Shown here: positions 1-64,000 of the stretch, piece by piece
Numbering within the stretch: position 1 is the stretch's first letter
How the letters are laid out: each line of letters opens with the position of its first letter
Assembly (NCBI RefSeq): GCF_009909195.1
Contig: NZ_JAAAMU010000002.1
Span: forward strand, 248,001-312,000
DNA: 64,000 nt
Origin: Paenibacillus sacheonensis
GTDB lineage: Bacteria; Bacillota; Bacilli; Paenibacillales; Paenibacillaceae
Reading direction: 5' to 3'
Notes under the pieces: generated by a model
Database searches by the model: none
What the model was told of the DNA's origin: nothing
The model's input: the letters and a program-made list of their open reading frames with translations, nothing else
Translations under genes and position numbers: made by a program

Positions 1-80
1 GCGATCGTCTGGTCGTGACCGTCAAAAAGCCCACCTTGTCCGACCTCGCTCAATTGTTGAGAAGGGAGCTCGGACTCTAG
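1..80 (+). CDS. C-terminal end of an unidentified protein (partial)
   Basis: An open frame enters from the left edge and ends at a TAG at 78-80, giving about 25 residues that end in LAQLLRRELGL. The stretch looks like an amphipathic C-terminal helix. Too little remains to name a family. It converges on bioY, with about 85 bases between the two stop codons. It could be a chance open frame, but its composition fits coding sequence here. Confidence 0.4.
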   Translation, partial: DRLVVTVKKPTLSDLAQLLRRELGL

Positions 81-164
81 GCGGGCCGGAAGAACGGATT
101 GCGATTCGCATGAAGCTTGGAAGGTGACCGTTCGCGAGGAACGTGAAGTTAGGCAGGCACAGGC

Positions 165-785
165 TTAACGCAGCCTTGCGAGCAGCGGGCGAAGCGTTCC
201 GATCAATACGGCCGCGACGGCGGCTTTGGCAAAGTCGCCGATCAGGAACGGATAGCAGCCGAATTTCATGGCATCGCTGAACGACAACTTTGCTTTGAAG
301 GCATACCATGGCACGCCGCCGACGTAAGCCAGCACGACGCTGAACAGCACGAGGCCGATGACCAGCATCGCCATGCCGCCTCGATTCAGCCTGCTCGCGC
401 GGGCGAACAGCCGGTCGCTGACGAAGCCGATCAGCAGCGCGGAAAGCGGGAACATCCATATGTATCCGCCGGAGGGGCCGAAGACGACGCCGAGTCCGCC
501 GCTGCCGCCCAGCAGGGGGAGTCCCGCGGTCGTCAACAGAACCACGATCAGGATGCTGAGGAAGCCGTAATAAGCGCCGAGCAGTCCGCCCGCGAGCATG
601 ACGGCGAGCGTCTGGAGCGTAATCGGGATCGCCGAGTACCAGAGCGGGATTCGGACGAAGCTGAAGGCGACGAAGAGGGCGGCGAACAAGGCCGTGAAGA
701 CGGCACCCCGAATCCATGAAGCGGAATTCGTGCGCTCGGAGGCCGAGATCGATGTTTGCGTCGTGCCGATTGGCGTAGTTTCCAT
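165..785 (-). CDS. bioY: BioY biotin transporter, ECF S component
   Basis: Membrane substrate-binding subunit of a biotin ECF transporter, 206 residues, with about six hydrophobic segments after a short polar N-terminus. BioY hallmarks are visible: PITLQT around residue 55 and the Gly-rich FGPSGGY segment around 102-108, then a YPFLIGDFAKA stretch near the C-terminus. It is divergent from the fused ATPase-ATPase-EcfT gene at 878, so the pair resembles a bioMNY system. A BirA-type operator lies 18 bases upstream of the ATG, which predicts repression when biotin is plentiful. The family assignment is firm; the dedicated pairing with the neighbouring ECF fusion is inferred from position. Confidence 0.93.
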   Translation of the reverse strand: METTPIGTTQTSISASERTNSASWIRGAVFTALFAALFVAFSFVRIPLWYSAIPITLQTLAVMLAGGLLGAYYGFLSILIVVLLTTAGLPLLGGSGGLGVVFGPSGGYIWMFPLSALLIGFVSDRLFARASRLNRGGMAMLVIGLVLFSVVLAYVGGVPWYAFKAKLSFSDAMKFGCYPFLIGDFAKAAVAAVLIGTLRPLLARLR

Positions 786-802
786 TGTAAATTCTCCTCT
801 CT

Positions 803-837
803 AATGTTAACCTTGTTATCTATGAGTGGTTAACAAT
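803..837. promoter_or_regulatory. BirA-type biotin operator between bioY and the ECF gene
   Basis: The half-sites AATGTTAACC (803-812) and GGTTAACAAT (828-837) form an inverted repeat with a 15-base spacer, matching 9 of 10 positions. This is the known Firmicutes BirA operator architecture (TTGTTAAC or GTTTAC half-sites about 15 bases apart). It lies between bioY and the divergent transporter gene and could repress both. Confidence 0.85.
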
Positions 838-877
838 TAGCATCTTATCACGGGAGTAAACTTTTGGGAAGAGGGAA

Positions 878-3718
878 ATGGAATTGGTCGACAACTTACA
901 TAGAACGCTTGTCCTGCAAGGCGTCAAGATAGAGAGAAGGCTTGAAACGGGCGAGGAGATGCCGCGGCTGGGCGGCGTTGATTTCGAGCTGAAGCCTGGC
1001 GAATGGGTCAACCTTGTCGGCGTCAACGGCAGCGGAAAGTCTTCCTTGGCCCGTCTCTTGGCGGGACTCATGATCGACGGCGTCGAAGGGACTTGGGACC
1101 GCGGCTTCGCAGGCACGATCCCTTCCCCCTATGTCATGCAGCAGCCGGATGCCCAGCTGTTCGCCGAGACGCCGCGGGAAGAAATCCGATTCGCGCTCGA
1201 ATGGCGCGGACTGGCGCCGGAGGCGATTAGAGGGAAATCGGAGGAGATTCTGCGCGAGACCGGTTTGCAAGCCATCGGCGATTTGACCTGGGATCAGCTG
1301 TCCGGCGGCCAGCGTCAGCTGACGGCCGTCGCGGCGGCCTCGGCGGCGAAGCTGCCCTTGATCGTTTTCGACGAGGCGACGTCGATGCTCGACGAGCAAT
1401 CGAGAGAGAGCGTGCGCGGCATCGCGGCGAAGCTGAACCGCGAAGGGACGGCCGTCGTCTGGGTGACGCAGCGTTTGCAAGAGATCGGCGATGCGGAAAG
1501 AACGGTCGCCATGTCATCGGGCAGGATCTTCTTCGACGGAAACGGCGGCCAATTTTTATATGGGATGGATTACCCGCAGGCTATTACGGTAGAAGCGCCG
1601 CCTTGCTTGGCTTGCGGATTGCGATTGCCGTATGCGTCGAGGCTCGCGCTTCAGCTTGGACGCGAGGGGAGGCTGCAGCCTCCTTTTCCGCGAGCCGCGG
1701 AAGCATGGGAATCGATTCTCCCTGTTATTGCCGGAGAAGAGACTGCGCGGCAATCAAACAACGCTGCCCACGAGTCGCGCGCGATGCAACAGACGGAGCA
1801 GCGGCGGGTAGGAACGAAAGGCTCGGCGCTCACGATAACGGGCATTCGCCAGACGGAAGCCGGAGCCAGTCAGCTGCCGGACGGTAGGGGGACGGATGGT
1901 TCTACCCTTCAATTGCATACAGGCCAAATCACTGTGCTGATGGGCGCGAACGGGGCGGGCAAAACGCATCTGATGGAACGAATCGCGGGTCTGCGGAATG
2001 CGGATGGCTTGGCAGTCTATTATGGCGACGAGCCGCTGCAAGTACGCAGGCGAATGTCGATACGGAACAAATTCAAGCCGAACAGCAAAGCGATGCTCGC
2101 TTATTCGTACAGCTGCCAGTCCCCGGAAGAACAGTTGTTCCTGCGTTCCGTCCGGGAAGAGCTTCGTTATTCGCTGCGGCCGTATACGGCGTTGACGGAG
2201 CAGGAACGGACCGCTCGAATCGAAGAAGCGCTGCGCGCGGTCAGCTGGAATTCCGACTGGCTGGAGCGGGATCCGTACGAGATGAGCGGGGGCGAGCGGA
2301 GACGAACGGCCCTGGCCTGTTTGTTCGCCCCTCCGGCCGAATGGCTGCTGCTGGATGAGCCGACGGCGGGACTGGACGCAGACGGCCATGAGCTGCTGGC
2401 GGCTAAGCTGCGGCAGTGCGCGGCGGGCGGGCAGGGCATTCTGCTGATCTCGCATGAAAGCGACTGGGTTTGCGAGCTGGCGGACCGCTTCCTCCTCCTG
2501 CGCGCGGATGGCAGCGTCCGCTCCTGCGACAGCATGGAATTGGTATCCCATCCGCATTGGCTGACGGAGGCGGGAATGGACGTGCCGGATTGGCTGCGGA
2601 TTGCGCATCGGTCCATCCGTCTGGGGGTTGCTCCGGAGCAGGTATGGGAGCCGGGAATATTGGCGTCCGCGTTAGCGGGTCGTCCGAGGGAACCGCATTC
2701 ATCAGAACTCCCGGCGATCCCGGCTGCACCAACAGCACATGCAGCTGCCCTTGCAGCTTCAACTCCAACTGCCTTAGACAACGTGCATGCAGACATTGCT
2801 AACTTGACTACAACGCATCAAGCAGCTGCCGGAACCGAAGCCGGTGCCGCTTCGGGAGGGCATTCCCTGGAGCCGGAGTCGATGTGGAATCCGGAGACGT
2901 TACCTCGCTCATCGCAATTACCCAGCCCGGCAGTTGCGCCTGCACAAGCAAGAACGCCGTTCGCCAAGCGGGCGAATGCGGCACGGCCTTCGCCGATCGC
3001 GGCCTTCGACGCGCGGGCGGTTTGGCTGTCGTACATCGTGCTTTCATTGTTCATTCTTCAACTGACGGGCTGGCGGGGCATCCTGCTCTCGCTCGCGTTC
3101 GTCGCCGGAGCGATTTATTGGGGACGGATTCCGCTCCGCCGCTGGCGTGGCGCGATCAAGACGATTACGGCGTTCACGATCGTCATCTCCGTGTTCGCCG
3201 GGATCGATTGGCAGCTAAGCGGAGACTTCTGGGACGGCCAAGCGGCGATGATTTCCTTGAAATCGCTTATCAGGCCGTGGATCGTTATGCTGCTTGGCTT
3301 CGGCCTCCCGATCGCGGTGACGCCGCTTCGGCTGCGGCGCTCGCTCGAGCAGCTGTTCGTCAAGTTCGGCCGCGTGCCGGCATGGGCGACGAAGCTGCTG
3401 CTGACGATCACGCTCCTGCTTCGGTTCGTGCCCGTGCTGCTGGCGGAATGGGAACGTTTCTCCCGTATTGCCGCCGCTCGCGGCAAGAAAGCATCGAGTA
3501 CCTTGCGGAATGCCGCCTCCAGAATCCGGGAAACGGCGCTTCCGTTCATGCTGTCGCTGTTCCGGCTTGGCGATCAAGTCACGGACGCGCTCGAGAGCCG
3601 GGGGGTCGGGTCCCGGAATCGCAGAGCCGTGCTCGTAACCGAGCAATGGAAGACGCGAGACGCATTTCTTCTCCTTGCTTGCGTCGCGGGCGGATTGCTG
3701 CTCCATGCGATCGAATAG
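878..3718 (+). CDS. ECF transporter energizing module: fused ATPase-ATPase-EcfT
   Basis: A 946-residue single chain carrying both ATPases and the coupling membrane protein of an energy-coupling factor transporter. ATPase 1: Walker A GVNGSGKS (48-55), LSGGQ (141-145), Walker B LIVFDE (161-166). ATPase 2: Walker A GANGAGKT (356-363), MSGGE (469-473), Walker B LLLDEP (490-495), switch His526 in ISHE. A low-complexity Ala/Pro/Thr linker spans about 600-705. The EcfT part follows, with several membrane segments and the two coupling motifs ARG (867-869) and SRG (907-909). In ATPase 1 the switch histidine appears replaced: the strand reads VVWVTQRL, with Gln at the His position. EcfA1, EcfA2 and EcfT are usually separate proteins. 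Divergent bioY and the BirA site point to biotin uptake. Confidence 0.9.
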   Translation: MELVDNLHRTLVLQGVKIERRLETGEEMPRLGGVDFELKPGEWVNLVGVNGSGKSSLARLLAGLMIDGVEGTWDRGFAGTIPSPYVMQQPDAQLFAETPREEIRFALEWRGLAPEAIRGKSEEILRETGLQAIGDLTWDQLSGGQRQLTAVAAASAAKLPLIVFDEATSMLDEQSRESVRGIAAKLNREGTAVVWVTQRLQEIGDAERTVAMSSGRIFFDGNGGQFLYGMDYPQAITVEAPPCLACGLRLPYASRLALQLGREGRLQPPFPRAAEAWESILPVIAGEETARQSNNAAHESRAMQQTEQRRVGTKGSALTITGIRQTEAGASQLPDGRGTDGSTLQLHTGQITVLMGANGAGKTHLMERIAGLRNADGLAVYYGDEPLQVRRRMSIRNKFKPNSKAMLAYSYSCQSPEEQLFLRSVREELRYSLRPYTALTEQERTARIEEALRAVSWNSDWLERDPYEMSGGERRRTALACLFAPPAEWLLLDEPTAGLDADGHELLAAKLRQCAAGGQGILLISHESDWVCELADRFLLLRADGSVRSCDSMELVSHPHWLTEAGMDVPDWLRIAHRSIRLGVAPEQVWEPGILASALAGRPREPHSSELPAIPAAPTAHAAALAASTPTALDNVHADIANLTTTHQAAAGTEAGAASGGHSLEPESMWNPETLPRSSQLPSPAVAPAQARTPFAKRANAARPSPIAAFDARAVWLSYIVLSLFILQLTGWRGILLSLAFVAGAIYWGRIPLRRWRGAIKTITAFTIVISVFAGIDWQLSGDFWDGQAAMISLKSLIRPWIVMLLGFGLPIAVTPLRLRRSLEQLFVKFGRVPAWATKLLLTITLLLRFVPVLLAEWERFSRIAAARGKKASSTLRNAASRIRETALPFMLSLFRLGDQVTDALESRGVGSRNRRAVLVTEQWKTRDAFLLLACVAGGLLLHAIE

Positions 3719-3778
3719 GTTTTTCGTCCGAAATGGGCTATGATAGTACATGATTCAGGAAAGGAGCGTGGAAGGAAT

Positions 3779-4843
3779 ATGACGCAGCCGCTGCACCCGC
3801 AGCTTGACCGCACTTATATGATCGCTTTTCTAGAACGCCTGCTGGCGACGCCAAGTCCGAGCGGCTATTGCTCGGCGATCATGAAGCTCATCCAGGAAGA
3901 AGCCGCGAAGCTCGGCCTGGTCCTCGAGATGACGCCTAAAGGTAACGGCATGATCACGATTCCAGGATCGCATCCGGATCCCCGCGACGTGATCGCGCTG
4001 ACGGCCCATGTCGACACGCTCGGCGCCATGGTACGCTCCGTCAAGCCGACCGGTACGCTTCGGTTTACGCCGATCGGCGGCTATGCCATGCATACGGTAG
4101 AGAGCGAATATTGCCTCGTACATACGCGTGACGGCCGGACTTACGAAGGGACGGTTCTAACCACGAAGCCTTCCGTCCACGTCTATTCCGACGCCCGCGA
4201 CTTCAAGCGCGAGGAAGCCAATATGGAGATCCGCATCGACGAGCCGGTAAAGTCCAAGGACGACGTGCTCAAGCTCGGCATCGGCGTCGGCGACTATGTG
4301 TCGTGGGATCCTCGCACGAAGGTGCTCCCGAACGGTCTGATCAAATCCCGTCATCTCGACGACAAAGCAAGCGTCGCCGCGCTGTTTACGCTGCTCGAGT
4401 GGATGAAGCGGGAAGGCAGGACGCCGGAACGCACGGTGAAGATCATCATTTCGACCTACGAGGAAGTCGGCCACGGCAGCTCCTTCATCCCCGCGGACAT
4501 TACGGAGATGATCGCCGTCGACATGGGCGCGATCGGCGACGATCTCCAGACGACGGAAAACGACGTTTCCATCTGTGCCAAGGATTCTTCCGGGCCTTAC
4601 GATTACGGCATGACATCGGCGCTCATCTCGCTGGCGAAGCGCGAGGGCATCCCGCACGCGGTCGATATTTATCCTTACTACGGCTCGGACGCCTCGGCTG
4701 CCCTTCGGGGCGGCAGCAATATTCGCGCGGCCCTAATCGGACCCGGCGTGCACGCCTCCCACAGCATGGAGCGCACGCACGCGGATGCCGTCGCCAATAC
4801 GGCGGCGCTGCTCGCGGCCTATCTGTTCGAGGACCGCGCCTGA
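3779..4843 (+). CDS. M42 family metallopeptidase (glutamyl/leucyl aminopeptidase type)
   Basis: Cytosolic dinuclear-metal aminopeptidase of family M42, 354 residues. Expected metal and catalytic motifs are present in order: AHVDT (76-80), HLDDKAS (192-198), TYEEVG (226-231), VDMG (247-250) and a C-terminal His in GVHASHSMERTH. The ATG at 3779 is chosen over an in-frame ATG at 3740 because AAGGAG (3761-3766) and GAAGGA lie just upstream and homology-like sequence begins here. It follows the ECF gene by 60 bases but has no clear functional link to it. It probably trims peptides; the substrate preference is not visible. Confidence 0.92.
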   Translation: MTQPLHPQLDRTYMIAFLERLLATPSPSGYCSAIMKLIQEEAAKLGLVLEMTPKGNGMITIPGSHPDPRDVIALTAHVDTLGAMVRSVKPTGTLRFTPIGGYAMHTVESEYCLVHTRDGRTYEGTVLTTKPSVHVYSDARDFKREEANMEIRIDEPVKSKDDVLKLGIGVGDYVSWDPRTKVLPNGLIKSRHLDDKASVAALFTLLEWMKREGRTPERTVKIIISTYEEVGHGSSFIPADITEMIAVDMGAIGDDLQTTENDVSICAKDSSGPYDYGMTSALISLAKREGIPHAVDIYPYYGSDASAALRGGSNIRAALIGPGVHASHSMERTHADAVANTAALLAAYLFEDRA

Positions 4844-4865
4844 GACTTGCTGGAAAAATTACAAG

Positions 4866-4895
4866 TGGACAAGTGCAAAACAGACATTATATGAT
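4866..4895 (+). promoter_or_regulatory. Probable sigma-A promoter
   Basis: TGGACA at 4866-4871 and TATGAT at 4890-4895 with an 18-base spacer, about 20 bases before the downstream ATG at 4915. Confidence 0.45.
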
Positions 4896-4914
4896 AAATA
4901 GTGGGTGATTCGAC

Positions 4915-5556
4915 ATGACGACAGAGAATAACGTATCCAATTCCAATGATACGCAGGAACAAGGAAATGTCTCGGAAGCCGAATTCCGGCAGGTCGTTCA
5001 AGCGCTGCACGAGAATGGCTTGAAGGCGCTCCGTTTCAAGTTCGAAGACGAGCAAGTGGATGGACAAGTGTTGAACCACGAGGTTTATGGACCGATTTTC
5101 ACTTTTAAAGTAGAAACAAGAGACGGCGGCAAATACGCCACGGGCTTCTTCATGCGCGAGCTGCTGCATACGTTCCAAACCAATGAAGATCCCGCGCTGT
5201 GGATGTCTTCGTTCTTCTTCGATCTGATGGACGGCAACGAGGGCGCGGACAAGCTGCTGCCTAAGCCTCCGCAGTCGGAAGACGAAGCGAAGGCGTTGAT
5301 CGATAACGTCATCGTGCCTTACTGCGCTCAGACGGTCCGCAATGAATTCCCGAACGAGCAAGTGTACGTGGATCTGGACCTTCACGAAGAGCACGGACCC
5401 GTTCTGGAAGCCGGCTTTACGTCTATTACGGACGGCAACAATATCTGCGCGCTGCCTTTGCATGTGCTGATTGCGCATTTCCTGCTGAACCGCGATCCTG
5501 CCGATCCGATCGTGCAGGGATTGTACCGGATTCGCGAGGAACACGGGTTGGAATAG
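4915..5556 (+). CDS. Conserved hypothetical acidic protein
   Basis: A soluble, acidic protein of 213 residues with no signal peptide or membrane segment. The first 20 residues are polar and probably disordered (rich in Asn, Gln, Glu). The rest alternates charged and aromatic residues, with segments such as FFFDLMDGNEGADKLLPKPP and a C-terminal ALPLHVLIAHFLLNRDP. I do not recognise a named domain. It has its own promoter-like sequence and is closed by a strong terminator at 5611, so it is probably a single-gene unit. Codon use resembles that of the neighbours. Confidence 0.75.
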   Translation: MTTENNVSNSNDTQEQGNVSEAEFRQVVQALHENGLKALRFKFEDEQVDGQVLNHEVYGPIFTFKVETRDGGKYATGFFMRELLHTFQTNEDPALWMSSFFFDLMDGNEGADKLLPKPPQSEDEAKALIDNVIVPYCAQTVRNEFPNEQVYVDLDLHEEHGPVLEAGFTSITDGNNICALPLHVLIAHFLLNRDPADPIVQGLYRIREEHGLE

Positions 5557-5596
5557 GCGCTGCCTATCAACCGAGTAAACAAGCAGATAAACCAAA

Positions 5597-5690
5597 GCGG
5601 ATAACGAATAAAAAGCCTGAGCAATCAGGCTTTTTTCGTTATCCGCTTTTTTGTTATCCGCTTTGCGTTACCCGCCATCTGGTTATCCGC
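5597..5690. repeat. GTTATCCGC iterons with an inverted copy around the terminator
   Basis: GCGGATAACGAA (5597-5608) and TTCGTTATCCGC (5635-5646) are perfect 12-base inverted arms that enclose the terminator hairpin. Further direct copies follow: GTTATCCGC at 5653-5661, GTTACCCGC at 5667-5675 and GTTATCCGC at 5682-5690, about every 15 bases. Confidence 0.8.
5611..5636. terminator. Bidirectional Rho-independent terminator
   Basis: AAAAGCCTGA / GCAA / TCAGGCTTTTTT forms a perfect stem with a T run on the plus strand and an A run on the left. It lies between the convergent genes ending at 5556 and 5707. The same AGCCTGA-GCAA-TCAGGCT hairpin recurs at 62128. Confidence 0.9.
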
Positions 5691-5706
5691 CTATTCGAGA
5701 ACATGA

Positions 5707-6645
5707 CTATTCAATGACGGCTGCAGGCAGCGGATCGACCGGTATTGTAGCTGCGGCCGTCTGCTTCTCCGCGCGCATATACAGGACGAGGCCGGCGATG
5801 ATGAACATGCCGCCGATCAGCTGGAAGCCCGTGACCATCTCGCGGAACAGCAGCATGCCGAGGATGCTGGCGCCGACCGGCTCCGCAAGCACCGTCATCG
5901 AGATCGTGGTCGGCTTGACGTATTTCAACAACCAATTGAAGATCATATGGCCGAACACGGTCGGCACGATGGCAAGCAGCACGAACACGAGCCATTCTCT
6001 GCCGGGATAACCCGTCATCGGGATGCCCATGGCGACGTTATAGACGCAGAAGCACGCCGCCGTAACGCCGAACACGATGAAGCTGTAGAGGAACGAAGAC
6101 ACGCGGCGCATGATTTGCTTGGCGATGAGCATATTGACGGCCACGGCGAGGGCGCCGAGAAACGACAGCGTATCGCCGAAGAATGCGCGCTGCGACAAGC
6201 CGATATCGCCCGAACCGATGCCGACAGCCCCCACGAGAGCCGTCAGCATGCCGACGATGGCCCATCTGCCGGGCCGGTCCTTGAACAGGAAATAGGCGCC
6301 GACCATGACGAATACCGGTTCCAGGGCAAGCAGAATCGTCGAGCTGGCGATGGAGGTGTACGTGAGCGAAGCCATCCAGAGCAGGAAATGAAGGGCGAGA
6401 AAGAAGCCGGCTGCCAGCAGCAGAAGCCAGTCTTTCCGGCTGATCGTATGTAATTCCCGCAGCTGCCTGCCTCCGAAGGGGAGCATGACCAAGAACGTGA
6501 AGAGCAGGCGATACATGCCCTGCACGGATACGGGCGCGTCGGAAGAACGGACGAGAATGGGGGCGAAGGAGATCGCCAGCATCCCGATCAGGAGCGGAAT
6601 GGCCGGAGACAAGGGAGGTTTAGCAGTCCCAGATGATGCTTGCAC
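5707..6645 (-). CDS. EamA/DMT family transporter
   Basis: A 312-residue drug/metabolite transporter-superfamily permease with about ten hydrophobic helices arranged as two EamA repeats. Typical landmarks are the first-repeat SLTYTSIASSTILLALEPVF stretch and the second-repeat EPVGASILGMLLFREMV. The start is a GTG at 6643-6645 preceded by AAGGAA. The substrate cannot be read from sequence. It is monocistronic, converges on the hypothetical gene at 4915 and shares its terminator. Confidence 0.88.
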   Translation of the reverse strand: MQASSGTAKPPLSPAIPLLIGMLAISFAPILVRSSDAPVSVQGMYRLLFTFLVMLPFGGRQLRELHTISRKDWLLLLAAGFFLALHFLLWMASLTYTSIASSTILLALEPVFVMVGAYFLFKDRPGRWAIVGMLTALVGAVGIGSGDIGLSQRAFFGDTLSFLGALAVAVNMLIAKQIMRRVSSFLYSFIVFGVTAACFCVYNVAMGIPMTGYPGREWLVFVLLAIVPTVFGHMIFNWLLKYVKPTTISMTVLAEPVGASILGMLLFREMVTGFQLIGGMFIIAGLVLYMRAEKQTAAATIPVDPLPAAVIE

Positions 6646-6734
6646 GATGATGTTCCTTTCTGCGATGGGCTAATAATAGACGTTCGGCATCCCTCATTAT
6701 GCACGTCCGGGCTTGTCCAGGCAAGAGAGAGGCG

Positions 6735-7514
6735 CTATTTGGCAGAGCGCCGCCCATAGGATCTTGCAAAGGTCATCATTCGTCTATACGTCGGCGGATC
6801 CGAGATGGCGAGCGGGTGAAACTGCGGATGGTTGGAGTTGACTTCCAAAATCCACGTCCTGCCGCTGCGGTCGTAGGCGAAATCTATGCCGATCTCATGC
6901 ATGCCGGCCCGCTTGCTCCCCAGCCAATTCGCGGTTCGAACCGAAATCCGTTTCAGCCTGCCGTATTTGCGATCGCTGGCCGCGGCCGTCAAGCCTTCGG
7001 CGCGGTGAAGACGGCGTATGGTCCACAAGCGTCCGCCTTGACTGTAATTCGTGACGATTTTGCCTTTCCTGGCGATGCGGGCGAACGAGCCGGTAAACGT
7101 CCATTTGCCTCGCGGCTTGCGCTGCACCATCATGCGGATATCGTACGGTCTTCCAGCAACCTCGGCGAGCGCGATCGATTTTTGGACGATCATCGTGCCC
7201 TTGCCGACGCGCTTCAAATGGCGGTAGAGCGATCCGATCGAAGCGAAATGGCTCGTATACTGCTTGCGTCCTTTAATCTCCGCCAGCCTGTATCCGCCTC
7301 GTACGGCCGTCGCTTTGCATACGCCGATGCCGAGCGACCCGACATCGGGCTTGATATATACGCTTCGGTAAGAAGCGAGCATCGTCGATAAATTCGCAGC
7401 AGAGAGCAGCATAGTTCGAGGAACGTAACGTTTCAACCTTGCGTTCGACGAGAGCATGGCGCAGACGCGCTTCTTGCCTCGGATCGCCGAGCTTTTGTAG
7501 GATTTCTTGGCCAT
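6735..7514 (-). CDS. YheC/YheD-type ATP-grasp protein (spore coat associated)
   Basis: A 259-residue basic protein of the YheC/YheD family, which is associated with endospores in Bacillus. ATP-grasp features are visible: KPDVGSLGIGV (55-65), a VQKSI strand, YDIRMMVQ, and the metal-binding end IGIDFAYD with ILEVNSNHPQ. The protein begins with a Lys/Arg-rich N-terminus. The ATG at 7514 has AGGTGA upstream. It is shorter than typical 360-450 residue family members, lacking the usual N-terminal extension. It suggests a spore-forming host; its ligation substrate is unknown. Confidence 0.87.
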   Translation of the reverse strand: MAKKSYKSSAIRGKKRVCAMLSSNARLKRYVPRTMLLSAANLSTMLASYRSVYIKPDVGSLGIGVCKATAVRGGYRLAEIKGRKQYTSHFASIGSLYRHLKRVGKGTMIVQKSIALAEVAGRPYDIRMMVQRKPRGKWTFTGSFARIARKGKIVTNYSQGGRLWTIRRLHRAEGLTAAASDRKYGRLKRISVRTANWLGSKRAGMHEIGIDFAYDRSGRTWILEVNSNHPQFHPLAISDPPTYRRMMTFARSYGRRSAK

Positions 7515-7683
7515 GGCGAATCACCTCATCGTACCCTATGTCCCGGGCGGCGGCGCGAACTGTGCCTTTGGGCAATTTTTTCGCCATAATGTTGTCATTT
7601 GTCGCCCGGGAAGAAAACTGTTATGATTTTTCTGAAAACATGGCGGTTCCGAACATGGGGCCTGCCGAAGGAGTGACGAACAG

Positions 7684-7830
7684 ATGGGCGTTCCGACAGG
7701 GGTTTGGGTCTCGGCGGCAATCATCGCGGTGATTGTCACGTGGATGACGATTTGGGTGACCAATAAAGCATATTCCCGCAGATGGGAAGACCACGGCATG
7801 AAGAAGGACAAGAATGATTCATCGAAGTGA
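7684..7830 (+). CDS. 48-residue single-pass membrane protein
   Basis: A small gene with a good ribosome binding site, AAGGAG at 7668-7673, ten bases before the ATG. Residues 6-26 form one hydrophobic helix (GVWVSAAIIAVIVTWMTIWV). A highly charged tail rich in Lys and Asp follows, giving an N-out/C-in type anchor. A weak promoter (TTTGTC at 7598, TATGAT at 7622) lies upstream. Divergent from the ATP-grasp gene. No family is recognised; such peptides often act on larger membrane complexes, but nothing here says which. Confidence 0.6.
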   Translation: MGVPTGVWVSAAIIAVIVTWMTIWVTNKAYSRRWEDHGMKKDKNDSSK

Positions 7831-7835
7831 ATCGG

Positions 7836-7865
7836 TTGACATGAAACCGATAGGTGTCCTATACT
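7836..7865 (+). promoter_or_regulatory. Consensus-like sigma-A promoter
   Basis: TTGACA at 7836-7841 and TATACT at 7860-7865 with an 18-base spacer. Transcription would start inside or just before the hairpin at 7867-7898, so it may be occluded or attenuated. Confidence 0.6.
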
Positions 7866-7866
7866 G

Positions 7867-7898
7867 AAAAGCGAAACCGAAAGGGTTCGCTTTTTTGT
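7867..7898 (+). terminator. Hairpin with T run directly after the promoter
   Basis: AAGCGAAACC / GAAA / GGGTTCGCTT followed by TTTTTT. It most simply ends the small membrane-protein gene. The promoter at 7836 lies inside this gap, so the hairpin would sit at the extreme 5' end of any transcript from it. Confidence 0.7.
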
Positions 7899-7900
7899 TT

Positions 7901-7918
7901 GTTGACCGATAGATCAAC
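7901..7918. promoter_or_regulatory. Inverted repeat, candidate ArsR-family operator
   Basis: GTTGA-N8-TCAAC forms an imperfect palindrome about 48 bases upstream of the SRPBCC start. It contains TTGACC, which could be a -35 paired with TAGAAA at 7924. ArsR regulators commonly bind such sites over their own promoter. Confidence 0.4.
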
Positions 7919-7965
7919 GCAAGTAGAAAATTCACTTATCTCTTTCGCAGAGGAGCTGCATGAAA

Positions 7966-8388
7966 ATGGAAACTCAGAACACGCTGCCGCCAATTGAGCA
8001 GACGCAGCTTTTTAACGCGCCGATCGAGAAAGTATGGGCCGCGATTTCGACTTCCGAGGGGCTGAGCGCCTGGTTCATGCCGAATAATTTCGAGCCGGTC
8101 GTCGGCCGCGAATTCAACATCGATGCCGGAGCATTCGGCGTCCAGCCCTGCGTCGTGAATGAAATCGAAGCGCCGAAACGCATCTCGTTCCAATGGGGCA
8201 AGGAGTGGACGATTACGATCGTGCTGGAAGACCAAGGCGATAATCGGACGCAATGCACCTTGATCCATGCCGGCTGGCGGGCGGATGGCGTAACGGAATT
8301 CAATATGCCGCAAAGCGTCGTGCGCGATACGATGGGCAAGGGCTGGGTCGGCATCGTCGCCAAGCTCGGCTCGTACGTCGAGGCCTGA
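7966..8388 (+). CDS. SRPBCC (AHSA1-like) domain protein
   Basis: A START-like fold protein of about 140 residues. The N-terminal motif IEKVWAAISTSEGLSAWF and the central EIEAPKRISFQW are characteristic of the AHSA1/START-related family, which binds hydrophobic ligands. Two in-frame ATGs exist: 7960 (4 bases from AGGAG) and 7966 (10 bases from it); the second is better spaced. The ArsR gene starts one base after its stop, a standard regulator-SRPBCC pair found across Bacilli. Ligand unknown. Confidence 0.88.
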   Translation: METQNTLPPIEQTQLFNAPIEKVWAAISTSEGLSAWFMPNNFEPVVGREFNIDAGAFGVQPCVVNEIEAPKRISFQWGKEWTITIVLEDQGDNRTQCTLIHAGWRADGVTEFNMPQSVVRDTMGKGWVGIVAKLGSYVEA

Positions 8389-8389
8389 T

Positions 8390-8731
8390 ATGTCGGCGCT
8401 GCCGTCCGGCAAGCACGACGTGTTCCAGGCGATCGCGGACCCGACGCGGCGGGAAGTGCTCAAGCTGCTGGTCGACCAAGAGATGCCCGTGAACGTCATC
8501 AGCGGCCACTTTCCGATTTCGAGGACCGCGGTATCCAAGCATCTGCGCATCTTGTCGGAGGCCGGGCTCGTCACGGAGCGGAAGGTCGGGCGCGAGACCC
8601 GCTACAAGCTGGAAACCCAGCCGTTGCAGGAGCTGCGCAATTGGCTGCACTATTACGAGCGTTATTGGGAGAATAAAATGTCCGCCCTGCAGCGCTTGGT
8701 GGAATCGGACAGCAAGAAGGAAGACGAATAA
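8390..8731 (+). CDS. ArsR family winged-helix regulator
   Basis: A 113-residue ArsR-type repressor. It begins FQAIADPTRREVLKLL, continues with the recognition helix ISRTAVSKHLRILSEAGLV and ends in a winged strand VTERKVGRETRYKL. It lacks an obvious metal-binding Cys pair, so it probably senses something other than arsenic. It is translationally coupled to the SRPBCC gene one base upstream and probably autoregulates through the palindrome at 7901. Confidence 0.92.
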   Translation: MSALPSGKHDVFQAIADPTRREVLKLLVDQEMPVNVISGHFPISRTAVSKHLRILSEAGLVTERKVGRETRYKLETQPLQELRNWLHYYERYWENKMSALQRLVESDSKKEDE

Positions 8732-8747
8732 CGCATGGCAGGAGACC

Positions 8748-8776
8748 AAACCCGCGGTTTATAATCGCGGGTTTTT
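8748..8776 (+). terminator. Rho-independent terminator
   Basis: AAACCCGCG / GTTTATAAT / CGCGGGTTT followed by TT closes the SRPBCC-ArsR operon. Confidence 0.9.
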
Positions 8777-8811
8777 CTGTTACGCTTTAGTCATGAGAGG
8801 AGAGATTATCC

Positions 8812-9624
8812 ATGTCGTTATTATCCGCCGCCATTCAATACATCGGGCAAGTCGGCGTCATTATTCGCCGCAACGGCTTCAAGCTTGCCGTCGATCCGTA
8901 CTTAACGTACTCCGTCGACCGTTTGACGGGACCGCCCGAAGGCTTCTGGACGCGCAATTACGCGCCGCCCGTCGAAGCCTCGGCATTGACAGACTTGAAT
9001 CTGGTCCTCATCACGCATGAGCATCTGGATCATTTGGATCCGGAGACGCTGCTCCAGATCGCCGATGCTTCGCCGTCCTGCAAGTTCGCCGGACCCGGCG
9101 TCTGCGCGGCGATTCTGAAGGAAATCGGCATTGCCGAAGAACGGGTGGAGACGCTTCAATTCGGACAAGCGTACGATTGCGAAGGCGGACTTGCGATTCA
9201 TCCGATCCCGGCATGGCATGAGACGCGGATGACGGATGACGAGGGAAGGGACCGCTTCCTTGGCTACATGCTGGATTGGGACGGCATTACGATCTATCAT
9301 GCCGGCGATACGCTCGTCCAAGAGGAGCTGATCGCGATTCTGAAACAATACCGGATCGACGTCGGCATGCTCCCGATCAACGGCAGGGATATCTTCCGTC
9401 ATCGCCTCGGCATCGATGGCAACATGAACGCGCGGGAAGCGGCCGCACTGGCTGCCGATACGGAGATGGGAGTCGTCGTACCGCTGCATTTCGATCTCTA
9501 CCCGAACAACAGCGAAGGCATTGCCGGCTTCGTCAGCGAGCTGTATGAACGGCATCGCGGACAACGGTATCATATCTTCCAACCGGGCGAAATCTGGGTC
9601 TACGTCAAAACGGACGAGATTTAA
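8812..9624 (+). CDS. MBL-fold metal-dependent hydrolase (UlaG-like)
   Basis: A 270-residue metallo-beta-lactamase fold enzyme. The metal motif THEHLDHLD spans 68-76 (HxHxDH), followed by PAWHE, YHAGDT and PLHFD metal-ligand segments. The spacing resembles the UlaG/YtkL hydrolase group rather than glyoxalase II. RBS GAGAGGAGAG precedes the ATG. It sits between the ArsR operon terminator and the FetAB-like genes with 60 bases on the right. Substrate is not evident. Confidence 0.88.
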   Translation: MSLLSAAIQYIGQVGVIIRRNGFKLAVDPYLTYSVDRLTGPPEGFWTRNYAPPVEASALTDLNLVLITHEHLDHLDPETLLQIADASPSCKFAGPGVCAAILKEIGIAEERVETLQFGQAYDCEGGLAIHPIPAWHETRMTDDEGRDRFLGYMLDWDGITIYHAGDTLVQEELIAILKQYRIDVGMLPINGRDIFRHRLGIDGNMNAREAAALAADTEMGVVVPLHFDLYPNNSEGIAGFVSELYERHRGQRYHIFQPGEIWVYVKTDEI

Positions 9625-9684
9625 GCGCGGTCCGATTCTTTCCAGCCATCTTCGGAAATGCTAGGCCAATAAGGAGGCGTTCGC

Positions 9685-10416
9685 ATGGGCATCCTGGCGT
9701 TCGCGAATCTATCCAAAACGCTGCCCGGCGGCAGAACCTTGTTCTCGTCTATTTCCGCCGCGATCGACGAACCGGAATCCGTGGCGCTGCTCGCGCCCTC
9801 GGGACATGGCAAAAGCACGCTGCTGCGCATCCTCGCGCTGCTCGATACGGCAAGCGGCGGAGAGGTTCTGCTGGAAAGCAAGGCTTCGAGCGGATGGCAT
9901 CCGCAGGCTTGGCGCAAGAAGGCGTCTTACGTCGCCCAGCAGTCCGTCATGCTGCCCGGAACGGTAGCGGACAACCTGCATACGTTCAGCCGTCTTCACG
10001 AGACGCCGTTCGACGAAGCCGAGGCCACGAGGCTGATGAAGGCGGCAGGCCTCTCGTCGATGGATTGGGCGAAGGAAGCGGAGACGCTGTCGGGAGGCGA
10101 GAAGCAGCGCGTCGCGCTCGTCCGATCGCTGCTCGCGAAGCCGTCCGTTCTGCTGCTCGACGAGGTGACCGCTTCTCTCGACGAGCACAGCAAGGAAGCG
10201 GTGGAGAAGCTGCTGCTGACCGTCGGCAGCGAGGCCAAGCCGGCGCTCGTCTGGGTGACGCATGATATGGAGCAGGCCAGGCGCGTAAGCACGCGCACTT
10301 GGTTCATGGCGGACGGCGCATTCACCGCATGCGAGACGGCATTGTTCTTTCGCCGTCCTCCGACGGAAGCGGCGGAGCGTTTTCTCCAGCGGCAGGCATC
10401 GGAGGCGGGGCCGTAA
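9685..10416 (+). CDS. ABC transporter ATPase (FetA/YbbL-like)
   Basis: A 243-residue ABC ATPase. Walker A is APSGHGKST (35-43), with Ala instead of the first Gly. LSGGEKQR is the signature, VLLLDEVTASLD contains Walker B, and WVTHDME carries the switch His. It overlaps the next gene by one base (TAATG), and that gene is a UPF0014 permease. This pair corresponds to FetAB of Escherichia coli, linked to iron export and oxidative stress resistance. Metal specificity here is an inference. Confidence 0.88.
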   Translation: MGILAFANLSKTLPGGRTLFSSISAAIDEPESVALLAPSGHGKSTLLRILALLDTASGGEVLLESKASSGWHPQAWRKKASYVAQQSVMLPGTVADNLHTFSRLHETPFDEAEATRLMKAAGLSSMDWAKEAETLSGGEKQRVALVRSLLAKPSVLLLDEVTASLDEHSKEAVEKLLLTVGSEAKPALVWVTHDMEQARRVSTRTWFMADGAFTACETALFFRRPPTEAAERFLQRQASEAGP

Positions 10417-11174
10417 TGTCGCTTACCGCGGTCGCGTTTACGCTTCTCTTCGTTGGGATTACGGTGTTCGTCTCCATGCGTCAGAAGCTTGGGCTGGAGC
10501 GCGATATCATCATCGGCACGATTCGCGCCGCCGTGCAGCTGATGGCCGTCGGACTCGTGCTGCAGGCTGTATTTCGCACGGAGCATCTCGCCGTGCTGCT
10601 GCCGATCATCATCGCGATGATTGCGGTCGCGGCCTGGCATGCGGCGGGGCGCGGCAAAGGCTTGAGCGGCATCGCATGGCGGATCGGCATTGCCATCGCC
10701 GCTACCGAGGCGATGATCATGCTGCTGCTGCTTGGCTTACATATCATTGCGAGCACGCCGCAATACGTGATCTCGATCAGCGGGATGACGATCGGCAACG
10801 CGATGGTCGTCGCGGGGTTATTCTTGAATCAGATGAAACGCGACGTCGAGTCGTCGCGCGGGGAGATCGAGACGCTGCTTGCGCTCGGCGCAAGCGTGAG
10901 GCAAGCAATCCAGCTCTGCATGAAGCGGGCGGTGAAAGCAAGCTTGATTCCGACGATCGACGGCATGAAGACGGTCGGCATCGTTCAACTGCCGGGCATG
11001 ATGACGGGCATGATCATCGCCGGCGCGGATCCGATGCAGGCGGTTCGCTACCAGATCTTGATCGTATTCGCCTTTACGTCCTCGGCGGCCGTGACGAGCA
11101 TTATTCTCAGTCTGCTCAGCTATAAGCTGTGGTTTACGGAAGCGATGCAGCTTCGCCGATTGGGTAATGAGTAA
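10416..11174 (+). CDS. UPF0014 membrane permease (FetB/YbbM-like)
   Basis: A 252-residue integral membrane protein with about seven helices. The UPF0014 landmarks SGMTIGNAM, the amphipathic loop EIETLLALGAS and QLPGMMTGMIIAGADPMQA with RYQI are visible. It starts at the ATG overlapping the stop of the ATPase gene. A longer in-frame opening upstream exists but overlaps the ATPase. Together they probably export iron or another transition metal. Confidence 0.9.
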   Translation: MSLTAVAFTLLFVGITVFVSMRQKLGLERDIIIGTIRAAVQLMAVGLVLQAVFRTEHLAVLLPIIIAMIAVAAWHAAGRGKGLSGIAWRIGIAIAATEAMIMLLLLGLHIIASTPQYVISISGMTIGNAMVVAGLFLNQMKRDVESSRGEIETLLALGASVRQAIQLCMKRAVKASLIPTIDGMKTVGIVQLPGMMTGMIIAGADPMQAVRYQILIVFAFTSSAAVTSIILSLLSYKLWFTEAMQLRRLGNE

Positions 11175-11226
11175 CAGCACGGACAGGCATCGCCTGTCCG
11201 CGTCAATCGAAGGGAGAGAAAGGAAC

Positions 11227-12147
11227 ATGAAATATCGCAGACTTGGACGGACGGGACTCGAGGTTTCCGTCATCGGCGTCGGCACATGGCAGTTCGGCGG
11301 CGAGTGGGGACAGCAATTCACGCAGGACGAAGCCGATGCGATTCTGGACCGGGCAGCCGAGCTCGGCATTAATCTGATCGATACGGCGGAGTGTTATGGC
11401 GATCACCTGTCCGAATCGCTGATCGGCGATTACTTGTCCCGCCGCAAACGCGAGGATTGGATCGTAGCGACGAAGTTCGGCCATCACTTTCATGAACGGT
11501 TCACGCGTACCGACAGCTTCTCGGCCGACGATGTCGTGAAGCAGCTGGACGCTTCCCTGCGGGCGCTCAAGACAGACCATGTCGATCTTTATCAATTCCA
11601 TTCGGGTCCCGATGCGGTGTTCGACAACGATGAGCTCTGGTCCGTCTTGAACGAGCAGGTCAAAGCCGGCAAAATCAAGCACCTGGGCACGTCCATCGGC
11701 AGCAACGCCAACGTCCATCAAGTGGATGCGTCTTCGAAGGTCGGCTCCGAGGTCATTCAGGTCGTCTACAACCGGCTCGATCAAGTGCCGGAATCGGACG
11801 TGTTCCCGTCCTGCATCCGTCAAGACCTGGGCGTACTGGCACGCGTTCCGCTCGCGAGCGGCTACTTGAGCGGCAAATACAAACCGGATGCGGTATTCGA
11901 CCAGACCGACGTCCGCCATCGTCATGACCGCGAGAGCACGGTGCAGAAGCTGCAGGAAGTACAGCGCATCGCGGCGGAAGAAGTGCCAGCCGGCGTGGAT
12001 ATGGCAGCTTGGGCGCTGGCATGGTGCTTGAAGCACCCGGCCGTGACGGCCGTCATTCCGGGCTGCAAGAGCCCCGCGCAGGTCAGCTCCAATGCAAGCG
12101 TCGCGGCGCTTATTACGGAGCCTCACCCGCAGGACGTGCAGCGGTAA
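11227..12147 (+). CDS. Aldo/keto reductase
   Basis: A 306-residue NAD(P)H-dependent oxidoreductase with a TIM-barrel fold. The catalytic tetrad is visible: Asp52 and Tyr57 in LIDTAECYGD, Lys83 in VATKFG and His125 in LYQFHS. The C-terminal cofactor part VTAVIPGCKSPAQVSSN is typical. The ATG at 11227 follows GGGAGAGAAAGGAAC; an earlier in-frame start would overlap fetB. The gene is closed by the terminator at 12171. Substrate is not deducible. Confidence 0.93.
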   Translation: MKYRRLGRTGLEVSVIGVGTWQFGGEWGQQFTQDEADAILDRAAELGINLIDTAECYGDHLSESLIGDYLSRRKREDWIVATKFGHHFHERFTRTDSFSADDVVKQLDASLRALKTDHVDLYQFHSGPDAVFDNDELWSVLNEQVKAGKIKHLGTSIGSNANVHQVDASSKVGSEVIQVVYNRLDQVPESDVFPSCIRQDLGVLARVPLASGYLSGKYKPDAVFDQTDVRHRHDRESTVQKLQEVQRIAAEEVPAGVDMAAWALAWCLKHPAVTAVIPGCKSPAQVSSNASVAALITEPHPQDVQR

Positions 12148-12170
12148 CGCGATCGCGATATAGCAAGGAG

Positions 12171-12197
12171 AAGCCTTGAGCCGAGCTCAAGGCTTTT
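12171..12197 (+). terminator. Rho-independent terminator
   Basis: AAGCCTTGAGC / CGA / GCTCAAGGCTT gives a perfect 11-base stem with a short T run. Confidence 0.88.
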
Positions 12198-12325
12198 CTG
12201 CCGTTGCACGCGGACGAAGCGAGCCTGCATTCCCGCAAAATAATAATTGCTGACCTGTCGATTCTAGTGGTACGTTAATAGAATCTAAGCCTTTGGAAAT
12301 CGACGCGGGAGGTCGACAAGGATTC

Positions 12326-13600
12326 ATGACAGTGCTTACACGGGTTCGTTGGCTTGCCATGCTGCTCATTCTGATCGTACTGACTGCCGCCGGCTCGGCC
12401 TATGCGGACACGCCGGAGCAGGGTGAATTGAATCAGACGGATCAGACGGATCGGACACCGCCTAATTTGGCTTCCGATTCGGCCATTCTGATCGACGCGA
12501 AGACGGGAACGGTGCTCTATGCGCGCAACGCGGAGAAAGAGCAGTTTCCGGCCAGCATTACGAAGATCATTACCGGCATTATTGCCATCGAGAGCGGACT
12601 GGACCTGGACAGCATCGTGACGACGTCCAAGGAAGCGCGCAACGAAGACGGAACGCGCATTTATCTGGAGGAAGGCGAGCAGCAGACGCTGATCAACCTG
12701 TTATACGGTATGCTGCTGAACTCCGGAAACGATGCTGCCACCGCCATCGCCGAATTCGTCGACGGCTCCAAAGCGGCGTTCGCCGAGCGGATGAACCGGT
12801 TTGTGCGGGAGAAAGCCGGAGCGGCGCATACGCATTTCACGAATCCGAGCGGGCTGCCGGATGCCGCGCAATATACGACGGCGCTCGATATGGCGAAGAT
12901 CTCCAGGTACGCCATGCGGAACGACCTCTTCAGAACGATCGTCGGCACGAAGAAGATGGCATGGGACGGATTAACGTGGAAGACGACGCTGATTAACCAT
13001 AATGAACTGCTCGGCAACTATGAAGGCGTAACCGGCATCAAGAACGGCTACACCGGCGATTCGGGCTTTACGCTCGTTACCTCGGCGAAGCGGGACGGGC
13101 TGGAGCTGATCGGCGTGCTGCTGAAATCCCCGACCAAGTCCGTGCTATACAAGGACATGACGAAGCTGCTCGATTACGGATTCCGGTACTTTGACATGCA
13201 GCAGGTGTCGACGGCGAATGCGGCGTATCCGCTGGCCGGCAGCGACGAACCTTCGTTCGCTCCGAAGGAGCCGCTGATGGCCGTCGTGCCAAGAGGCGAG
13301 AAGCCGATCATTACCGTCTCTGCCGCGGGCGATGTGCTGGTCCAGACTTCGCTTGGCATCGAAACGGCCGGCCGGCTGCAGCCGGTATCGCCGAATCTAG
13401 GCGCTATCGCGAAGTTGTATTCGGAGCAATCGGAATCGGTTGAACGCGCGGCGTCCAAGAGCGCCGGCGGCGCGTCGGAACCCTCGATGGGGAATAAGCT
13501 CCGCATCTTCTTCGTTTGGATCGGGCTGCTGTTGTACTTATTCCTGTTCGCCTTCGTTCGCGTCAAGCGCCGAAGACTGGGGCGGGGAAGCAGCTACTAG
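12326..13600 (+). CDS. D-alanyl-D-alanine carboxypeptidase (S11, DacF-like)
   Basis: A 424-residue penicillin-binding protein that trims pentapeptide stems outside the membrane. A signal peptide (residues 1-27, ending AYA) precedes the S11 domain. Motifs: SITK (77-80, nucleophile Ser77), SGN (133-135) and KNG (239-241), where KTG is more common. A C-terminal hydrophobic helix and the Arg/Lys tail VKRRRLGRG anchor it. The ATG at 12326 is preferred over an upstream TTG because it begins the signal peptide. It stands alone between terminators. Confidence 0.92.
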   Translation: MTVLTRVRWLAMLLILIVLTAAGSAYADTPEQGELNQTDQTDRTPPNLASDSAILIDAKTGTVLYARNAEKEQFPASITKIITGIIAIESGLDLDSIVTTSKEARNEDGTRIYLEEGEQQTLINLLYGMLLNSGNDAATAIAEFVDGSKAAFAERMNRFVREKAGAAHTHFTNPSGLPDAAQYTTALDMAKISRYAMRNDLFRTIVGTKKMAWDGLTWKTTLINHNELLGNYEGVTGIKNGYTGDSGFTLVTSAKRDGLELIGVLLKSPTKSVLYKDMTKLLDYGFRYFDMQQVSTANAAYPLAGSDEPSFAPKEPLMAVVPRGEKPIITVSAAGDVLVQTSLGIETAGRLQPVSPNLGAIAKLYSEQSESVERAASKSAGGASEPSMGNKLRIFFVWIGLLLYLFLFAFVRVKRRRLGRGSSY

Positions 13601-13694
13601 CTCCTTTGCGATTTTCGCGAATCAAAGAGGTAAATCACTAACCGGCGGCGTATATATATCATGTAACCGTATCCAAAACGAGGAGATGGAAACG

Positions 13695-13982
13695 ATGAAG
13701 CTTTCGGTGGAACAGACGGCTGCACAGTGGTACATCAGAGAATTGGAATTGTCGGATGGCGATCATTTGCGCATTTTCGTTAGACTAGGCGGCAGCGGCA
13801 GCGTTCAACCCGGTTACTCGCTCGGCATCATGAAGGATATCCCCCGAAACCCGGGCCTGAAGGACGTCGTGGAAGGCATCACGTTCTATATGGAGTCGGA
13901 TAACTTGTGGTTCTTGGATAACAAGCAGCTGCTCATCCGGTTCAATGCGGCAGAAGACGATATCTCGATGGATATCGAATAA
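13695..13982 (+). CDS. HesB/YneR-like protein without cysteines
   Basis: A 95-residue HesB/IscA-fold protein. The pattern RIFVRLGGSGSVQPGYSLGI and the C-terminal strand LLIRFNAAEDDISMDI match the YneR group, which lacks the cluster-binding Cys residues of IscA. No cysteine is present anywhere, so Fe-S carriage by the usual route is unlikely. AGGAG at 13681 is 9 bases from the ATG at 13695, which decides the start over the ATG at 13686. Confidence 0.88.
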   Translation: MKLSVEQTAAQWYIRELELSDGDHLRIFVRLGGSGSVQPGYSLGIMKDIPRNPGLKDVVEGITFYMESDNLWFLDNKQLLIRFNAAEDDISMDIE

Positions 13983-14015
13983 TCGAACCCCTAACGCGGA
14001 AATGGAGCGAAGCGC

Positions 14016-14531
14016 TTGCGATTGTATCATTTCAGTGAAAATCCGAATATCCGCACGTTCCGTCCGCGCCAGCTGCCCTATCGGATGAATGAGTCGGCAA
14101 TGGTGTGGGCGATTAACGAATGGCATGCTTATCATTACTACTTCCCGAGGGACTGCCCTCGGGTTTGTTTTTGGGCAAAGCAAGATACGAGCGATTCCGA
14201 CCGGGAACGTTTCTTCGGCTTCTCGGGCACGGAGCGGATCGTCGCGGTCGAGAGCGGCTGGCTGGACCGTTTCCGCGACACGCCCGTATACAGGTACGAG
14301 TTCGACGCCGGGCAGTTCGAGCTTTATTCGGAGGATGCAGGATACTACATCAGCCGGGAAGAAGCGGCGCCGATCGGCGTTCACCGCATCGACGATTGCC
14401 TTGGCGCACTGGCGGAGGCCGGAATAGAGGTTCGGATTACGCCTTCCTTGCAACTGCTTCGGGCTGCGATTCCTTCTTCGACGGTGCAATTCTCGATGAT
14501 TCGCATGGGCAACGCCAGAACGGCGGAATGA
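14016..14531 (+). CDS. Conserved hypothetical protein
   Basis: A 171-residue soluble protein that starts at a TTG about 9 bases after TGGAG, with the N-terminus RLYHFSENPNIRTFRPR. This opening and the segment PRVCFWAK recall small Bacilli hypothetical proteins that keep two aromatic-rich strands. I cannot name the family securely. It follows the HesB gene by 33 bases and may be co-transcribed. It precedes the LysR gene's promoter. Confidence 0.72.
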   Translation: MRLYHFSENPNIRTFRPRQLPYRMNESAMVWAINEWHAYHYYFPRDCPRVCFWAKQDTSDSDRERFFGFSGTERIVAVESGWLDRFRDTPVYRYEFDAGQFELYSEDAGYYISREEAAPIGVHRIDDCLGALAEAGIEVRITPSLQLLRAAIPSSTVQFSMIRMGNARTAE

Positions 14532-14555
14532 CCGTTCCGACGGGATGTACCCGGC

Positions 14556-14585
14556 TTGCCCCTTGCGGGCATTCCCGACTATAAT
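14556..14585 (+). promoter_or_regulatory. Sigma-A promoter of the LysR gene
   Basis: TTGCCC at 14556-14561 and a perfect TATAAT at 14580-14585 with an 18-base spacer, 33 bases before the LysR ATG. Confidence 0.65.
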
Positions 14586-14618
14586 GAGTCCATGAAGTCG
14601 GCAAGGACGTGAGCGTGG

Positions 14619-15494
14619 ATGGATTTTAAGAAATACAAGACATTCCAGGTCGTCGCGGACACGCTAAATTTGACGCGGGCCGCCGATCTGCTCGGTTATT
14701 CGCAACCGACGATTACGCTGCAGCTCCAGTCGCTCGAGAGCGAGCTGGGCGTTGCGCTGCTGGGGCGGAGCGGGAAACGAACCTACCTGACCCCCGCAGG
14801 CAAGCTCGTCAAGCAATACGTGGATAAGACGCTCGCGCTTATGGAAGAGATGGAGGCCGAGCTGCGCAAGCTCGAGAATCCGCATGGCCTGCTGACCGTC
14901 GCGGCGCCCGAATTCTACTGCACGCAGTATCTGTCGCTCATTCTTCATTCGTATATCGTCGAGAATCCCAGCGTCAAGCTGCAGCTGTTCTCATGCGACA
15001 GCAACGACGCCATGCGGAAAGTATCCGCGAACGAAGCGGACCTGGCGATCATCGCCGGCCCGTGCGATTCGCCGCAGATGGAGACGATGCCGCTCGGCAA
15101 GGAAGATCTCGTCCTCGTCACGACAAGCGAGCTGCTCGCGCAGCATGAGCTGGCGGAGCTGCTGGAAACCTATCCGTTCATAACGTACAAGTCGGGATCC
15201 AACATTCAACGCCTCGTGAACGACTGCCTCAAGGAATACGGCATCGCGCCGGACAAATACATCGAATGCGTCTCCGACGAGACGATCAAGCGGACGGTCA
15301 TGTATCATACCGGCACCGCGCTGCTGGGCGCCGCGCTGGTCGAAGACGAGCTTCGCAAGGGAACGCTGGCCGAGATTCACCGTTTTCCGGGCAAGATCGA
15401 GACCAACATGGTCATCCTGCGGAAACGGGCCGCGGAGCAGAATATCCATTCCTTCGCGGAAATCGTCAAGCGGATCTGGAAGGAATGGGATTGA
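14619..15494 (+). CDS. LysR-type transcriptional regulator
   Basis: A 291-residue LysR regulator. The N-terminal HTH (about 1-60) reads LNLTRAADLLGYSQPTITLQ followed by SLESELGVALLGR, and a periplasmic-binding-like effector domain fills 90-290. It lies immediately upstream of the arginase-ornithine aminotransferase operon in the same direction and has its own promoter and terminator. By position it is the likely activator of that operon. The inverted repeat at 15613 is a candidate binding site. Confidence 0.92.
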   Translation: MDFKKYKTFQVVADTLNLTRAADLLGYSQPTITLQLQSLESELGVALLGRSGKRTYLTPAGKLVKQYVDKTLALMEEMEAELRKLENPHGLLTVAAPEFYCTQYLSLILHSYIVENPSVKLQLFSCDSNDAMRKVSANEADLAIIAGPCDSPQMETMPLGKEDLVLVTTSELLAQHELAELLETYPFITYKSGSNIQRLVNDCLKEYGIAPDKYIECVSDETIKRTVMYHTGTALLGAALVEDELRKGTLAEIHRFPGKIETNMVILRKRAAEQNIHSFAEIVKRIWKEWD

Positions 15495-15543
15495 CGAAAG
15501 TACGATCTCGAAATTGCGGCAACGCAGTACGCAATGCAGCTAT

Positions 15544-15575
15544 CCTCCGGCGGCTTAGGCAGCCGGGGGTTTTTC
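15544..15575 (+). terminator. Rho-independent terminator
   Basis: CCTCCGGC and GCCGGGGG arms with an internal GGCTTAGGCA loop and TTTTT end the LysR transcript before the arginase promoter region. Confidence 0.75.
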
Positions 15576-15612
15576 GGCTTCAACGGAAAAAAGCGGTAAC
15601 ATTGGTTTTCTT

Positions 15613-15625
15613 AATCGTAACGATT
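15613..15625. promoter_or_regulatory. Short palindrome upstream of arginase, candidate LysR site
   Basis: AATCG-TAA-CGATT is a perfect 5-base-arm inverted repeat about 77-89 bases before the arginase ATG. A TACAAT -10-like element lies at 15660-15665. LysR regulators often bind such T-rich dyads upstream of the -35 region. Confidence 0.35.
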
Positions 15626-15701
15626 GGATAATTCAATTTTTTCAACAAAAACCGCTATGCTACAATAAGGATAACGGAAAGTCTAGGAAGAGGTGCAGCA
15701 T

Positions 15702-16613
15702 ATGGATGCGGTGAAGAACAAGAACATCACGATTATCGGCGTACCGCTTCATTATGGCGCAGACCGGAAGGGCGTTGATCTGGGTCCCGATGCGATTCGG
15801 GGCGCGAACCTGCATGAACGGTTACAAGCGCTTGGCTATTCGCTCGAGGATCTGGGCGATCTGAACGTACGGAGGAGCTTGCAGCCGCCCGCTCCCGGCG
15901 AGAAGCTGAAGTATCTCGGCGAGATCGCCAGAGTGAACCAAGACCTGTGCGAGACGGTCAGCGCGGAGATGGGGAAAGGCAGATTCCCGCTCGTATTGGG
16001 CGGCGACCACAGCATCGCGATCGGCACCATCAAGGGCGTCCTGCAGCGGGTCAAGCGGCTGGGCGTTATTTGGTTTGATGCGCACAGCGACGTCAACACG
16101 CATCTAACGACGGGCTCGGGCAACATCCACGGGATGTCGCTCGCGGCGGCGCTCGGCTACGGTCATCCCGATCTGATCTCGATCGGCGGCGCCGGCCTTA
16201 AGCTGCAGCCGGAGAATGTCGTCATCATCGGCGCGCGGTCGATCGATCCCGGAGAGCGCGAGTTTCTTAAAGCAAAGGGCATTAAAGTTTTCACGATGCA
16301 CGATATCGACCGTTACGGGATGAAGCAGGTCATGGAGGATGCGATGGACATCGTTTCGAACGGCACGGACGGCGTTCATTTGAGTTTGGACCTGGACGGC
16401 ATGGACCCTTGGGATGCGCCGGGCGTGGGTACGCCCGTGTCCGGAGGCATGTCGTACCGGGAGAGCCATTTTGCGATGGAGCTGCTGTTCGAACGGAATT
16501 TGCTCGTGTCCGCCGAATTCGTGGAGGTTAATCCGATGCTTGACCGGCATAATAAAACGGCCGTCGCGGCCGTGGAATTGATCGGCTCTGCGTTCGGCGA
16601 ACGGATTCTGTAG
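15702..16613 (+). CDS. rocF: Arginase
   Basis: Hydrolyses arginine to ornithine and urea in the cytoplasm; 303 residues. All Mn ligands are visible: His103 in GGDHS, Asp126-His128-Asp130 in FDAHSDVNT and Asp230/Asp232 in SLDLDGMDP. The ATG at 15702 sits 8 bases after AAGAGG; an in-frame GTG lies 9 bases earlier. The next gene is ornithine aminotransferase, so the product feeds straight into glutamate semialdehyde. A degenerate paralogue lies two genes downstream. Confidence 0.96.
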   Translation: MDAVKNKNITIIGVPLHYGADRKGVDLGPDAIRGANLHERLQALGYSLEDLGDLNVRRSLQPPAPGEKLKYLGEIARVNQDLCETVSAEMGKGRFPLVLGGDHSIAIGTIKGVLQRVKRLGVIWFDAHSDVNTHLTTGSGNIHGMSLAAALGYGHPDLISIGGAGLKLQPENVVIIGARSIDPGEREFLKAKGIKVFTMHDIDRYGMKQVMEDAMDIVSNGTDGVHLSLDLDGMDPWDAPGVGTPVSGGMSYRESHFAMELLFERNLLVSAEFVEVNPMLDRHNKTAVAAVELIGSAFGERIL

Positions 16614-16672
16614 ACGGCGCGTCCGACGATGAGCGTAGACAACGAGGATGATGACAGAGGGAGTGTGTCCGC

Positions 16673-17881
16673 ATGGCAGAACCATCTAGCTCGTCCCGGC
16701 AGATCATCGAACAGACCGAGCGGTTCGGCGCGCATAATTATCATCCGCTGCCGATCGTGATCGCGAAGGCCGAGGGCGTATGGGTCGAGGACCCCGAAGG
16801 GAATCGGTTTATGGATATGCTGAGCGCTTACTCCGCGCTCAATCATGGGCATCGCCACCCGCGCATCGTCGCCGCGCTCAAGGAACAGGCGGACAAAGTA
16901 ACGCTGACCTCGCGCGCGTTCCATAACGAACGTTTGGGCGAATTCTACGAGAAGCTGGCGAAGCTGACGGGCAAAGGCATGATTCTGCCGATGAACACGG
17001 GCGCGGAAGCAGTGGAGACGGCGCTGAAGGCGGCACGGCGCTGGGCGTACGGCGTGAAGAAGGTACCAGAGGACCAAGCGGAGATCATCGTCTGCGAAGG
17101 GAATTTCCACGGTAGGACGATTACCGTGACGTCGTTCTCGTCCGATGAGGCTTACCGCGCGGGCTTCGGTCCGTTCACGCCAGGCTTCCGCATCATTCCA
17201 TACGGCGATATCGATGCGTTGAAGGCGGCCATAACGCCGAATACGGCTGCGTTCCTCGTGGAGCCGATTCAGGGCGAAGCCGGAATCGTGCTGCCGCCGG
17301 ATGGCTTCCTGAAGGCTGCGAGCGAGCTGTGCAAGCAGGAACGCGTACTGCTCGCGGCGGACGAGATTCAAACCGGCTTCGGACGTACCGGCAAGCTGTT
17401 CGCAAGCGAGTGGGAGGGCGTCGTGCCCGACATTTATATCATGGGCAAAGCACTGGGCGGAGGCGTATATCCGATTTCGGGAGTGGCGGCGGACGAGGAG
17501 ATCCTGGGCGTCTTCGAACCCGGCTCGCACGGCTCGACGTTCGGCGGCAATCCGCTGGGCTGCGCGGTCGCGATCGCGGCGCTGGACGTGCTCGAGGACG
17601 AAGGGCTGGTTGACCGTTCGCTTGCGCTGGGTACGTATTTCATCGAGCAGCTTCGCGGATTGCAAAGCGCCGCAATCAAGGAAGTTCGCGGTCGCGGCTT
17701 GTTTATCGGCGCGGAGCTGACGGTTCAGGCGCGCCCGTATTGCGAGAAGCTGAAGGACCTCGGCATCCTATGCAAGGAAACCCACGAGACGACGATTCGA
17801 TTCGCGCCTCCGCTCACGATCACGAACGATGAGCTCGATTGGGCATTCGAACGGATCCGACAGTTGTTTGAAACCGACTAA
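16673..17881 (+). CDS. rocD: Ornithine aminotransferase
   Basis: PLP enzyme of the class III aminotransferase family, 402 residues; converts ornithine and 2-oxoglutarate to glutamate semialdehyde and glutamate. Visible: [17 protein letters not shown] (108-124), GNFHGRT (143-149), Asp230-Glu231 before IQTGFGRTG, and the Schiff-base Lys259 in MGKALGGG. It lies 59 bases after arginase and 28 bases before the second arginase-fold gene, consistent with one operon. Confidence 0.96.
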
Positions 17882-17909
17882 AACCTTGTGGAAGGTGGAT
17901 CGATCCGAT

Positions 17910-18848
17910 ATGGCAGATAAGCATCCAGCAGCGAACGCGGCTAAGCACGTACATCTCGTTCAAGTGCCCTTCGGTCTAGGAGCGGGCAGGCCAGGCAACG
18001 AGGCAGGACCGGAATCGATGATGCAGGCAGGTCTGCTTCGGCAGCTGCGCAAGACCGCTTACGAAGTCGCCGGGGAATCGAAAGTAACGGGCTTATTCCA
18101 GCGCTCCCATTCGCCGTCCAAGGATGGGCACGTCAGGCATTTGCCCGAGGTCGTGGAGATGGGCGGCCGCGTGGCGGATCTCGTCTCGCAGGCCGTCGGC
18201 CGCGGCGAGCTGCCGCTCGTGCTGGGAGGCGATCGCAGCGTCACGATCGGCGCGTTAGCCGGTCTCGCCGGGCAGGCCGGGAAGCGATACGGCGTTATTT
18301 ACTTCGATGCGCACGCCGGCTTCCATACGGAAGCTAACAGCCCGTCCGGCAGCATCGGGGGCATGTCGCTTGCGGTGGCGCTCGGCTATGCAAAGCTGAG
18401 CTTGTCGGAGATGACGGGAGGCGAAGAGAGCCGCGCGATCGACAAGCGCAGCGTCGTGTTGATCGGCGTGCGCGACGTCGAGCCGGAAGAGCGCGAGCTG
18501 ATATTGGCGGAAGGCATTACGGTATTCACGATGCACGAAATCGACCGGATGGGCGTCGAAGCGGTCATGCGCCGGGCGCTCGAAATCGCGGGCGACGGCA
18601 CGGACGGCATTCACGTCAGCTTCTCCGCGGATTGCTTGGATCCGCTTGAAGCGCCCGGCGTCGGCATGCAGGTCCCGGGCGGCTTGACCTACCGGGAAGC
18701 GCATTTTGCCTGCGAGCTGATCGCGGAATCCGGGCGCGTCTCGTCCATCGACATGGTAGAGGTGAATGCCATGCTGGACGACAGCAGGCGCACGGCACGT
18801 CTCGCGATCGGGCTCATCGCATCGCTTCTGGGCAAGCGGATTCTGTAA
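17910..18848 (+). CDS. Arginase-fold paralogue with degenerate metal site
   Basis: A 312-residue ureohydrolase-superfamily protein, clearly homologous to the arginase at 15702 along its whole length. Three of six expected Mn ligands are changed: GGDRS has Arg109 for His, FDAHAGFHT has Gly137 for Asp, and SFSADCLDP has Ser239 for Asp. Asp133, His135 and Asp241 remain. The fold motifs GGLTYREAHFACEL and VEVNAMLDD are intact, so this is not random decay. The reading frame is full length and the protein probably does not hydrolyse arginine. It could regulate or assemble with the true arginase. Start at 17910 after GGAAGGTGG. Confidence 0.88.
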   Translation: MADKHPAANAAKHVHLVQVPFGLGAGRPGNEAGPESMMQAGLLRQLRKTAYEVAGESKVTGLFQRSHSPSKDGHVRHLPEVVEMGGRVADLVSQAVGRGELPLVLGGDRSVTIGALAGLAGQAGKRYGVIYFDAHAGFHTEANSPSGSIGGMSLAVALGYAKLSLSEMTGGEESRAIDKRSVVLIGVRDVEPEERELILAEGITVFTMHEIDRMGVEAVMRRALEIAGDGTDGIHVSFSADCLDPLEAPGVGMQVPGGLTYREAHFACELIAESGRVSSIDMVEVNAMLDDSRRTARLAIGLIASLLGKRIL

Positions 18849-18930
18849 TCGGCCATGCGTGAATACGGTTATGAAGACAGCGGCGAAGACGCAGCAATGA
18901 ACGATCATGATCAATGAATCAGTCCCGATA

Positions 18931-18981
18931 ACAGCCGCCTTATGTTCCGCCATCCACCGATCGCGAGCTGCGGGCGGCTGT
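18931..18981 (+). terminator. Long-loop hairpin after the arginase operon
   Basis: ACAGCCGCC (18931-18939) and GGCGGCTGT (18973-18981) pair perfectly around a 33-base loop. There is no clear T run, so termination is uncertain. The rest of the roughly 310-base gap before the PRODH gene holds the promoter and palindromes listed next. Confidence 0.4.
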
Positions 18982-19079
18982 TGCTATTCTCCTCTCGTCC
19001 GCAATCGATTCCCGCCCAATATTGAACCTTATTCTAGGTCCCCGCATCTATGTAATCGTATGGCGTTCTCATTGGATGA

Positions 19080-19125
19080 TTGTTCATTTTCTTGAACAAA
19101 TTGTATAATATATTCAGACAATTTG
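19080..19125 (+). promoter_or_regulatory. Proline dehydrogenase promoter with two overlapping palindromes
   Basis: TTGTTC (19080-19085) and TATAAT (19104-19109) form a promoter with an 18-base spacer. A perfect 7-base inverted repeat TTGTTCA-N6-TGAACAA covers 19080-19099. A perfect 8-base inverted repeat CAAATTGT-N13-ACAATTTG covers 19097-19125 and brackets the -10. Confidence 0.7.
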
Positions 19126-19158
19126 TTTTCAAGGCACAAATTGCGGGAGGCATTCGAT

Positions 19159-20073
19159 ATGGAACTGCTCCTGAAAGGCGTGTTTCAAGCACTCGGCAAA
19201 AGCACCTTCGCGCACCGCATGGCAAAGAAATACGGCCTTCGCCTCGGCGCTGCGCGATTCGTTGCAGGCGAAACGATCCGCCAATCGATCGATGCCGTCG
19301 GCAGGCTGAACGCGGACGGCAGGATGGCGACGCTCGATCATCTGGGCGAATTCGTCACTAGCGGGGAAGAGGCCGAGCGTTCGGCGGACATGTGTTTGCA
19401 GACGCTCGACGCCATCGCGGAGTCGGGCGTGCTGTCGAATCTGTCGCTGAAGCTCTCTTCGCTCGGGCTCGATATCGATCGCGAACTTTGCGCGCGGAAC
19501 ATGAAGCGGATTCTGGATCGCGCGCGCGAGCACGGTAATTTCGTCCGCATCGACATGGAGGATTCGGCGCACTGTCAGCCTGCGCTCGATATTTACCGGT
19601 CGCTTCGCCGCGAATACGACAATGTGGGCATCGTCCTGCAAGCGTATTTGTTCCGAACGGAGGAGGACGTGAAGGAGATGCATGCGCTGAAGGCCAATCT
19701 ACGGCTTGTCAAAGGCGCTTACAAAGAACCGCCCGGCATCGCTTTCGCGTCGAAGAAGGACGTGGACGACAATTTGAAGCGCATCATCTGCCTGCATCTC
19801 TTGAACGGCAATTACACAGCAGTCGCGAGTCACGACGAAGCGATCATCGACTATACGAAGCGGCTCGTGAGCGAAGAAGGCATAAGCCGAGAGGCGTTCG
19901 AGTTCCAAATGCTGTACGGCATCTGCGAAGACTTGCAAAAGCGGCTCGTCCGGGAGGGTTACCGCGTTCGTATCTATGTACCGTTCGGCATCGATTGGTT
20001 CGGTTACTTCATGCGGCGCTTGGCCGAGCGGCCCGCCAACGTTTGGTTCGTCCTGAGAAACCTGCTGAACTAA
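19159..20073 (+). CDS. Proline dehydrogenase (PutB/FadM type)
   Basis: FAD-dependent enzyme that oxidises proline to pyrroline-5-carboxylate, 304 residues, monofunctional. Visible family segments: NLSLKLSSLGLDID, FVRIDMEDS, VGIVLQAYL, LRLVKGAYKEP and RIYVPFGIDWFGYFMRRLAERP near the C-terminus. The ATG at 19159 is 8 bases after GGGAGG. The P5C dehydrogenase gene follows after 26 bases, giving a complete proline-to-glutamate operon that also drains semialdehyde from ornithine. Confidence 0.95.
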   Translation: MELLLKGVFQALGKSTFAHRMAKKYGLRLGAARFVAGETIRQSIDAVGRLNADGRMATLDHLGEFVTSGEEAERSADMCLQTLDAIAESGVLSNLSLKLSSLGLDIDRELCARNMKRILDRAREHGNFVRIDMEDSAHCQPALDIYRSLRREYDNVGIVLQAYLFRTEEDVKEMHALKANLRLVKGAYKEPPGIAFASKKDVDDNLKRIICLHLLNGNYTAVASHDEAIIDYTKRLVSEEGISREAFEFQMLYGICEDLQKRLVREGYRVRIYVPFGIDWFGYFMRRLAERPANVWFVLRNLLN

Positions 20074-20099
20074 GCCCCATCCGGGAGAGGAGAATGGCC

Positions 20100-21674
20100 A
20101 TGACGACAATTCCTTTCAATGAGATGAAGCCTTACGCGAATGAACCGTTCACCGATTTCAGCCTGGCAGAGAACAAAGCGGCGATGGAAGCTGCCATCGC
20201 GAAAGCGAAATCCGAATTCGGCCGCGCCTACCCGCTCAAGATCGGCGGTCAAATGATCGAGACCGAAGCGAAAATCACGTCCATCAATCCGGGCAACGTT
20301 ACCGAGGTCATCGGCTTGGTCAGCCGTGCGAACCAAGAATTGGCGGAGCAGGCCATGCAGGCGGCTTTGAACGCGTTCGAAACCTGGAGCAAGGTCCCGG
20401 CCAGCCAAAGGGCGGGCTATCTGTTCAAGGCGGCGAAGCTGATGCGCGAGCGCAAGCATGAATTCTCCGCGCTGATGCTGCTGGAGTCCGGCAAGAATTA
20501 CGCGGAGGCTGACGTGGATACGGCGGAGGCCATCGATTTCTTGGAATTCTACGGGCGCGAGATGCTTCGTCTGAGCGCCATCAACGAGACGCAGCCGCTG
20601 GCGTCGATCCCGGGCGAGGTCAATCGTTTGACTTATACGCCGCTCGGCGTCGGCGTTATTATTCCGCCGTGGAATTTTCCGCTCGCGATCTGCGTCGGCA
20701 TGACGGCTGCCGCAGTCGTATCGGGCAATACCGTGCTGCTCAAGCCGGCCTCGACGACGCCGGTCATCGCGCATCAATTCGTCGCGCTGATGGAGGAAGC
20801 CGGGCTGCCCGCCGGGGTCATCAACTACATTCCGGGCAGCGGCGCGGAAATCGGAGATTACCTGACGGCGCATCCGAAGACGCGATTCGTCAGCTTCACG
20901 GGCTCCAAGGAGGTCGGCCTGCGCATCAATAAGCTCGCCGCGGAGACGGCGCCGGGTCAAATCTGGATCAAGCGCGTCATCGCGGAGATGGGCGGCAAGG
21001 ACGGGATCGTCGTCGACGAGACGGCCGATCTCGAGGCGGCAGCCGCGGCGATCGTCGCTTCCGCTTTCGGCTTCCAGGGTCAGAAGTGCTCGGCCGGTTC
21101 GCGCGCGATTATCGTCCAAGAGGTGTACGACGAGGTCGCCGGATACGTCGTGGCGCTGGCCGAGAAGCTTCAGATCGGCTTGCCGGAGCTGAATTGCGCC
21201 GTCGGTCCCGTGATCGATCAAATCTCCTATGCACGCATTCTGGACTATATCGATGTGGGCAGGGAGGAAGGCGCGCTGCTCATAGGCGGTGCCAAAGCCT
21301 CGGGGAACGGCTACTACATTCAACCGACCATCTTCGGCGAGGTCGATCCCAAGGCGCGCATCATGCAGGAGGAAATATTCGGACCCGTGCTCGCGCTGGC
21401 CAAAGCGAAGGACTGGCGCGATGCGATCGCCATCTTCAACGACACGGAATACGGGTTGACGGGATCGTTCTTCTCCACCGACGAAGACCGGATCGCGGAA
21501 GCGTTGGATACGATCCACTGCGGCAACCTGTACGTCAACCGCAAATGCACCGGCGCGCTCGTCGGGGTGCATCCGTTCGGCGGCTTCAACATGTCGGGCA
21601 CGGACTCCAAAGCCGGCGGACCCGATTACCTGCTGCTGTTCACGCAAGCGAAGCTTACTTCCCGCAAGGTCTAA
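20100..21674 (+). CDS. rocA: L-glutamate gamma-semialdehyde dehydrogenase
   Basis: Also called 1-pyrroline-5-carboxylate dehydrogenase; oxidises glutamate semialdehyde to glutamate with NAD. 524 residues. Catalytic Glu296 in AEMGGKDG and catalytic Cys330 in GFQGQKCSAGSRAI are both present, with PPWNFPLAI and TGSKEVGLRI as further aldehyde dehydrogenase landmarks. The ATG at 20100 is 7-8 bases from GAGAGGAG and is preferred over the ATG at 20094. The gene could be called rocA or putC. Confidence 0.95.
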   Translation: MTTIPFNEMKPYANEPFTDFSLAENKAAMEAAIAKAKSEFGRAYPLKIGGQMIETEAKITSINPGNVTEVIGLVSRANQELAEQAMQAALNAFETWSKVPASQRAGYLFKAAKLMRERKHEFSALMLLESGKNYAEADVDTAEAIDFLEFYGREMLRLSAINETQPLASIPGEVNRLTYTPLGVGVIIPPWNFPLAICVGMTAAAVVSGNTVLLKPASTTPVIAHQFVALMEEAGLPAGVINYIPGSGAEIGDYLTAHPKTRFVSFTGSKEVGLRINKLAAETAPGQIWIKRVIAEMGGKDGIVVDETADLEAAAAAIVASAFGFQGQKCSAGSRAIIVQEVYDEVAGYVVALAEKLQIGLPELNCAVGPVIDQISYARILDYIDVGREEGALLIGGAKASGNGYYIQPTIFGEVDPKARIMQEEIFGPVLALAKAKDWRDAIAIFNDTEYGLTGSFFSTDEDRIAEALDTIHCGNLYVNRKCTGALVGVHPFGGFNMSGTDSKAGGPDYLLLFTQAKLTSRKV

Positions 21675-21685
21675 TAGCATGCTGC

Positions 21686-21715
21686 GGTCCTCTGCCTTCT
21701 TCGGGGCAGGGGACC
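21686..21715 (+). terminator. Hairpin after the proline operon
   Basis: GGTCCTCTGCC and GGCAGGGGACC pair over 11 bases with one wobble around TTCTTCGG. No T run follows, so its role as a terminator is uncertain. Confidence 0.45.
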
Positions 21716-21738
21716 AATGCGTAAGAAGGAACAGGTAC

Positions 21739-21850
21739 GAAGCATGAAGCATGAAGCATGAAGCATGAAGCACGAATCATGAAGCATGGATCATGAAGCA
21801 TGAATTATGAAGCATGGATCATGAAGCATGCAGTATAAAGCATGAATTAT
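21739..21850. repeat. 16-unit heptanucleotide tandem repeat
   Basis: Sixteen consecutive 7-base units in strict register fill 112 bases. GAAGCAT is the commonest form, with variants GAATCAT, GGATCAT, GAATTAT and GCAGTAT. The left end is nearly pure, and variants accumulate to the right in an alternating GAAGCAT/other pattern. It occupies the otherwise gene-free 379-base gap between the proline operon and malic enzyme. Confidence 0.9.
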
Positions 21851-22053
21851 GAACTGCAGGTCCGTCGCGCATGATTATGGCCTTGATTGGCTATGATGGA
21901 ATCTATCTGGCAATGCCGCCTAACCTGAACCTGATTGCGTCCGAACGGGAAAGGGTACTACATAATCGAAGAGCCGGGCAGCTTTGGTGCCGGTGAGAGG
22001 CTTGGACAATAACGGGCGGAACGTACGTCCGGAGGAGAGGCTGTGAGCTTACA

Positions 22054-23457
22054 ATGGCGCAAACGAGCATCATTTTTCGGCTGGAGCTGGACCATAAGAA
22101 AGTAAGCTTCGGCGACGTGGCGGCGACGATCAGCAAGGCCGGGGGAGACATTACGTCGATCGACGTCATTCGCCCGGGATCCGATACGTCGACTAGAGAC
22201 ATTACGGTCGATCTTCAGGACAACAAGGAAACAGCCGTCGTCGAGGCGCTTCGGGCGCTTGACGGCATCAAGGTCGTCAACGTATCCGACCGCACGTTCC
22301 TCGTCCATCTCGGGGGCAAAATCACCATTCAGCCGACGCTGCCGATCAAGAACCGGGACGACTTGTCCAAAGTGTACACGCCGGGCGTCGCCAAAGTATG
22401 CCGAGCGATCGCGGAGGACCCGGGCAAGGCGTATTCGCTGACCATCAAGCGCAATACGGTCGCCGTCGTGACGGACGGAACTGCCGTGCTCGGTCTCGGA
22501 GATATCGGACCGCATGCCGCGGCGCCGGTCATGGAGGGGAAGGCGATGCTGTTCAAGCAGCTCGCCGGCGTGGACGCGTTCCCCATCTGTCTCGACACGA
22601 AGGACACGGAAGAGATCATCCGGACGATCAAGACGATCAGCCCGATTTTTGGCGGCATTAATTTAGAGGATATCGGCTCTCCGCGCTGCTTCGAGATCGA
22701 ACGGCGGCTGGCGGCCGAATTGGACATCCCCGTCTTCCACGACGATCAGCACGGCACCGCGGTCGTCACGATCGCCGGCCTGATCAACGCACTCAAGGTC
22801 GTCGGCAAGCGGATGGAGAACATTCGCGTCGTCGTGAACGGCATCGGGGCGGCAGGCGTGTCGATCTGCAAAATGCTGCTCGGCGCCGGCGTAAGGCATC
22901 TCGTCCCGATCGATCGGGAGGGAGCCCTCGTGCGCGGTCAATCGTACCCGTATCCGATGTGGCAGTGGCTGGCGGAACAGCCGCAGGTCGAAGCCAACGC
23001 CGGGACGCTCAAGGAACTCATCGCGGACGCCGACGTCTTCATCGGCGTCTCGCGGGCGCGCGTGCTGAACGAAGAGGACGTCAAAAGGATGAAGCCCGGC
23101 GCGATCGTGTTCGCCATGGCGAATCCCGAGCCGGAGATTTCGCCGGAGGAAGCGCTGCCGCATGTGGCCGTCTTCGCGACGGGGAGGAGCGATTACCCGA
23201 ATCAAATCAACAACGTGCTCGTCTTTCCGGGGTTGTTCCGAGGGGCGTTGGACTGCCGCGCCAGGCATATCAACGAGCCGATGAAGCTTGCGGCCGCGCG
23301 CGCCATCGCCTCCGTCGTAACGCCCGACGAACTCAATGAGCTGTACATCATCCCGAGCATTTTTAACGAGAAGGTCGTTACGCTCGTGAGGAAAGCCGTC
23401 ATCGAAGCCGCAATCCTGACGAATTCCGCGCGCCGGACGCCGCCGGACTTCAGGTAA
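22054..23457 (+). CDS. NAD(P)-dependent malic enzyme with N-terminal ACT-like domain
   Basis: Decarboxylates malate to pyruvate; 467 residues. Residues 1-80 resemble an ACT-like regulatory domain (IIFRLELDHKKVSFGDVAATI). The catalytic part has YTPGVAKVC, TDGTAVLGLGDIGP, GINLEDIGSP and VFHDDQHGTAVV, then a Rossmann motif VVNGIGAAGV. The ATG is about 14 bases after GGAGGAGAGG. It stands alone, closed by a bidirectional terminator. It would provide pyruvate and NAD(P)H when amino acids are burned through the TCA cycle, which suits its neighbours. Confidence 0.94.
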   Translation: MAQTSIIFRLELDHKKVSFGDVAATISKAGGDITSIDVIRPGSDTSTRDITVDLQDNKETAVVEALRALDGIKVVNVSDRTFLVHLGGKITIQPTLPIKNRDDLSKVYTPGVAKVCRAIAEDPGKAYSLTIKRNTVAVVTDGTAVLGLGDIGPHAAAPVMEGKAMLFKQLAGVDAFPICLDTKDTEEIIRTIKTISPIFGGINLEDIGSPRCFEIERRLAAELDIPVFHDDQHGTAVVTIAGLINALKVVGKRMENIRVVVNGIGAAGVSICKMLLGAGVRHLVPIDREGALVRGQSYPYPMWQWLAEQPQVEANAGTLKELIADADVFIGVSRARVLNEEDVKRMKPGAIVFAMANPEPEISPEEALPHVAVFATGRSDYPNQINNVLVFPGLFRGALDCRARHINEPMKLAAARAIASVVTPDELNELYIIPSIFNEKVVTLVRKAVIEAAILTNSARRTPPDFR

Positions 23458-23516
23458 CCGCGCAGCATCAGCATAGCTGCCTCAATCATCGCCATAACGA
23501 TAACGCAAGATAGAAG

Positions 23517-23561
23517 AAAGGCCGTCATCCCCATCCGTGAGAAGGGGGTGGCGGCCTTTTC
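23517..23561. terminator. Bidirectional terminator between convergent genes
   Basis: AAAGGCCGTCATCCCC and GGGGGTGGCGGCCTTTT pair around ATCCGTGAGAA. T-rich ends on both strands serve malic enzyme (plus) and the small gene at 23582-23728 (minus). Confidence 0.85.
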
Positions 23562-23581
23562 TGCGTGCCAAGAGCCGGATG

Positions 23582-23728
23582 CTAGCCAGTCGACGGACTA
23601 TTCGGCACATGGCCTTTCTGATTGCGATTACGGTCCGTGGAGGCTGCGACGTCGTTCTCAGCTTGACTGTCCTTTGCCCGCATGCCCTTCATCTTTCCGG
23701 GAATCCCTTGATTCTCATGGCGCCCCAT
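23582..23728 (-). CDS. Small hydrophilic protein, possible spore protein
   Basis: A 48-residue minus-strand frame with a strong ribosome binding site: GGAGGG ends 6 bases before the ATG. It encodes a Gly/Asn/Gln/Lys-rich soluble peptide beginning MGRHENQGIPGKMKG and ending PNSPSTG. It uses the minus arm of the terminator at 23517. Size and composition resemble minor small acid-soluble spore proteins, but I cannot match a named one. The same interval has a competing plus-strand frame with no good start signal. Confidence 0.55.
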   Translation of the reverse strand: MGRHENQGIPGKMKGMRAKDSQAENDVAASTDRNRNQKGHVPNSPSTG

Positions 23729-23929
23729 GTCGATCCCTCCTTACGCTGCCTAAATTAACCCGCATGCGATCGATGCAGGCCTCCTTAGACTGCCCTAGGA
23801 CATGGAGACGGCATGCAATTGGGAGCCAAAACCGCCAAAACGGTCCAAATCGGAGAATCCTTTGTCCCGATCAGCCATGAAACGAAGCGTTTTGACGGCT
23901 ATGATGGGGATAGTAAGCGTTTTCTCATG

Positions 23930-23972
23930 GATGAAACGTTCACTGCAGCCATGAAATGACATCCGTTTCATC
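23930..23972. promoter_or_regulatory. GATGAAACG inverted repeat upstream of the sugar cluster
   Basis: GATGAAACG (23930-23938) and CGTTTCATC (23964-23972) are perfect 9-base arms 25 bases apart, ending 34 bases before the first oxidoreductase ATG. Further AAACG/CGTTT elements occur at 23880-23925. Candidate operator for the downstream cluster. Confidence 0.45.
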
Positions 23973-24006
23973 TCTTGTAAGCCAAAATTGATGGTGGAGG
24001 CTGAAT

Positions 24007-25071
24007 ATGAACGATACGATCGGCGTTGGAATTTTGGGCTTTGCTCATGGCCATGTCAACGCCTATTGCGAGGAATGGAAGCAGGCGGATCTGGGCGTGC
24101 GCGTCGTCGCAGGCTGGGATCACGCTCCGGAAAGGCTTGAAGCTGCCGTCAATGCTTACGGGTTAGAAGGCTGCGACAGCGCGGAGACGCTGCTCGCGCG
24201 GGAAGACGTGCAGGCCGTCGTCATCGCCTCGGAAACGTCAAGGCATGCAGACCTGGTACAGCTCGCGGCAGCGGCCGGCAAGGCGATCATCCTGCAGAAG
24301 CCGATTGCGCTGACCATGGCCGAAGCGGACAAGATCGTCGCCGCCGTCGAGCGGCACGGCGTGCCGTTCACGCTCGCCTGGCAGATGCGGGTCGACCCGC
24401 AGAACGTTCAAATGAAAGCATGGCTGCAGGGCGGCGAGCTTGGCCAAGTGTTCATGGTTCGGCGGCGCCACGGCTTGAACGCCGGGCTGAATGCCGACTT
24501 CGCGAACACCTGGCACGTCGATCCGGCCAGCAACCGGGATATTTGGGCGGACGACAGCTCGCATCCCGCCGATTTTATCCATTGGCTGCTGGGAGAGCCG
24601 GAGAGCGTAACCGCGGAGCTTGCATCGCTCTTCAATCCGCGTATTCCCAACGATAACGGCATTGCGATTTATAGATATGCGGCTGGACCGATCGCCGAGG
24701 TGAGCTGCTCCTTCACTTGCCACGCGATTCAGAACACGACGGAAATCATCGGAGAGCGCGGAACGATCGTTCAGAATTACGGCGACGCTCCGAGCGCGAA
24801 CGCGCCAAGGCCGGACGCCGGCGCGGGTCTTCGCCGGTTTGACGCGGCGGCGAATGCCTGGGTGGACAGCGATATCGCGTCTCCGCCGAACCATTACGAG
24901 CGGATTCGCGGACTGGCCGTGCCGCTGGCTGCCTTCCTGCGAGGAGAACGCGAGCCGCTCGCTACGGCGGAGGAAGGACGTACATCGCTGCGCATGGTGC
25001 TGGCAACCTACGTTTCGTCGAGGGAAGGCCGGCGCGTGTCGCTGAACGATCCAGCCGTCAACGACGTCTAG
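24007..25071 (+). CDS. Gfo/Idh/MocA family oxidoreductase (first of cluster)
   Basis: A 354-residue NAD(P)-dependent sugar-type dehydrogenase. The N-terminal Rossmann strand reads VGILGFAHGHVNAY, an unusual variant with His-rich turn. ILQKPIALTMAEAD carries the conserved EKP-type Lys as QKP. The C-terminal half is the alpha/beta dimerisation domain with WHVDPASNRDIWADDSSHPADFIHW. It opens the co-oriented cluster 24-34 kb, 70 bases before a second family member. Substrate unknown. Confidence 0.88.
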   Translation: MNDTIGVGILGFAHGHVNAYCEEWKQADLGVRVVAGWDHAPERLEAAVNAYGLEGCDSAETLLAREDVQAVVIASETSRHADLVQLAAAAGKAIILQKPIALTMAEADKIVAAVERHGVPFTLAWQMRVDPQNVQMKAWLQGGELGQVFMVRRRHGLNAGLNADFANTWHVDPASNRDIWADDSSHPADFIHWLLGEPESVTAELASLFNPRIPNDNGIAIYRYAAGPIAEVSCSFTCHAIQNTTEIIGERGTIVQNYGDAPSANAPRPDAGAGLRRFDAAANAWVDSDIASPPNHYERIRGLAVPLAAFLRGEREPLATAEEGRTSLRMVLATYVSSREGRRVSLNDPAVNDV

Positions 25072-25141
25072 TCGAGATGGGGTTTGAATAACCGCTAGAT
25101 CCACATAGCTTCGCCAAAATACGTATTCGGGAGTGATACTC

Positions 25142-26248
25142 GTGGCAGTAAAGATCGGGTTGGTCGGTTTGAACGGAATCGGGAATTTGCATGCAGCCTG
25201 CTATCAGGAAGAAGAATTGGCGGATTTGGTCGCCGTTTGCGACGTCGTCAAGGAACGCGCGGACGCGACCGCGGAGAAATACGGCGTGAAGGCGTATTAC
25301 AGCCTGAAAGACATGATCGAGAACGAGCCCGACATCGAAGTCATCGATATCACGACGGGCGGAATCGATAACGGCAGCTGGCATTTCGAGCCGGCAATGG
25401 AAGCCATCAGCTACGGCAAGCACGTGCTCGTCGAGAAGCCGCTCTGCCATGACATCCGCGAAGCGAGAGAGCTGGTCGCTTTCGCCGAGAAGAAGAAAGT
25501 GTACCTCGGCTGCAACCTGAACCATTATTTCACCGAGCCGGCGGCGAAAGCGAAGCAGTACGTCGACAACGGCGAGATCGGCGAGCTGGTGTACTGTTTG
25601 GCCAAGATGGGCTTTAACGGCGGCGAGGCGAACTACGGCTTGGCCGGCAGCCCGAAAGTGAAAGGCCATCCATACTTCCATATGAAAGCCTTCCTGACGC
25701 ATCCGTTCAGCGTCATGCGCCACTTCTGCGGCGACATCACGCATATCCAAACGTTCTCCGACCGTCCGGGCTTCCGCCGCAACGCGGGCGACGTGATGGC
25801 CTCGATCAACAGCATCCACATGCGTTTCGCCAATGGCGGTGTCGGTTACCTGCTGAGCCAGCGCGGCGATGCCGTATACGGCCTCGGCGGCTGGTGGAGC
25901 CTCGAGATGGCGGGCTCCAAGGGCACGTTCTGCATCGAGAACTGCGTGGAGAAAGTGTCGTACTGGAAAGCGGAGAAAGGCGTGCCGGCGATCAGCACGC
26001 CGATCGTGCCGGAAGTCACGGACTATGGCACGACGAACTTCGACCGCACGTTCAACAATCGCCTTCACGCGTTCCTGGAAGACGTATCCGCGAAAGTGCC
26101 GTTCGAGCAGCTGCGCGCCAACGGCCGCGATGCGCTTGCCGTTCTGGAGTACACGTTCGCGGTCATCGAATCGTACGAACGCGGCGGGGAGCTGGTTCGC
26201 CCGAATCCGCTGCCTCCGCTTCACGGCGATCCTATGACCATGAGATAA
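25142..26248 (+). CDS. Gfo/Idh/MocA family oxidoreductase (second of cluster)
   Basis: A 368-residue dehydrogenase starting at GTG 25142, 9 bases after GGAG. Rossmann motif GLVGLNGIGNLHAACY, catalytic-type VEKPLCHDI and CNLNHYFTEPA are visible. The internal HMRFANGGVGYL and SQRGDAVYGLGGWWSLEM segments match the alpha/beta domain. It resembles the third family member at 28670 (same LNHxFT and EKP contexts), so the two probably act on related sugars. Confidence 0.9.
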   Translation: MAVKIGLVGLNGIGNLHAACYQEEELADLVAVCDVVKERADATAEKYGVKAYYSLKDMIENEPDIEVIDITTGGIDNGSWHFEPAMEAISYGKHVLVEKPLCHDIREARELVAFAEKKKVYLGCNLNHYFTEPAAKAKQYVDNGEIGELVYCLAKMGFNGGEANYGLAGSPKVKGHPYFHMKAFLTHPFSVMRHFCGDITHIQTFSDRPGFRRNAGDVMASINSIHMRFANGGVGYLLSQRGDAVYGLGGWWSLEMAGSKGTFCIENCVEKVSYWKAEKGVPAISTPIVPEVTDYGTTNFDRTFNNRLHAFLEDVSAKVPFEQLRANGRDALAVLEYTFAVIESYERGGELVRPNPLPPLHGDPMTMR

Positions 26249-26322
26249 CAAGCCGTCATGAGTTAGCTCTGAGCTGACAAGCGAATTTGCCAATATCACA
26301 TGCGCGGAGCAAGTCGCAGCCC

Positions 26323-26331
26323 TGCTATAAT
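26323..26331 (+). promoter_or_regulatory. Extended -10 promoter
   Basis: TGCTATAAT is a perfect extended -10 at 26323-26331, about 80 bases before the isomerase ATG. No convincing -35 is seen. It would let the isomerase-sulfatase part be transcribed separately. Confidence 0.5.
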
Positions 26332-26411
26332 ACGCGCCTTGCTTCGCCTGAGCGGCCTTGCCGAACTGCTTGCTTTCTACTTTTCCCCCACTTATAGGAG
26401 GTTTATCATTC

Positions 26412-27215
26412 ATGATATCATTAGGCGTTAACTCGGTCTTGTTCAAGAACTACGATTTTGCCCAAGCGGCCCGCCTTATCGCGGCCTGCGGTTTCGACGG
26501 CGTCGAAATCTCCGCCATCCAAGGCATGTGCGAGCATTTGGATCTCGCCCGCTGGGAGGAGCAGAAGGAAGAACTGCAGGCGATCGCGAAGGAGCATGGC
26601 TTGAAATTTCTCTCCATGGAAGTCGCTTCGCTCGCCGACGAGCGTTTGATACCGGCCTTCCAAGCTGCCGCGGCGATCGGCATTCCGGTCATCAACGTCG
26701 GCCCCGGCGGCAAGTCGGGCGTCGAAGAAGATTTGGAGCGTTCGATCTCGGAGCTTGCCCGTTTGTCCGACATCGCGGCTTCGTACGGCGTGACGCTGTG
26801 CGTGAAAGCGCATGTCGGCAACGCGATTTACAATACGCCCACGACGCTTGCCGCGATGGATAAGATCGCATCGCCTGCGTTCGGCATCGACATGGATCCG
26901 AGCCACGTTCACCGCTCCGGCGAGAATGCGGAAGAAGCGCTGCCGGCCGTGCTCAGCCGCGTCAAGCATATCCATATTCGCGATTGCAAAGGCCGTGCGC
27001 AAGGTCCGGGACCGATCGAGCTTCAAGCGTGCGGACGCGGCGACATCGATCTGTTCGGCTACTGTGCCGCCATGGTGGAAGGCGGATACGACGGTCCCGT
27101 CGTGCTGGAAGTGATCGGCGCATCGCCGGAGCACGGCATCGAGCAAGTTACCGCCGTCGCGGCCGAGTCCTACGGTTACCTCAACGCCTGCCTCAAAAAA
27201 TTAGGAGCGCGCTAA
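26412..27215 (+). CDS. Sugar isomerase/epimerase (TIM barrel, AP endonuclease 2 fold)
   Basis: A 267-residue xylose-isomerase-like TIM barrel enzyme. Metal-binding strands are visible: FDGVEISAI, INVGPGGKSG, LCVKAHVGN, FGIDMDPSHVHRSG, VKHIHIRDCKG and VVLEVIGASPEHG. AGGAGG at 26397-26402 lies 9 bases before the ATG. It sits 22 bases ahead of the first sulfatase-like gene. Together with the dehydrogenases it suggests oxidation and isomerisation of a ketose or inositol-like intermediate. Confidence 0.9.
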   Translation: MISLGVNSVLFKNYDFAQAARLIAACGFDGVEISAIQGMCEHLDLARWEEQKEELQAIAKEHGLKFLSMEVASLADERLIPAFQAAAAIGIPVINVGPGGKSGVEEDLERSISELARLSDIAASYGVTLCVKAHVGNAIYNTPTTLAAMDKIASPAFGIDMDPSHVHRSGENAEEALPAVLSRVKHIHIRDCKGRAQGPGPIELQACGRGDIDLFGYCAAMVEGGYDGPVVLEVIGASPEHGIEQVTAVAAESYGYLNACLKKLGAR

Positions 27216-27237
27216 TCGCCGCCAAGGAGGAACTTCC

Positions 27238-28677
27238 ATGTCCGCCAAAAAACCGAATTTGATTTTGTTCGGCATCGACAGCCTGCGCCGCGACCATATG
27301 AGCGGTTACGGCTACGGCAAGCTGACGACGCCTTATATCGATCGACTCGCCTCCGAAGGCGTGCTGTTCGAACAGCATTTCAGCCCGAGCATTCCGACGA
27401 CGCCCGCGTACGCGTCCATGCTGACCGGCCATGACGTGTTCGGAACCGATGTCGTGGCGCTGCGCCACGAAGGTCCGCTCGGCAGCCACGTGAAGACGCT
27501 GCCCGAAGTGCTCGAGGAAAACGGCTATAACACGACTTGCGTGGGCTTCACGGGCAACCCGTCGTCCCGCGGCTTCCAGACGTATCTGAATTTCGAATCG
27601 TGGCTGCCGGACGAGAAGACGGGCAGAACGCCGAAAGCGGAGAATTTGAACGACGTTGCCGTTCCCGAGCTGGAGAGGCTCGCCGCGGACGATAAGCCGT
27701 TCTTCCTGTTCCTGCGCCATATGGACCCGCATTCGCCGTACTTGCCTCCGCAGCCTTTCGACCGGATGTTCTACGGCAAGGACGAGAAGGATCCGTCCAA
27801 TACATCGATGGAGCCGGTCTATAATTTCAGGCCGTTCGGCGATTTCTTGAAGTCCTGGATCGGGGAAGAAGTAACCGACCAAGAATACGTGACCGCGCAG
27901 TACGACGGCTCCGTGGCGTATATGGACATCTGCATGCAGACGATCTTCACCAAGCTGGCGGACATGGGCATCGAGGACGAGACGCTGATCGTCATCACGG
28001 CGGATCACGGCGAGACGCTCTACGAGCATGATTGCTTCTTCGATCACCACGGCCTGTACGACAATACGCTCGTCGTGCCGCTGATCTTCAAATTCCCGGG
28101 CCGCGTCCCTGCCGGCAAGCGCGTCGAGAGCGTCAGCGTCATCGCCGACATCATGCCGACCGTGCTCAGCCTGCTGGATATCGACAACGGCCAATCGTTC
28201 GACGGACGCAATCTGGTGCCGTTCATGAACGGTCAATCCCAACCGTCGGATGAGAAGACCGAGCTGTACATCACGGAATGCACCTGGATGCGCAAGCATG
28301 GCTGGCGCACGCCGGAGTGGAAGCTCATCGTCGCGCTGGAGCCGGATTTCCACGGCAAGCCGGAGATCGAGCTGTACAACTTGATCCGCGATCCGGAAGA
28401 GAACGTCAACTTGGCCGAGCAAGAGCCGGGCGTCGTGGAATTGCTGCGCGGCCGCATGCTGGACTACATCGCCAAGCGCGAAGGCCAAGTGAACCGGACG
28501 AATCCGATCTATACGAACACGAACTGGAACGGCCAGAACCGATTCTTCGAATCGTCGGAGGATGCTTATAATTCGCTTTATATCGGTTCCATCGTCAACG
28601 CCCGCTCGCTGCAGGCGAAGGACAAAGCGAAGGAGCAGGAAGCGGAGCAAGAGAAAGAAACGGTCGGCAATGATTAG
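27238..28677 (+). CDS. Sulfatase-superfamily hydrolase with Thr at the formylglycine site
   Basis: A 479-residue alkaline-phosphatase-superfamily protein. LILFGIDSLRRD (metal Asp14), HMDPHSPYLPP and VITADHGETLYEHD with HHGLYD are typical sulfatase segments. The sequence that should read C/S-x-P-x-R is T54-T-P-A-Y58, so neither the formylglycine precursor nor the Arg is present. Thr is the nucleophile in related phosphodiesterases and phosphoethanolamine transferases. The protein may cleave or transfer a phosphate-type group instead of a sulfate. Its stop overlaps the next gene by 8 bases. Confidence 0.87.
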   Translation: MSAKKPNLILFGIDSLRRDHMSGYGYGKLTTPYIDRLASEGVLFEQHFSPSIPTTPAYASMLTGHDVFGTDVVALRHEGPLGSHVKTLPEVLEENGYNTTCVGFTGNPSSRGFQTYLNFESWLPDEKTGRTPKAENLNDVAVPELERLAADDKPFFLFLRHMDPHSPYLPPQPFDRMFYGKDEKDPSNTSMEPVYNFRPFGDFLKSWIGEEVTDQEYVTAQYDGSVAYMDICMQTIFTKLADMGIEDETLIVITADHGETLYEHDCFFDHHGLYDNTLVVPLIFKFPGRVPAGKRVESVSVIADIMPTVLSLLDIDNGQSFDGRNLVPFMNGQSQPSDEKTELYITECTWMRKHGWRTPEWKLIVALEPDFHGKPEIELYNLIRDPEENVNLAEQEPGVVELLRGRMLDYIAKREGQVNRTNPIYTNTNWNGQNRFFESSEDAYNSLYIGSIVNARSLQAKDKAKEQEAEQEKETVGND

Positions 28678-29668
28678 GGTTGCGGTCGTCGGCGTCAACA
28701 ATATCGGCAAGATTCACTGCCTGGCTTATAAACGCAATCCCGACACGGAGCTTGTCGCGGTATGCGATCTGATGCCCGAGCGGGCGGAAGCGGCGGGGCG
28801 CCTGCACGGCGTCCCCGCTTACGCGGATCTGCGGGAGCTGCTGGCCAGCGAGAACGTCGATGCGGTCATCGTGGCGACGGCCGGCGTTGAGAAGGGCAGC
28901 CATCACTACGAGCCGGTCATGATCGCGCTGGAAGCGGGCAAGGCGGTATTCGTCGAGAAGCCGATCTCGAACAACATCGAGGAAGCGCGGCGGATGGTTG
29001 CGTTCGCGCGGGAGAAGAACCTTGTGCTTGCCTGCAACCTCAACCACAGGTTTACGCCTGCGGCGTACCGGGCGAAGGAGCTTGTCGACGGTGGCAAGCT
29101 CGGCGATCTGCTCTTCCTCAATATGCGGCTCACGATCCAGAATCCGCAGGAGGATACGGAATGGCTGCATATGCGCGCGCTGCATCCGCATTCCATTGAC
29201 GTCATGCGGTATTTCGCGGGCGACATCAAACGGGTGCAGGCGTTCATGACCAAAGGGCCCGGCCGTACGTCATGGTCGACGGTATCGGTTAACATGGAAT
29301 TCGCATCCGGCGCGGTCGGCCATCTGACCGGCAGCTACGATATGTCGATGCGTCATCCCATCGAATATTGCGAGGTCGCAGGACATCAAGGCCGGCTCGT
29401 CGTAGATAATGTATATGAGAACATGACGTATTATCCGCATCACTCCGACGAGCTTACGGTCGTGCGCAATTCGATCTTCGGAGGGATGAACGGGTTCGAC
29501 GATACGTTCGGGCAGCGGATCGGCAAATTTATCGAAGAGCTCAAAAACGGCGTGAAACCAGAAGAGATTACCGCATCGGGAGCGGACGCGCTGGCAGCCC
29601 AGGAAGTGATCGAGGCGGCCATTCAGTCGCATCGGTCCGGGGGAGCTCCGGTTACAGTCCCTTCGTAG
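28670..29668 (+). CDS. Gfo/Idh/MocA family oxidoreductase (third of cluster)
   Basis: A 332-residue dehydrogenase that starts at ATG 28670 inside the end of the sulfatase-like gene (8-base overlap), so the two are translationally coupled. It shows VAVVGVNNIGKIHCLAY, FVEKPISNNIEEARR and CNLNHRFTPAAYRAKELVDGG. WLHMRALHPHSIDVMRYF and TGSYDMSMRHPIEY match the C-terminal domain. The APS kinase gene follows after 31 bases. Confidence 0.9.
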   Translation: MIRVAVVGVNNIGKIHCLAYKRNPDTELVAVCDLMPERAEAAGRLHGVPAYADLRELLASENVDAVIVATAGVEKGSHHYEPVMIALEAGKAVFVEKPISNNIEEARRMVAFAREKNLVLACNLNHRFTPAAYRAKELVDGGKLGDLLFLNMRLTIQNPQEDTEWLHMRALHPHSIDVMRYFAGDIKRVQAFMTKGPGRTSWSTVSVNMEFASGAVGHLTGSYDMSMRHPIEYCEVAGHQGRLVVDNVYENMTYYPHHSDELTVVRNSIFGGMNGFDDTFGQRIGKFIEELKNGVKPEEITASGADALAAQEVIEAAIQSHRSGGAPVTVPS

Positions 29669-29699
29669 GGATGCTGCGGGAGATGGAGGAGAAATCATA

Positions 29700-30260
29700 A
29701 TGAACAACAGTCAGGGCTCGGTACTTTGGTTCACCGGCTTGTCGGGCGCCGGCAAGACGACGACGGCGACTGCCGTCCTTCAGAAGCTGCGCGAGCGAGG
29801 GCGCCGCGTGGAACTTCTTGACGGCGACGAGCTGCGGACCGTCATCTGCAAAGGGCTCGGCTTCAGCATGGAAGACCGTTTCGAGAACGTGAGACGGATT
29901 GCCTATATCGCCAATCTGCTGTCACGCAACGGCGTCGACGTGCTGATCTCAGCCATTAGTCCGTACCGGGCAATGCGGGAATATGCGAAACAACAAATTC
30001 CGGGCTGCGTTGAAATTTTCGTCCATTGTCCGCTGCATGTATGCGAGATGAGGGATGTCAAAGGCTTGTACGCGAAAGCGCGATCCGGGGAGATCAAAAA
30101 TTTCACCGGCATCTCGGATCCGTACGAGGAACCGCTGCAGCCGGCGGTCACGCTGGATTCGGCCGCCGCTTCGCTTGAAGAGAACGTGCAGGCCGTCTTG
30201 ACGTACCTGGACCAGAAGATCCACCGCTTCCACCATATGCCCGGGAAGGATGCGATCTAG
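29700..30260 (+). CDS. cysC: Adenylylsulfate (APS) kinase
   Basis: A 186-residue P-loop kinase that converts APS to PAPS with ATP. Walker A is GLSGAGKTT (13-21). LDGDELR (40-46), FSMEDRFENVRR (55-66), ISPYRAMRE, CEMRDVKGLYAKARSGEIKNFTG and DPYEEPLQP follow in family order. There is no ATP sulfurylase or PAPS reductase in the window, which is unusual. It sits inside a sulfatase/sugar-oxidoreductase operon, with the next gene starting one base after its stop, suggesting it serves this pathway. An altered substrate is possible. Confidence 0.92.
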   Translation: MNNSQGSVLWFTGLSGAGKTTTATAVLQKLRERGRRVELLDGDELRTVICKGLGFSMEDRFENVRRIAYIANLLSRNGVDVLISAISPYRAMREYAKQQIPGCVEIFVHCPLHVCEMRDVKGLYAKARSGEIKNFTGISDPYEEPLQPAVTLDSAAASLEENVQAVLTYLDQKIHRFHHMPGKDAI

Positions 30261-30261
30261 G

Positions 30262-31686
30262 ATGAAAATCATTCTGATCTCGCTCGATACGCTCCGGGCA
30301 TCCAGGCTAAGCGGTTACGGATACGGGAAGCGGACCAGTCCGCATATGGACCAGATCGCGCGGGACGGCGTGCTGTTCGAGCGCGCCTACGCGGCGGACA
30401 TTCCGACGGAGGTAGCCCACACGGGCGTCTTCACGGGCAAAATCGGTCTCACCACGGGCGTCGTCTCCCACGGCTCCGATTTGACGAACCTGCCGAAATC
30501 GGTGGAATGGCTGCCGAACCTGCTGCGCAGCGCGGGGTTCACGACGGGAGCGGTCGACAATCTCTACCAGCTCAAGGAATGGTTCGCGCGCGGGTATAAC
30601 TATTACCTCAACACCGTCGGCGGCAACCGCTGGATCGACGGCAGCAAGATCAACGACATGGCGTTTCCCTGGATCGAACAGCATAAGGACGAATCGTTCT
30701 TCCTGTTCCTGCATTACTGGGATGCGCATACGCCGTATTTGCCGCCGGACTCGTACGTTCCCGAATTTTACGATGCGGCGAAAGATCCGTTCGACCCTGC
30801 GAACAAGAGCATGGAGCCGGCTTATAACCATACGGCGTATCCGTTCTTCAAGCACCATCATTACGATCTGGTCGGCCAGGTGACCGACACGGACTATTAC
30901 GATGCGCTTTACGATGCCGAGATTCGTTATTTGGACGATCGCTTGAAGGAGCTCGACGATCATTTGGCGAAGCTGGGCATCCAGGAAGAGACGCTTCTTG
31001 TGCTGTTCGGCGATCATGGCGAGAGCCTGACGGAGCATGACATTTACTGGGATCACTGCGGTCTATACGAGCCGACGGTCCATGTGCCGCTTATCCTGCG
31101 GTGGCCTGGGCGCCTGCCTGCCGGAAGAAGAGTACCGGGACTGGTTCAGCAGGCCGATATCCTGCCGACGCTGCTCGAAGCCGTCAGACGCGAAGCGCCG
31201 GATGGAATCGCGACCGGCAAGCTTGCCGATCCGGCAGGCTTGGATGGCCGAAGCTTATGGAAAGCGATCGAGGGTCGGGCCGACGGCACCCGGGAGACGC
31301 TTTACTTGAGCGAATGCGCCTGGCAGGCCGCGCGCGCCATACGGAACGATCGCTACAAGCTGATCGTCACGTACGATTCCGGTCCGTTCCGCAGACCGCC
31401 CCGCGAACTGTACGATCTGGCCTCGGATCCGCTCGAAACGGTCAACCTGGCCGAGTTGCGGCCGGATATCGCGGATGCGCTGGAAGGCCAATTGAACGCG
31501 TTCGTGGCGGAGAAGCTGGACGGCGATCCCGATCCGATGAAGGAGCAGCTGGCCCGCAGGGGCTTGCCGTTCCGCAGGCGCATCGAACAGATATTGAACG
31601 CTGCAGGACTCACGTGGGAGCAGTGGCAGCGCAATCCGGACCGCAAGATTTTCGACAAGGCCACATCGGATGTACAAAGTCATTAA
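30262..31686 (+). CDS. Second sulfatase-like hydrolase lacking the formylglycine motif
   Basis: A 474-residue alkaline-phosphatase-superfamily protein. MKIILISLDTLRASRLSGYG opens the metal site, LHYWDAHTPYLPP and VLFGDHGESLTEHD continue it. The motif position reads T49-E-V-A-H53, aligned with T54-TPAY of the first enzyme; both have Thr where Cys/Ser is expected. The start is ATG 30262, one base after the cysC stop (an ATG at 30250 overlaps cysC). It shares overall architecture with the enzyme at 27238, and gene order suggests successive steps. Confidence 0.86.
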   Translation: MKIILISLDTLRASRLSGYGYGKRTSPHMDQIARDGVLFERAYAADIPTEVAHTGVFTGKIGLTTGVVSHGSDLTNLPKSVEWLPNLLRSAGFTTGAVDNLYQLKEWFARGYNYYLNTVGGNRWIDGSKINDMAFPWIEQHKDESFFLFLHYWDAHTPYLPPDSYVPEFYDAAKDPFDPANKSMEPAYNHTAYPFFKHHHYDLVGQVTDTDYYDALYDAEIRYLDDRLKELDDHLAKLGIQEETLLVLFGDHGESLTEHDIYWDHCGLYEPTVHVPLILRWPGRLPAGRRVPGLVQQADILPTLLEAVRREAPDGIATGKLADPAGLDGRSLWKAIEGRADGTRETLYLSECAWQAARAIRNDRYKLIVTYDSGPFRRPPRELYDLASDPLETVNLAELRPDIADALEGQLNAFVAEKLDGDPDPMKEQLARRGLPFRRRIEQILNAAGLTWEQWQRNPDRKIFDKATSDVQSH

Positions 31687-31744
31687 CCGAAATTCGCGTT
31701 GGAGGCGGTACCGCTAGTCAGATTCAAATCAGGGGTGGACGCGC

Positions 31745-32626
31745 ATGAGAGACATTCTGACCAGCAACAATTACATGAAATCGGAATTTCCGTTCTGGAT
31801 TACCCGCACGAGCCAAGGCAACATCAACGAGCACGGCCATGAATTCGTGGAGCTGGTCTACGTCGTTCGAGGCAGCGGCTACCATCTGTTCCAAGGGTCG
31901 CGCTACGAGCTTCAAGCCGGCGACGTCTTCATCATCAACCCGGGGGAGACGCATGCGTACGAGGTGGAGCCGGGCGGTCAGATGGAGATCGTCAACTGCT
32001 TGTTCATGCCTTCGTTCATCCCGGACGCGCTGCTGGCCGAGCTGGAAATCACGGATTCGATGGATTACTTCTACGTGCATCCTTTCCTGACGCATGACAT
32101 GCGGTTCAATCACCATTTGAATCTGCATGGACAGGACGCATCGCATGTGCTGACGCTGCTCGAGAGCATGATTCGCGAGATCAATGTCCGCCCGTCCGGG
32201 CATAAGACGATTATTCGGCTGCAGCTCATCGAGCTGCTCATCCTGCTCTCGCGTTACTACACGCTCATGCAGCAGCAGCGTTCGCATCCTTCGCCGCGGC
32301 AGTTGGACCGCGAGCTGACGGCTAGGCGGATTTACGGCTACCTGGAGCGGAATTACGAGAAGAAGATCACGCTGCAATCGTTGTCGACGCTGTTCAACTC
32401 CAGCATCCGGCAGCTCAATCGCCTCATGCGCGAAGAATACGACCGCAGCGTCTTCGAGGCGCTCCACGAAGTGCGCATCGAGCGGGCGAAGCATCTGCTG
32501 CTGGAGACGGACGAGAAGGTGATCGTCGTGGCCACGATGGTCGGTTACGAGGATCAGTCGTTCTTCAATCGCCTGTTCGTGCGCCATGTCGGGTGCTCGC
32601 CCAGCCAATTCCGTTCAACGGGCTAA
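31745..32626 (+). CDS. AraC family transcriptional regulator
   Basis: A 293-residue regulator. Residues 25-100 form a cupin sensor (HEFVELVYVVRGSGYHLFQG, AGDVFIINPGETHAYEV), and residues 195-290 hold two HTH motifs ending SFFNRLFVRHVGCSPSQFR. Such cupin-AraC proteins usually bind a sugar or its derivative. It is embedded between the second and third sulfatase genes and is the obvious controller of the 24-34 kb cluster. Confidence 0.92.
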   Translation: MRDILTSNNYMKSEFPFWITRTSQGNINEHGHEFVELVYVVRGSGYHLFQGSRYELQAGDVFIINPGETHAYEVEPGGQMEIVNCLFMPSFIPDALLAELEITDSMDYFYVHPFLTHDMRFNHHLNLHGQDASHVLTLLESMIREINVRPSGHKTIIRLQLIELLILLSRYYTLMQQQRSHPSPRQLDRELTARRIYGYLERNYEKKITLQSLSTLFNSSIRQLNRLMREEYDRSVFEALHEVRIERAKHLLLETDEKVIVVATMVGYEDQSFFNRLFVRHVGCSPSQFRSTG

Positions 32627-32645
32627 AGAAAGGGGACCTGTGTCA

Positions 32646-34076
32646 GTGAGCGATCGAAAGCCCAATATCCTGCTCATCACCGCCGATCAGCTGCGCTACG
32701 ACTGTATCGGCAGCAGCGGCAAATATCCCGTGCATACGCCTCATCTGGACCGGCTTGCGGAACAAGGTTTCTTGTTCTCGCAAGCCTATTCTCATATTCC
32801 GGTCTGCTGTCCGGCAAGGCAGTCGCTGCTGCACGGCCAGCGGCCGGAGACGTTCGGGGCGCTGTGGAATTATAACGCGTTCCTGCCGGTCGGTTACCTG
32901 ACGCCGGACAAGTACACATGGACGACGGAGCTCGCGCAGCATGGTTACAAATCCGCCTTCCTCGGCAAATGGGGCGTTAATCCGGAGCATGACCCGACCG
33001 CATTCGGCTTCGAATCGTATATCGGCGAAGGAGACTATTCGGCATTCCGGAAGAGCCGTTACCCGGAGGTCGCGTATACGAACGGCTTCATGGGCGAGAG
33101 GAATCCGATACCGGTGGAAGATTCGGAGACGCATTGGTTTGCCGCGCGCGCGATCGAGTCGATGGAGAAGCTGAATGCCGGCGGGGGACCTTGGCATATG
33201 GCGCTGCATTTCTCGGAGCCGCATCTGCCGTGCCGGCCGGCGGGACGCTTCGCGGATATGTACGATCCTGCGGAAGTCCCGGAATGGGACGGCTTCCGCG
33301 AGACGTTCCGGAACAAGCCGTATATCCAGCAGCAGCAGCTGTACAGCTGGGGCATTCAGGACTACGGGTGGAAGGACTGGGCGCCTGTCGTCGCCCGCTA
33401 CTACGGCATCATCAGCCAGCTGGACGAAGCGATCGGCCGGGTGCTGGAAGCGCTGGAGAGGACCGGAGCCGCAGCGGATACGGTCGTTATCTTCACGGCG
33501 GACCATGGCGATATGTGCGGCTCCCATCGGATGATGGATAAGCACTATATTCTCTACGACGATGTGGTGCATGTGCCGCTCATGATTCGATTGCCGGAGC
33601 ATATGCGGAAGGCAGCTGGCGCGGTATCCTCGCAAATGGTCTACAATTTGCTGGATATGGGTCCGACCGTCCTTGAACTGGCCGGGATCGAAGCCAATGC
33701 AGATCGGTTTCACGGAAAGTCGCTGCTTCCGCTGCTTGACGGCGCTGCGAAGACTCCGGATGACGAAGCGGAGTGGCGCGATTCTGTCGTTGCTTCGTAC
33801 AACGGCCAGCAATTCGGCTTGTTCACGCAGCGCATGATTCGCACGTCGGCTTGGAAATACGTGTGGAATCTAACGGATCTGGACGAGCTGTACGATATGG
33901 AGAACGATCCTGCCGAGCTGGACAATTTGATCGGACAGCCGGAGCACGCGGAACGAACGAAAGAGCTTCGCAAGCGATTATATGCGCAATTACGGCAGGA
34001 TAGGGACCCGGCAGTAGCGAACGAATGGACGAAGCGCCAGCTGCTGGCAGGCGGCATAAGCGATACGCGGCTGTAA
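32646..34076 (+). CDS. Sulfatase with intact formylglycine motif
   Basis: A 476-residue type I sulfatase. NILLITADQLRYD provides the first metal Asp, and the motif C54-C-P-A-R58 carries the Cys that would be converted to formylglycine, with LLHGQRPETFG after it. ALHFSEPHLPCRPAG and FTADHGDMCGSHRMMDKH are further sulfatase landmarks. GTG 32646 is 10 bases after AAAGGGG and preferred over GTG 32640. Cytoplasmic: no signal peptide, so its substrate must be taken up first. Substrate probably a sulfated sugar. Confidence 0.92.
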   Translation: MSDRKPNILLITADQLRYDCIGSSGKYPVHTPHLDRLAEQGFLFSQAYSHIPVCCPARQSLLHGQRPETFGALWNYNAFLPVGYLTPDKYTWTTELAQHGYKSAFLGKWGVNPEHDPTAFGFESYIGEGDYSAFRKSRYPEVAYTNGFMGERNPIPVEDSETHWFAARAIESMEKLNAGGGPWHMALHFSEPHLPCRPAGRFADMYDPAEVPEWDGFRETFRNKPYIQQQQLYSWGIQDYGWKDWAPVVARYYGIISQLDEAIGRVLEALERTGAAADTVVIFTADHGDMCGSHRMMDKHYILYDDVVHVPLMIRLPEHMRKAAGAVSSQMVYNLLDMGPTVLELAGIEANADRFHGKSLLPLLDGAAKTPDDEAEWRDSVVASYNGQQFGLFTQRMIRTSAWKYVWNLTDLDELYDMENDPAELDNLIGQPEHAERTKELRKRLYAQLRQDRDPAVANEWTKRQLLAGGISDTRL

Positions 34077-34172
34077 GGCGAAAGGGCCTGAACGGTCGAC
34101 GCTGCGCGATCCGCCGCCATTTGCTGGCGAAGCCGAGTCGCACGACGCGAACGCAATTCTTTATGCATGAAG

Positions 34173-34197
34173 GCCGCCTTGAACAGGCGGCTTTTTT
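34173..34197 (+). terminator. Rho-independent terminator of the sulfatase cluster
   Basis: GCCGCCT / TGAAC / AGGCGGC followed by TTTTTT. Confidence 0.88.
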
Positions 34198-34260
34198 ACA
34201 TGGTGAGGGGGCACTGCGAATCCGCGGATTGGACATCACGTCTAGCTTTTTCCAAACGTT

Positions 34261-34299
34261 GCTTATATAATGAACTGGCATATGTTAGCTTATATAACA
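34261..34299 (+). promoter_or_regulatory. Direct repeat GCTTATATAA ahead of the nickel permease
   Basis: Two identical 10-base copies GCTTATATAA lie at 34261-34270 and 34288-34297, 27 bases apart. The second is bracketed by TGTTA and TAACA (34283-34299). TATAAT at 34266-34271 and TATAAC at 34293-34298 are possible -10 elements. Candidate metal-regulator operator. Confidence 0.4.
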
Positions 34300-34318
34300 C
34301 GGAAAGTAGGGGACTGCC

Positions 34319-35344
34319 ATGCTCAGACAGCTGTGGACAAGCAGGAAATCTTGGTCGGGATATGTAATCGTCGTGCTCCTCCTTCACGTACTGGGCTTAA
34401 TCGGCCTTATTGCCGCTGCCAGGAACGACATGGCCTTCTGGAGCTTGGGCGTGCTGGCGTATACGCTTGGCATGCGGCATGCCTTCGACGTGGACCATAT
34501 CGCAGCCATCGACAATACGGTGCGCAAGCTCGTGCAGCAGAAGCGCAGTCCGCTCGGCGTCGGTTTCTATTTCTCGCTCGGCCATTCTTCCGTCGTCTTT
34601 CTGATGGTGCTCGCCATCGCCTGCTCCGTGAAATGGATCCAAACCGAGATGCCCGCGCTGCAGGAAACCGGCAGTCTGATCGGCACTTCGGTATCCGGCG
34701 TCTTTTTGATCTTGATCGGCATCTTGAATTTGATCATTCTCGTCAATCTGTTCCAAATCTTCCGACGGATGCGGGCAGGAGGGCACAGCGACGAAGAGCT
34801 GGATCGGCTGCTGGAAGCGAGAGGCTTGTTCGCGCGCTTGTTCAAGCCGTTGTTCCGCTTCATCAATCGCAGCTGGCACGTGTATCCGCTCGGCTTCCTC
34901 TTCGGGCTCGGATTCGACACGGCAACGGAGGTCGGGCTTCTCGCGCTGTCCGCCGGAGCCGCGAAGAGCTCGGTATCGGTTCTCGGCATTCTCTCGCTGC
35001 CGCTCCTGTTCGCCGCAGGCATGAGCTTGCTCGATACGGCCGATGGCATGTTCATGACGAAGGCCTACCGATGGGCGTTCCATACGCCGCTCCGGAAAAT
35101 GTATTATAACGTCACCGTCACGACGGTGTCCGTCGTCTCCGCGCTGCTGATCGGCGCCGTGGAACTGATCCAGATCATGTCCGAGCGGCTGCATTGGACA
35201 GGGCCAGCCATTCAGTGGGTGAACGGGGTAGAGCTGGGAGATCTCGGGTATATTCTCGTCGGCTTGTTCGTTGCCGCATGGTTGATCTCGTTCTTAATCT
35301 GGAAGACGATGAAAATCGACGAACGGACCGAATTATCCGGTTGA
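34319..35344 (+). CDS. Nickel/cobalt permease of the NiCoT family
   Basis: A 341-residue inner-membrane transporter with about eight helices. The NiCoT signature RHAFDVDHIAAIDNT is complete (HX4DH), followed by LGHSSVVFL and GLGFDTATEVGLL, the three family metal motifs. It takes up Ni or Co for urease, hydrogenase or corrin enzymes; arginase in this window produces urea, which would make Ni-dependent urease useful. Specificity between the metals is not visible. Confidence 0.93.
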   Translation: MLRQLWTSRKSWSGYVIVVLLLHVLGLIGLIAAARNDMAFWSLGVLAYTLGMRHAFDVDHIAAIDNTVRKLVQQKRSPLGVGFYFSLGHSSVVFLMVLAIACSVKWIQTEMPALQETGSLIGTSVSGVFLILIGILNLIILVNLFQIFRRMRAGGHSDEELDRLLEARGLFARLFKPLFRFINRSWHVYPLGFLFGLGFDTATEVGLLALSAGAAKSSVSVLGILSLPLLFAAGMSLLDTADGMFMTKAYRWAFHTPLRKMYYNVTVTTVSVVSALLIGAVELIQIMSERLHWTGPAIQWVNGVELGDLGYILVGLFVAAWLISFLIWKTMKIDERTELSG

Positions 35345-35357
35345 CGGAGGCTCATGC

Positions 35358-35386
35358 TTGGCACGCGGGGGTGCGCTTGCTATAAT
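35358..35386 (+). promoter_or_regulatory. Strong sigma-A promoter of the yqkE-like gene
   Basis: TTGGCA at 35358-35363, a 17-base spacer, then TATAAT at 35381-35386 with the extended -10 TGC in front. Confidence 0.8.
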
Positions 35387-35412
35387 GATGACATTCTAAT
35401 CGAGGTGATCGT

Positions 35413-35688
35413 ATGGCAAAGAAAGACAGACAGCGCGGAGCGGCGGCTCCATCGAGCGCGCAGCCGAAGGAAGAGAAAGCGGCTACGCTCAAGGATCTGC
35501 TGCGTCCAGACGTGCTGGATAAGCTGAAAGCAGCGGCACAGGATCTGAAATCCGCGGAAGAGAAGCGCAAGGAAGACCTCCGGAAGCAGGAAGAGGACGC
35601 CCGCAAGGCGGAACAGAAGCGGCTGGACAATGATTTCGAATATTTGCTGAACAACAGCAAAATGGATTGGAAGTCGAATAAGAGCTAA
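35413..35688 (+). CDS. YqkE-like protein (DUF3886)
   Basis: A 91-residue charged cytosolic protein. After a basic, Ala-rich N-terminus it has LKDLLRPDVLDKLKA, then a coiled-coil of repeated E/K/R heptads (about 45-70), and ends FEYLLNNSKMDWKSNKS. This matches the YqkE group of Bacilli, with function unknown. It has its own strong promoter and terminator. Confidence 0.85.
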   Translation: MAKKDRQRGAAAPSSAQPKEEKAATLKDLLRPDVLDKLKAAAQDLKSAEEKRKEDLRKQEEDARKAEQKRLDNDFEYLLNNSKMDWKSNKS

Positions 35689-35748
35689 GAACCGATGAGT
35701 GGGTTGACTGATTCCGCTATCGGGGATGACGGTCCATTAAACGCCATA

Positions 35749-35783
35749 AGAGCCCTATTCCGAACGCGGAATGGGGCTTTTTT
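35749..35783 (+). terminator. Rho-independent terminator
   Basis: GCCCTATTCCG and CGGAATGGGGC arms with a tight loop, followed by TTTTTT. Confidence 0.9.
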
Positions 35784-35906
35784 GCATGCTTGTCCATGCG
35801 GCATTTGCAGCCGCCGGCGCAGCTGCAGCGACGAGGATTGCAGCAACGGAATCGGCTTCGAAATCGACATCGAGACAATTGGCCCTTGCTTTTTCAAGGC
35901 GACCCT

Positions 35907-36182
35907 GTGTTATAATGAGGCCAATTGAAAGTATTGGAGGTATCCATTTAGACATCATGTGGACTTAATTCCCTTTCGTTCATGATTTTCGAATAGGACG
36001 AACAGAGATGCTTTGCCTGTGCGCGAAGCGGAATTGGTTACGTGTGTCTGGATGAGAATACTCCCGCTGCCAGAGCGCTTATGAAGCGTTCGCTCGCTAA
36101 GCCGCTGTTTGCCGTACTCATTGGCGAACCGTCGTTTTGTCGAAGCAGTCGTATTGTCGTCTACCCAATTTCGTTCATTTGC
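35907..36182 (+). promoter_or_regulatory. Promoter and long leader of the ABC-F gene
   Basis: TGTTATAAT at 35908-35916 is a perfect extended -10. CCAAT (35921-35925) and ATTGG (35933-35937) form a 5' hairpin that buries GGAGG (35936-35940). A mini-ORF ATG-TGG-ACT-TAA lies at 35957-35968. GCTCGC at 36092-36097 can pair with GCGAGC at 36181-36186 in the terminator, a possible antiterminator. No protein-coding gene is credible in this 557-base gap. Confidence 0.55.
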
Positions 36183-36212
36183 GAGCCGCGGGCACTGCCT
36201 GCGGCTCTTTTT
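36183..36212 (+). terminator. Leader terminator upstream of the ABC-F gene
   Basis: GAGCCGCGGGCA and GCCTGCGGCTC arms followed by TTTTT, about 130 bases before the ABC-F start. It would stop most transcripts from the 35908 promoter unless antitermination occurs. Confidence 0.85.
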
Positions 36213-36340
36213 GCTGCGCTGCGCGGTTAGGATATCACCATACGGTCGATCTTCGACCGGCCGCCCGGCCAGGCAATGCGCTGCATCGTATTCGATTATC
36301 ATCGCCCTTGTCGATTAGTTAACTACAAATTGGAGTGGTG

Positions 36341-38191
36341 ATGAATATGACATTGCTTACGATACGAAACGTGAAAAAACAGTTCGGCGATCTTACCGTT
36401 CTGGAGAACATCAATATGGATATCGCCGGTGGCGAACGGATCGGCCTCGTCGGCATGAACGGCGCAGGCAAGACGACGCTCGCCGAGCTGATCTTCGGTT
36501 CCGCGCAGCCGGACGGCGGCGCCTTGACTTATCATGCGGCGGGACTTCGCATCGGATATCTGCGCCAATCGACTTCTTACTCCGTGCATGCCTTTAGCGG
36601 CCTGATGAAGTCGGAGCAATCGGAGGGAGATCAACGGCGTTTCCTGGAAGTATCGAGCCGTCTCGGCCTGCGGGGCGTGAAGGAGTGGGAAGAATCCCGC
36701 TTCGCGGGACTCAGCGGCGGGGAGCGCACGAAGCTCGCTATCGCGCATATCTGGGCGTCGAAACCGGATATCCTGTTGCTCGACGAACCGACGAACCATC
36801 TGGATTATCAAGGCGTCGACTGGCTGATCGGCGAGCTTCGGAGCTTCGGAGGCACGACGATCATCATCTCCCACGATCGCTATTTCCTGGATGAGGCGGT
36901 TGACCGGATCGTCGAGCTTCAGGACGGCAGCTCGGTCGATTACCCGGGCAACTATACGTATTACCGGGAGGAGAAAGCTCGCCGCTACGCCAGTCAGCTT
37001 CGCCATTACGAGGAACGGCATAAGTACGAGCGGAAGATCGAAGCCGAGATCAATCGGCTCAAGAATTGGTCCGACAAGGCTCACCGGGATTCCATCAAGA
37101 CGGCCGCCACGAAAGGGGGCATGAAGGAATTCTACCGCAGCAAGGCCAAGAGCATGGATAAACAAATCAAATCGCGCATCCACCGGCTGGAGAAAATCGA
37201 CGTCGAAGGCGTGAAGAAGCCGAAGGAAGAGGCAAAGGTCGCGTTCGGTTGGGATCATCCAGGCAAACGGGGACGCCGAATCGTCGAAGCTTCCCGGATC
37301 GGCAAGCGATATGGAGCCAGGCAGCTGTTCCGCGACAGCTCCTTCTACGTCCAGCGGGGCGAGAAAGTGGGGCTCATCGGGCCGAACGGCGCAGGCAAGA
37401 CGACCTTGCTCGAGATGCTCATGCATCGGCAAGCTGCGGATGACGGCGTACTGTGGATCAGTCCGACGGCGCGAATCGCTTATCTGACGCAGGACGTATC
37501 GGATCTGCGGGAGGATCAATCCGCGCTGGAACTGCTGCAGCTGACGTTCGAGCTGAGGGACGACATCGGCAAAGCCAGGACGCTGCTTGCGAACATGGGC
37601 TTCGACGAGCCGATGCTCGGGAAGCCGATCCGGCAGCTGAGTCTCGGCGAACGAACCCGAATCAAGCTGGCTCAGCTGATCCTGCAGGAGCAGGACGTGC
37701 TCATCCTGGACGAACCGACGAATCATTTGGACCTGGCCAGCCGCGAACAGCTCGAGCAGACGCTCGAATCGTACGCAGGGACGCTGATTATCGTGTCGCA
37801 TGACCGGTACTTGATCGAGAAGCTCTGCGATAAGCTGCTCGTCATCGAAGACGGTACCGTGCGCCGCTGGGAGAACGGGTTCCGGGATTACGCGTTGAAG
37901 CAGGCGGCAGACAACGATGATGACGATCGCGAAGTCGTTCATAAAGACGGAGATGAGGACGACGGCGGAGCTAATCGTCCACGTCCGCAGGAGAATGCCG
38001 CGAACGCAGAAGGGTCGAAAGCGGGCAAACGCGAGCAGAAGCGGCAGCGGGAAGAAGAACTGCTGCTCGTGACGACGCGAATTGCTTATCTCATCGGCGA
38101 ATTGAGCCTGGTTAAGCCAACGGACGCAAGATATGCGGCGATCGACGAAGAGCTGAAAGGCGAAATCGCGAAGAAGAAGACGCTGAACTAG
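36341..38191 (+). CDS. ABC-F ATPase, probable ribosomal-protection antibiotic resistance protein
   Basis: About 616 residues with two ABC domains in one chain and no membrane segments, the ABC-F arrangement. ABC1: GMNGAGKT, LSGGERTK, LLDEPTNHLD. ABC2: GPNGAGKT, LSLGERTR, LILDEPTNHLD with SHDRY. Between them a basic linker (about 205-300) holds KEFYRSKAKSMDKQIKSR, resembling VmlR/Vga-type resistance proteins that reach the ribosome's peptidyl transferase centre. A Lys/Glu/Asp-rich C-terminal extension follows. ATG 36341 is 5 bases after GGAG; ATG 36347 is also possible. Leader-terminator upstream suggests drug-induced expression. Confidence 0.88.
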   Translation: MNMTLLTIRNVKKQFGDLTVLENINMDIAGGERIGLVGMNGAGKTTLAELIFGSAQPDGGALTYHAAGLRIGYLRQSTSYSVHAFSGLMKSEQSEGDQRRFLEVSSRLGLRGVKEWEESRFAGLSGGERTKLAIAHIWASKPDILLLDEPTNHLDYQGVDWLIGELRSFGGTTIIISHDRYFLDEAVDRIVELQDGSSVDYPGNYTYYREEKARRYASQLRHYEERHKYERKIEAEINRLKNWSDKAHRDSIKTAATKGGMKEFYRSKAKSMDKQIKSRIHRLEKIDVEGVKKPKEEAKVAFGWDHPGKRGRRIVEASRIGKRYGARQLFRDSSFYVQRGEKVGLIGPNGAGKTTLLEMLMHRQAADDGVLWISPTARIAYLTQDVSDLREDQSALELLQLTFELRDDIGKARTLLANMGFDEPMLGKPIRQLSLGERTRIKLAQLILQEQDVLILDEPTNHLDLASREQLEQTLESYAGTLIIVSHDRYLIEKLCDKLLVIEDGTVRRWENGFRDYALKQAADNDDDDREVVHKDGDEDDGGANRPRPQENAANAEGSKAGKREQKRQREEELLLVTTRIAYLIGELSLVKPTDARYAAIDEELKGEIAKKKTLN

Positions 38192-38295
38192 CATTGAAGA
38201 CGCAGCCGTTTTTCGCCTTAATCCGAACAAATGCTTGGCCCGATTTTGAAGAAATTGTAAACGGACGCGCTGCATCGCGAATACGATGTAGCAAC

Positions 38296-38307
38296 CGTTT
38301 GCAAACG
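38296..38307. promoter_or_regulatory. Perfect 12-base palindrome CGTTTGCAAACG
   Basis: Symmetric site typical of LacI-family operators, 85 bases upstream of the hydrolase start. No cognate regulator is nearby. Confidence 0.35.
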
Positions 38308-38391
38308 TGAATGTCGGCGCATTCTCTGCCGCATACTAGCAGAGGGGGACGCCGGCGGAGCATTCGGCGCAAGAAAGGCGGTGTTGGCCGT

Positions 38392-39141
38392 ATGCAGATC
38401 GAGTTGACAGCAGCCACTGCGGCAGAAGCCGAAGGGACATTCGATTGGGATATTTATTTGTTGGCAGGCGTCGGATCGTCGCGCACGATCTTCGCCGAAT
38501 GCATGAAGGAGCTTCAGCGCCGCTATGCGGAATCCGGCTTCTTCCCGCGCATTCGCGAACTTTTTCCTTACGGCGACCATACGCGCAATTTTTATATGCA
38601 GCTCCTTAAGGTGCGAAGGGATATATCGCGGCTGCCCAAATCCGCGCAATCCGGAGCGAAAACGGTCGCGAAGCAGATTCGGAAACTGTCTTCCGGCAGG
38701 CCGGTCTTGTTCATCGGTCACAGCGGCGGAGGCGTAGCGGCCTATCAGGCGGCGGTCATGCTCAGCAGGGGAGGCATCATCCCGGATTGGCGCGTCATCC
38801 AGATCGGTTCGCCGAAGCTGCCGATCCACGGGCAGCATGCGGATAAAGTGCATTTCGTCGTCTCGGTCGACGAGAAGGGCGACTGCACGGATTTCGTAAC
38901 CAGCCTCGGAAGCTGGGGAGGATTCAGCCTCAGCCGCAGGGGACTGCCGTTCTGGAACCGTTCCAAATACGCGCCGAAACATATTATTCCGGTTCCGATG
39001 ATCGGCGGCCATAAGCATTATTTCCGCAAGGAAGATCCTTTCGTTCATCCGGAACGGGGCTCTAATCTCGGGATGATTACCGATACGATCTGGGAACGGA
39101 TCGCGAGGGAGCTCTGCATGGGCGCTTCGCGATTCCTATAG
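38392..39141 (+). CDS. Alpha/beta hydrolase-type protein
   Basis: A 249-residue cytosolic protein. The nucleophile elbow GHSGGG fits the GxSxG motif, after a PVLFI strand, and the fold includes VIQIGSPKLPI. The C-terminal His in GGHKHYF may complete a triad. The ATG at 38392 is 10 bases after AAAGGCGG. A lipase-like or esterase role is possible, but family and substrate are uncertain. Monocistronic. Confidence 0.75.
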   Translation: MQIELTAATAAEAEGTFDWDIYLLAGVGSSRTIFAECMKELQRRYAESGFFPRIRELFPYGDHTRNFYMQLLKVRRDISRLPKSAQSGAKTVAKQIRKLSSGRPVLFIGHSGGGVAAYQAAVMLSRGGIIPDWRVIQIGSPKLPIHGQHADKVHFVVSVDEKGDCTDFVTSLGSWGGFSLSRRGLPFWNRSKYAPKHIIPVPMIGGHKHYFRKEDPFVHPERGSNLGMITDTIWERIARELCMGASRFL

Positions 39142-39143
39142 GG

Positions 39144-39170
39144 GCCGCAGCCTTCGCGCTGCGGCTCTTT
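39144..39170 (+). terminator. Rho-independent terminator
   Basis: GCCGCAG / CCTTCGCG / CTGCGGC followed by TCTTT. Confidence 0.75.
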
Positions 39171-39287
39171 AAGTTTTCCTAAAGAAACCATTGCGCGCTG
39201 AACGGAGAAGGAAAACGCCGCCCTTCGGACGAATCATTGGGAGCATGGGGTAAAGAAATGAGCGCGCGTCGAGCAGAATCGGGTCAT

Positions 39288-39315
39288 TTGAAAGCGCTGT
39301 CAGCAGTGCTAGGAT
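39288..39315 (+). promoter_or_regulatory. Sugar ABC operon promoter overlapped by a CcpA (cre) site
   Basis: TTGAAA at 39288-39293 and TAGGAT at 39310-39315, 16-base spacer. TGAAAGCGCTGTCA at 39289-39302 fits the cre consensus TGWAARCGYTWNCW at 13 of 14 positions. CcpA binding there would block the -35. Confidence 0.65.
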
Positions 39316-39387
39316 GAAGGTATGGAATCGGAAACGCCATTCCAATCCAAACGATTCAATCCAAACGAAAAGGGGAGGGTTTCAGGG

Positions 39388-40740
39388 ATGAGGAAGTCTT
39401 GGTTTACCATGATCGCGCTTTCGCTCATCGTCTCGACAGCGCTTGTCGGCTGCTCGGAGCGTTCCGGAGGCAGCGCCAACAACAATTCCGGAGGCAATGC
39501 GGCTTCCAACGAGGACGGCAGCGGCAATGCGCCGAAGACCGACGATACGGCAAATGCGCCCAAGCCGGACAACGGCGAGAAGGTCCGTCTTACGGTATAC
39601 AGCACGATCGGAGAATTGAAGAACCAGGATATGATGAAATCGATCGCCGCCGACTTTACGAAGGAAAATCCGAACATTCAAGTCGAATTCCAGTTCCCCG
39701 GCGCGGAGTACGAGAATATTTTGAAGGTCAAGATGGCCGCGAACGATCTTCCCGACGTGTTCGACACGCATGGCTGGGCCGTCATCCGTTACGACAAATA
39801 TTTGGCTGACCTGAAGGACGAGACTTGGGCGCCCAATCTGACCGATACGATTAAACCCGTGGTCACGAACAAGAGCGGCAAAGTCGAAGCGCTCGTGCTC
39901 AGCGAGGCGAAGGACGGAATCTCCTATAATGCCGGCCTGCTCGAGAAGTACGGCATTACGCCGCCATCCACGTTCGCCGAACTGATGGAAGCAGCCGACA
40001 AATTGAAAACGGAAAGCAACGGGGACGTGACGCCTTTCTTCATGTCGGGCATCGACAACGGCATGATCGGCGGCTTCCTTGATCTATACGCGACCTCGCA
40101 ATACATCAGTCCGTCCGCGAACGATGCGGCGACGCTGCTGGACGGCTCGTTCGATTGGAAGAAATGGACGCCGCTTGCCCAGAAGCTGCTCGACATGCAG
40201 AAGAAGGGCTACATCAACAAAGACGTCCTGACCGCGAAATACACCGATATGCCGCAGCGCTTCGCGCAAGGGAAGATCGCCTTCGTCTTCGGCGCTCCCT
40301 CATTCGCGGACGAAGTGTATAAGGTGAACAAGGACGTGAAGATCGGCATCATGCCGCTCACCTCGATGGTCGACGGCGATTCGCAGACGTTCTCCGGCGG
40401 CGAACGCTATACGATGGGCGCCTGGAAGGACGGCAAGCATCTGGAGGAGTCGAAGAAGCTGATCGCGTTCTTCTCCAAGCCAGAGAACATGTCCAAGATC
40501 GCCAATGCCACGAAGCTGCCGCCCGGCCTCAAGGACATTACGTCCGAGCATGAATTCACGAAGTATTACGAGCAATTCAGCGCTGTGCGCGTATTCCCTT
40601 ACTTCGACCGCGTCTATCTGCCGAACGGCATGTGGGACGTCATGTGCAAGACGGGCACGGCGCTCGTCGCGGGCGACGTCTCGCCGGAGCAGTTCTCCGA
40701 CAAGATGAAGCAGGAATACGACCGTCTCCGCAATCAATAG
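39388..40740 (+). CDS. Sugar ABC transporter substrate-binding lipoprotein (CUT1)
   Basis: A 450-residue extracellular lipoprotein. The signal peptide ends in a lipobox LVGC, followed by an Asn/Gly/Ser linker and the solute-binding fold with LTVYSTIGELKNQDMMKSI and GERYTMGAWKDGKH. GGGAGGG precedes the ATG at 39388. The two permeases and the HK/RR pair follow, as in Paenibacillus sugar loci. No ATPase gene is in the operon, so a shared MsmX-type ATPase is expected. Confidence 0.93.
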   Translation: MRKSWFTMIALSLIVSTALVGCSERSGGSANNNSGGNAASNEDGSGNAPKTDDTANAPKPDNGEKVRLTVYSTIGELKNQDMMKSIAADFTKENPNIQVEFQFPGAEYENILKVKMAANDLPDVFDTHGWAVIRYDKYLADLKDETWAPNLTDTIKPVVTNKSGKVEALVLSEAKDGISYNAGLLEKYGITPPSTFAELMEAADKLKTESNGDVTPFFMSGIDNGMIGGFLDLYATSQYISPSANDAATLLDGSFDWKKWTPLAQKLLDMQKKGYINKDVLTAKYTDMPQRFAQGKIAFVFGAPSFADEVYKVNKDVKIGIMPLTSMVDGDSQTFSGGERYTMGAWKDGKHLEESKKLIAFFSKPENMSKIANATKLPPGLKDITSEHEFTKYYEQFSAVRVFPYFDRVYLPNGMWDVMCKTGTALVAGDVSPEQFSDKMKQEYDRLRNQ

Positions 40741-40747
40741 TCAGGCC

Positions 40748-40778
40748 GGGACGGGAAGGGCGCCGCTCTTTCCGTCCC
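40748..40778 (+). other. Intergenic hairpin between binding protein and permease genes
   Basis: GGGACGG and CCGTCCC pair around a GC-rich loop. A hairpin here commonly stabilises or overproduces the binding-protein part of the transcript. Confidence 0.6.
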
Positions 40779-40809
40779 GTCATACCAACTTAGGCTGGGA
40801 GGAGAGCGC

Positions 40810-41751
40810 ATGGCGAGAACAACGACAATCGTTCGCAGCACGGACCGCGCCGCCGCGCCGCTGCAGGGACCTGCCCGGAAGCGGAAGCGCAGCACCGCAT
40901 GGCTCAATCTGCTCTATGTACCGGCGCTGCTGCTGTTCGCGGTGTTCATTTTCTATCCGTTCGTCAAGGGCGTCCAAATCTCGTTCACGAACTGGGACGG
41001 CTACAACCAGGATTACAAATGGATCGGCGGTTCGAATTATAAGCGCTTCTTCAACGACCCCGACATGGGCCGCGTCATTCGAAATACGATTATCTACGGC
41101 GTAGGCAGCGCCTTCCTTCAGAATTTGATCGGTCTGGCCTACGCGCTGTTCCTGAATATGAATATTCGAACGCGCGGCGTCGTACGAACGGTTATCTACC
41201 TGCCCGTCATCATCAGCTCGCTGATCATGGGGTATATCTGGTATTTCTTCTTCCAATACGACGGCGGCGCCATTAACGATATCCTGCTGCTGTTCCAGGA
41301 CGAACCGTCCAATCTGCTTGGAGACAAGGATTGGAACAGCTGGATCATCACCTTCGTCAATACGTACCAATACCTCGGTATCGCGATGGTGCTGTTCCTG
41401 GCCGGCCTGCAGACGATTCCGAAGGATTATTACGAAGCGGCGACGATCGACGGCGCCACGGCCCTCAGCAGGTTCCGGCATATAACGTGGCCGCTCATCG
41501 CCCCGTCGCTCACGGTCAGCATGGTGCTGAATCTGATCGGCGGCCTGAAGCTGTTCGACGTCATCGTCGCGATGACGAACAGCGGCCCCGGCTATGCTTC
41601 GGCCTCCATGTCGTCCATCATGTACCTGCTGTATTTCGGCAGGGAAGACGCGGGCTATGCGGCCACGATCGGCATTCTGATGTTCGTCATGATTTCCGTC
41701 GTCAGCATCTTCGCCTTGTACTTGCTGCGCAGAAGGGAGGTTCACGCGTAA
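40810..41751 (+). CDS. Sugar ABC transporter permease (MsmF/UgpA type)
   Basis: A 313-residue CUT1 permease with six membrane helices after a basic N-terminus rich in Arg. The EAA loop YYEAATIDGATALSRFRHI identifies the ATPase contact. Overlaps the next gene by one base (TAATG). Partner of the permease at 41751. Confidence 0.94.
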   Translation: MARTTTIVRSTDRAAAPLQGPARKRKRSTAWLNLLYVPALLLFAVFIFYPFVKGVQISFTNWDGYNQDYKWIGGSNYKRFFNDPDMGRVIRNTIIYGVGSAFLQNLIGLAYALFLNMNIRTRGVVRTVIYLPVIISSLIMGYIWYFFFQYDGGAINDILLLFQDEPSNLLGDKDWNSWIITFVNTYQYLGIAMVLFLAGLQTIPKDYYEAATIDGATALSRFRHITWPLIAPSLTVSMVLNLIGGLKLFDVIVAMTNSGPGYASASMSSIMYLLYFGREDAGYAATIGILMFVMISVVSIFALYLLRRREVHA

Positions 41752-42569
41752 TGAGAAATAAACGGTCGGCGTGGCTGACCTCCTTGTCGCTCGTTATTTG
41801 CCTGATCCATATCCTCCCATTTTATATTCTGCTGACGACTTCGTTCAAAGCGGCGGATGACTTGAGCTCCAAATGGGTCATGCCGGGGTATCTGTTCCTC
41901 GACAATTTCTCCAGCGCCTGGCGCGAAGCGAACATGATGTCGGCGTTCCGCAGCAACCTCATCGTAACGGCGGTCTCCGTCGTGCTGATCATCATCATCG
42001 GTTCCATCGCCGCGTATCCGCTCGCCCGCTACCAGACGCGCTGGAACCAATTCGTCTACGCGGTGTTCGTGTCCGCGCTGATCGTGCCGCCGCTCACGAT
42101 TCTCGTGCCGCTCTATAAATTCATGGTCGACATCGGCGGCATGAATCAATACTGGGGCATTATTCTCTTGTTCGTGACGTTCAACCTGCCGATGACCATC
42201 TTCCTGTACACCGGCTTCATCAGCACGATCCCGCGGGAGCTCGACGAGGCCGCGATGATCGACGGCGCCGGACGGTTCGAGCTGTTTTATCGGATCTTGC
42301 TGCCGCTCTTGAAGCCGATTACGGCAACGGTCATCATCTTGACCGGCGTCGCCGTATGGAACGATTATCAATTCTCGGTCTTCTTCCTGCAGCATCCGCA
42401 TACGCGGACGATCACGGTCGCGCTCGCCTCGTTCTTCGGCCAATACAACAGCAATATCGGATGGGTGGCCGCGGGCTCGCTCATGGGCGCGCTGCCGATG
42501 ATCGTCCTGTACTTGTTCCTGCAGCGGTACTTCATCTCCGGTCTTGCCTCCGGCGCCATCAAAGGATAG
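41751..42569 (+). CDS. Sugar ABC transporter permease (MsmG/UgpE type)
   Basis: A 272-residue second CUT1 permease with six helices. Its EAA loop reads LDEAAMIDGAGRFELFYRI, and the C-terminal TVALASFFGQYNSNIGWVAAGSL is typical. Starts at the ATG overlapping the preceding stop. The sensor kinase begins 11 bases after its stop. Confidence 0.94.
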   Translation: MRNKRSAWLTSLSLVICLIHILPFYILLTTSFKAADDLSSKWVMPGYLFLDNFSSAWREANMMSAFRSNLIVTAVSVVLIIIIGSIAAYPLARYQTRWNQFVYAVFVSALIVPPLTILVPLYKFMVDIGGMNQYWGIILLFVTFNLPMTIFLYTGFISTIPRELDEAAMIDGAGRFELFYRILLPLLKPITATVIILTGVAVWNDYQFSVFFLQHPHTRTITVALASFFGQYNSNIGWVAAGSLMGALPMIVLYLFLQRYFISGLASGAIKG

Positions 42570-42580
42570 GGAAGTGATCC

Positions 42581-44320
42581 ATGAGACAATCCATTCGGCT
42601 CAAGCTGACGCTGCTGTTTCTTCTCACCATCATTCTTCCGATTGTTCTCATCGTCGTGGAGCTCCCCGCCTATTACGTCAAATCCATCAAAGAGCAGCAG
42701 TCCTCGCTAATGGCGGGGACTTTAGCTGCTCTTACGTCGCATATCGAGACCTATCTCGACGACCTCGACCGAATGACGGTCACCCCGTATTTCTATGACG
42801 ACGTCATGCGCGCCATGAAGCTGAAATCCACCTACGGCTGGAACCTCTTGACGCCTTTCGAGCAATTCGAGGCGGGGCAGACCTTGTCGACCACGCTTCC
42901 GAACGCGCTGCGGAATACCCGCAAAGATATTCTGGGCACGATCCTGCTGCCGATGGACGGCTCCGTCTACGTCTCTTCGTCCAGCAACTTGACCGGGGCG
43001 GTGGATCGCTTTCCGTTCACGAAGCAGGACTGGTACATTAAGGCCTTGCGAGCGGACGGCGACGTGGCGTTCATTAGCGTGCACGACCAGAACTACTTGA
43101 ACGGCGCGCGGGCGAACGTCTTCTCCGTCGCCCGGCTCATCAAGGACCCCGATTCGAGGCGCCCGCTCGGCGTCATCATGGCGGATGCGGACACGGTCGC
43201 CATCGAGCGCATGATCGACGGGATCGGTCTATCTAATGGCGCATTGGCCGCGATATTGGACGATAACGGAAAGCTGATCTATGCGAGCGGTCCCGCCGTG
43301 AGCGGGCTTCGCGCGCAATTAGCTTCGGGTGCCGGTTACGTCCATGCGCCCGGAGACGACTATCATGTCGTGAGCAAAACGATCGCGAGATCGCAGTGGG
43401 GCATCTATGTCATGTTCCCGGAAACGGCCGTGCGCCGGCAGCTCGATCGCGTCTATGACATCGGAATCTGGTTTGCCGCAGGCGGCCTGGTCGTCGCGCT
43501 CATTCTGTACACGACCGTCTCCCATTGGATGGTCACGCCGTTCAAGCGGATGATCCAAACGATGAAGCGGGTGCAGCGAGGCGATATGGGGGCGTTCTAC
43601 CCCGTAAAGGGAAACGACGAGGTCGCGCAGCTGGGAACGAGCTTGAATACGATGATCAGCCGGCTCGGCGAGCTGATCGATCGCGAGTACCGCGCGGTGC
43701 TCGGACAGCGGAACGCGGAGTATCACGCGCTGCAATCGCAGATTCAGCCGCATTTTTTGTACAACACGCTGAACGGCTTCATCGGCTTGAACCGGTCGGG
43801 CCAGAGCGCGCTGCTGGAACGGGCGATCCTGTCTCTCGGCGGCATGCTCCGTTATACGCTGGACAAGAACGAACGCGCCAGCCTGAAGGACGAGATGGAG
43901 TTCGTGGAGAAATACTGCGAGCTGCAGCAGCTGCGGTTCACGGACAAAATGGAATTCGAGATCGATTTCTCCCCGGAAGTTTATCCCATGCTCATACCGA
44001 AGCTGCTGCTTCAGCCGCTCGTCGAGAACGCGGTCATTCATGGCATCGAGCCTTGCAAGTCGTCCTGCCTGCTGCGCATTGAAGCGCATGTCGCGCGCTC
44101 GAATGATTTTGGAAGGGATGACGATCGCCTGATCATCACGGTATCGGACAACGGCATCGGCTTCGATCCCGGAACCGGCCGCAGCGGCGTAGGCGTGACG
44201 AACGTTCGCGAACGGCTGAAGCTGGCCTTCGAGCATGCGTCCTTTTCGATGCGCTCGGTGCCGGGACAAGGGACGGAGGCCGTCATACAAATTCCGTTGA
44301 AGGATGTGGATCTCGCATGA
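42581..44320 (+). CDS. Sensor histidine kinase (YesM type)
   Basis: A 579-residue membrane sensor. TM1 is about residues 9-30 and TM2 about 290-312, with a large extracellular sensor between. HAMP follows, then the His_kinase motif QPHFLYNTLN with His391, and the ATPase part VSDNGIGFDPG. It overlaps the response regulator by 4 bases. It probably senses sugar or binding-protein state and drives the upstream importer. Confidence 0.94.
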   Translation: MRQSIRLKLTLLFLLTIILPIVLIVVELPAYYVKSIKEQQSSLMAGTLAALTSHIETYLDDLDRMTVTPYFYDDVMRAMKLKSTYGWNLLTPFEQFEAGQTLSTTLPNALRNTRKDILGTILLPMDGSVYVSSSSNLTGAVDRFPFTKQDWYIKALRADGDVAFISVHDQNYLNGARANVFSVARLIKDPDSRRPLGVIMADADTVAIERMIDGIGLSNGALAAILDDNGKLIYASGPAVSGLRAQLASGAGYVHAPGDDYHVVSKTIARSQWGIYVMFPETAVRRQLDRVYDIGIWFAAGGLVVALILYTTVSHWMVTPFKRMIQTMKRVQRGDMGAFYPVKGNDEVAQLGTSLNTMISRLGELIDREYRAVLGQRNAEYHALQSQIQPHFLYNTLNGFIGLNRSGQSALLERAILSLGGMLRYTLDKNERASLKDEMEFVEKYCELQQLRFTDKMEFEIDFSPEVYPMLIPKLLLQPLVENAVIHGIEPCKSSCLLRIEAHVARSNDFGRDDDRLIITVSDNGIGFDPGTGRSGVGVTNVRERLKLAFEHASFSMRSVPGQGTEAVIQIPLKDVDLA

Positions 44321-45813
44321 AGCTGGTCATAGCCGATGACGAAAATTTAGTCCGGTACGCGATTCGCAGCATGGTCAGCGAGATGGACGCGGCATGGACG
44401 GTCGCGGGCGAAGCAACGAACGGCGAAGACTTGCTCGAGCTTCTCGTGGAACAGCAGCCGAACGTAGCCATCGTCGACATCCATATGCCGGGCCTGAACG
44501 GGCTGGAAGCGATCCGGCGGGGCAAGGTCTTGTCGCCGATGACGAAATGGTTGATCCTGACCGGATATTCCGATTTTCAGTATGCGCAGGAAGCCGTGAA
44601 GCTCGGCGCGTCGGAATATTTGCTCAAGCCGGTCAGTCCCGACGAGTTGGAACGAGCGCTCTATGCGACCTACAAGGATAGCAGAGAGATGCTCCTGCTT
44701 CACAACGAGCGGTTCGGCAGCAATTTAACGGCGCTGCTGCATGGTTTGATTGCGGTTCGTCAGGAGGATCGGGAAGGCGTATTCCACCAGGGCAGCTTCA
44801 TGGGGGCTGTCTTCGAGCAGGACCGGCCGGCGGGAGGACCGGCGCGTGCCGAGGCGCATGCCGCATTCTACCGGCAGTTGACGGCATGCACCGACAGGCA
44901 TCTGAACTGCGGCATCCATCTGGCGATCGTCACGCTGCCGGGAGGCGAGTTGGCCGCGGTCGGAGCATGGAACGTCAGCATCGGCTGCGAGGGGAGGCGG
45001 CAGGTTGCCGGCTTCTTCGAAGACGTGCTGCGGGAAGCCCGGAAAGCAAGCTCGCAGGAGGAATCGGTCACCGTGCTCGCAACGGGGGAATGCCGCGGAT
45101 TCAAGGAGCTTAATGCGCGGCTGGCGGGGCTGCAGCAGCTGCGCGAGCTGCGGTTCTTCTGCGGATTCGGCGGCGTGATCGAGTATGGCGGCCTGCAGTC
45201 TTTGGCGGGCAGGCAGGAGCTGCTGACCCTGGGCCGGAAGCTTACGGCAGCGTTCGAATATTTGCACGAGGGGCGGTATTTAAACTTTCAGAATACGGCC
45301 TTGGAGCTGGAGGCGGCTATCAAGAACTGGGAGCGAACGGCGACGGAAGGCGAGAGGCGTTCGTTGTTCCTGTACATCGGGCATGCCGCGCCGGGGATTC
45401 GGCTCTCCGATCGGAGCGGAGCGGATGCCGTCGCGCAGGAGCTTCGCTCGTACGGCGAGCGGATGCTGCGCCAGCTCCAATCGAAGGACATCGCGCAAAG
45501 CGACGCCGTCTCGCAGATGCTTCAATATATCGACCGCCATTATGCCGAGGAAGTCGCCATCGGTCAAATCGCCGATCTGCTGAATGTGACGCCCAGTTAT
45601 CTGAGCACGCTGTTTCATAAGAAGACCGGCATGACGTTCATGAAATACTTAACGCGGCTGCGGATGGGGAAGGCGGAGGAGCTGCTGCTCGGAACCCGCC
45701 TGTCGATCAAACAAATCGCCGAAGCGGTGGGGTACTTCAGTACGCGGCATTTCACGAAGCTGTTCACGGAGACGTTCGGGAAGTATCCGTCCGATTATCG
45801 AAAATCGGTCTAG
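44317..45813 (+). CDS. Response regulator with AraC HTH (YesN type)
   Basis: A 498-residue regulator. Receiver domain 1-125 has the phosphorylated Asp54 in VDIHMPG and the Lys in LLKP. A variable middle of about 250 residues lies between. The C-terminal AraC region (395-498) carries two HTH motifs, VAIGQIADLLNVTPSYLSTLFHKKTG and IKQIAEAVGYFSTRHFTKLFTETFGKYPSDYR. ATG 44317 overlaps the kinase stop. Partner of the YesM kinase; likely controls the sugar importer. Confidence 0.94.
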   Translation: MKLVIADDENLVRYAIRSMVSEMDAAWTVAGEATNGEDLLELLVEQQPNVAIVDIHMPGLNGLEAIRRGKVLSPMTKWLILTGYSDFQYAQEAVKLGASEYLLKPVSPDELERALYATYKDSREMLLLHNERFGSNLTALLHGLIAVRQEDREGVFHQGSFMGAVFEQDRPAGGPARAEAHAAFYRQLTACTDRHLNCGIHLAIVTLPGGELAAVGAWNVSIGCEGRRQVAGFFEDVLREARKASSQEESVTVLATGECRGFKELNARLAGLQQLRELRFFCGFGGVIEYGGLQSLAGRQELLTLGRKLTAAFEYLHEGRYLNFQNTALELEAAIKNWERTATEGERRSLFLYIGHAAPGIRLSDRSGADAVAQELRSYGERMLRQLQSKDIAQSDAVSQMLQYIDRHYAEEVAIGQIADLLNVTPSYLSTLFHKKTGMTFMKYLTRLRMGKAEELLLGTRLSIKQIAEAVGYFSTRHFTKLFTETFGKYPSDYRKSV

Positions 45814-45975
45814 GACAGTGGCAGCGAGTTCGCTAGAGCAAGAGGCGCGCCGGTTGCGATACATTGGCGGAAAAGCAGCGAATTCGGAGCAAGAACTGCA
45901 GTAGGTCCGGCATACACCCAGCGGAGCGGCAGCCGAACCGGCGCAAGAAGCGCTGCCTCATCGATCAAAGTTTAC

Positions 45976-46010
45976 GAAAAAGGGATGGAGCCGTTTCTCG
46001 GCTCCATCCC
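45976..46010 (-). terminator. Minus-strand terminator of the exonuclease gene
   Basis: GGGATGGAGCCG / TTTCT / CGGCTCCATCCC forms a perfect 12-base stem. On the minus strand it is followed by a T run (plus-strand A at 45977-45981). It lies downstream of the exonuclease stop. Confidence 0.85.
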
Positions 46011-46062
46011 TGTTCGGCGTTAGCGCGGCGATGCCGGTTTCCCGCGCCTTATTTTGGATCGC

Positions 46063-46890
46063 TTAATCGTCCTGCTGCGTCTGTGGCTGCGGGTCCGGCT
46101 TCGGTTCCGGCTGCGGTGCCGCCGGCTTCGGCTTACGCTGCGGCTTTGCCATTTCGGCCTCGAACACCGCTTCGAGCTCCGCCATTTTGCGCGCGTCGTC
46201 CGTCGCGATCTTGCCGGTCAGCACATGCTCCACGATGAGCGCCCACGTCGGCGTCACTTTCTGCGCGGCGATGATGCGGATCGCGTTCTTCACCAGCTTG
46301 CGCTCCTTGGCGTTGGAGAAGACGTCGACATAGCGTTGAATGCGGTCGAAGTTCAGGTGCGGGAACACCGCCCGGAAGATTTCCGCCGTCATTCTGGCGT
46401 CGTCGAGCGCCCGGTGGGCTTGATTGTCGTCGCCGCTGATTCCGAGCTCGGCGAGCGCGTTCTCCACGCTCACGTCGTTCGTGACGCCCTTGTGCTGAAT
46501 ATAGCCTTTCAGCAAGTCGTAATAGTCGACCTCCAGCCAATAGGCATCGTCCAAGCCGTGCATTCGCGTGTCGAAGACGATTCGTTTCATATCTTCGCCG
46601 CCCCATGTCACGATCAGCAGCTCTTCGCGCGGTCCGAGCCATGCCAGAAAATCGGCAATGACGGCCGGGAAGCCGGCCGCCGCATCGATGCCTTCCTGCG
46701 GGATGCCGGTTTTCTTCTGAATGAAGTCGTTCAGCTTGGCAAAATAGACCGGTTTGACGAGCGAGGTGAACTGGCCGGTCTGACGAAGCTCCGCATCCAG
46801 TCGGACCGCGCCGATCTCAATGACCTCCATCGGCAGGTCGCTGGCAAATTTTCTTCCGTTGAATTCGATATCGAGTATGATGTAGTCCAC
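46063..46890 (-). CDS. DEDDh 3'-5' exonuclease family protein (KapD-like)
   Basis: A 275-residue RNase T/DNA polymerase III epsilon-type exonuclease. ILDIEFN holds the first acidic pair, VTWGGEDMK the second, and HRALDDARMTAEI provides the His-Asp of the DEDDh site. A Pro/Gln/Lys-rich tail (about 245-275) with PKP and PQP repeats is probably disordered. Relatives include the sporulation inhibitor KapD. It is transcribed against the flanking operons. Substrate (RNA or DNA) is not shown by sequence. Confidence 0.9.
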   Translation of the reverse strand: MDYIILDIEFNGRKFASDLPMEVIEIGAVRLDAELRQTGQFTSLVKPVYFAKLNDFIQKKTGIPQEGIDAAAGFPAVIADFLAWLGPREELLIVTWGGEDMKRIVFDTRMHGLDDAYWLEVDYYDLLKGYIQHKGVTNDVSVENALAELGISGDDNQAHRALDDARMTAEIFRAVFPHLNFDRIQRYVDVFSNAKERKLVKNAIRIIAAQKVTPTWALIVEHVLTGKIATDDARKMAELEAVFEAEMAKPQRKPKPAAPQPEPKPDPQPQTQQDD

Positions 46891-46993
46891 GTTCGTTTCC
46901 TCCGCTCAATGATGTCGCTCTCCATTCTAACAGATAACCGCGAGCGTTGTCGCGGTGCAATATGCGGATCGCGTTCGGACGCAGAAGCGTCAT

Positions 46994-47023
46994 TGGATTT
47001 TGCCGACGGAATGATAGATAATG
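46994..47023 (+). promoter_or_regulatory. Possible promoter of the YcgR/YcgQ pair
   Basis: TTGGAT at 46994-46999 with GATAAT at 47018-47023 (18-base spacer). I saw no clear Zur box in this interval. Confidence 0.4.
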
Positions 47024-47066
47024 AGGGAAATAGAGAGACTAGGGGACTTTGTCTCGGAGGTATTTC

Positions 47067-47981
47067 GTGGTCACATTTTTACAGCTTAATACGATTTTTC
47101 TCAGTATGATCATGGAAGCGATCCCGTTCATACTTCTCGGCGTCATCGTCTCCGGACTGATACAGACGTTCCTGTCGGAGCGCTGGATCGCGCGCGTCAT
47201 GCCTCGCAACCGGTACGCGGCCTCGCTGCTCGGCTGCGGCGTCGGTTTGTTGTTCCCTGCCTGCGAATGCGGCATCGTGCCCATCACGCGGCGGCTCCTG
47301 AAGAAAGGCGTGCCGCTGCATGCCGGCATCGCGTTCATGCTGACCGGTCCGATCATTAATCCGATCGTGCTCTTCGCCACGTATATCGCGTTCGGCAACG
47401 ACTGGCATATGGTGCTCGTGCGCGGAGGAGCGGCGATCGTCGTCGCTTACGTAACGGCAATCATCCTGTCTTTCCTGTACCCGAAGCTGCCGATGCGGCT
47501 GCATGAGGATGCCATGCCGGAGATTGCCGCCGGCGCGGATGCGTCCATGACGGCCGTAAGCCGCATACCGATGCACCGCCGGTTGTACGACGTCATGCTG
47601 CATGCGATCGATGAATTTTTCTCGGTCGGCAAATATTTGGTGCTCGGTGCCTTCATCGCCGCTTCGATGCAGACGTTCATTCCGACGTCGTCGCTGATGA
47701 AGCTGGGCGGCAATCCCGTGACCGCTTCGCTCGTCATGATCGTGCTCGCGTTCGTCATGTCGCTCTGTTCGGAAGCGGACGCGTTCATCGCCTCGTCGTT
47801 TCGCAGCACGTTCTCGATCGGGGCGCTGTCGGCTTTTCTCGTCTTCGGTCCGATGATCGATATCAAGAATACGCTCATGCTGCTCGGCGTCTTCCGCGGC
47901 AGGTTCGTGCTCGTGCTGATCGGGCTCGTTGTCGCTAGCACGCTTGGCGTATCGCTGCTTGTGGGGAGGCTGTTCGGATGA
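47067..47981 (+). CDS. YcgR-like permease (DUF318/UPF0718)
   Basis: A 304-residue membrane protein with about eight helices. The family pattern EAIPFILLGVIVSGLIQ, a Cys-rich segment LFPACECGIVPI and a second-half copy EFFSVGKYLVLGAFI are visible. GTG 47067 is 6 bases after CGGAGG. It overlaps the His-rich YcgQ-like gene by 4 bases. In B. subtilis ycgQR is repressed by Zur, so a role in zinc supply is likely. Confidence 0.85.
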   Translation: MVTFLQLNTIFLSMIMEAIPFILLGVIVSGLIQTFLSERWIARVMPRNRYAASLLGCGVGLLFPACECGIVPITRRLLKKGVPLHAGIAFMLTGPIINPIVLFATYIAFGNDWHMVLVRGGAAIVVAYVTAIILSFLYPKLPMRLHEDAMPEIAAGADASMTAVSRIPMHRRLYDVMLHAIDEFFSVGKYLVLGAFIAASMQTFIPTSSLMKLGGNPVTASLVMIVLAFVMSLCSEADAFIASSFRSTFSIGALSAFLVFGPMIDIKNTLMLLGVFRGRFVLVLIGLVVASTLGVSLLVGRLFG

Positions 47982-49003
47982 TCCGACTGTATGTATTGGC
48001 CGGCTTCGGCTGTCTGTTCCTGATGATGAACTTGAACGGCAATTTGAACAAATACATCAACACCAAATACGCCTACTTGTCGGAAAGCGCGATCGTGCTG
48101 CTGGCCATCTTGTTCGTCTTCGAATTCGTGCGGCTGTACGCGAAGGAGAAGGAAGCAGCCAAGCGCAAGGCGGCACAGGCTGCGGCGGAGCGCATGAACG
48201 CCGAGGGCGGCGCGCATGGCGAACCTGAAGACGAGCTTGGCCATGCCCCGAATAACTCTCACGATCACGGTCATGAACATGGTCACCACCGCCATAACGG
48301 GCATGATCATCACGGCCATGATCATTATCACGATATAGCGGGCCACGGTCGCGAAGGACACAGCCATCACGGCCACTCCCATGAGCAGCCCGTCCGATGG
48401 AAAAGGTATCTCGGCTACGGGATCTTAATTTTCCCGCTGTTGACCGGATTTATCCTGCCCGTGCAAACGCTGGATTCCAGCTTCGTGAAGGCGAAAGGCT
48501 TCTCGTTTCCCGATTTCAACGTGTCGGCCGACAATCCGGGCTTCCACCAGTTTCTGAAGCCGGATACGAGCGTCTTCTACGGCAAGCAGGGCTACGCCAA
48601 GGTATCCAAGAAGGAACTAAGCGAATTCGAGTCGGCCAAGGACGTGCGGTTGACGGACGCCAATTTCCTGAAAGGGCTGGAGGCGCTCTACAATTATCCG
48701 GATGCGTTCCTCGGCCGGACGCTCAGCTTTGACGGATTTATTTATAAAGGCGAACAGGCGAAAGGCAACTCGTATTTCGTCTTCCGATTCGGATTTATCC
48801 ACTGCGTGGCCGATTCCGGCGTATTCGGGATGCTGGTGACGTTTCCGGAAGGACAATCGTTCGAGAATGATCAGTGGGTCCATGTGACCGGCAAGCTCGG
48901 CTCGGAATTCTACCAGCCGTTCAAGCAGACGCTTCCCGTGCTCGAGGTGAAGGAATGGACGGGCATTCCGAAGCCGAAGGATCCTTACGTCTATCGGGCT
49001 TGA
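47978..49003 (+). CDS. YcgQ-like protein (TIGR03943) with His-rich segment
   Basis: A 341-residue membrane-anchored protein. Two hydrophobic segments at about 5-20 and 38-55 precede a His/Asp/Gly tract (about 92-140) with more than 20 His, the likely metal-binding part. After another hydrophobic helix the C-terminal domain is soluble (YVHVTGKLG-like region). Translation is coupled to YcgR. The His tract resembles zinc chaperone or ZnuA loops. Confidence 0.87.
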   Translation: MIRLYVLAGFGCLFLMMNLNGNLNKYINTKYAYLSESAIVLLAILFVFEFVRLYAKEKEAAKRKAAQAAAERMNAEGGAHGEPEDELGHAPNNSHDHGHEHGHHRHNGHDHHGHDHYHDIAGHGREGHSHHGHSHEQPVRWKRYLGYGILIFPLLTGFILPVQTLDSSFVKAKGFSFPDFNVSADNPGFHQFLKPDTSVFYGKQGYAKVSKKELSEFESAKDVRLTDANFLKGLEALYNYPDAFLGRTLSFDGFIYKGEQAKGNSYFVFRFGFIHCVADSGVFGMLVTFPEGQSFENDQWVHVTGKLGSEFYQPFKQTLPVLEVKEWTGIPKPKDPYVYRA

Positions 49004-49026
49004 TCGTTCATGCTTCATCGCAGCAG

Positions 49027-49066
49027 AAAGGCGCAGTGCTCCTCGATCGGAGCGCTGCGCCTTTCT
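49027..49066 (+). terminator. Terminator between convergent genes
   Basis: AAAGGCGCAGTGCTCC / TCGATC / GGAGCGCTGCGCCTTT with a T-rich tail. Symmetric A/T ends suit both the YcgQ (plus) and DUF11 (minus) genes. Confidence 0.88.
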
Positions 49067-49088
49067 TGTGCGATTTTTCGCGCGAATG

Positions 49089-50768
49089 CTATTCTTCGTG
49101 AGACTCGATGCGAACCGTCGCTTCGTTGGAATACACGGAAGCGTCCGCATAGGCGGTATGAACCGCGAATCGGTAAGCGGCACGGACGCGGAAACGGATT
49201 CGATACTGATAAGGATGCAGATCCACCAGAAGTCGATAGGCGATGGTCGCCGTTTCATCCGGCGAAAGTATGCCGACCGGTATGCCGCTTTCTGCGTCGC
49301 CCGGCGTCAACCGCCCGTTTACGTACGCGCTGCCCGGTTCAAGCGAGGTTTCGTCAGGGACGAAATCGATCAGCGTGACGTCTGCGGGATAATTGCCGGT
49401 ATTCGTGATTCGCACCTCGGCGTAGAATGTTCCGCCGGCTTCGACGAGCTGCGGGTTAACGGCCAGGTGAACGGCAATAACGGGCAGGACGAGGCGTACC
49501 GTAACGGTATTCGTCGCGAGCGTATCGGTCACGGCCATGCCGTCGGGAAGCCGGAAGCCGTATTCAAGGACGGCTCGGTTGTCGATGGCGGGCTGAAGCG
49601 GCTGCAGGACGACGCGCGTCACGATGACGTCGAAGGTGAGCGTATACGTGATGCCGGGCGGAAGCGGACCGAGCGGGATCCCGTTAACCGGGTCGGCGCC
49701 GGGGAGGACGCGGCCGTTCAAAGCCGCGGTACCCTGCACGTAAGACGTGCCGTACGGAATCAAGTCTCTGGCGATGATGCTCGTCTCGAGCGAACCGGTA
49801 TTGGTAATCACGACGGCGTATTTCAACGTGTCGCCAATCGTGGCCAAACCGGGCTCGACGCTGATGATCGCGTCCAAGGCGGGACCCGACACGATGGCCG
49901 TAACGGCATTGGACTCCGCCGATTGTTCGAATTGGCCGTAATGGAACGCAAGCCTTGCACGGTTCGTCAGCCGCGTTTGGACCGGGACGTCAAGCACGAC
50001 GGCGTTGAATCGGATCTGCTTGACGGCTCCGGGCTCGATCGTGCCAAGCGGAATGCCGGTATTCGGCGACACGGAAGGATTGCGTATTCCGCCGATCGTC
50101 ACGCTTCCGGGGACGAAGCTCGTGCCCGCAGGCAGCGGATCGAGCAGCACGCACTGCCGGAGCGGCTCCGAACCTTCGTTGGATGCCGTAACGCTGTACG
50201 TGATCATATCCCCAACGTACGTAACCGCGCTCGAGACGCTTTTGACCAGACTGACCGCAAGCGCGGTCACGGGCACGGATACGACGTTGGACATGACCGA
50301 CCCGTTAATGACGCGATCATCCAAGGTCCTGAATTCATAGTCCGCGCGGGCTTGGTTCTCGATCCGCCCGGACGGAGGGACGACCGTCAGAATCAGCTGG
50401 AAAACGATCGTATAGAACGCGCCCGGATTCACCTCCCCAAGCGGAATGCCGGCACCCGGCGTGATGCCGGGCACGGGCGATCCGTTAACCAGCACGCTGT
50501 TCGCGACGAACGACGTACCGGGAGGCGGGCTGTCATATACGGTTACGTTCGCGGCCCGATTGCCGCTGTTGCTGACCGCGATGCGGAACGTTACGGGCAG
50601 CGACAGCCCGGCTTGCGCCATATCGGACGATTTGACGATCGCGATGCTCGGGCCGTTGATGACCGTATTGACGATATTGGAATACGAGAAGCTCGTCACC
50701 GTACCGGAATGGAAGGTGACGACGGACTGGTTGCGAATCGTCTGCGGCAGGCTTTCGCCCTCGATCAT
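49089..50768 (-). CDS. DUF11-repeat protein, downstream part of a split gene
   Basis: A 559-residue frame. Its first 45 residues (SLPQTIRNQSVVTFHSG onward) complete the DUF11 repeat left unfinished by the upstream frame. Four more DUF11 (TIGR01451) beta-sandwich repeats follow, each with a Lys/Val start, a D-x-x-P-x-G-T-S turn and an N-G-x-x-x-P-G loop, then a charged end IESHEE. The ATG overlaps the upstream stop (ATGA). No anchor or signal is seen. Either translational coupling, a frameshift mutation, or an assembly error splits the two frames. Confidence 0.8.
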   Translation of the reverse strand: MIEGESLPQTIRNQSVVTFHSGTVTSFSYSNIVNTVINGPSIAIVKSSDMAQAGLSLPVTFRIAVSNSGNRAANVTVYDSPPPGTSFVANSVLVNGSPVPGITPGAGIPLGEVNPGAFYTIVFQLILTVVPPSGRIENQARADYEFRTLDDRVINGSVMSNVVSVPVTALAVSLVKSVSSAVTYVGDMITYSVTASNEGSEPLRQCVLLDPLPAGTSFVPGSVTIGGIRNPSVSPNTGIPLGTIEPGAVKQIRFNAVVLDVPVQTRLTNRARLAFHYGQFEQSAESNAVTAIVSGPALDAIISVEPGLATIGDTLKYAVVITNTGSLETSIIARDLIPYGTSYVQGTAALNGRVLPGADPVNGIPLGPLPPGITYTLTFDVIVTRVVLQPLQPAIDNRAVLEYGFRLPDGMAVTDTLATNTVTVRLVLPVIAVHLAVNPQLVEAGGTFYAEVRITNTGNYPADVTLIDFVPDETSLEPGSAYVNGRLTPGDAESGIPVGILSPDETATIAYRLLVDLHPYQYRIRFRVRAAYRFAVHTAYADASVYSNEATVRIESHEE

Positions 50769-53700
50769 GACACGAGCACCTGGAATTGGACGATGGAGGA
50801 GGCGCCGGCGGCGATGGTTCCTACATTAATGCCGCTGTTCGGATTAGCCGTAGGCGCGGGAACGCCGTTTACGCTAACGCTGCCCGCGATGAAGGTGACG
50901 CCTGCCGGAACCGGATCGACGACGGTGACGCTATTGACTGGCGAGATGCCGTTGTTCGTAACGACGATGGTGTAGGTAATCGTATCGCCGCTGACGGCAT
51001 CGATCGCATCGGTCGACTTGACGGCCGTGACGTTCGGCGAAGAGACGGGAATGATGACCGTATTCGAAAGCACGGAACCGGTCAGCGTGCGCCCGTCAGG
51101 CGGCGAGAACGAGTAGGTGGCCGTCGCTTGGTTGGCCAGCTGCTGCGGCGACGGCAGCGCGTCGACCGTTACCTGCAGCGTGACGATGACATGGACCGTC
51201 GTGCCCGGCGGGACGCTGCCGACCAGGATGCCGGACGTCGGATCGGCGCCGGGCTGCGGCACGCCTCCGACGGTAACGCTGTTCGGCACGAACACGGCGC
51301 CGGTCGGCACGGTATCGAATATCGTGACGGTTGCCGCGATATTGCCGGTATTCGTGACGTCCAGCATGTAGGTGATCGTGTCGCCGACGGTGGCATTCGC
51401 CGTGCTTGCGCTCTTGAGCACCGCCAGAATCGGATTATACACGGGCGTCGTGACGGCATTGGATGAGCTCGTGCCCGAGAAAGCGCCGGACGTGAAGCTG
51501 ACCGTAGACGTATTGGTGATCAAGCCGCTGGCCGGGAGAGAGGCGATCGACACATCGAACGACACGGTGACGGATGCCCCCGGAGCAAGCGCGCCGAGCG
51601 CGATACCGGAGGCCGGGTTGTCGGCCGGCCGCGGGCTGCCGCCGACGAGGACGCTCCCCGGAACGAAGGACGTGCCTGCAGGCACGATATCCGAGAGCAC
51701 CGCGCTGTTCACCGTTGCGACGCTGACGTTCGTCACGAGGCTTACATACGTCACGACGTCGCCGATAACGGCATCCGTCGAAGTCGTGCTCTTGAAGACC
51801 GTAATGTTCGGCGAGCTGACCGGAACCGTGAGCGTGTTGGACAACGACGTGCCCGAGAATGACCGCGTGTCCGGCAGGGTATATAAATAATTGCCCGTTG
51901 CCTGGTTGACCAGCTGCTGCCCCGCGGGCAGCGTATTGATCAGATATTCGAACGTCGTCGTGATGCTGGCTCCGGCCGCGAGCGTGCCGATGCTGAACCC
52001 GACCGCCGGGTCGGCTCCGGCCTGCGGGCTGCCGCCGACCACGACGCTGTTCGGGATGAACGACGTTCCATCCGGCGTATTATCCAAGATGGTTACCGCG
52101 GCCGGATAATTCCCGCTGTTCGTCGCGACGACCGAGTAGACGATGCTGCCGCCGACGCTGGCGACGCTCGTCAGCGTCGTTTTCGCAAGCGTAATGACCG
52201 GCTGGTAGACCGGTGTCGTGACCGTGTTGGAGAAGGTGACGGCCGCGAAGACGCCGGACGTGAAGCTGACCGACGATCGGTTGCTGACCAAGCCGCCTTC
52301 CGGAACGGCGGTCACGGTAACGCTGAAGGTCACGGGCACCGTGTCCCCTGCAGGAATGGAGTTGAGCGAGAATCCCGCCGCCGGATTGGCGGCAGGCACG
52401 GCAACGCCATTGACCGTGACGCTGCCCGTCAGGAATGCCGTCCCTGGCGGAATCGGATCTGAGAAAATGACATTGTCGACGGGCGCGATGCCGCTGTTCG
52501 ATACGGCAATGTTGTACGTCAGCGTATCGCCGATTGTCAGCGCGGTGCTTGGCGTGCTCTTGACGACGCCGACATCCGGCGGAGATACCGGGAACGACAG
52601 CGTGTTCGAGAGCGACGAGCCGTTCAACGTGCGGCCGTCCGGAAGAATGTACACGAAAGCGGTCGTCGCCTGATTCGAGAGCTGCTGGCCGGCCGGAAGC
52701 GAATTGATGACGACGGAGAACGTTGCGGTCGTGGTTGAAGCCGGGTTGATTACGCCGAGCGGTATACCCGTAACGGGATCCGTGCCCGGCTGCGGCGCTC
52801 CGTTGACGATCACGCTGTTCGGCACGAAGGAGACGGATGGATCGATCGTATCGGTCAACGTATTGAATGCGGGATAGTTGCCGGTATTCGATACGGCGAT
52901 CGTGTACGTGACCGTATCGCCGACCGTAGCATTGGTCGTGCTGGCCGTTTTGACCGCGCTGATAACCGGCTGATAGACGGGAATGGATACGCCGTTCGAG
53001 AACGTGATGCCCGAGAAGGCGCCCGAGCTGAAGGTGACGGTCGCCTGATTCGTGATCGCTGCCGGCGTCGGAACGGATGTGACGATCAAGGAGAATGTGA
53101 CCGGCACGCTGCCCCCGCTCGGGATCGTGCCGACGTTGACGCCGAGCGCGGGATTGGCGCCCGGAATGACGACGCCGTTCAAGGTTACGCTGTCCGGCAC
53201 GAAAGCAGTGCCGGCGGGAATGCCGTCTAAGAAAACGGTATTCGTGACGGGCGCAATCCCGGTATTCGTGATGAGCACGTTATACGGGATGATGTCGCCG
53301 ATCGACACGGCGGTCGAAGTCGACGACTTGACGGCGCTGACATTCGGCGACGAGACCGGAATCGATAAGGTGTTGGACAGCTGCGTCCGCGTCAGCACCC
53401 TTCCGTCCGGCGGCGTAAACGTATAGGAGGCGGACGCCTGGTTCACGAGAAACTGAGGGTTCGGCAAGGAGTTGATGACGACGGAGAACATGACGAATAC
53501 GGTACTGTCCGGATTAACGGTTCCGACATTGATACCGCCGCCGGGAGTGGCGCCAGGCTGCGGAACGCCGCCGACGATGACGCTGTTCGGCACGAAGGCG
53601 GATGTCGGCGGCACCGTATCCGTCAGTATGACGGTTGCCGCGATATTGCCGGTATTGCTTACCGCGATCGTGAACGTCACGGTATCGCCGACGCTGGCGT

Positions 53701-56700
53701 TGGCCGTGCTTCCCGACTTGACCAAGCCGATGATCGGCTGGATGATCGGCGTCGTGGTCACGTTCGAGGAAGACGTGGCCGAGAAAGCGCCGGACGTGAA
53801 GCTGACGGTCGACTGATTAACGATCTGATCGGACACAGGCATTGTTATCATCACCCCATAGGTTACGGTCGCAAAGGCGCCAGGCGCCAAGGAACCGATC
53901 AGAATGCCGGCGGTTGCATCCGCCTGTGGTCTTGCAATTCCGTTCACCGTGACGCTGCCGGGAACGAAGGTCGTGCCGGGAATCGAGGGGCCGACGAAAG
54001 TGACGTTGTTGACCGTGGCGATGCCGTTGTTCGTCACGACGCCTACATAAGTGATCGTGTCGCCGGTTACGGCGTCGATGGCCGCCGTGCTCAAGACGAC
54101 GGAGACATTGGGCGCCGAGACGGGAATGGCGACGGTGTTCGAAGAAGCGGAGCCGTTGATGATTCTGCCGTTCGAGAGCGTGTAGGCGAATGCCGCCGCC
54201 GCCTGGTTGACGAGCTGCTGCGGATTCGGCAGCGAATCGACGGTGACTTCGAACGTGACGACGGCCGATCCCGCCGCCGGAATCGATGCGATCGGAATGC
54301 CTGCAGCAGGATTCGTTCCTGGCAGCGGCGTGCCGTTCACCTGGACCGAGTTCGTCGTGAACGTCGTGCCGGCCGGAATATTGTCCGTCAGGTTGACCGA
54401 TGCCGCGATATTGCCGGAATTCTGCAGCAGCAGGGTATAGACCACCGTGTCGCCGAGCGTCGCTGCCGTCCGATTCGCGCTCTTCGCCACCGATATTATC
54501 GCTTGGAAGACGGGAATGACGATGGTGCCCGAGAATGACGAACCGTTGAATGCACCCGACGTAAAGCTGACCGCGCCGCGATTGCTCAGCGTGCCCGAGG
54601 ACGGAATCGAGCTCACGATCACCCTGAATGACAGCGTTACGGAAGCCGATGGAGCGATGGACCCGACGGAGACGCCCGCTGCCGGATTGGCGGAAGGCGA
54701 AGGCACGCCGTTGATCAATACGCTTCCGGAGACGAATTGCGAGCCGTCCGGTATCGGATCCGAGACGATGACCTGATTGACCGCCTCGATGCCGTTATTG
54801 CTCACGACAAGCGTATACGTAATTTCGTCGCCGACGGCGGCAACCGCTTCGCTTGCGCTTTTGGCGACGGTCACGTTCGGCGTGGAAGCCGGAATCGAGA
54901 CCGTATTCGAGTTGATGCTTCCGCTAAACGGACGGCCGTCCGGGAGCGTATAAGCATATCCGACAGCCGCCTGGTTCACGAGGTTCGGCGGGTTCGGCAG
55001 CGACTGCAGCAGAACCGAGAAGGCGACCGTTGCCGAAGCGCCGGCGTTAACCGTCCCGACGGTAATCCCGGTTTGCGGCGTTTGCCCCGGTCTCGGCGAA
55101 CCGTTGACCGTGATGCTGTTCGCGACATAGGTCGTTCCGGCGGGCAGAGCGTCCGTCAAGGTCAGCGAGGCAGGGAAATTGCCGGTATTCTGGACCGCGA
55201 ACGTATACGTGATCGTATCGCCGACGGTCGCCTGCGTCAGGCTGGCTGTTTTCTGCGCGGCGATGACCGGCAGAAAAACGGGGACGCTCACGAGATTGGA
55301 CAACGATACGCCGGTAAACGTCCCCGAGCTGTACGAAGAGGTGGAACGGTTGTCGAGCTGCGCCGGATTGGGCAGCGCGTTCACGAGCACTTGGAATACG
55401 ACCGTTACCGAGCTGCTTGGCGCGATGGTGCCGACGGAAATGCCCGCAGAAGGAACGGCGCTCGGCTGCGCGACTCCATTGACGGTCACGGACCCGGCGA
55501 CGAAGCTTGAGCCCGGCGGAATCGCATCCGTAAACACCACGTTCGTCACGGCGGCAACGCCTGAATTGGACAGGACCGACGTGAACGTGACGGTATCCCC
55601 GACGGTCGTTGCCGTGCGATTGACGCTTTTCGCCGTAGTGACGTTCGGCAGGCTGACGGGCAGTACCAGCGTGTTGGACGCCGCGCTGCCGTTCAGCGTC
55701 CGGCCGTCGGGCGGACTGTACGAGTACGCGGCCGTGGCTTGGTCCGTCAGTTGAGGCGGCGTCGGCAGCGCGTTCACGAGCACCTGAAACGTCACCGTTC
55801 GTGAGCCGCCCGCGGGAACGAGCCCGATCGGGACGCCGACTGCCGGATTGGCGCCGGGCTGCACGACGCCATTGACGGTGAAGCTGTTCGGCACGAAGGT
55901 ACTGCCCGCGGGAATGTTGTCCGTCAGCGTCGTCGTCGCCCCGATGCTGCCGGAGTTCGCGACCAAGATCGTATAGGTGACGGTGGAGCCGACGGATGCA
56001 TTGGCGGTGTTGGCGCTCTTGGTCATGGTCAGAACGGGAGCGTAAACAGGCGTATTGACGGTATTCGACGGGATGACGCCGGTGATGATATCTCCGCCCG
56101 CGACGCTCTGGAACGTAAACGCCGCGTTGGCGGTGTTGGAAATTTGCTGCGAGCTGGGCAGCGAGGTCACGTTGGCCTTGTATGTAAGCGTGACAGAGGT
56201 GCCGAAGGCTAACGTACCGATGGCAACGCCAGCCGTAATATTGGCGGTCGGTCTTGGAACGCCGGCGACGACGACGCTTCCGGCGACGAACGCGGAGCCG
56301 GACGGCAGCGCATCGCTGACGACGACGCTCGTGGCGCTCGCGTTGCCTGTATTGCTGACGGTGACGGTATACGTGATTTGGTCGCCGATTATGGTGCTCG
56401 TCGTGTTCGCGCTCTTGGAAACGGCGATCGTCGGCGAATTGATGTTGATCTGGAGCGCGAGCCCGTTGACGACATACGCATCGCCGGATGTCGTCAGCTG
56501 GAGCACCGCGGACGACTGGTTGTTGACGAGCCGGGCGGACACGTCCACGTTGGTGATGTCCCAGCCTTGGCGGCCGCCGATGATATTGGTGCCCGGCGCG
56601 CCGTTCACTTGGTTGCGGTTCCCGAAGGTTCCCGTCGTGTCGAGATTGCCCGAATCGTTGTTGATCTGCGAAGCGAAGAAGTTGGCCGCAAAATTGTTCG

Positions 56701-57478
56701 GACCCGACAGCGCGACGAGCGATGCCGCCGTCGGCCCGAACAGCGCTTGGTCGCCGGTTCGGTTGGCATCTCCTTCCTGGCCGCTTAGCAGCGCCCGGCC
56801 GCCTAGCGCGCCGGAAACCGGCGTGGCGAAGCCCGTTATGGTCGTGTTGACGGGACCGGAAGCAGCCTGAATGAGCACGGCGCCCGCTCGCAGCGACATG
56901 TTGCGAAACGGCAGGGCCGGGTTGGAATAGATAACCCCGAGCGTCCAGCCCGCATGATTGGCGGTCGGATCGGTAAGGGCGATCGTTCCGACGACGCCGC
57001 CTACGTTGTAGGTGCCGGCCCCGCCTTGCTGGATCAGGGTCGTGACGTTCGCGGAACGCGTATAGCCAAGCGCGCCGGAGCCCAGATCGTAGTTGTTGCT
57101 CGTCGCGGGGTCGGGACTGATGCTCGAACTGACATTGTTCGGCAGCCTCAGCGTGACGGGGTTATTGATTGCCCCCGTCAGATTGACGCCGGGAACGAGA
57201 TACGTGCCGCCCCAGATCAACTCGGCGTAGACGACGGTGCTGCCGGCGGGCATCGTCAGAATCGCATTCGCGTTGTTGATCAGGTAATTATTCGTGGTCC
57301 CGGCAGGATAGGTCCCGAACTGAAGGGCGGTATTGGTCGTGGAGAATGCGCCAATGCTGTCCTGGGTACCGGGTACGCCCTCCGTCGTAGAGCGGCTGAG
57401 TCCGAGCGTATTGCCGGTGAAGGTGATGGCGCCGGTTATATTAACCGTAGCCCGTACTACGAGAGCAATGTTCCTCAC
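50765..57478 (-). CDS. Giant DUF11-repeat surface-type protein
   Basis: A 2237-residue acidic, cysteine-free protein. Residues 1-348 form a beta-rich N-terminal module beginning near TGAITFTGNTLGLS, similar to openings of large Bacillus repeat proteins. From about 349, fifteen DUF11 repeats of about 127 residues follow, each starting like SPTIAVSKSAN and carrying IPxGTxFVPxSVxVNG. The repeats alternate between two types. The last is cut short by a TGA and continues in the next frame. Start is GTG 57478 with a GGGGG tract directly before it; no signal peptide or sortase motif is recognisable. Probably a spore-surface or exported fibre. Confidence 0.82.
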   Translation of the reverse strand: MRNIALVVRATVNITGAITFTGNTLGLSRSTTEGVPGTQDSIGAFSTTNTALQFGTYPAGTTNNYLINNANAILTMPAGSTVVYAELIWGGTYLVPGVNLTGAINNPVTLRLPNNVSSSISPDPATSNNYDLGSGALGYTRSANVTTLIQQGGAGTYNVGGVVGTIALTDPTANHAGWTLGVIYSNPALPFRNMSLRAGAVLIQAASGPVNTTITGFATPVSGALGGRALLSGQEGDANRTGDQALFGPTAASLVALSGPNNFAANFFASQINNDSGNLDTTGTFGNRNQVNGAPGTNIIGGRQGWDITNVDVSARLVNNQSSAVLQLTTSGDAYVVNGLALQININSPTIAVSKSANTTSTIIGDQITYTVTVSNTGNASATSVVVSDALPSGSAFVAGSVVVAGVPRPTANITAGVAIGTLAFGTSVTLTYKANVTSLPSSQQISNTANAAFTFQSVAGGDIITGVIPSNTVNTPVYAPVLTMTKSANTANASVGSTVTYTILVANSGSIGATTTLTDNIPAGSTFVPNSFTVNGVVQPGANPAVGVPIGLVPAGGSRTVTFQVLVNALPTPPQLTDQATAAYSYSPPDGRTLNGSAASNTLVLPVSLPNVTTAKSVNRTATTVGDTVTFTSVLSNSGVAAVTNVVFTDAIPPGSSFVAGSVTVNGVAQPSAVPSAGISVGTIAPSSSVTVVFQVLVNALPNPAQLDNRSTSSYSSGTFTGVSLSNLVSVPVFLPVIAAQKTASLTQATVGDTITYTFAVQNTGNFPASLTLTDALPAGTTYVANSITVNGSPRPGQTPQTGITVGTVNAGASATVAFSVLLQSLPNPPNLVNQAAVGYAYTLPDGRPFSGSINSNTVSIPASTPNVTVAKSASEAVAAVGDEITYTLVVSNNGIEAVNQVIVSDPIPDGSQFVSGSVLINGVPSPSANPAAGVSVGSIAPSASVTLSFRVIVSSIPSSGTLSNRGAVSFTSGAFNGSSFSGTIVIPVFQAIISVAKSANRTAATLGDTVVYTLLLQNSGNIAASVNLTDNIPAGTTFTTNSVQVNGTPLPGTNPAAGIPIASIPAAGSAVVTFEVTVDSLPNPQQLVNQAAAAFAYTLSNGRIINGSASSNTVAIPVSAPNVSVVLSTAAIDAVTGDTITYVGVVTNNGIATVNNVTFVGPSIPGTTFVPGSVTVNGIARPQADATAGILIGSLAPGAFATVTYGVMITMPVSDQIVNQSTVSFTSGAFSATSSSNVTTTPIIQPIIGLVKSGSTANASVGDTVTFTIAVSNTGNIAATVILTDTVPPTSAFVPNSVIVGGVPQPGATPGGGINVGTVNPDSTVFVMFSVVINSLPNPQFLVNQASASYTFTPPDGRVLTRTQLSNTLSIPVSSPNVSAVKSSTSTAVSIGDIIPYNVLITNTGIAPVTNTVFLDGIPAGTAFVPDSVTLNGVVIPGANPALGVNVGTIPSGGSVPVTFSLIVTSVPTPAAITNQATVTFSSGAFSGITFSNGVSIPVYQPVISAVKTASTTNATVGDTVTYTIAVSNTGNYPAFNTLTDTIDPSVSFVPNSVIVNGAPQPGTDPVTGIPLGVINPASTTTATFSVVINSLPAGQQLSNQATTAFVYILPDGRTLNGSSLSNTLSFPVSPPDVGVVKSTPSTALTIGDTLTYNIAVSNSGIAPVDNVIFSDPIPPGTAFLTGSVTVNGVAVPAANPAAGFSLNSIPAGDTVPVTFSVTVTAVPEGGLVSNRSSVSFTSGVFAAVTFSNTVTTPVYQPVITLAKTTLTSVASVGGSIVYSVVATNSGNYPAAVTILDNTPDGTSFIPNSVVVGGSPQAGADPAVGFSIGTLAAGASITTTFEYLINTLPAGQQLVNQATGNYLYTLPDTRSFSGTSLSNTLTVPVSSPNITVFKSTTSTDAVIGDVVTYVSLVTNVSVATVNSAVLSDIVPAGTSFVPGSVLVGGSPRPADNPASGIALGALAPGASVTVSFDVSIASLPASGLITNTSTVSFTSGAFSGTSSSNAVTTPVYNPILAVLKSASTANATVGDTITYMLDVTNTGNIAATVTIFDTVPTGAVFVPNSVTVGGVPQPGADPTSGILVGSVPPGTTVHVIVTLQVTVDALPSPQQLANQATATYSFSPPDGRTLTGSVLSNTVIIPVSSPNVTAVKSTDAIDAVSGDTITYTIVVTNNGISPVNSVTVVDPVPAGVTFIAGSVSVNGVPAPTANPNSGINVGTIAAGASSIVQFQVLVS

Positions 57479-57544
57479 CCCCTAAGCGTGTCGATTACCG
57501 AATGCACTATAGGAGCATATGCAGAAAAATCGCGGATGAGAAGT

Positions 57545-58183
57545 TTATGTCTTTTCTTGCAGGCGGCTTCTGATCTGCTGGACGGCGAGGGGCTCCGAAT
57601 ACGAGGTCTGGCATAGTTCTTGCCATGCGCCGAGGCTGAGCTGGCCTTTGACGACGACGAATCGGTAGAGGATCTCGCTCACGACATTCGCTTGCAGCTC
57701 CTTCAACATCTCGAGCTCGTCAGGCTCATAGAGCGGGGGGCTATAAGCGGGCTCATAAAATAATTCCATATGCAGCAGCCGGAAATCATAGGGGAGCGCG
57801 GGTACGTAATCGTAAGGGGCAAGCGGCGGACAAGCAGCGCCTTCTTCGGGCTGCATGAAACGGTTGGTTAAGTAGCGAGGGGTATGTTCATCGAATCGGT
57901 GCTTCAAATAAGGATTGGAGCTGTGGCGGAAATGATGCGCGTACGGACAGAGAAGCGTAAGGATTGCGCCGTGTTTGCTGATCCGGTACAGCTCAGCGAG
58001 GGTAAACGCGAGATTATCCACATACGGAAGCATGCGGCAAACCGCGACCGACGTGACGGAATGATCGGGAAACGGAAGCGCTTCGTTCAAGTCGCTGACC
58101 AAATTGATACCGGGCAGCGACAGGCGGTCGATGCCGTAATAATCCGGACGTTTAAACGAGCCGCAGCCGATATCGAGTTTCAT
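57545..58183 (-). CDS. Class I SAM-dependent methyltransferase
   Basis: A 212-residue methyltransferase-fold protein. Motif I is KLDIGCGSFKRPDYYGID at the N-terminus, and FPDHSVTSVAVCRMLPYV corresponds to the post-motif region of type-11 methyltransferases. The central LCPYAHHFRHSSNPYLKHRF is unusual. It follows the repeat-protein gene's promoter region and could modify the surface protein or be independent. Substrate unknown. Confidence 0.82.
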   Translation of the reverse strand: MKLDIGCGSFKRPDYYGIDRLSLPGINLVSDLNEALPFPDHSVTSVAVCRMLPYVDNLAFTLAELYRISKHGAILTLLCPYAHHFRHSSNPYLKHRFDEHTPRYLTNRFMQPEEGAACPPLAPYDYVPALPYDFRLLHMELFYEPAYSPPLYEPDELEMLKELQANVVSEILYRFVVVKGQLSLGAWQELCQTSYSEPLAVQQIRSRLQEKT

Positions 58184-58307
58184 TGCATTCGCCTCCCTGG
58201 GGGATCGACTCCTTTCTTCAGTGTATGGATAGCCGCTGATGGACGATTATACGCTTGCCCATTCTCGCCAAAAACGGTGCCGTTGATCCAATCATCCGCA
58301 CGACGAA

Positions 58308-58345
58308 ACCCCCTACTACGCTCGAGAGCGGAAATAGGGGGCTAG
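58308..58345 (-). terminator. Minus-strand terminator of the NlpC/P60 gene
   Basis: CCCCCTA and TAGGGGG arms around a GC-rich loop, ending GGGGGTTTCG on the minus strand. Confidence 0.65.
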
Positions 58346-58394
58346 AAAGATGCTTTCTATTTAACGAAATGCTTCATCTGACGTCCGCGGATGC

Positions 58395-58913
58395 TTACAG
58401 GACCCTGCGGGCGGTTACGAATCTGTGGTCCCACGTGCTGCCTTTGAACGTGGAAATCGTCACGCCGACGCCTACGCGGTAGGTATGAAGCAGCTTGCCG
58501 TTGCCGATATACAGGCTGACATGGTTAATGATGCCGTCGCCGTTCGTGTCCGAGAATACGAGATCGCCGGCACGCAGATTGCTCTTGGATACCCTCACGC
58601 CGACCTTCGATTGCGACTTGGACGAACGCGGGAGGCTGATGCCGTTCTTCTTGAAGATATATTGGATAAAGGACGAGCAGTCGAAAGCGCTCGTGATGCC
58701 GGCTTTCGCACCGAATTTGTACGGCACGCCCATATATTTTTTGCCCGTGGCCGTGATTTTGCTCGCAAGCGAGGTCTTGGACGACGATGCGGACACGGAA
58801 GCTGCCTGCGTCTCGTGCGGCGCTAACGTCATCGCTCCGCCCGTGCAAGCGATCGCAAGGCCAAGTGTGAGGGATAGGATTTTATGAGAGATGCGTTTCT
58901 TAGGTGTGATCAA
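58395..58913 (-). CDS. Secreted NlpC/P60 peptidoglycan endopeptidase
   Basis: A 172-residue exported cysteine peptidase that cuts the gamma-D-Glu-DAP bond in cell wall peptides. The signal peptide (1-37) ends QAA. Catalytic Cys79 in FDCSSFIQ, His131 in INHVSLYIG and His143 in LLHTY are present. The start is TTG 58913 with an AGGAGG 8 bases upstream, which decides the start. It has no extra binding domain, so it acts as a stand-alone module. A long AT-rich stretch of about 140 bases lies upstream. Confidence 0.93.
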   Translation of the reverse strand: MITPKKRISHKILSLTLGLAIACTGGAMTLAPHETQAASVSASSSKTSLASKITATGKKYMGVPYKFGAKAGITSAFDCSSFIQYIFKKNGISLPRSSKSQSKVGVRVSKSNLRAGDLVFSDTNGDGIINHVSLYIGNGKLLHTYRVGVGVTISTFKGSTWDHRFVTARRVL

Positions 58914-59091
58914 CTGAATTCCTCCTAGTGGTTGGTTATTTCTGCTTGGACGTCTTCTCGAAAACTACTATATCACGCCTAAACATGCCACCATTTACCA
59001 ATGTAAGAGGAATTCCTTGCCTACCAAGGGGGAAACGCCGTTTGTTAGAAAATTATGAGAAATACCTCATGAAACAGGGGTTGACAATTAG

Positions 59092-59125
59092 AAAGCCAAC
59101 CAGGTTTATCCCTGATTGGCTTTTT
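59092..59125. terminator. Bidirectional terminator
   Basis: AAAGCCAACCAGG / TTTATC / CCTGATTGGCTTT followed by T. It lies downstream of the minus-strand cupin gene. Confidence 0.8.
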
Positions 59126-59144
59126 ATGGGCCTAATGGCCTAAT

Positions 59145-59609
59145 TCATTTACGGTCAATGAGTTTAAAGTCATCATAATGGAAGCCTGGCGCCACGACGC
59201 AGGAGACAAGTACGGGTTCATCGCCCAGCGGCTTCGCCTTCTGCCATACGGTTGCGGGAACGAGTGCCTGCGGATGCTGGCCGTTCGCAATGTCGGGACC
59301 GATGACGATTTCTTCGGTCGCATGCGGTTGTTCCTCCGTGCCGCCGAGCGTCAGCAGCAGCGGACTTCCGGAATGCCACAGCCACAGCTCATCGGATAAT
59401 ACCGTGTGCCATTCGGAAGCTTCATCGGGGTGAAGCACGAAGTAGATCGACGTGGCCGCAGCCCGCGCACCGGAATAGGAGCCGCCAAGCACGTCGCGCG
59501 GAATTTCGAACGATGCCTTCCACAGCTCTTTGTACCAGCCGCCTTCCGGGTGCGGGGCGAGGTCCAATGCTTTTACCCAAGGGGATAATTCTTTCGTCAA
59601 GTTGCTCAT
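59145..59609 (-). CDS. Cupin-fold protein (DUF985)
   Basis: A 154-residue cupin. The DUF985 patterns LAPHPEGGWYKELW, SIYFVLHPDEASEWH and VAPGFHYDDFKLID are clear. Start ATG 59609 is chosen because SNLTKELSPWV begins the conserved part; an in-frame ATG at 59630 also exists after GAGGAG. Function of the family is unknown, possibly sugar-related. Confidence 0.87.
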   Translation of the reverse strand: MSNLTKELSPWVKALDLAPHPEGGWYKELWKASFEIPRDVLGGSYSGARAAATSIYFVLHPDEASEWHTVLSDELWLWHSGSPLLLTLGGTEEQPHATEEIVIGPDIANGQHPQALVPATVWQKAKPLGDEPVLVSCVVAPGFHYDDFKLIDRK

Positions 59610-59773
59610 GCGTTTGTCCAGTCTCCTCATCCAATGCGAATCTCTCTAGCGATCTCTATCTCAATCTCTATAATAGTATCAATGTAGCCGATTTTGCTCT
59701 TGAAGTAAACGAAAGAAGCCATGGCAGTTGATTCCTGGGCCACGGCTTCGCAATGGTGTAAACGCAACAATTG

Positions 59774-60331
59774 TTATTGAATAACCCCGCAGGCGATCCG
59801 ATCGCCGGAATTGCCGGATGGATCGGTCACGTAGTCGTCGGCTTTATCGTGAATGACGAGGGAGGATCCGCCGTCTTTCAGAAGCGAATTCGGCTGTCCC
59901 TTTGCCAGCGTCACGACTTTCGTCTCGAATTCGGCCTTGGCATTGCCGCCGGCGTCCGCCTTCAAATTAGGAAGATCTCCGTTATGGAAGCCCTTCGGAT
60001 TATTGAAGCCATGCTGCCTGTCGGCGGGATTGAAGTGCGCGCCTGCGGTTTTGAAGTCGGGCACCTCGCATTTGCCGACCTGATGGAAGTGCAGTCCGTG
60101 TTCGCCGGGCGTCAGCTTGCTCGCCTCCACGCGGACCATGACGGAATCGTTCTTCTGCGTGAGGGAAGCGGTGCCGATCTCTTCGCCTTTGGTATTGATC
60201 AGCTTGACCGTCACCTGCGGCGCTTGCTGCATATGGTGGTCGCTCGCCAGCGCATGAAGCGGGTTTACCGCCGCAATGCCGGCGATCAACGCGCAAGCGG
60301 CCGTTCCTTTCCAAAATCGTGCTTGTTTCAT
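59774..60331 (-). CDS. Cu/Zn superoxide dismutase, secreted
   Basis: A 185-residue exported superoxide dismutase. Signal peptide 1-30 (ends ALAS). Metal ligands: His81, His83, His99, His107, His116, Asp119 and His161, all at the family positions. Cys88 and Cys181 form the disulfide, and Arg178 guides the substrate. AGGAGG lies 12 bases before the ATG at 60331. It protects the cell surface or spore against superoxide. No lipobox. Confidence 0.93.
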   Translation of the reverse strand: MKQARFWKGTAACALIAGIAAVNPLHALASDHHMQQAPQVTVKLINTKGEEIGTASLTQKNDSVMVRVEASKLTPGEHGLHFHQVGKCEVPDFKTAGAHFNPADRQHGFNNPKGFHNGDLPNLKADAGGNAKAEFETKVVTLAKGQPNSLLKDGGSSLVIHDKADDYVTDPSGNSGDRIACGVIQ

Positions 60332-60526
60332 ATCGGGAATCATCCTCCTGTGTTGAGCTCCGAGTAGTCGTGTTTCCCGTTTATCATTTCCTGCATTGGC
60401 GTTCGGCAAACATCTTTTTTTGGCAGACGCTTCCGAACTTGGCGTAATATTGGATTGGTCGGACCTGCAAAGTATGCTACTTTAGTGATGATAGCGCTAT
60501 CTTTCACTCATCGGGAGGCGAAACAG

Positions 60527-61498
60527 GTGAACGCAATTCGCATCGGTTTTATTGGAACGGGCGGCATCGCGGGCTGGCACGCCCGTCAGCTGCAGGAACT
60601 GCCGGAAGCGGTCATTACGGCGCTCGCGGATACGAGCGAGCAGAACAGGAACAGCTTTATCGAGAAACACGGTCTGAGCGGCGTACATACGTATGCGGAT
60701 TACCGGGATTTGCTGGACTCCGGGGAAGTGGACGCGGTCATTATCTGTTCGCCGCATACGCTGCATTTCCAGCAGGCCAGCGACGCGCTTCACAAAGGCT
60801 TGCATGTCATGATCGAGAAGCCGATGACCTGCTCTTCCGTCGAAGCCGGTCAATTGATTCAGATCGCCGAGGATGCCGGCAAAATCATGCAGGTGTCGTA
60901 CCAGCGGCATTTTCAACCCGAATATCTGTACATCCGGGATGCGATCGCCCGCGGGGAAATCGGCAAGCTCACGTCGATCACCGCTTCCCTCTACCAGGAA
61001 TGGCAGGTCGGAACGGTCGGCTCGTGGCGGCAGAATCCCGCATTGTCCGGCGGAGGCTTCCTGATGGATTCCGGCAGCCATATCATCGACGTGCTGCTCT
61101 GGACGACGGGCCTTACGCCGATCGAAGTGAAGCCGCAGCTGCAAATGCACGGCACGCCGGTCGAGATCGACACGTTCACTTCCATTCGGTTCGCGGAAGG
61201 CGCGGTCGCCGGTCTCAATCTCGTGGGCAATGCGCCATGCTGGCATGAAACGTTCGTCTTCTGCGGCGAGACGGGCGGCATCTTCTTCGATAACGGCAAA
61301 ATCACGCTTCGCCGCAAGGGACAGGAGCATGTGACGCCGGAGCTTCCTCAAGCGACGACGAACCAGGACAAGAGCTTCGTGGATGCCATCCTTGGCCGGC
61401 ATGAAGTGCTGGTTCCGGGCGAATTCGCCTTGAAGGTCGTCAAATTATCGGAGATGATCTACGAAGCAGCAGGTTACGCGCCGCTCGCAAGCGTGTAA
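60527..61498 (+). CDS. Gfo/Idh/MocA family oxidoreductase
   Basis: A 323-residue NAD(P)-dependent dehydrogenase starting at GTG 60527, 8 bases after GGGAGG. Rossmann motif IGFIGTGGIAGWHA, conserved IEKPMTCSSVEAG and YQRHFQPEYLY are visible, with GGGFLMDSGSHIIDVLLW in the C-terminal half. It is monocistronic, closed by a strong terminator, and separate from the 24-34 kb cluster. Confidence 0.92.
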   Translation: MNAIRIGFIGTGGIAGWHARQLQELPEAVITALADTSEQNRNSFIEKHGLSGVHTYADYRDLLDSGEVDAVIICSPHTLHFQQASDALHKGLHVMIEKPMTCSSVEAGQLIQIAEDAGKIMQVSYQRHFQPEYLYIRDAIARGEIGKLTSITASLYQEWQVGTVGSWRQNPALSGGGFLMDSGSHIIDVLLWTTGLTPIEVKPQLQMHGTPVEIDTFTSIRFAEGAVAGLNLVGNAPCWHETFVFCGETGGIFFDNGKITLRRKGQEHVTPELPQATTNQDKSFVDAILGRHEVLVPGEFALKVVKLSEMIYEAAGYAPLASV

Positions 61499-61522
61499 TC
61501 CGCACTCCTTCGCGGTTGAACG

Positions 61523-61557
61523 GCCGGAGGCTCCTTGACGGAGTCTCCGGCTTTTTT
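61523..61557 (+). terminator. Rho-independent terminator
   Basis: GCCGGAGGCTCC / TTGAC / GGAGTCTCCGGC followed by TTTTTT. Confidence 0.92.
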
Positions 61558-61658
61558 GCGTTCGTTTTCGTGCGAAATGATCCTTTCGGAGGACCGCCGC
61601 AGAATGGCATTTTGTGTCGATATACAGTAAACTTGGCTGTAAGGAGTGGATGGATGCG

Positions 61659-62087
61659 ATGAAGCCGGTTACCTTTACATTAGAAGAAGCGAATCGCCTG
61701 CTGCCTCGGCTGCAGGAAGAATTAATCAAGCTTCAATTGCTGACGCAGCAATTCGAAATGAAATTCGAGCTGTTGGCGCAGCTGAAGGAAAAGCAACGCG
61801 AAGGCATGCTGCCGGCGAACGGCGACGGAAAAGACCCGTTCTTCGAGCTGGAAAGCCAGCTGGAATTCATGCGGATGGAAGTAGAGCTCGCTGTCGGCAA
61901 CTTCGAACGCCAGGGCGTGCTGCTCAAAATGATCAATCCCGGACTGATCGATTTCCCTTCGATTCTCAATGGTGAGGAAATTCTAATCTGTTGGAAGCAA
62001 GGAGAGGAGCAAGCGACTCATTATCATGGCTACGATGACGGCTATATGGGCCGCAAACGTTATCCTGACGCGGGTTTGACGAATTGA
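61659..62087 (+). CDS. DUF2203 family protein
   Basis: A 142-residue soluble protein. A helical N-terminal half (FTLEEANRLLPRLQEELIKLQ) forms a likely coiled coil. The C-terminal half has NPGLIDFPSILNGEEILICWKQGE and a polar tail with HYHGYDDGY, matching DUF2203. Start could be ATG 61650 or 61659; the second is 12 bases after AAGGAG. Function unknown. Confidence 0.85.
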   Translation: MKPVTFTLEEANRLLPRLQEELIKLQLLTQQFEMKFELLAQLKEKQREGMLPANGDGKDPFFELESQLEFMRMEVELAVGNFERQGVLLKMINPGLIDFPSILNGEEILICWKQGEEQATHYHGYDDGYMGRKRYPDAGLTN

Positions 62088-62127
62088 CAGCAGTTGTGAA
62101 AAAAGATTGGAAATTTCTCATTTAAGG

Positions 62128-62152
62128 AGCCTGAGCAATCAGGCTTCTTTTT
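62128..62152 (+). terminator. Rho-independent terminator
   Basis: AGCCTGA / GCAA / TCAGGCT followed by TCTTTTT. The stem and loop are identical to the core at 5611. Confidence 0.88.
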
Positions 62153-62225
62153 GTTTCGTCAGAAGAGGCATGTCCGTCGACAAAAGATCATACGTTTCTT
62201 ACAGAAGCTTTGACATGCTTTTCAG

Positions 62226-62254
62226 TTGACAGCCTTTACAATCTAACCTATATC
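62226..62254 (+). promoter_or_regulatory. Promoter of the glucosaminidase gene
   Basis: TTGACA at 62226-62231 and TATATC at 62249-62254, 17-base spacer. A second TTGACA lies at 62210. Confidence 0.5.
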
Positions 62255-62290
62255 GGAAAGGCCCTAAAAATCCTAGGAAGAGGTGTTTCA

Positions 62291-63478
62291 ATGTCTCGGA
62301 GTCTCCAGTGGAATGCAGTGGCTTATATGATTGTCGCGGCGCTTCTCGCGTCGTTATTCTTCTCGTTCAATCTGTCCATGAATAGCGTGTCGTCGAATAA
62401 CCATGCTGCAGACGTTAATTACCCGTCATGGCTCAAAACGAAAACATGGACCGTGCCTGCCGGCGGGTATGCCGCCGAACACCCATTATCCTCGAAATCC
62501 GGCTTTCAGCCCGTCACGGTCATACCCAAATCCCCTACGGCTACGGCTGCTTCGGCTGCCTCTTCCAACCCAGCCATTCCCGCGACTAAGATCGTTCCGG
62601 TCGTTACCGAGAAGGTCAGCGCGCCTCCCGTTGCGAAAATCATCCCTACATATAAAGTAACTTCGTATTACCTCAATGTCCGCGCCTTGCCGAATGCCGA
62701 GTCCAAAATCCTGAAGGCGGTGAAGATGGGCACGCTGCTGAAGGTGAAAGCCCGGAACGAGAACGGCTGGCTGACGCTGGAAGGCGGAGGTTACGTACAC
62801 GGCGGCTATGCCGTGCCGGTGACAGGCGAACTTGCCGGGAAGCAAGCCGTATCGTCCGCAGCCGGGGCTGCCGCTTCGCTGGCCGCCTCGACCGGCGCCG
62901 CGGCGCTCATGGGCTCGGATAAAGCCGCAGCCGCCCCGATCCAAGCGAAGCAAGCCGCGCAAACGAAAGCCGGCGTGACGAAGCTGGCCGTCCATAACGA
63001 CACCGCAGCCGGATCCGCCGTGAATGAGGCGGGCGATCCACGGAAGCCGACCTCGAAGGTCATGTCCGATTCCGGTCTGACGAAGGGGCATATCGCCGCC
63101 TTGTTGAAGGGAACGAAGCTGCAAGGTTTGGGACTCGAGGAGGTCATCCTCGGCGTAGAGAAGCAATATGGCATTAATGCGTTCTTTACGATCGCCGTCA
63201 TGAAGCTGGAGAGCGGTAACGGCAAGAGCACGCTGTCCCGTACGAAGAACAATCTGTTCGGATTAAACGCCGTCACCGGCAATGCGCGCAAAAAGGCGTT
63301 CAGCTTCGCGACCAAGGGGGACAGCATCCGGAAATTCGGACAACTCATCAACGACAATTACGTCGAAAAAGGATTTACGACGATCGAAAAAGTCGCGCGA
63401 AAATATTGTCCTGCCAATGGATTATGGGCAGGGCATGTCCGAACGATCATGCGGGGCGACTTCGGGAAGCTGACCTGA
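62291..63478 (+). CDS. Secreted cell-wall hydrolase: SH3 domain plus glucosaminidase
   Basis: A 395-residue exported or membrane-anchored enzyme. Residues 8-28 are a hydrophobic anchor. An SH3b domain (about 120-180) reads KVTSYYLNVRALPNAESKIL, followed by an Ala/Lys linker. The C-terminal domain (about 285-395) is GH73-like: LKLESGNGKSTLSRTKNNLFGLNA with the likely catalytic Glu in KLESG. It probably cleaves glycan strands during growth or sporulation. AAGAGGTG precedes the ATG at 62291. Confidence 0.92.
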   Translation: MSRSLQWNAVAYMIVAALLASLFFSFNLSMNSVSSNNHAADVNYPSWLKTKTWTVPAGGYAAEHPLSSKSGFQPVTVIPKSPTATAASAASSNPAIPATKIVPVVTEKVSAPPVAKIIPTYKVTSYYLNVRALPNAESKILKAVKMGTLLKVKARNENGWLTLEGGGYVHGGYAVPVTGELAGKQAVSSAAGAAASLAASTGAAALMGSDKAAAAPIQAKQAAQTKAGVTKLAVHNDTAAGSAVNEAGDPRKPTSKVMSDSGLTKGHIAALLKGTKLQGLGLEEVILGVEKQYGINAFFTIAVMKLESGNGKSTLSRTKNNLFGLNAVTGNARKKAFSFATKGDSIRKFGQLINDNYVEKGFTTIEKVARKYCPANGLWAGHVRTIMRGDFGKLT

Positions 63479-63506
63479 CGTGATCCAAAATGGGTGCAAA
63501 ATGCGG

Positions 63507-63535
63507 TTGACAGGATCTCACTCGTCATGTAATAT
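63507..63535 (+). promoter_or_regulatory. Promoter of the riboswitch transcript
   Basis: TTGACA at 63507-63512, exactly 17 bases, then TAATAT at 63530-63535. Start point about 63542, some 30 bases before the aptamer. Confidence 0.8.
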
Positions 63536-63570
63536 TTCGAGAAGTGAGCATTTGTAGCAGTTCGAATTTC

Positions 63571-63634
63571 ATTCGTATAGCCTCGCAGCAGGGCGGGGGT
63601 TTCTACAGGAAGCCGTAACTTCCTAACTACGAAT
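63571..63634 (+). promoter_or_regulatory. Guanine-type purine riboswitch aptamer
   Basis: Three-way junction matching the purine class. P1 is ATTCGTA (63571-63577) with TACGAAT (63628-63634). P2 pairs CCTCGC with GCGGGG. Junction J2/3 is GTTTCTAC, identical to consensus. P3 is AGGAAG with CTTCCT and loop CCGTAA; GG in L2 can kiss CC in L3. The specificity base before P1 is C (63627), which pairs with guanine or hypoxanthine. J1/2 has G at 63580 where A is usual. Confidence 0.93.
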
Positions 63635-63682
63635 ATGGACGATCCCAGTCGGATTCCATATTTGCGGTTAGGAAGTTTTTTT
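63617..63682 (+). terminator. Riboswitch expression-platform terminator
   Basis: AACTTCCTAAC (63617-63627) pairs perfectly with GTTAGGAAGTT (63667-63677), extended after a 4-base mismatch by AATATGGA/TCCATATT, then seven T. Its 5' strand uses the P3 3' strand, J3/1 and the P1 3' strand, so aptamer and terminator cannot coexist. Confidence 0.92.
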
Positions 63683-63730
63683 GCGTCCGCATGACCGGAC
63701 TGCCAGCTCAAGAGAGGGGTCAATTTATAA

Positions 63731-64000
63731 ATGAAGTATGCAATTGCCGTATTTCTGGGTGCCGTCAGCTACGGCATTTTATCTACGATCGTCGTAAAGG
63801 CATACGGCCAAGGTTATCAATTGGGCGAGGTGGTCGGCTCGCAGCTGTTGGTCGGATTCGCATTGTCCTGGCTGCTGGCCTTATTCACGAAAATGCACTC
63901 GGCGCGCAAGCGGAATGCGGTACCGCATTCCGCCGGCGGCAATTCGGCCGCCGGAGCAACGATGCGGCCCGGATTAACCTGGAAGCAGCGCCTGCTGCTG
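63731..64000 (+). CDS. EamA/DMT transporter, N-terminal part (runs off the window)
   Basis: The first 90 codons of a membrane permease start at ATG 63731 after an AGAGAGGGG tract. Two hydrophobic helices (AIAVFLGAVSYGILSTIVV and VVGSQLLVGFALSWLLALF) precede a charged loop, the DMT arrangement. It lies directly downstream of the guanine-type riboswitch and probably exports or imports a purine-related compound. The rest is outside the window. Confidence 0.8.
   Translation, partial: MKYAIAVFLGAVSYGILSTIVVKAYGQGYQLGEVVGSQLLVGFALSWLLALFTKMHSARKRNAVPHSAGGNSAAGATMRPGLTWKQRLLL

Follow-up and report, generated by a model that had tools for sequence, protein, structure and literature searches.

Guanine-I riboswitches (xpt, purE, pbuG; RF00167) turn their genes OFF as a rule and normally have L2 and L3 loops of 7 nucleotides (nt) joined by two kissing G-C pairs. 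The adenine switch of Bacillus subtilis pbuE, with U74 and a P2-L2 element of nearly fixed length, forms its terminator from J3/1 and the 3' strands of P3 and P1 and follows a kinetic ON logic, with a transporter gene, that of an MFS pump, downstream. In PMC9295807, U22, U51 and C74 are given as the ligand contacts, and the predicted direction is OFF for guanine-I switches and ON for guanine-II switches in Paenibacillus. From xpt and pbuE, chimeras have been engineered in which a guanine-type aptamer drives an ON platform of the strand-invading kind, and they were assayed as C74U with 2-aminopurine: the xpt(C74U) aptamer did not work with the pbuE platform before its L2-L3 contact had been weakened and its P2 tune box, that is, the last base of J1/2 and the two junction-side pairs of P2, had been fully paired (PMC7707468).

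The leader described here lies near the end of the window, the whole 64,000-nt stretch of Paenibacillus sacheonensis DNA that was analyzed. It is probably a C74 purine riboswitch whose 3' half doubles as the 5' arm of a predicted terminator, such that guanine would turn on the gene of a DMT-family transporter, a likely exporter of surplus purine. The following features, all on the forward (+) strand, make up the locus:

63507..63535, +, sigma-70-type promoter, TTGACA-N17-TAATAT (10 of 12 consensus matches)
63571..63634, +, purine riboswitch aptamer, from P1 to P1 (RF00167, 45.6 bits; model R1, 80.2 bits)
63571-63577 / 63628-63634, +, P1 (folding)
63578..63580, +, J1/2, U22-A23-G24; G24 (63580) is the last J1/2 base and a tune-box position
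63581-63586 / 63593-63598, +, P2, with a 6-nt L2 at 63587-63592
63581-63598, +, C25-G45, the ON-linked tune-box pair
63599..63606, +, J2/3, GUUUCUAC, with U51 retained at 63604
63607-63612 / 63619-63624, +, P3, with a 6-nt L3 at 63613-63618
63627, +, C74, the ligand-pairing specificity base, in J3/1 (AAC) (RF00167, folding)
63617..63639, +, predicted terminator 5' arm: end of L3, P3 3' strand, J3/1, P1 3' strand and beyond (folding)
63655..63677, +, predicted terminator 3' arm (folding)
63676..63682, +, U-tract, T7, the first two bases of which pair in the terminator (sequence, folding)
63712..63719, +, likely ribosome-binding site, GAGAGGGG (read from the sequence), not overlapped by the terminator
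63731..64000, +, DMT/EamA transporter gene, truncated where the window ends (324 amino acids in full, L005:3731-4705)

The leader resembles that of pbuE in the origin of its terminator, in the kinetic ON logic and in the transporter gene downstream, but has C74 instead of U74, precedes the gene of a DMT instead of an MFS protein and belongs to a class in which L2 varies from 6 to 30 nt. With guanine-I, it shares C74, U51, U22, J2/3 and the three-way junction; it differs in the predicted direction of control, which is a usual rather than a strictly defining trait of that class, and in having C25-G45 where guanine-I aptamers have U25-A45 or another combination. With guanine-II, the common features are C74 and the predicted ON direction in Paenibacillus; guanine-II switches are distinguished by an insertion in J2/3 and a longer one in J3/1, and are mostly found before phosphoribosyltransferase genes (PMC9295807). 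Assignment to guanine-II or xanthine-II was considered and rejected: J2/3 is standard, U51 is kept and J3/1 has just one extra base.

The RF00167 match spans positions 63553-63649 of the forward strand with 45.6 bits (gathering score 37; E-value 2.1e-4 over the 64-kb window) and is the sole match above a gathering score in the window. This modest score accompanies the short L2 and L3. R1, a covariance model built from 24 DMT-type aptamers, gives 80.2 bits, with the window aptamer itself among the building sequences. The specificity base at 63627, which corresponds to position 74 in the RF00167 match, is C, in agreement with the initial annotation. The leader fold is better than those of 200 of 200 dinucleotide shuffles (z = -4.3). 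In the alignment of the 24 aptamers, 5 of the 7 P1 pairs are invariant and pairs 3 and 5 of P2 show changes on both sides; 96.0% of the cells are paired compared to 92.5% after shuffling, and 24 cells, compared to 10.7, are changed on both sides. The numbers of pairs with both-side changes (4 versus 3.7) and of further pair types (16 versus 15.5) hardly exceed those of the shuffled alignments of the same 24 sequences.

In minimum-energy folding predictions, the terminator consumes P3, J3/1 including C74, and P1, with C63627 paired to G63667, and its 5' strand occupies exactly the segment, 63617-63639, where it had been placed before. During stepwise growth of the transcript, the aptamer is the best fold, or within 0.2 kcal/mol of it, up to position 63660; it is then worse than the invading fold by 1.4 kcal/mol at 63662, 7.1 kcal/mol at 63668 and 17.3 kcal/mol at 63682, all of these energies being RNA-fold predictions that exclude tertiary contacts and ligand. 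Because the invading fold is better by about 17 kcal/mol at the U-tract, the choice between the two folds must be kinetic: the ligand would hold P1 and P3 until the polymerase has passed, as described for pbuE, and binding of guanine (or hypoxanthine) would thus block the terminator and switch the DMT-family gene on. When P1, P2 and P3 are held, the leftover local hairpin (63635-63659) ends 16 nt 5' of the U-tract, which is reached by a weak long-range helix alone (63564-63570/63672-63678, about 2 kcal/mol), so no efficient terminator is expected in the bound state. Constrained folding was also used to look for an OFF design with a hidden antiterminator that would fit better; apart from this weak helix, none was found. 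A simple terminator scan reported none, but its loop limit of 8 does not suit a long imperfect hairpin. Thus, at the level of sequence and predicted folds, the aptamer, the terminator overlap and the mutual exclusion of the two structures are in place, as is their conservation with the DMT gene described below; ON is the predicted direction of control in cells.

The loop-loop contact of this class departs from the guanine-I norm in loop length and retains the G-C pairs. Among 63 distinct P2/P3 sets of the DMT class, L3 is 6 nt long in 54 and 5 nt in 9 (the L3 length counted by the script takes in one paired base), and the two G-C kissing pairs are kept in 60 and 63 sets, respectively. The third kissing pair is A-U in 54 sets, U-A, C-G and U-G in one set each and mismatched in 6. 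The kiss is short, AGG:CCU in most members, and has A.G as its third pair in the window. In the other aptamers of the genus, P2-L2 is 20 or 21 nt long in all 74 counted. A loop-loop contact cut down in this way would suit strand invasion, as would a P2 tune box in which both pairs, C25-G45 and C26-G44, are formed. We infer that the weak kiss eases invasion through P3.

A scan for DMT proteins with one genome per species yielded at least 581 relatives, of which the best 80, with many near-copies (63 distinct P2/P3 sets), were kept. The initial annotation had proposed a search for purine aptamers ahead of other DMT genes and an ON logic of the pbuE kind: the leader, with its predicted ON layout, is present in 79 of these 80 relatives (76 parsed by script; L165, L173 and L167, whose J2/3 is one base shorter, by eye), chiefly in Paenibacillus and Cohnella, L166 being the only one without it. 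The aptamer script gives credit for U22 and for a J2/3 of the usual kind and leaves positions 51 and 74 free; in the 76 parsed relatives, position 74 is always C, and J2/3 reads GUUUCUA (41), GUCUCUA (32) or GUAUCUA (3). C74 is paired with G in the predicted terminator of all 76 relatives and of all 71 distinct segments including the window (the terminator of L099 was refolded owing to an inner T-run; in L162 and L169-L171, a shorter arm starts from G73-C74 and spares P3). In the same 71 segments, position 72 forms A-U (55) or U-A (10) with the opposite terminator arm and is unpaired in 6, and position 73 forms A-U (53), G-C (14) or G-U (3) and is unpaired in one. Since positions 72-73 are unpaired in the aptamer, the fact that they change in concert with the opposite arm speaks for the terminator as such.

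The link between gene and switch is tight within the genus. RF00167 has 94 matches in 22 genomes of the host genus, 93 of them above the cut-off; the DMT ortholog (identity of 64% or more) occurs in 17 of the 22 genomes, and the same 17 hold the DMT-type switch. Seven DMT paralogs (37-51% identity) are found at none of the 94 matches. In the tree of the aptamers, the DMT set forms a single branch with 100/100 support (37 columns). In the order, R1 matches 205 of 246 genomes, other purine aptamers being among the matches, and reaches at least 76 bits in 73 genomes. At scores of at least 78 bits, a DMT gene adjoins the aptamer at all 42 fetched loci, including the window; below 58 bits, it does so at none of the 13 fetched loci. 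One locus in between (L241, 68.5 bits) has a DMT-like protein downstream, as judged by eye. Outside the order, R1 found nothing above 65 bits in the 398 class and 398 phylum genomes drawn, for which stricter filters were used. A clostridial record, Caproiciproducens galactitolivorans (L173), lies outside the order and carries the DMT gene (61% identity) along with the whole switch; this occurrence could result from transfer or from a mixed assembly.

The ligand contacts U22, U51 and C74 are present in the window and in all 76 parsed relatives, as in the guanine-I pocket. Together with the standard J2/3, these unchanged contacts point to guanine or a closely related compound, hypoxanthine for instance, as the predicted ligand. 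The initial annotation had noted the G at the end of J1/2, where A is usual, as potentially shifting ligand choice. The base is indeed there (G24, 63580), but J1/2 is UAA in 11 and UAG in 6 of the 17 DMT orthologs of the genus (71 and 5, respectively, of the 76 relatives); because it varies among orthologs that share the DMT gene and is part of the P2 tune box, G24 is no sign of a new ligand and was rejected as a ligand-changing base. A somewhat unlikely alternative is a C74 ON switch for a guanine derivative (8-oxoguanine, xanthine or a guanine nucleoside) that the DMT protein would export. Variants of the scaffold do read xanthine (in Paenibacillus) and 2'-deoxyguanosine (PMC9295807, PMC9971707), an 8-oxoguanine variant is mentioned in PMC9295807, the DMT class has altered L2 and L3 and a J3/1 longer by one nucleotide, and a toxic derivative would fit an exporter; the contacts listed in PMC9295807 are, however, intact throughout, and the class has neither the U51G of xanthine-II nor the long J3/1 insertion of guanine-II and xanthine-II.

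That the controlled gene encodes an EamA/DMT permease, as originally proposed, is borne out by PF00892 (68.4 bits against a cut-off of 28.2) and by the DMT fold of the structural model, which is of fair quality (pLDDT 67) and is best matched by SLC35B1, the top match, solved with ADP, followed by a triose-phosphate translocator and 5i20. A search by sequence for a solved relative of the protein found none. A DUF1697 gene follows 81 nt after the DMT gene. DMT/EamA proteins of known direction are often exporters, some plant members of the superfamily carry purines, and NCS2 permeases are usually regarded as importers. The predicted ON logic combined with the DMT fold suggests an exporter; ON control does not by itself prove export because C74 ON switches of the genus also precede NCS2 permeases (PF00860). 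These permeases, and the phosphoribosyltransferases that follow guanine-II ON switches (PMC9295807), would fit an aptamer that controls a purine importer or a salvage step instead. Such a role is unlikely for the DMT gene, given the frequent export function of its family and the purine efflux pump controlled by the nearest working model, pbuE (PMC7707468).

Control might also act elsewhere in the leader, either on translation or mainly at the promoter, with the hairpin being a weak attenuator. The promoter match is strong and is retained among the relatives: a promoter with at least 9 of 12 consensus matches lies 5' of the aptamer in 75 of 76, compared to 10 of 76 shuffled sequences. In addition, a palindrome, TGACA-N8-12-TGTCA, lies near the promoter in 15 of 76 relatives and 0 of 76 shuffled sequences, is imperfect in the window (63508-63529) and is possibly a repressor site. 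We nevertheless consider this explanation improbable: the hairpin followed by T7 has the look of a textbook terminator, and some 30 nt separate it from the likely ribosome-binding site downstream, which is not included in the fold. Least probable is an ordinary guanine OFF switch with an incidental terminator overlap, which would agree with the usual OFF direction of guanine-I switches, including four described in C. difficile (PMC11477304), but not with the lack of a local hairpin that reaches the U-tract when P1-P3 are held, the covariation of the terminator arm with junction bases 72-73 or the ON layout of all 17 DMT members of the genus.

Tune boxes were compared among 92 of the 94 genus aptamers; the two left out, h72 and h75, are xanthine-II-like, with U51G, a long J3/1 and a Rieske-like protein behind (by eye). 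An aptamer was called ON if a hairpin including position 74 was followed by a U-tract no more than 60 nt away; without this limit, eight pbuG-type leaders are labeled ON through U-tracts 129-149 nt off, that is, the classifier makes false calls when the U-tract is distant. By this definition, 45 aptamers are ON, namely, 17 with DMT genes, 13 with U74 (before genes of the adenine deaminase and nucleoside hydrolase type), 8 with NCS2 permeases, 5 with an FAD-dependent protein and 2 with a deaminase. The other 47 all have C74 and are mostly located ahead of purine-synthesis and pbuG-type genes. Gene types come from BLAST clusters, with Pfam and NCBIfam applied to one member of each of four groups; h78 (NCS2) and h67 (FAD protein), where the script gave no reading frames, were placed by the likeness of their leaders. 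Because 15 of the 32 C74 ON aptamers precede genes other than DMT, the ON logic is not peculiar to the DMT gene. These leaders share C25-G45 and a terminator over position 74 with the DMT class and differ from it in their genes and in the length of P2-L2, 20 or 21 nt.

Pair 25-45 is C-G in all 45 ON aptamers and in none of the 47 others or, by distinct cores, in 36 of 36 and 0 of 36 (h90 parsed by hand). Both tune-box pairs are standard in 45/45 ON aptamers and also in 23/47 others, so a fully paired box is not in itself a sign of an ON switch. A sharper marker is the identity of the 25-45 pair, C-G, which is shared with three sampled U74 leaders before pbuE-like MFS genes (L306, L310, L317; genes assigned by eye). 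The C-A pair mended in the xpt chimera is presumably 26-44, the neighbor of 25-45. We read C25-G45 as a marker of switch direction; the pattern could also come from shared descent, the cores of the NCS2 ON aptamers having an identity of 0.86 with those of the adenine ON aptamers and of 0.57 with those of the remaining guanine-type aptamers. Across the class, 70 loci were sampled (61 parsed, 9 dropped), and C25-G45 occurs in the three U74 leaders among them, those named above, and in 0 of 58 C74 leaders. Six of these 58 were called ON with a limit of 70 nt (weaker hairpins, of -4.9 to -19.6 kcal/mol), none having C25-G45; we take these calls, which lie ahead of xpt-, guaA-, purE- and NCS2-like genes (by eye), to be false, and if they are true, the C25-G45 rule breaks outside the genus.

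A broader scenario can be put forward tentatively. Paenibacillaceae may possess a natural family of guanine ON switches, with the direction set by C25-G45 and a weak loop contact, that may have arisen by a U74-to-C change on a pbuE-like platform; within it, the DMT branch, with its L2 of free length, would serve a guanine/hypoxanthine exporter that acts as a purine-overflow valve. If the ON reading is true, the DMT leader represents a guanine ON switch that occurs naturally, is conserved widely and has a guanine-I-like pocket, in a class that the cited literature treats as OFF; it would also suggest purine overflow export as the role of a DMT transporter retained in dozens of species of Paenibacillus and Cohnella. 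The comparison further connects the engineering rule that calls for a paired tune box and a weak L2-L3 contact (PMC7707468) with a natural regularity, C25-G45 in the ON aptamers of the genus, and the 25-45 pair may predict the direction of a switch from the aptamer alone. A literature search, which scarcely covered subscription journals, found no paper on the pairing of a guanine or purine riboswitch with an EamA/DMT gene; the one EamA match concerns ykkC subtype 2d RNAs. The DMT leaders may already have been noticed by groups cataloging guanine riboswitches.

Several other purine aptamers were encountered in the course of the analysis. The same genome contains a U74 adenine-type ON switch (G000:C12:400193-400292, L006) before an adenine deaminase gene (TIGR01178, 659.6 bits), and its P2 is closely similar to the P2 of C74 ON aptamers that precede NCS2 genes. 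C74 aptamers before a conserved FAD-dependent protein (L076, L236-L240, L242-L244, L247, L249, L252; PF21688 above the cut-off for L076, the rest by eye) mostly have an ON-type terminator and extend to other families of Bacilli. Three more (L080, L073, L245) are located ahead of an amidohydrolase, which, for L080, the one scored, matches the NCBIfam model of 5'-deoxyadenosine deaminase (723 bits against a cut-off of 522); this set may overlap with the 8-oxoguanine riboswitch class. At L233, L235 and L248, divergent pairs of C74 aptamers lie between an NCS2-like permease and either genes of the xanthine dehydrogenase type (2Fe-2S; Pfam for L235) or XdhC-like genes, as judged by eye. Xanthine-II-like aptamers with U51G, a long J3/1 and a Rieske-like gene behind (by eye) occur at L040 and L043. 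Finally, the C74 aptamer at about base 1501 of L074 precedes a lipoprotein-like relative of nucleosidases/phosphorylases (by eye), which is unusual for an aptamer of the guanine type.
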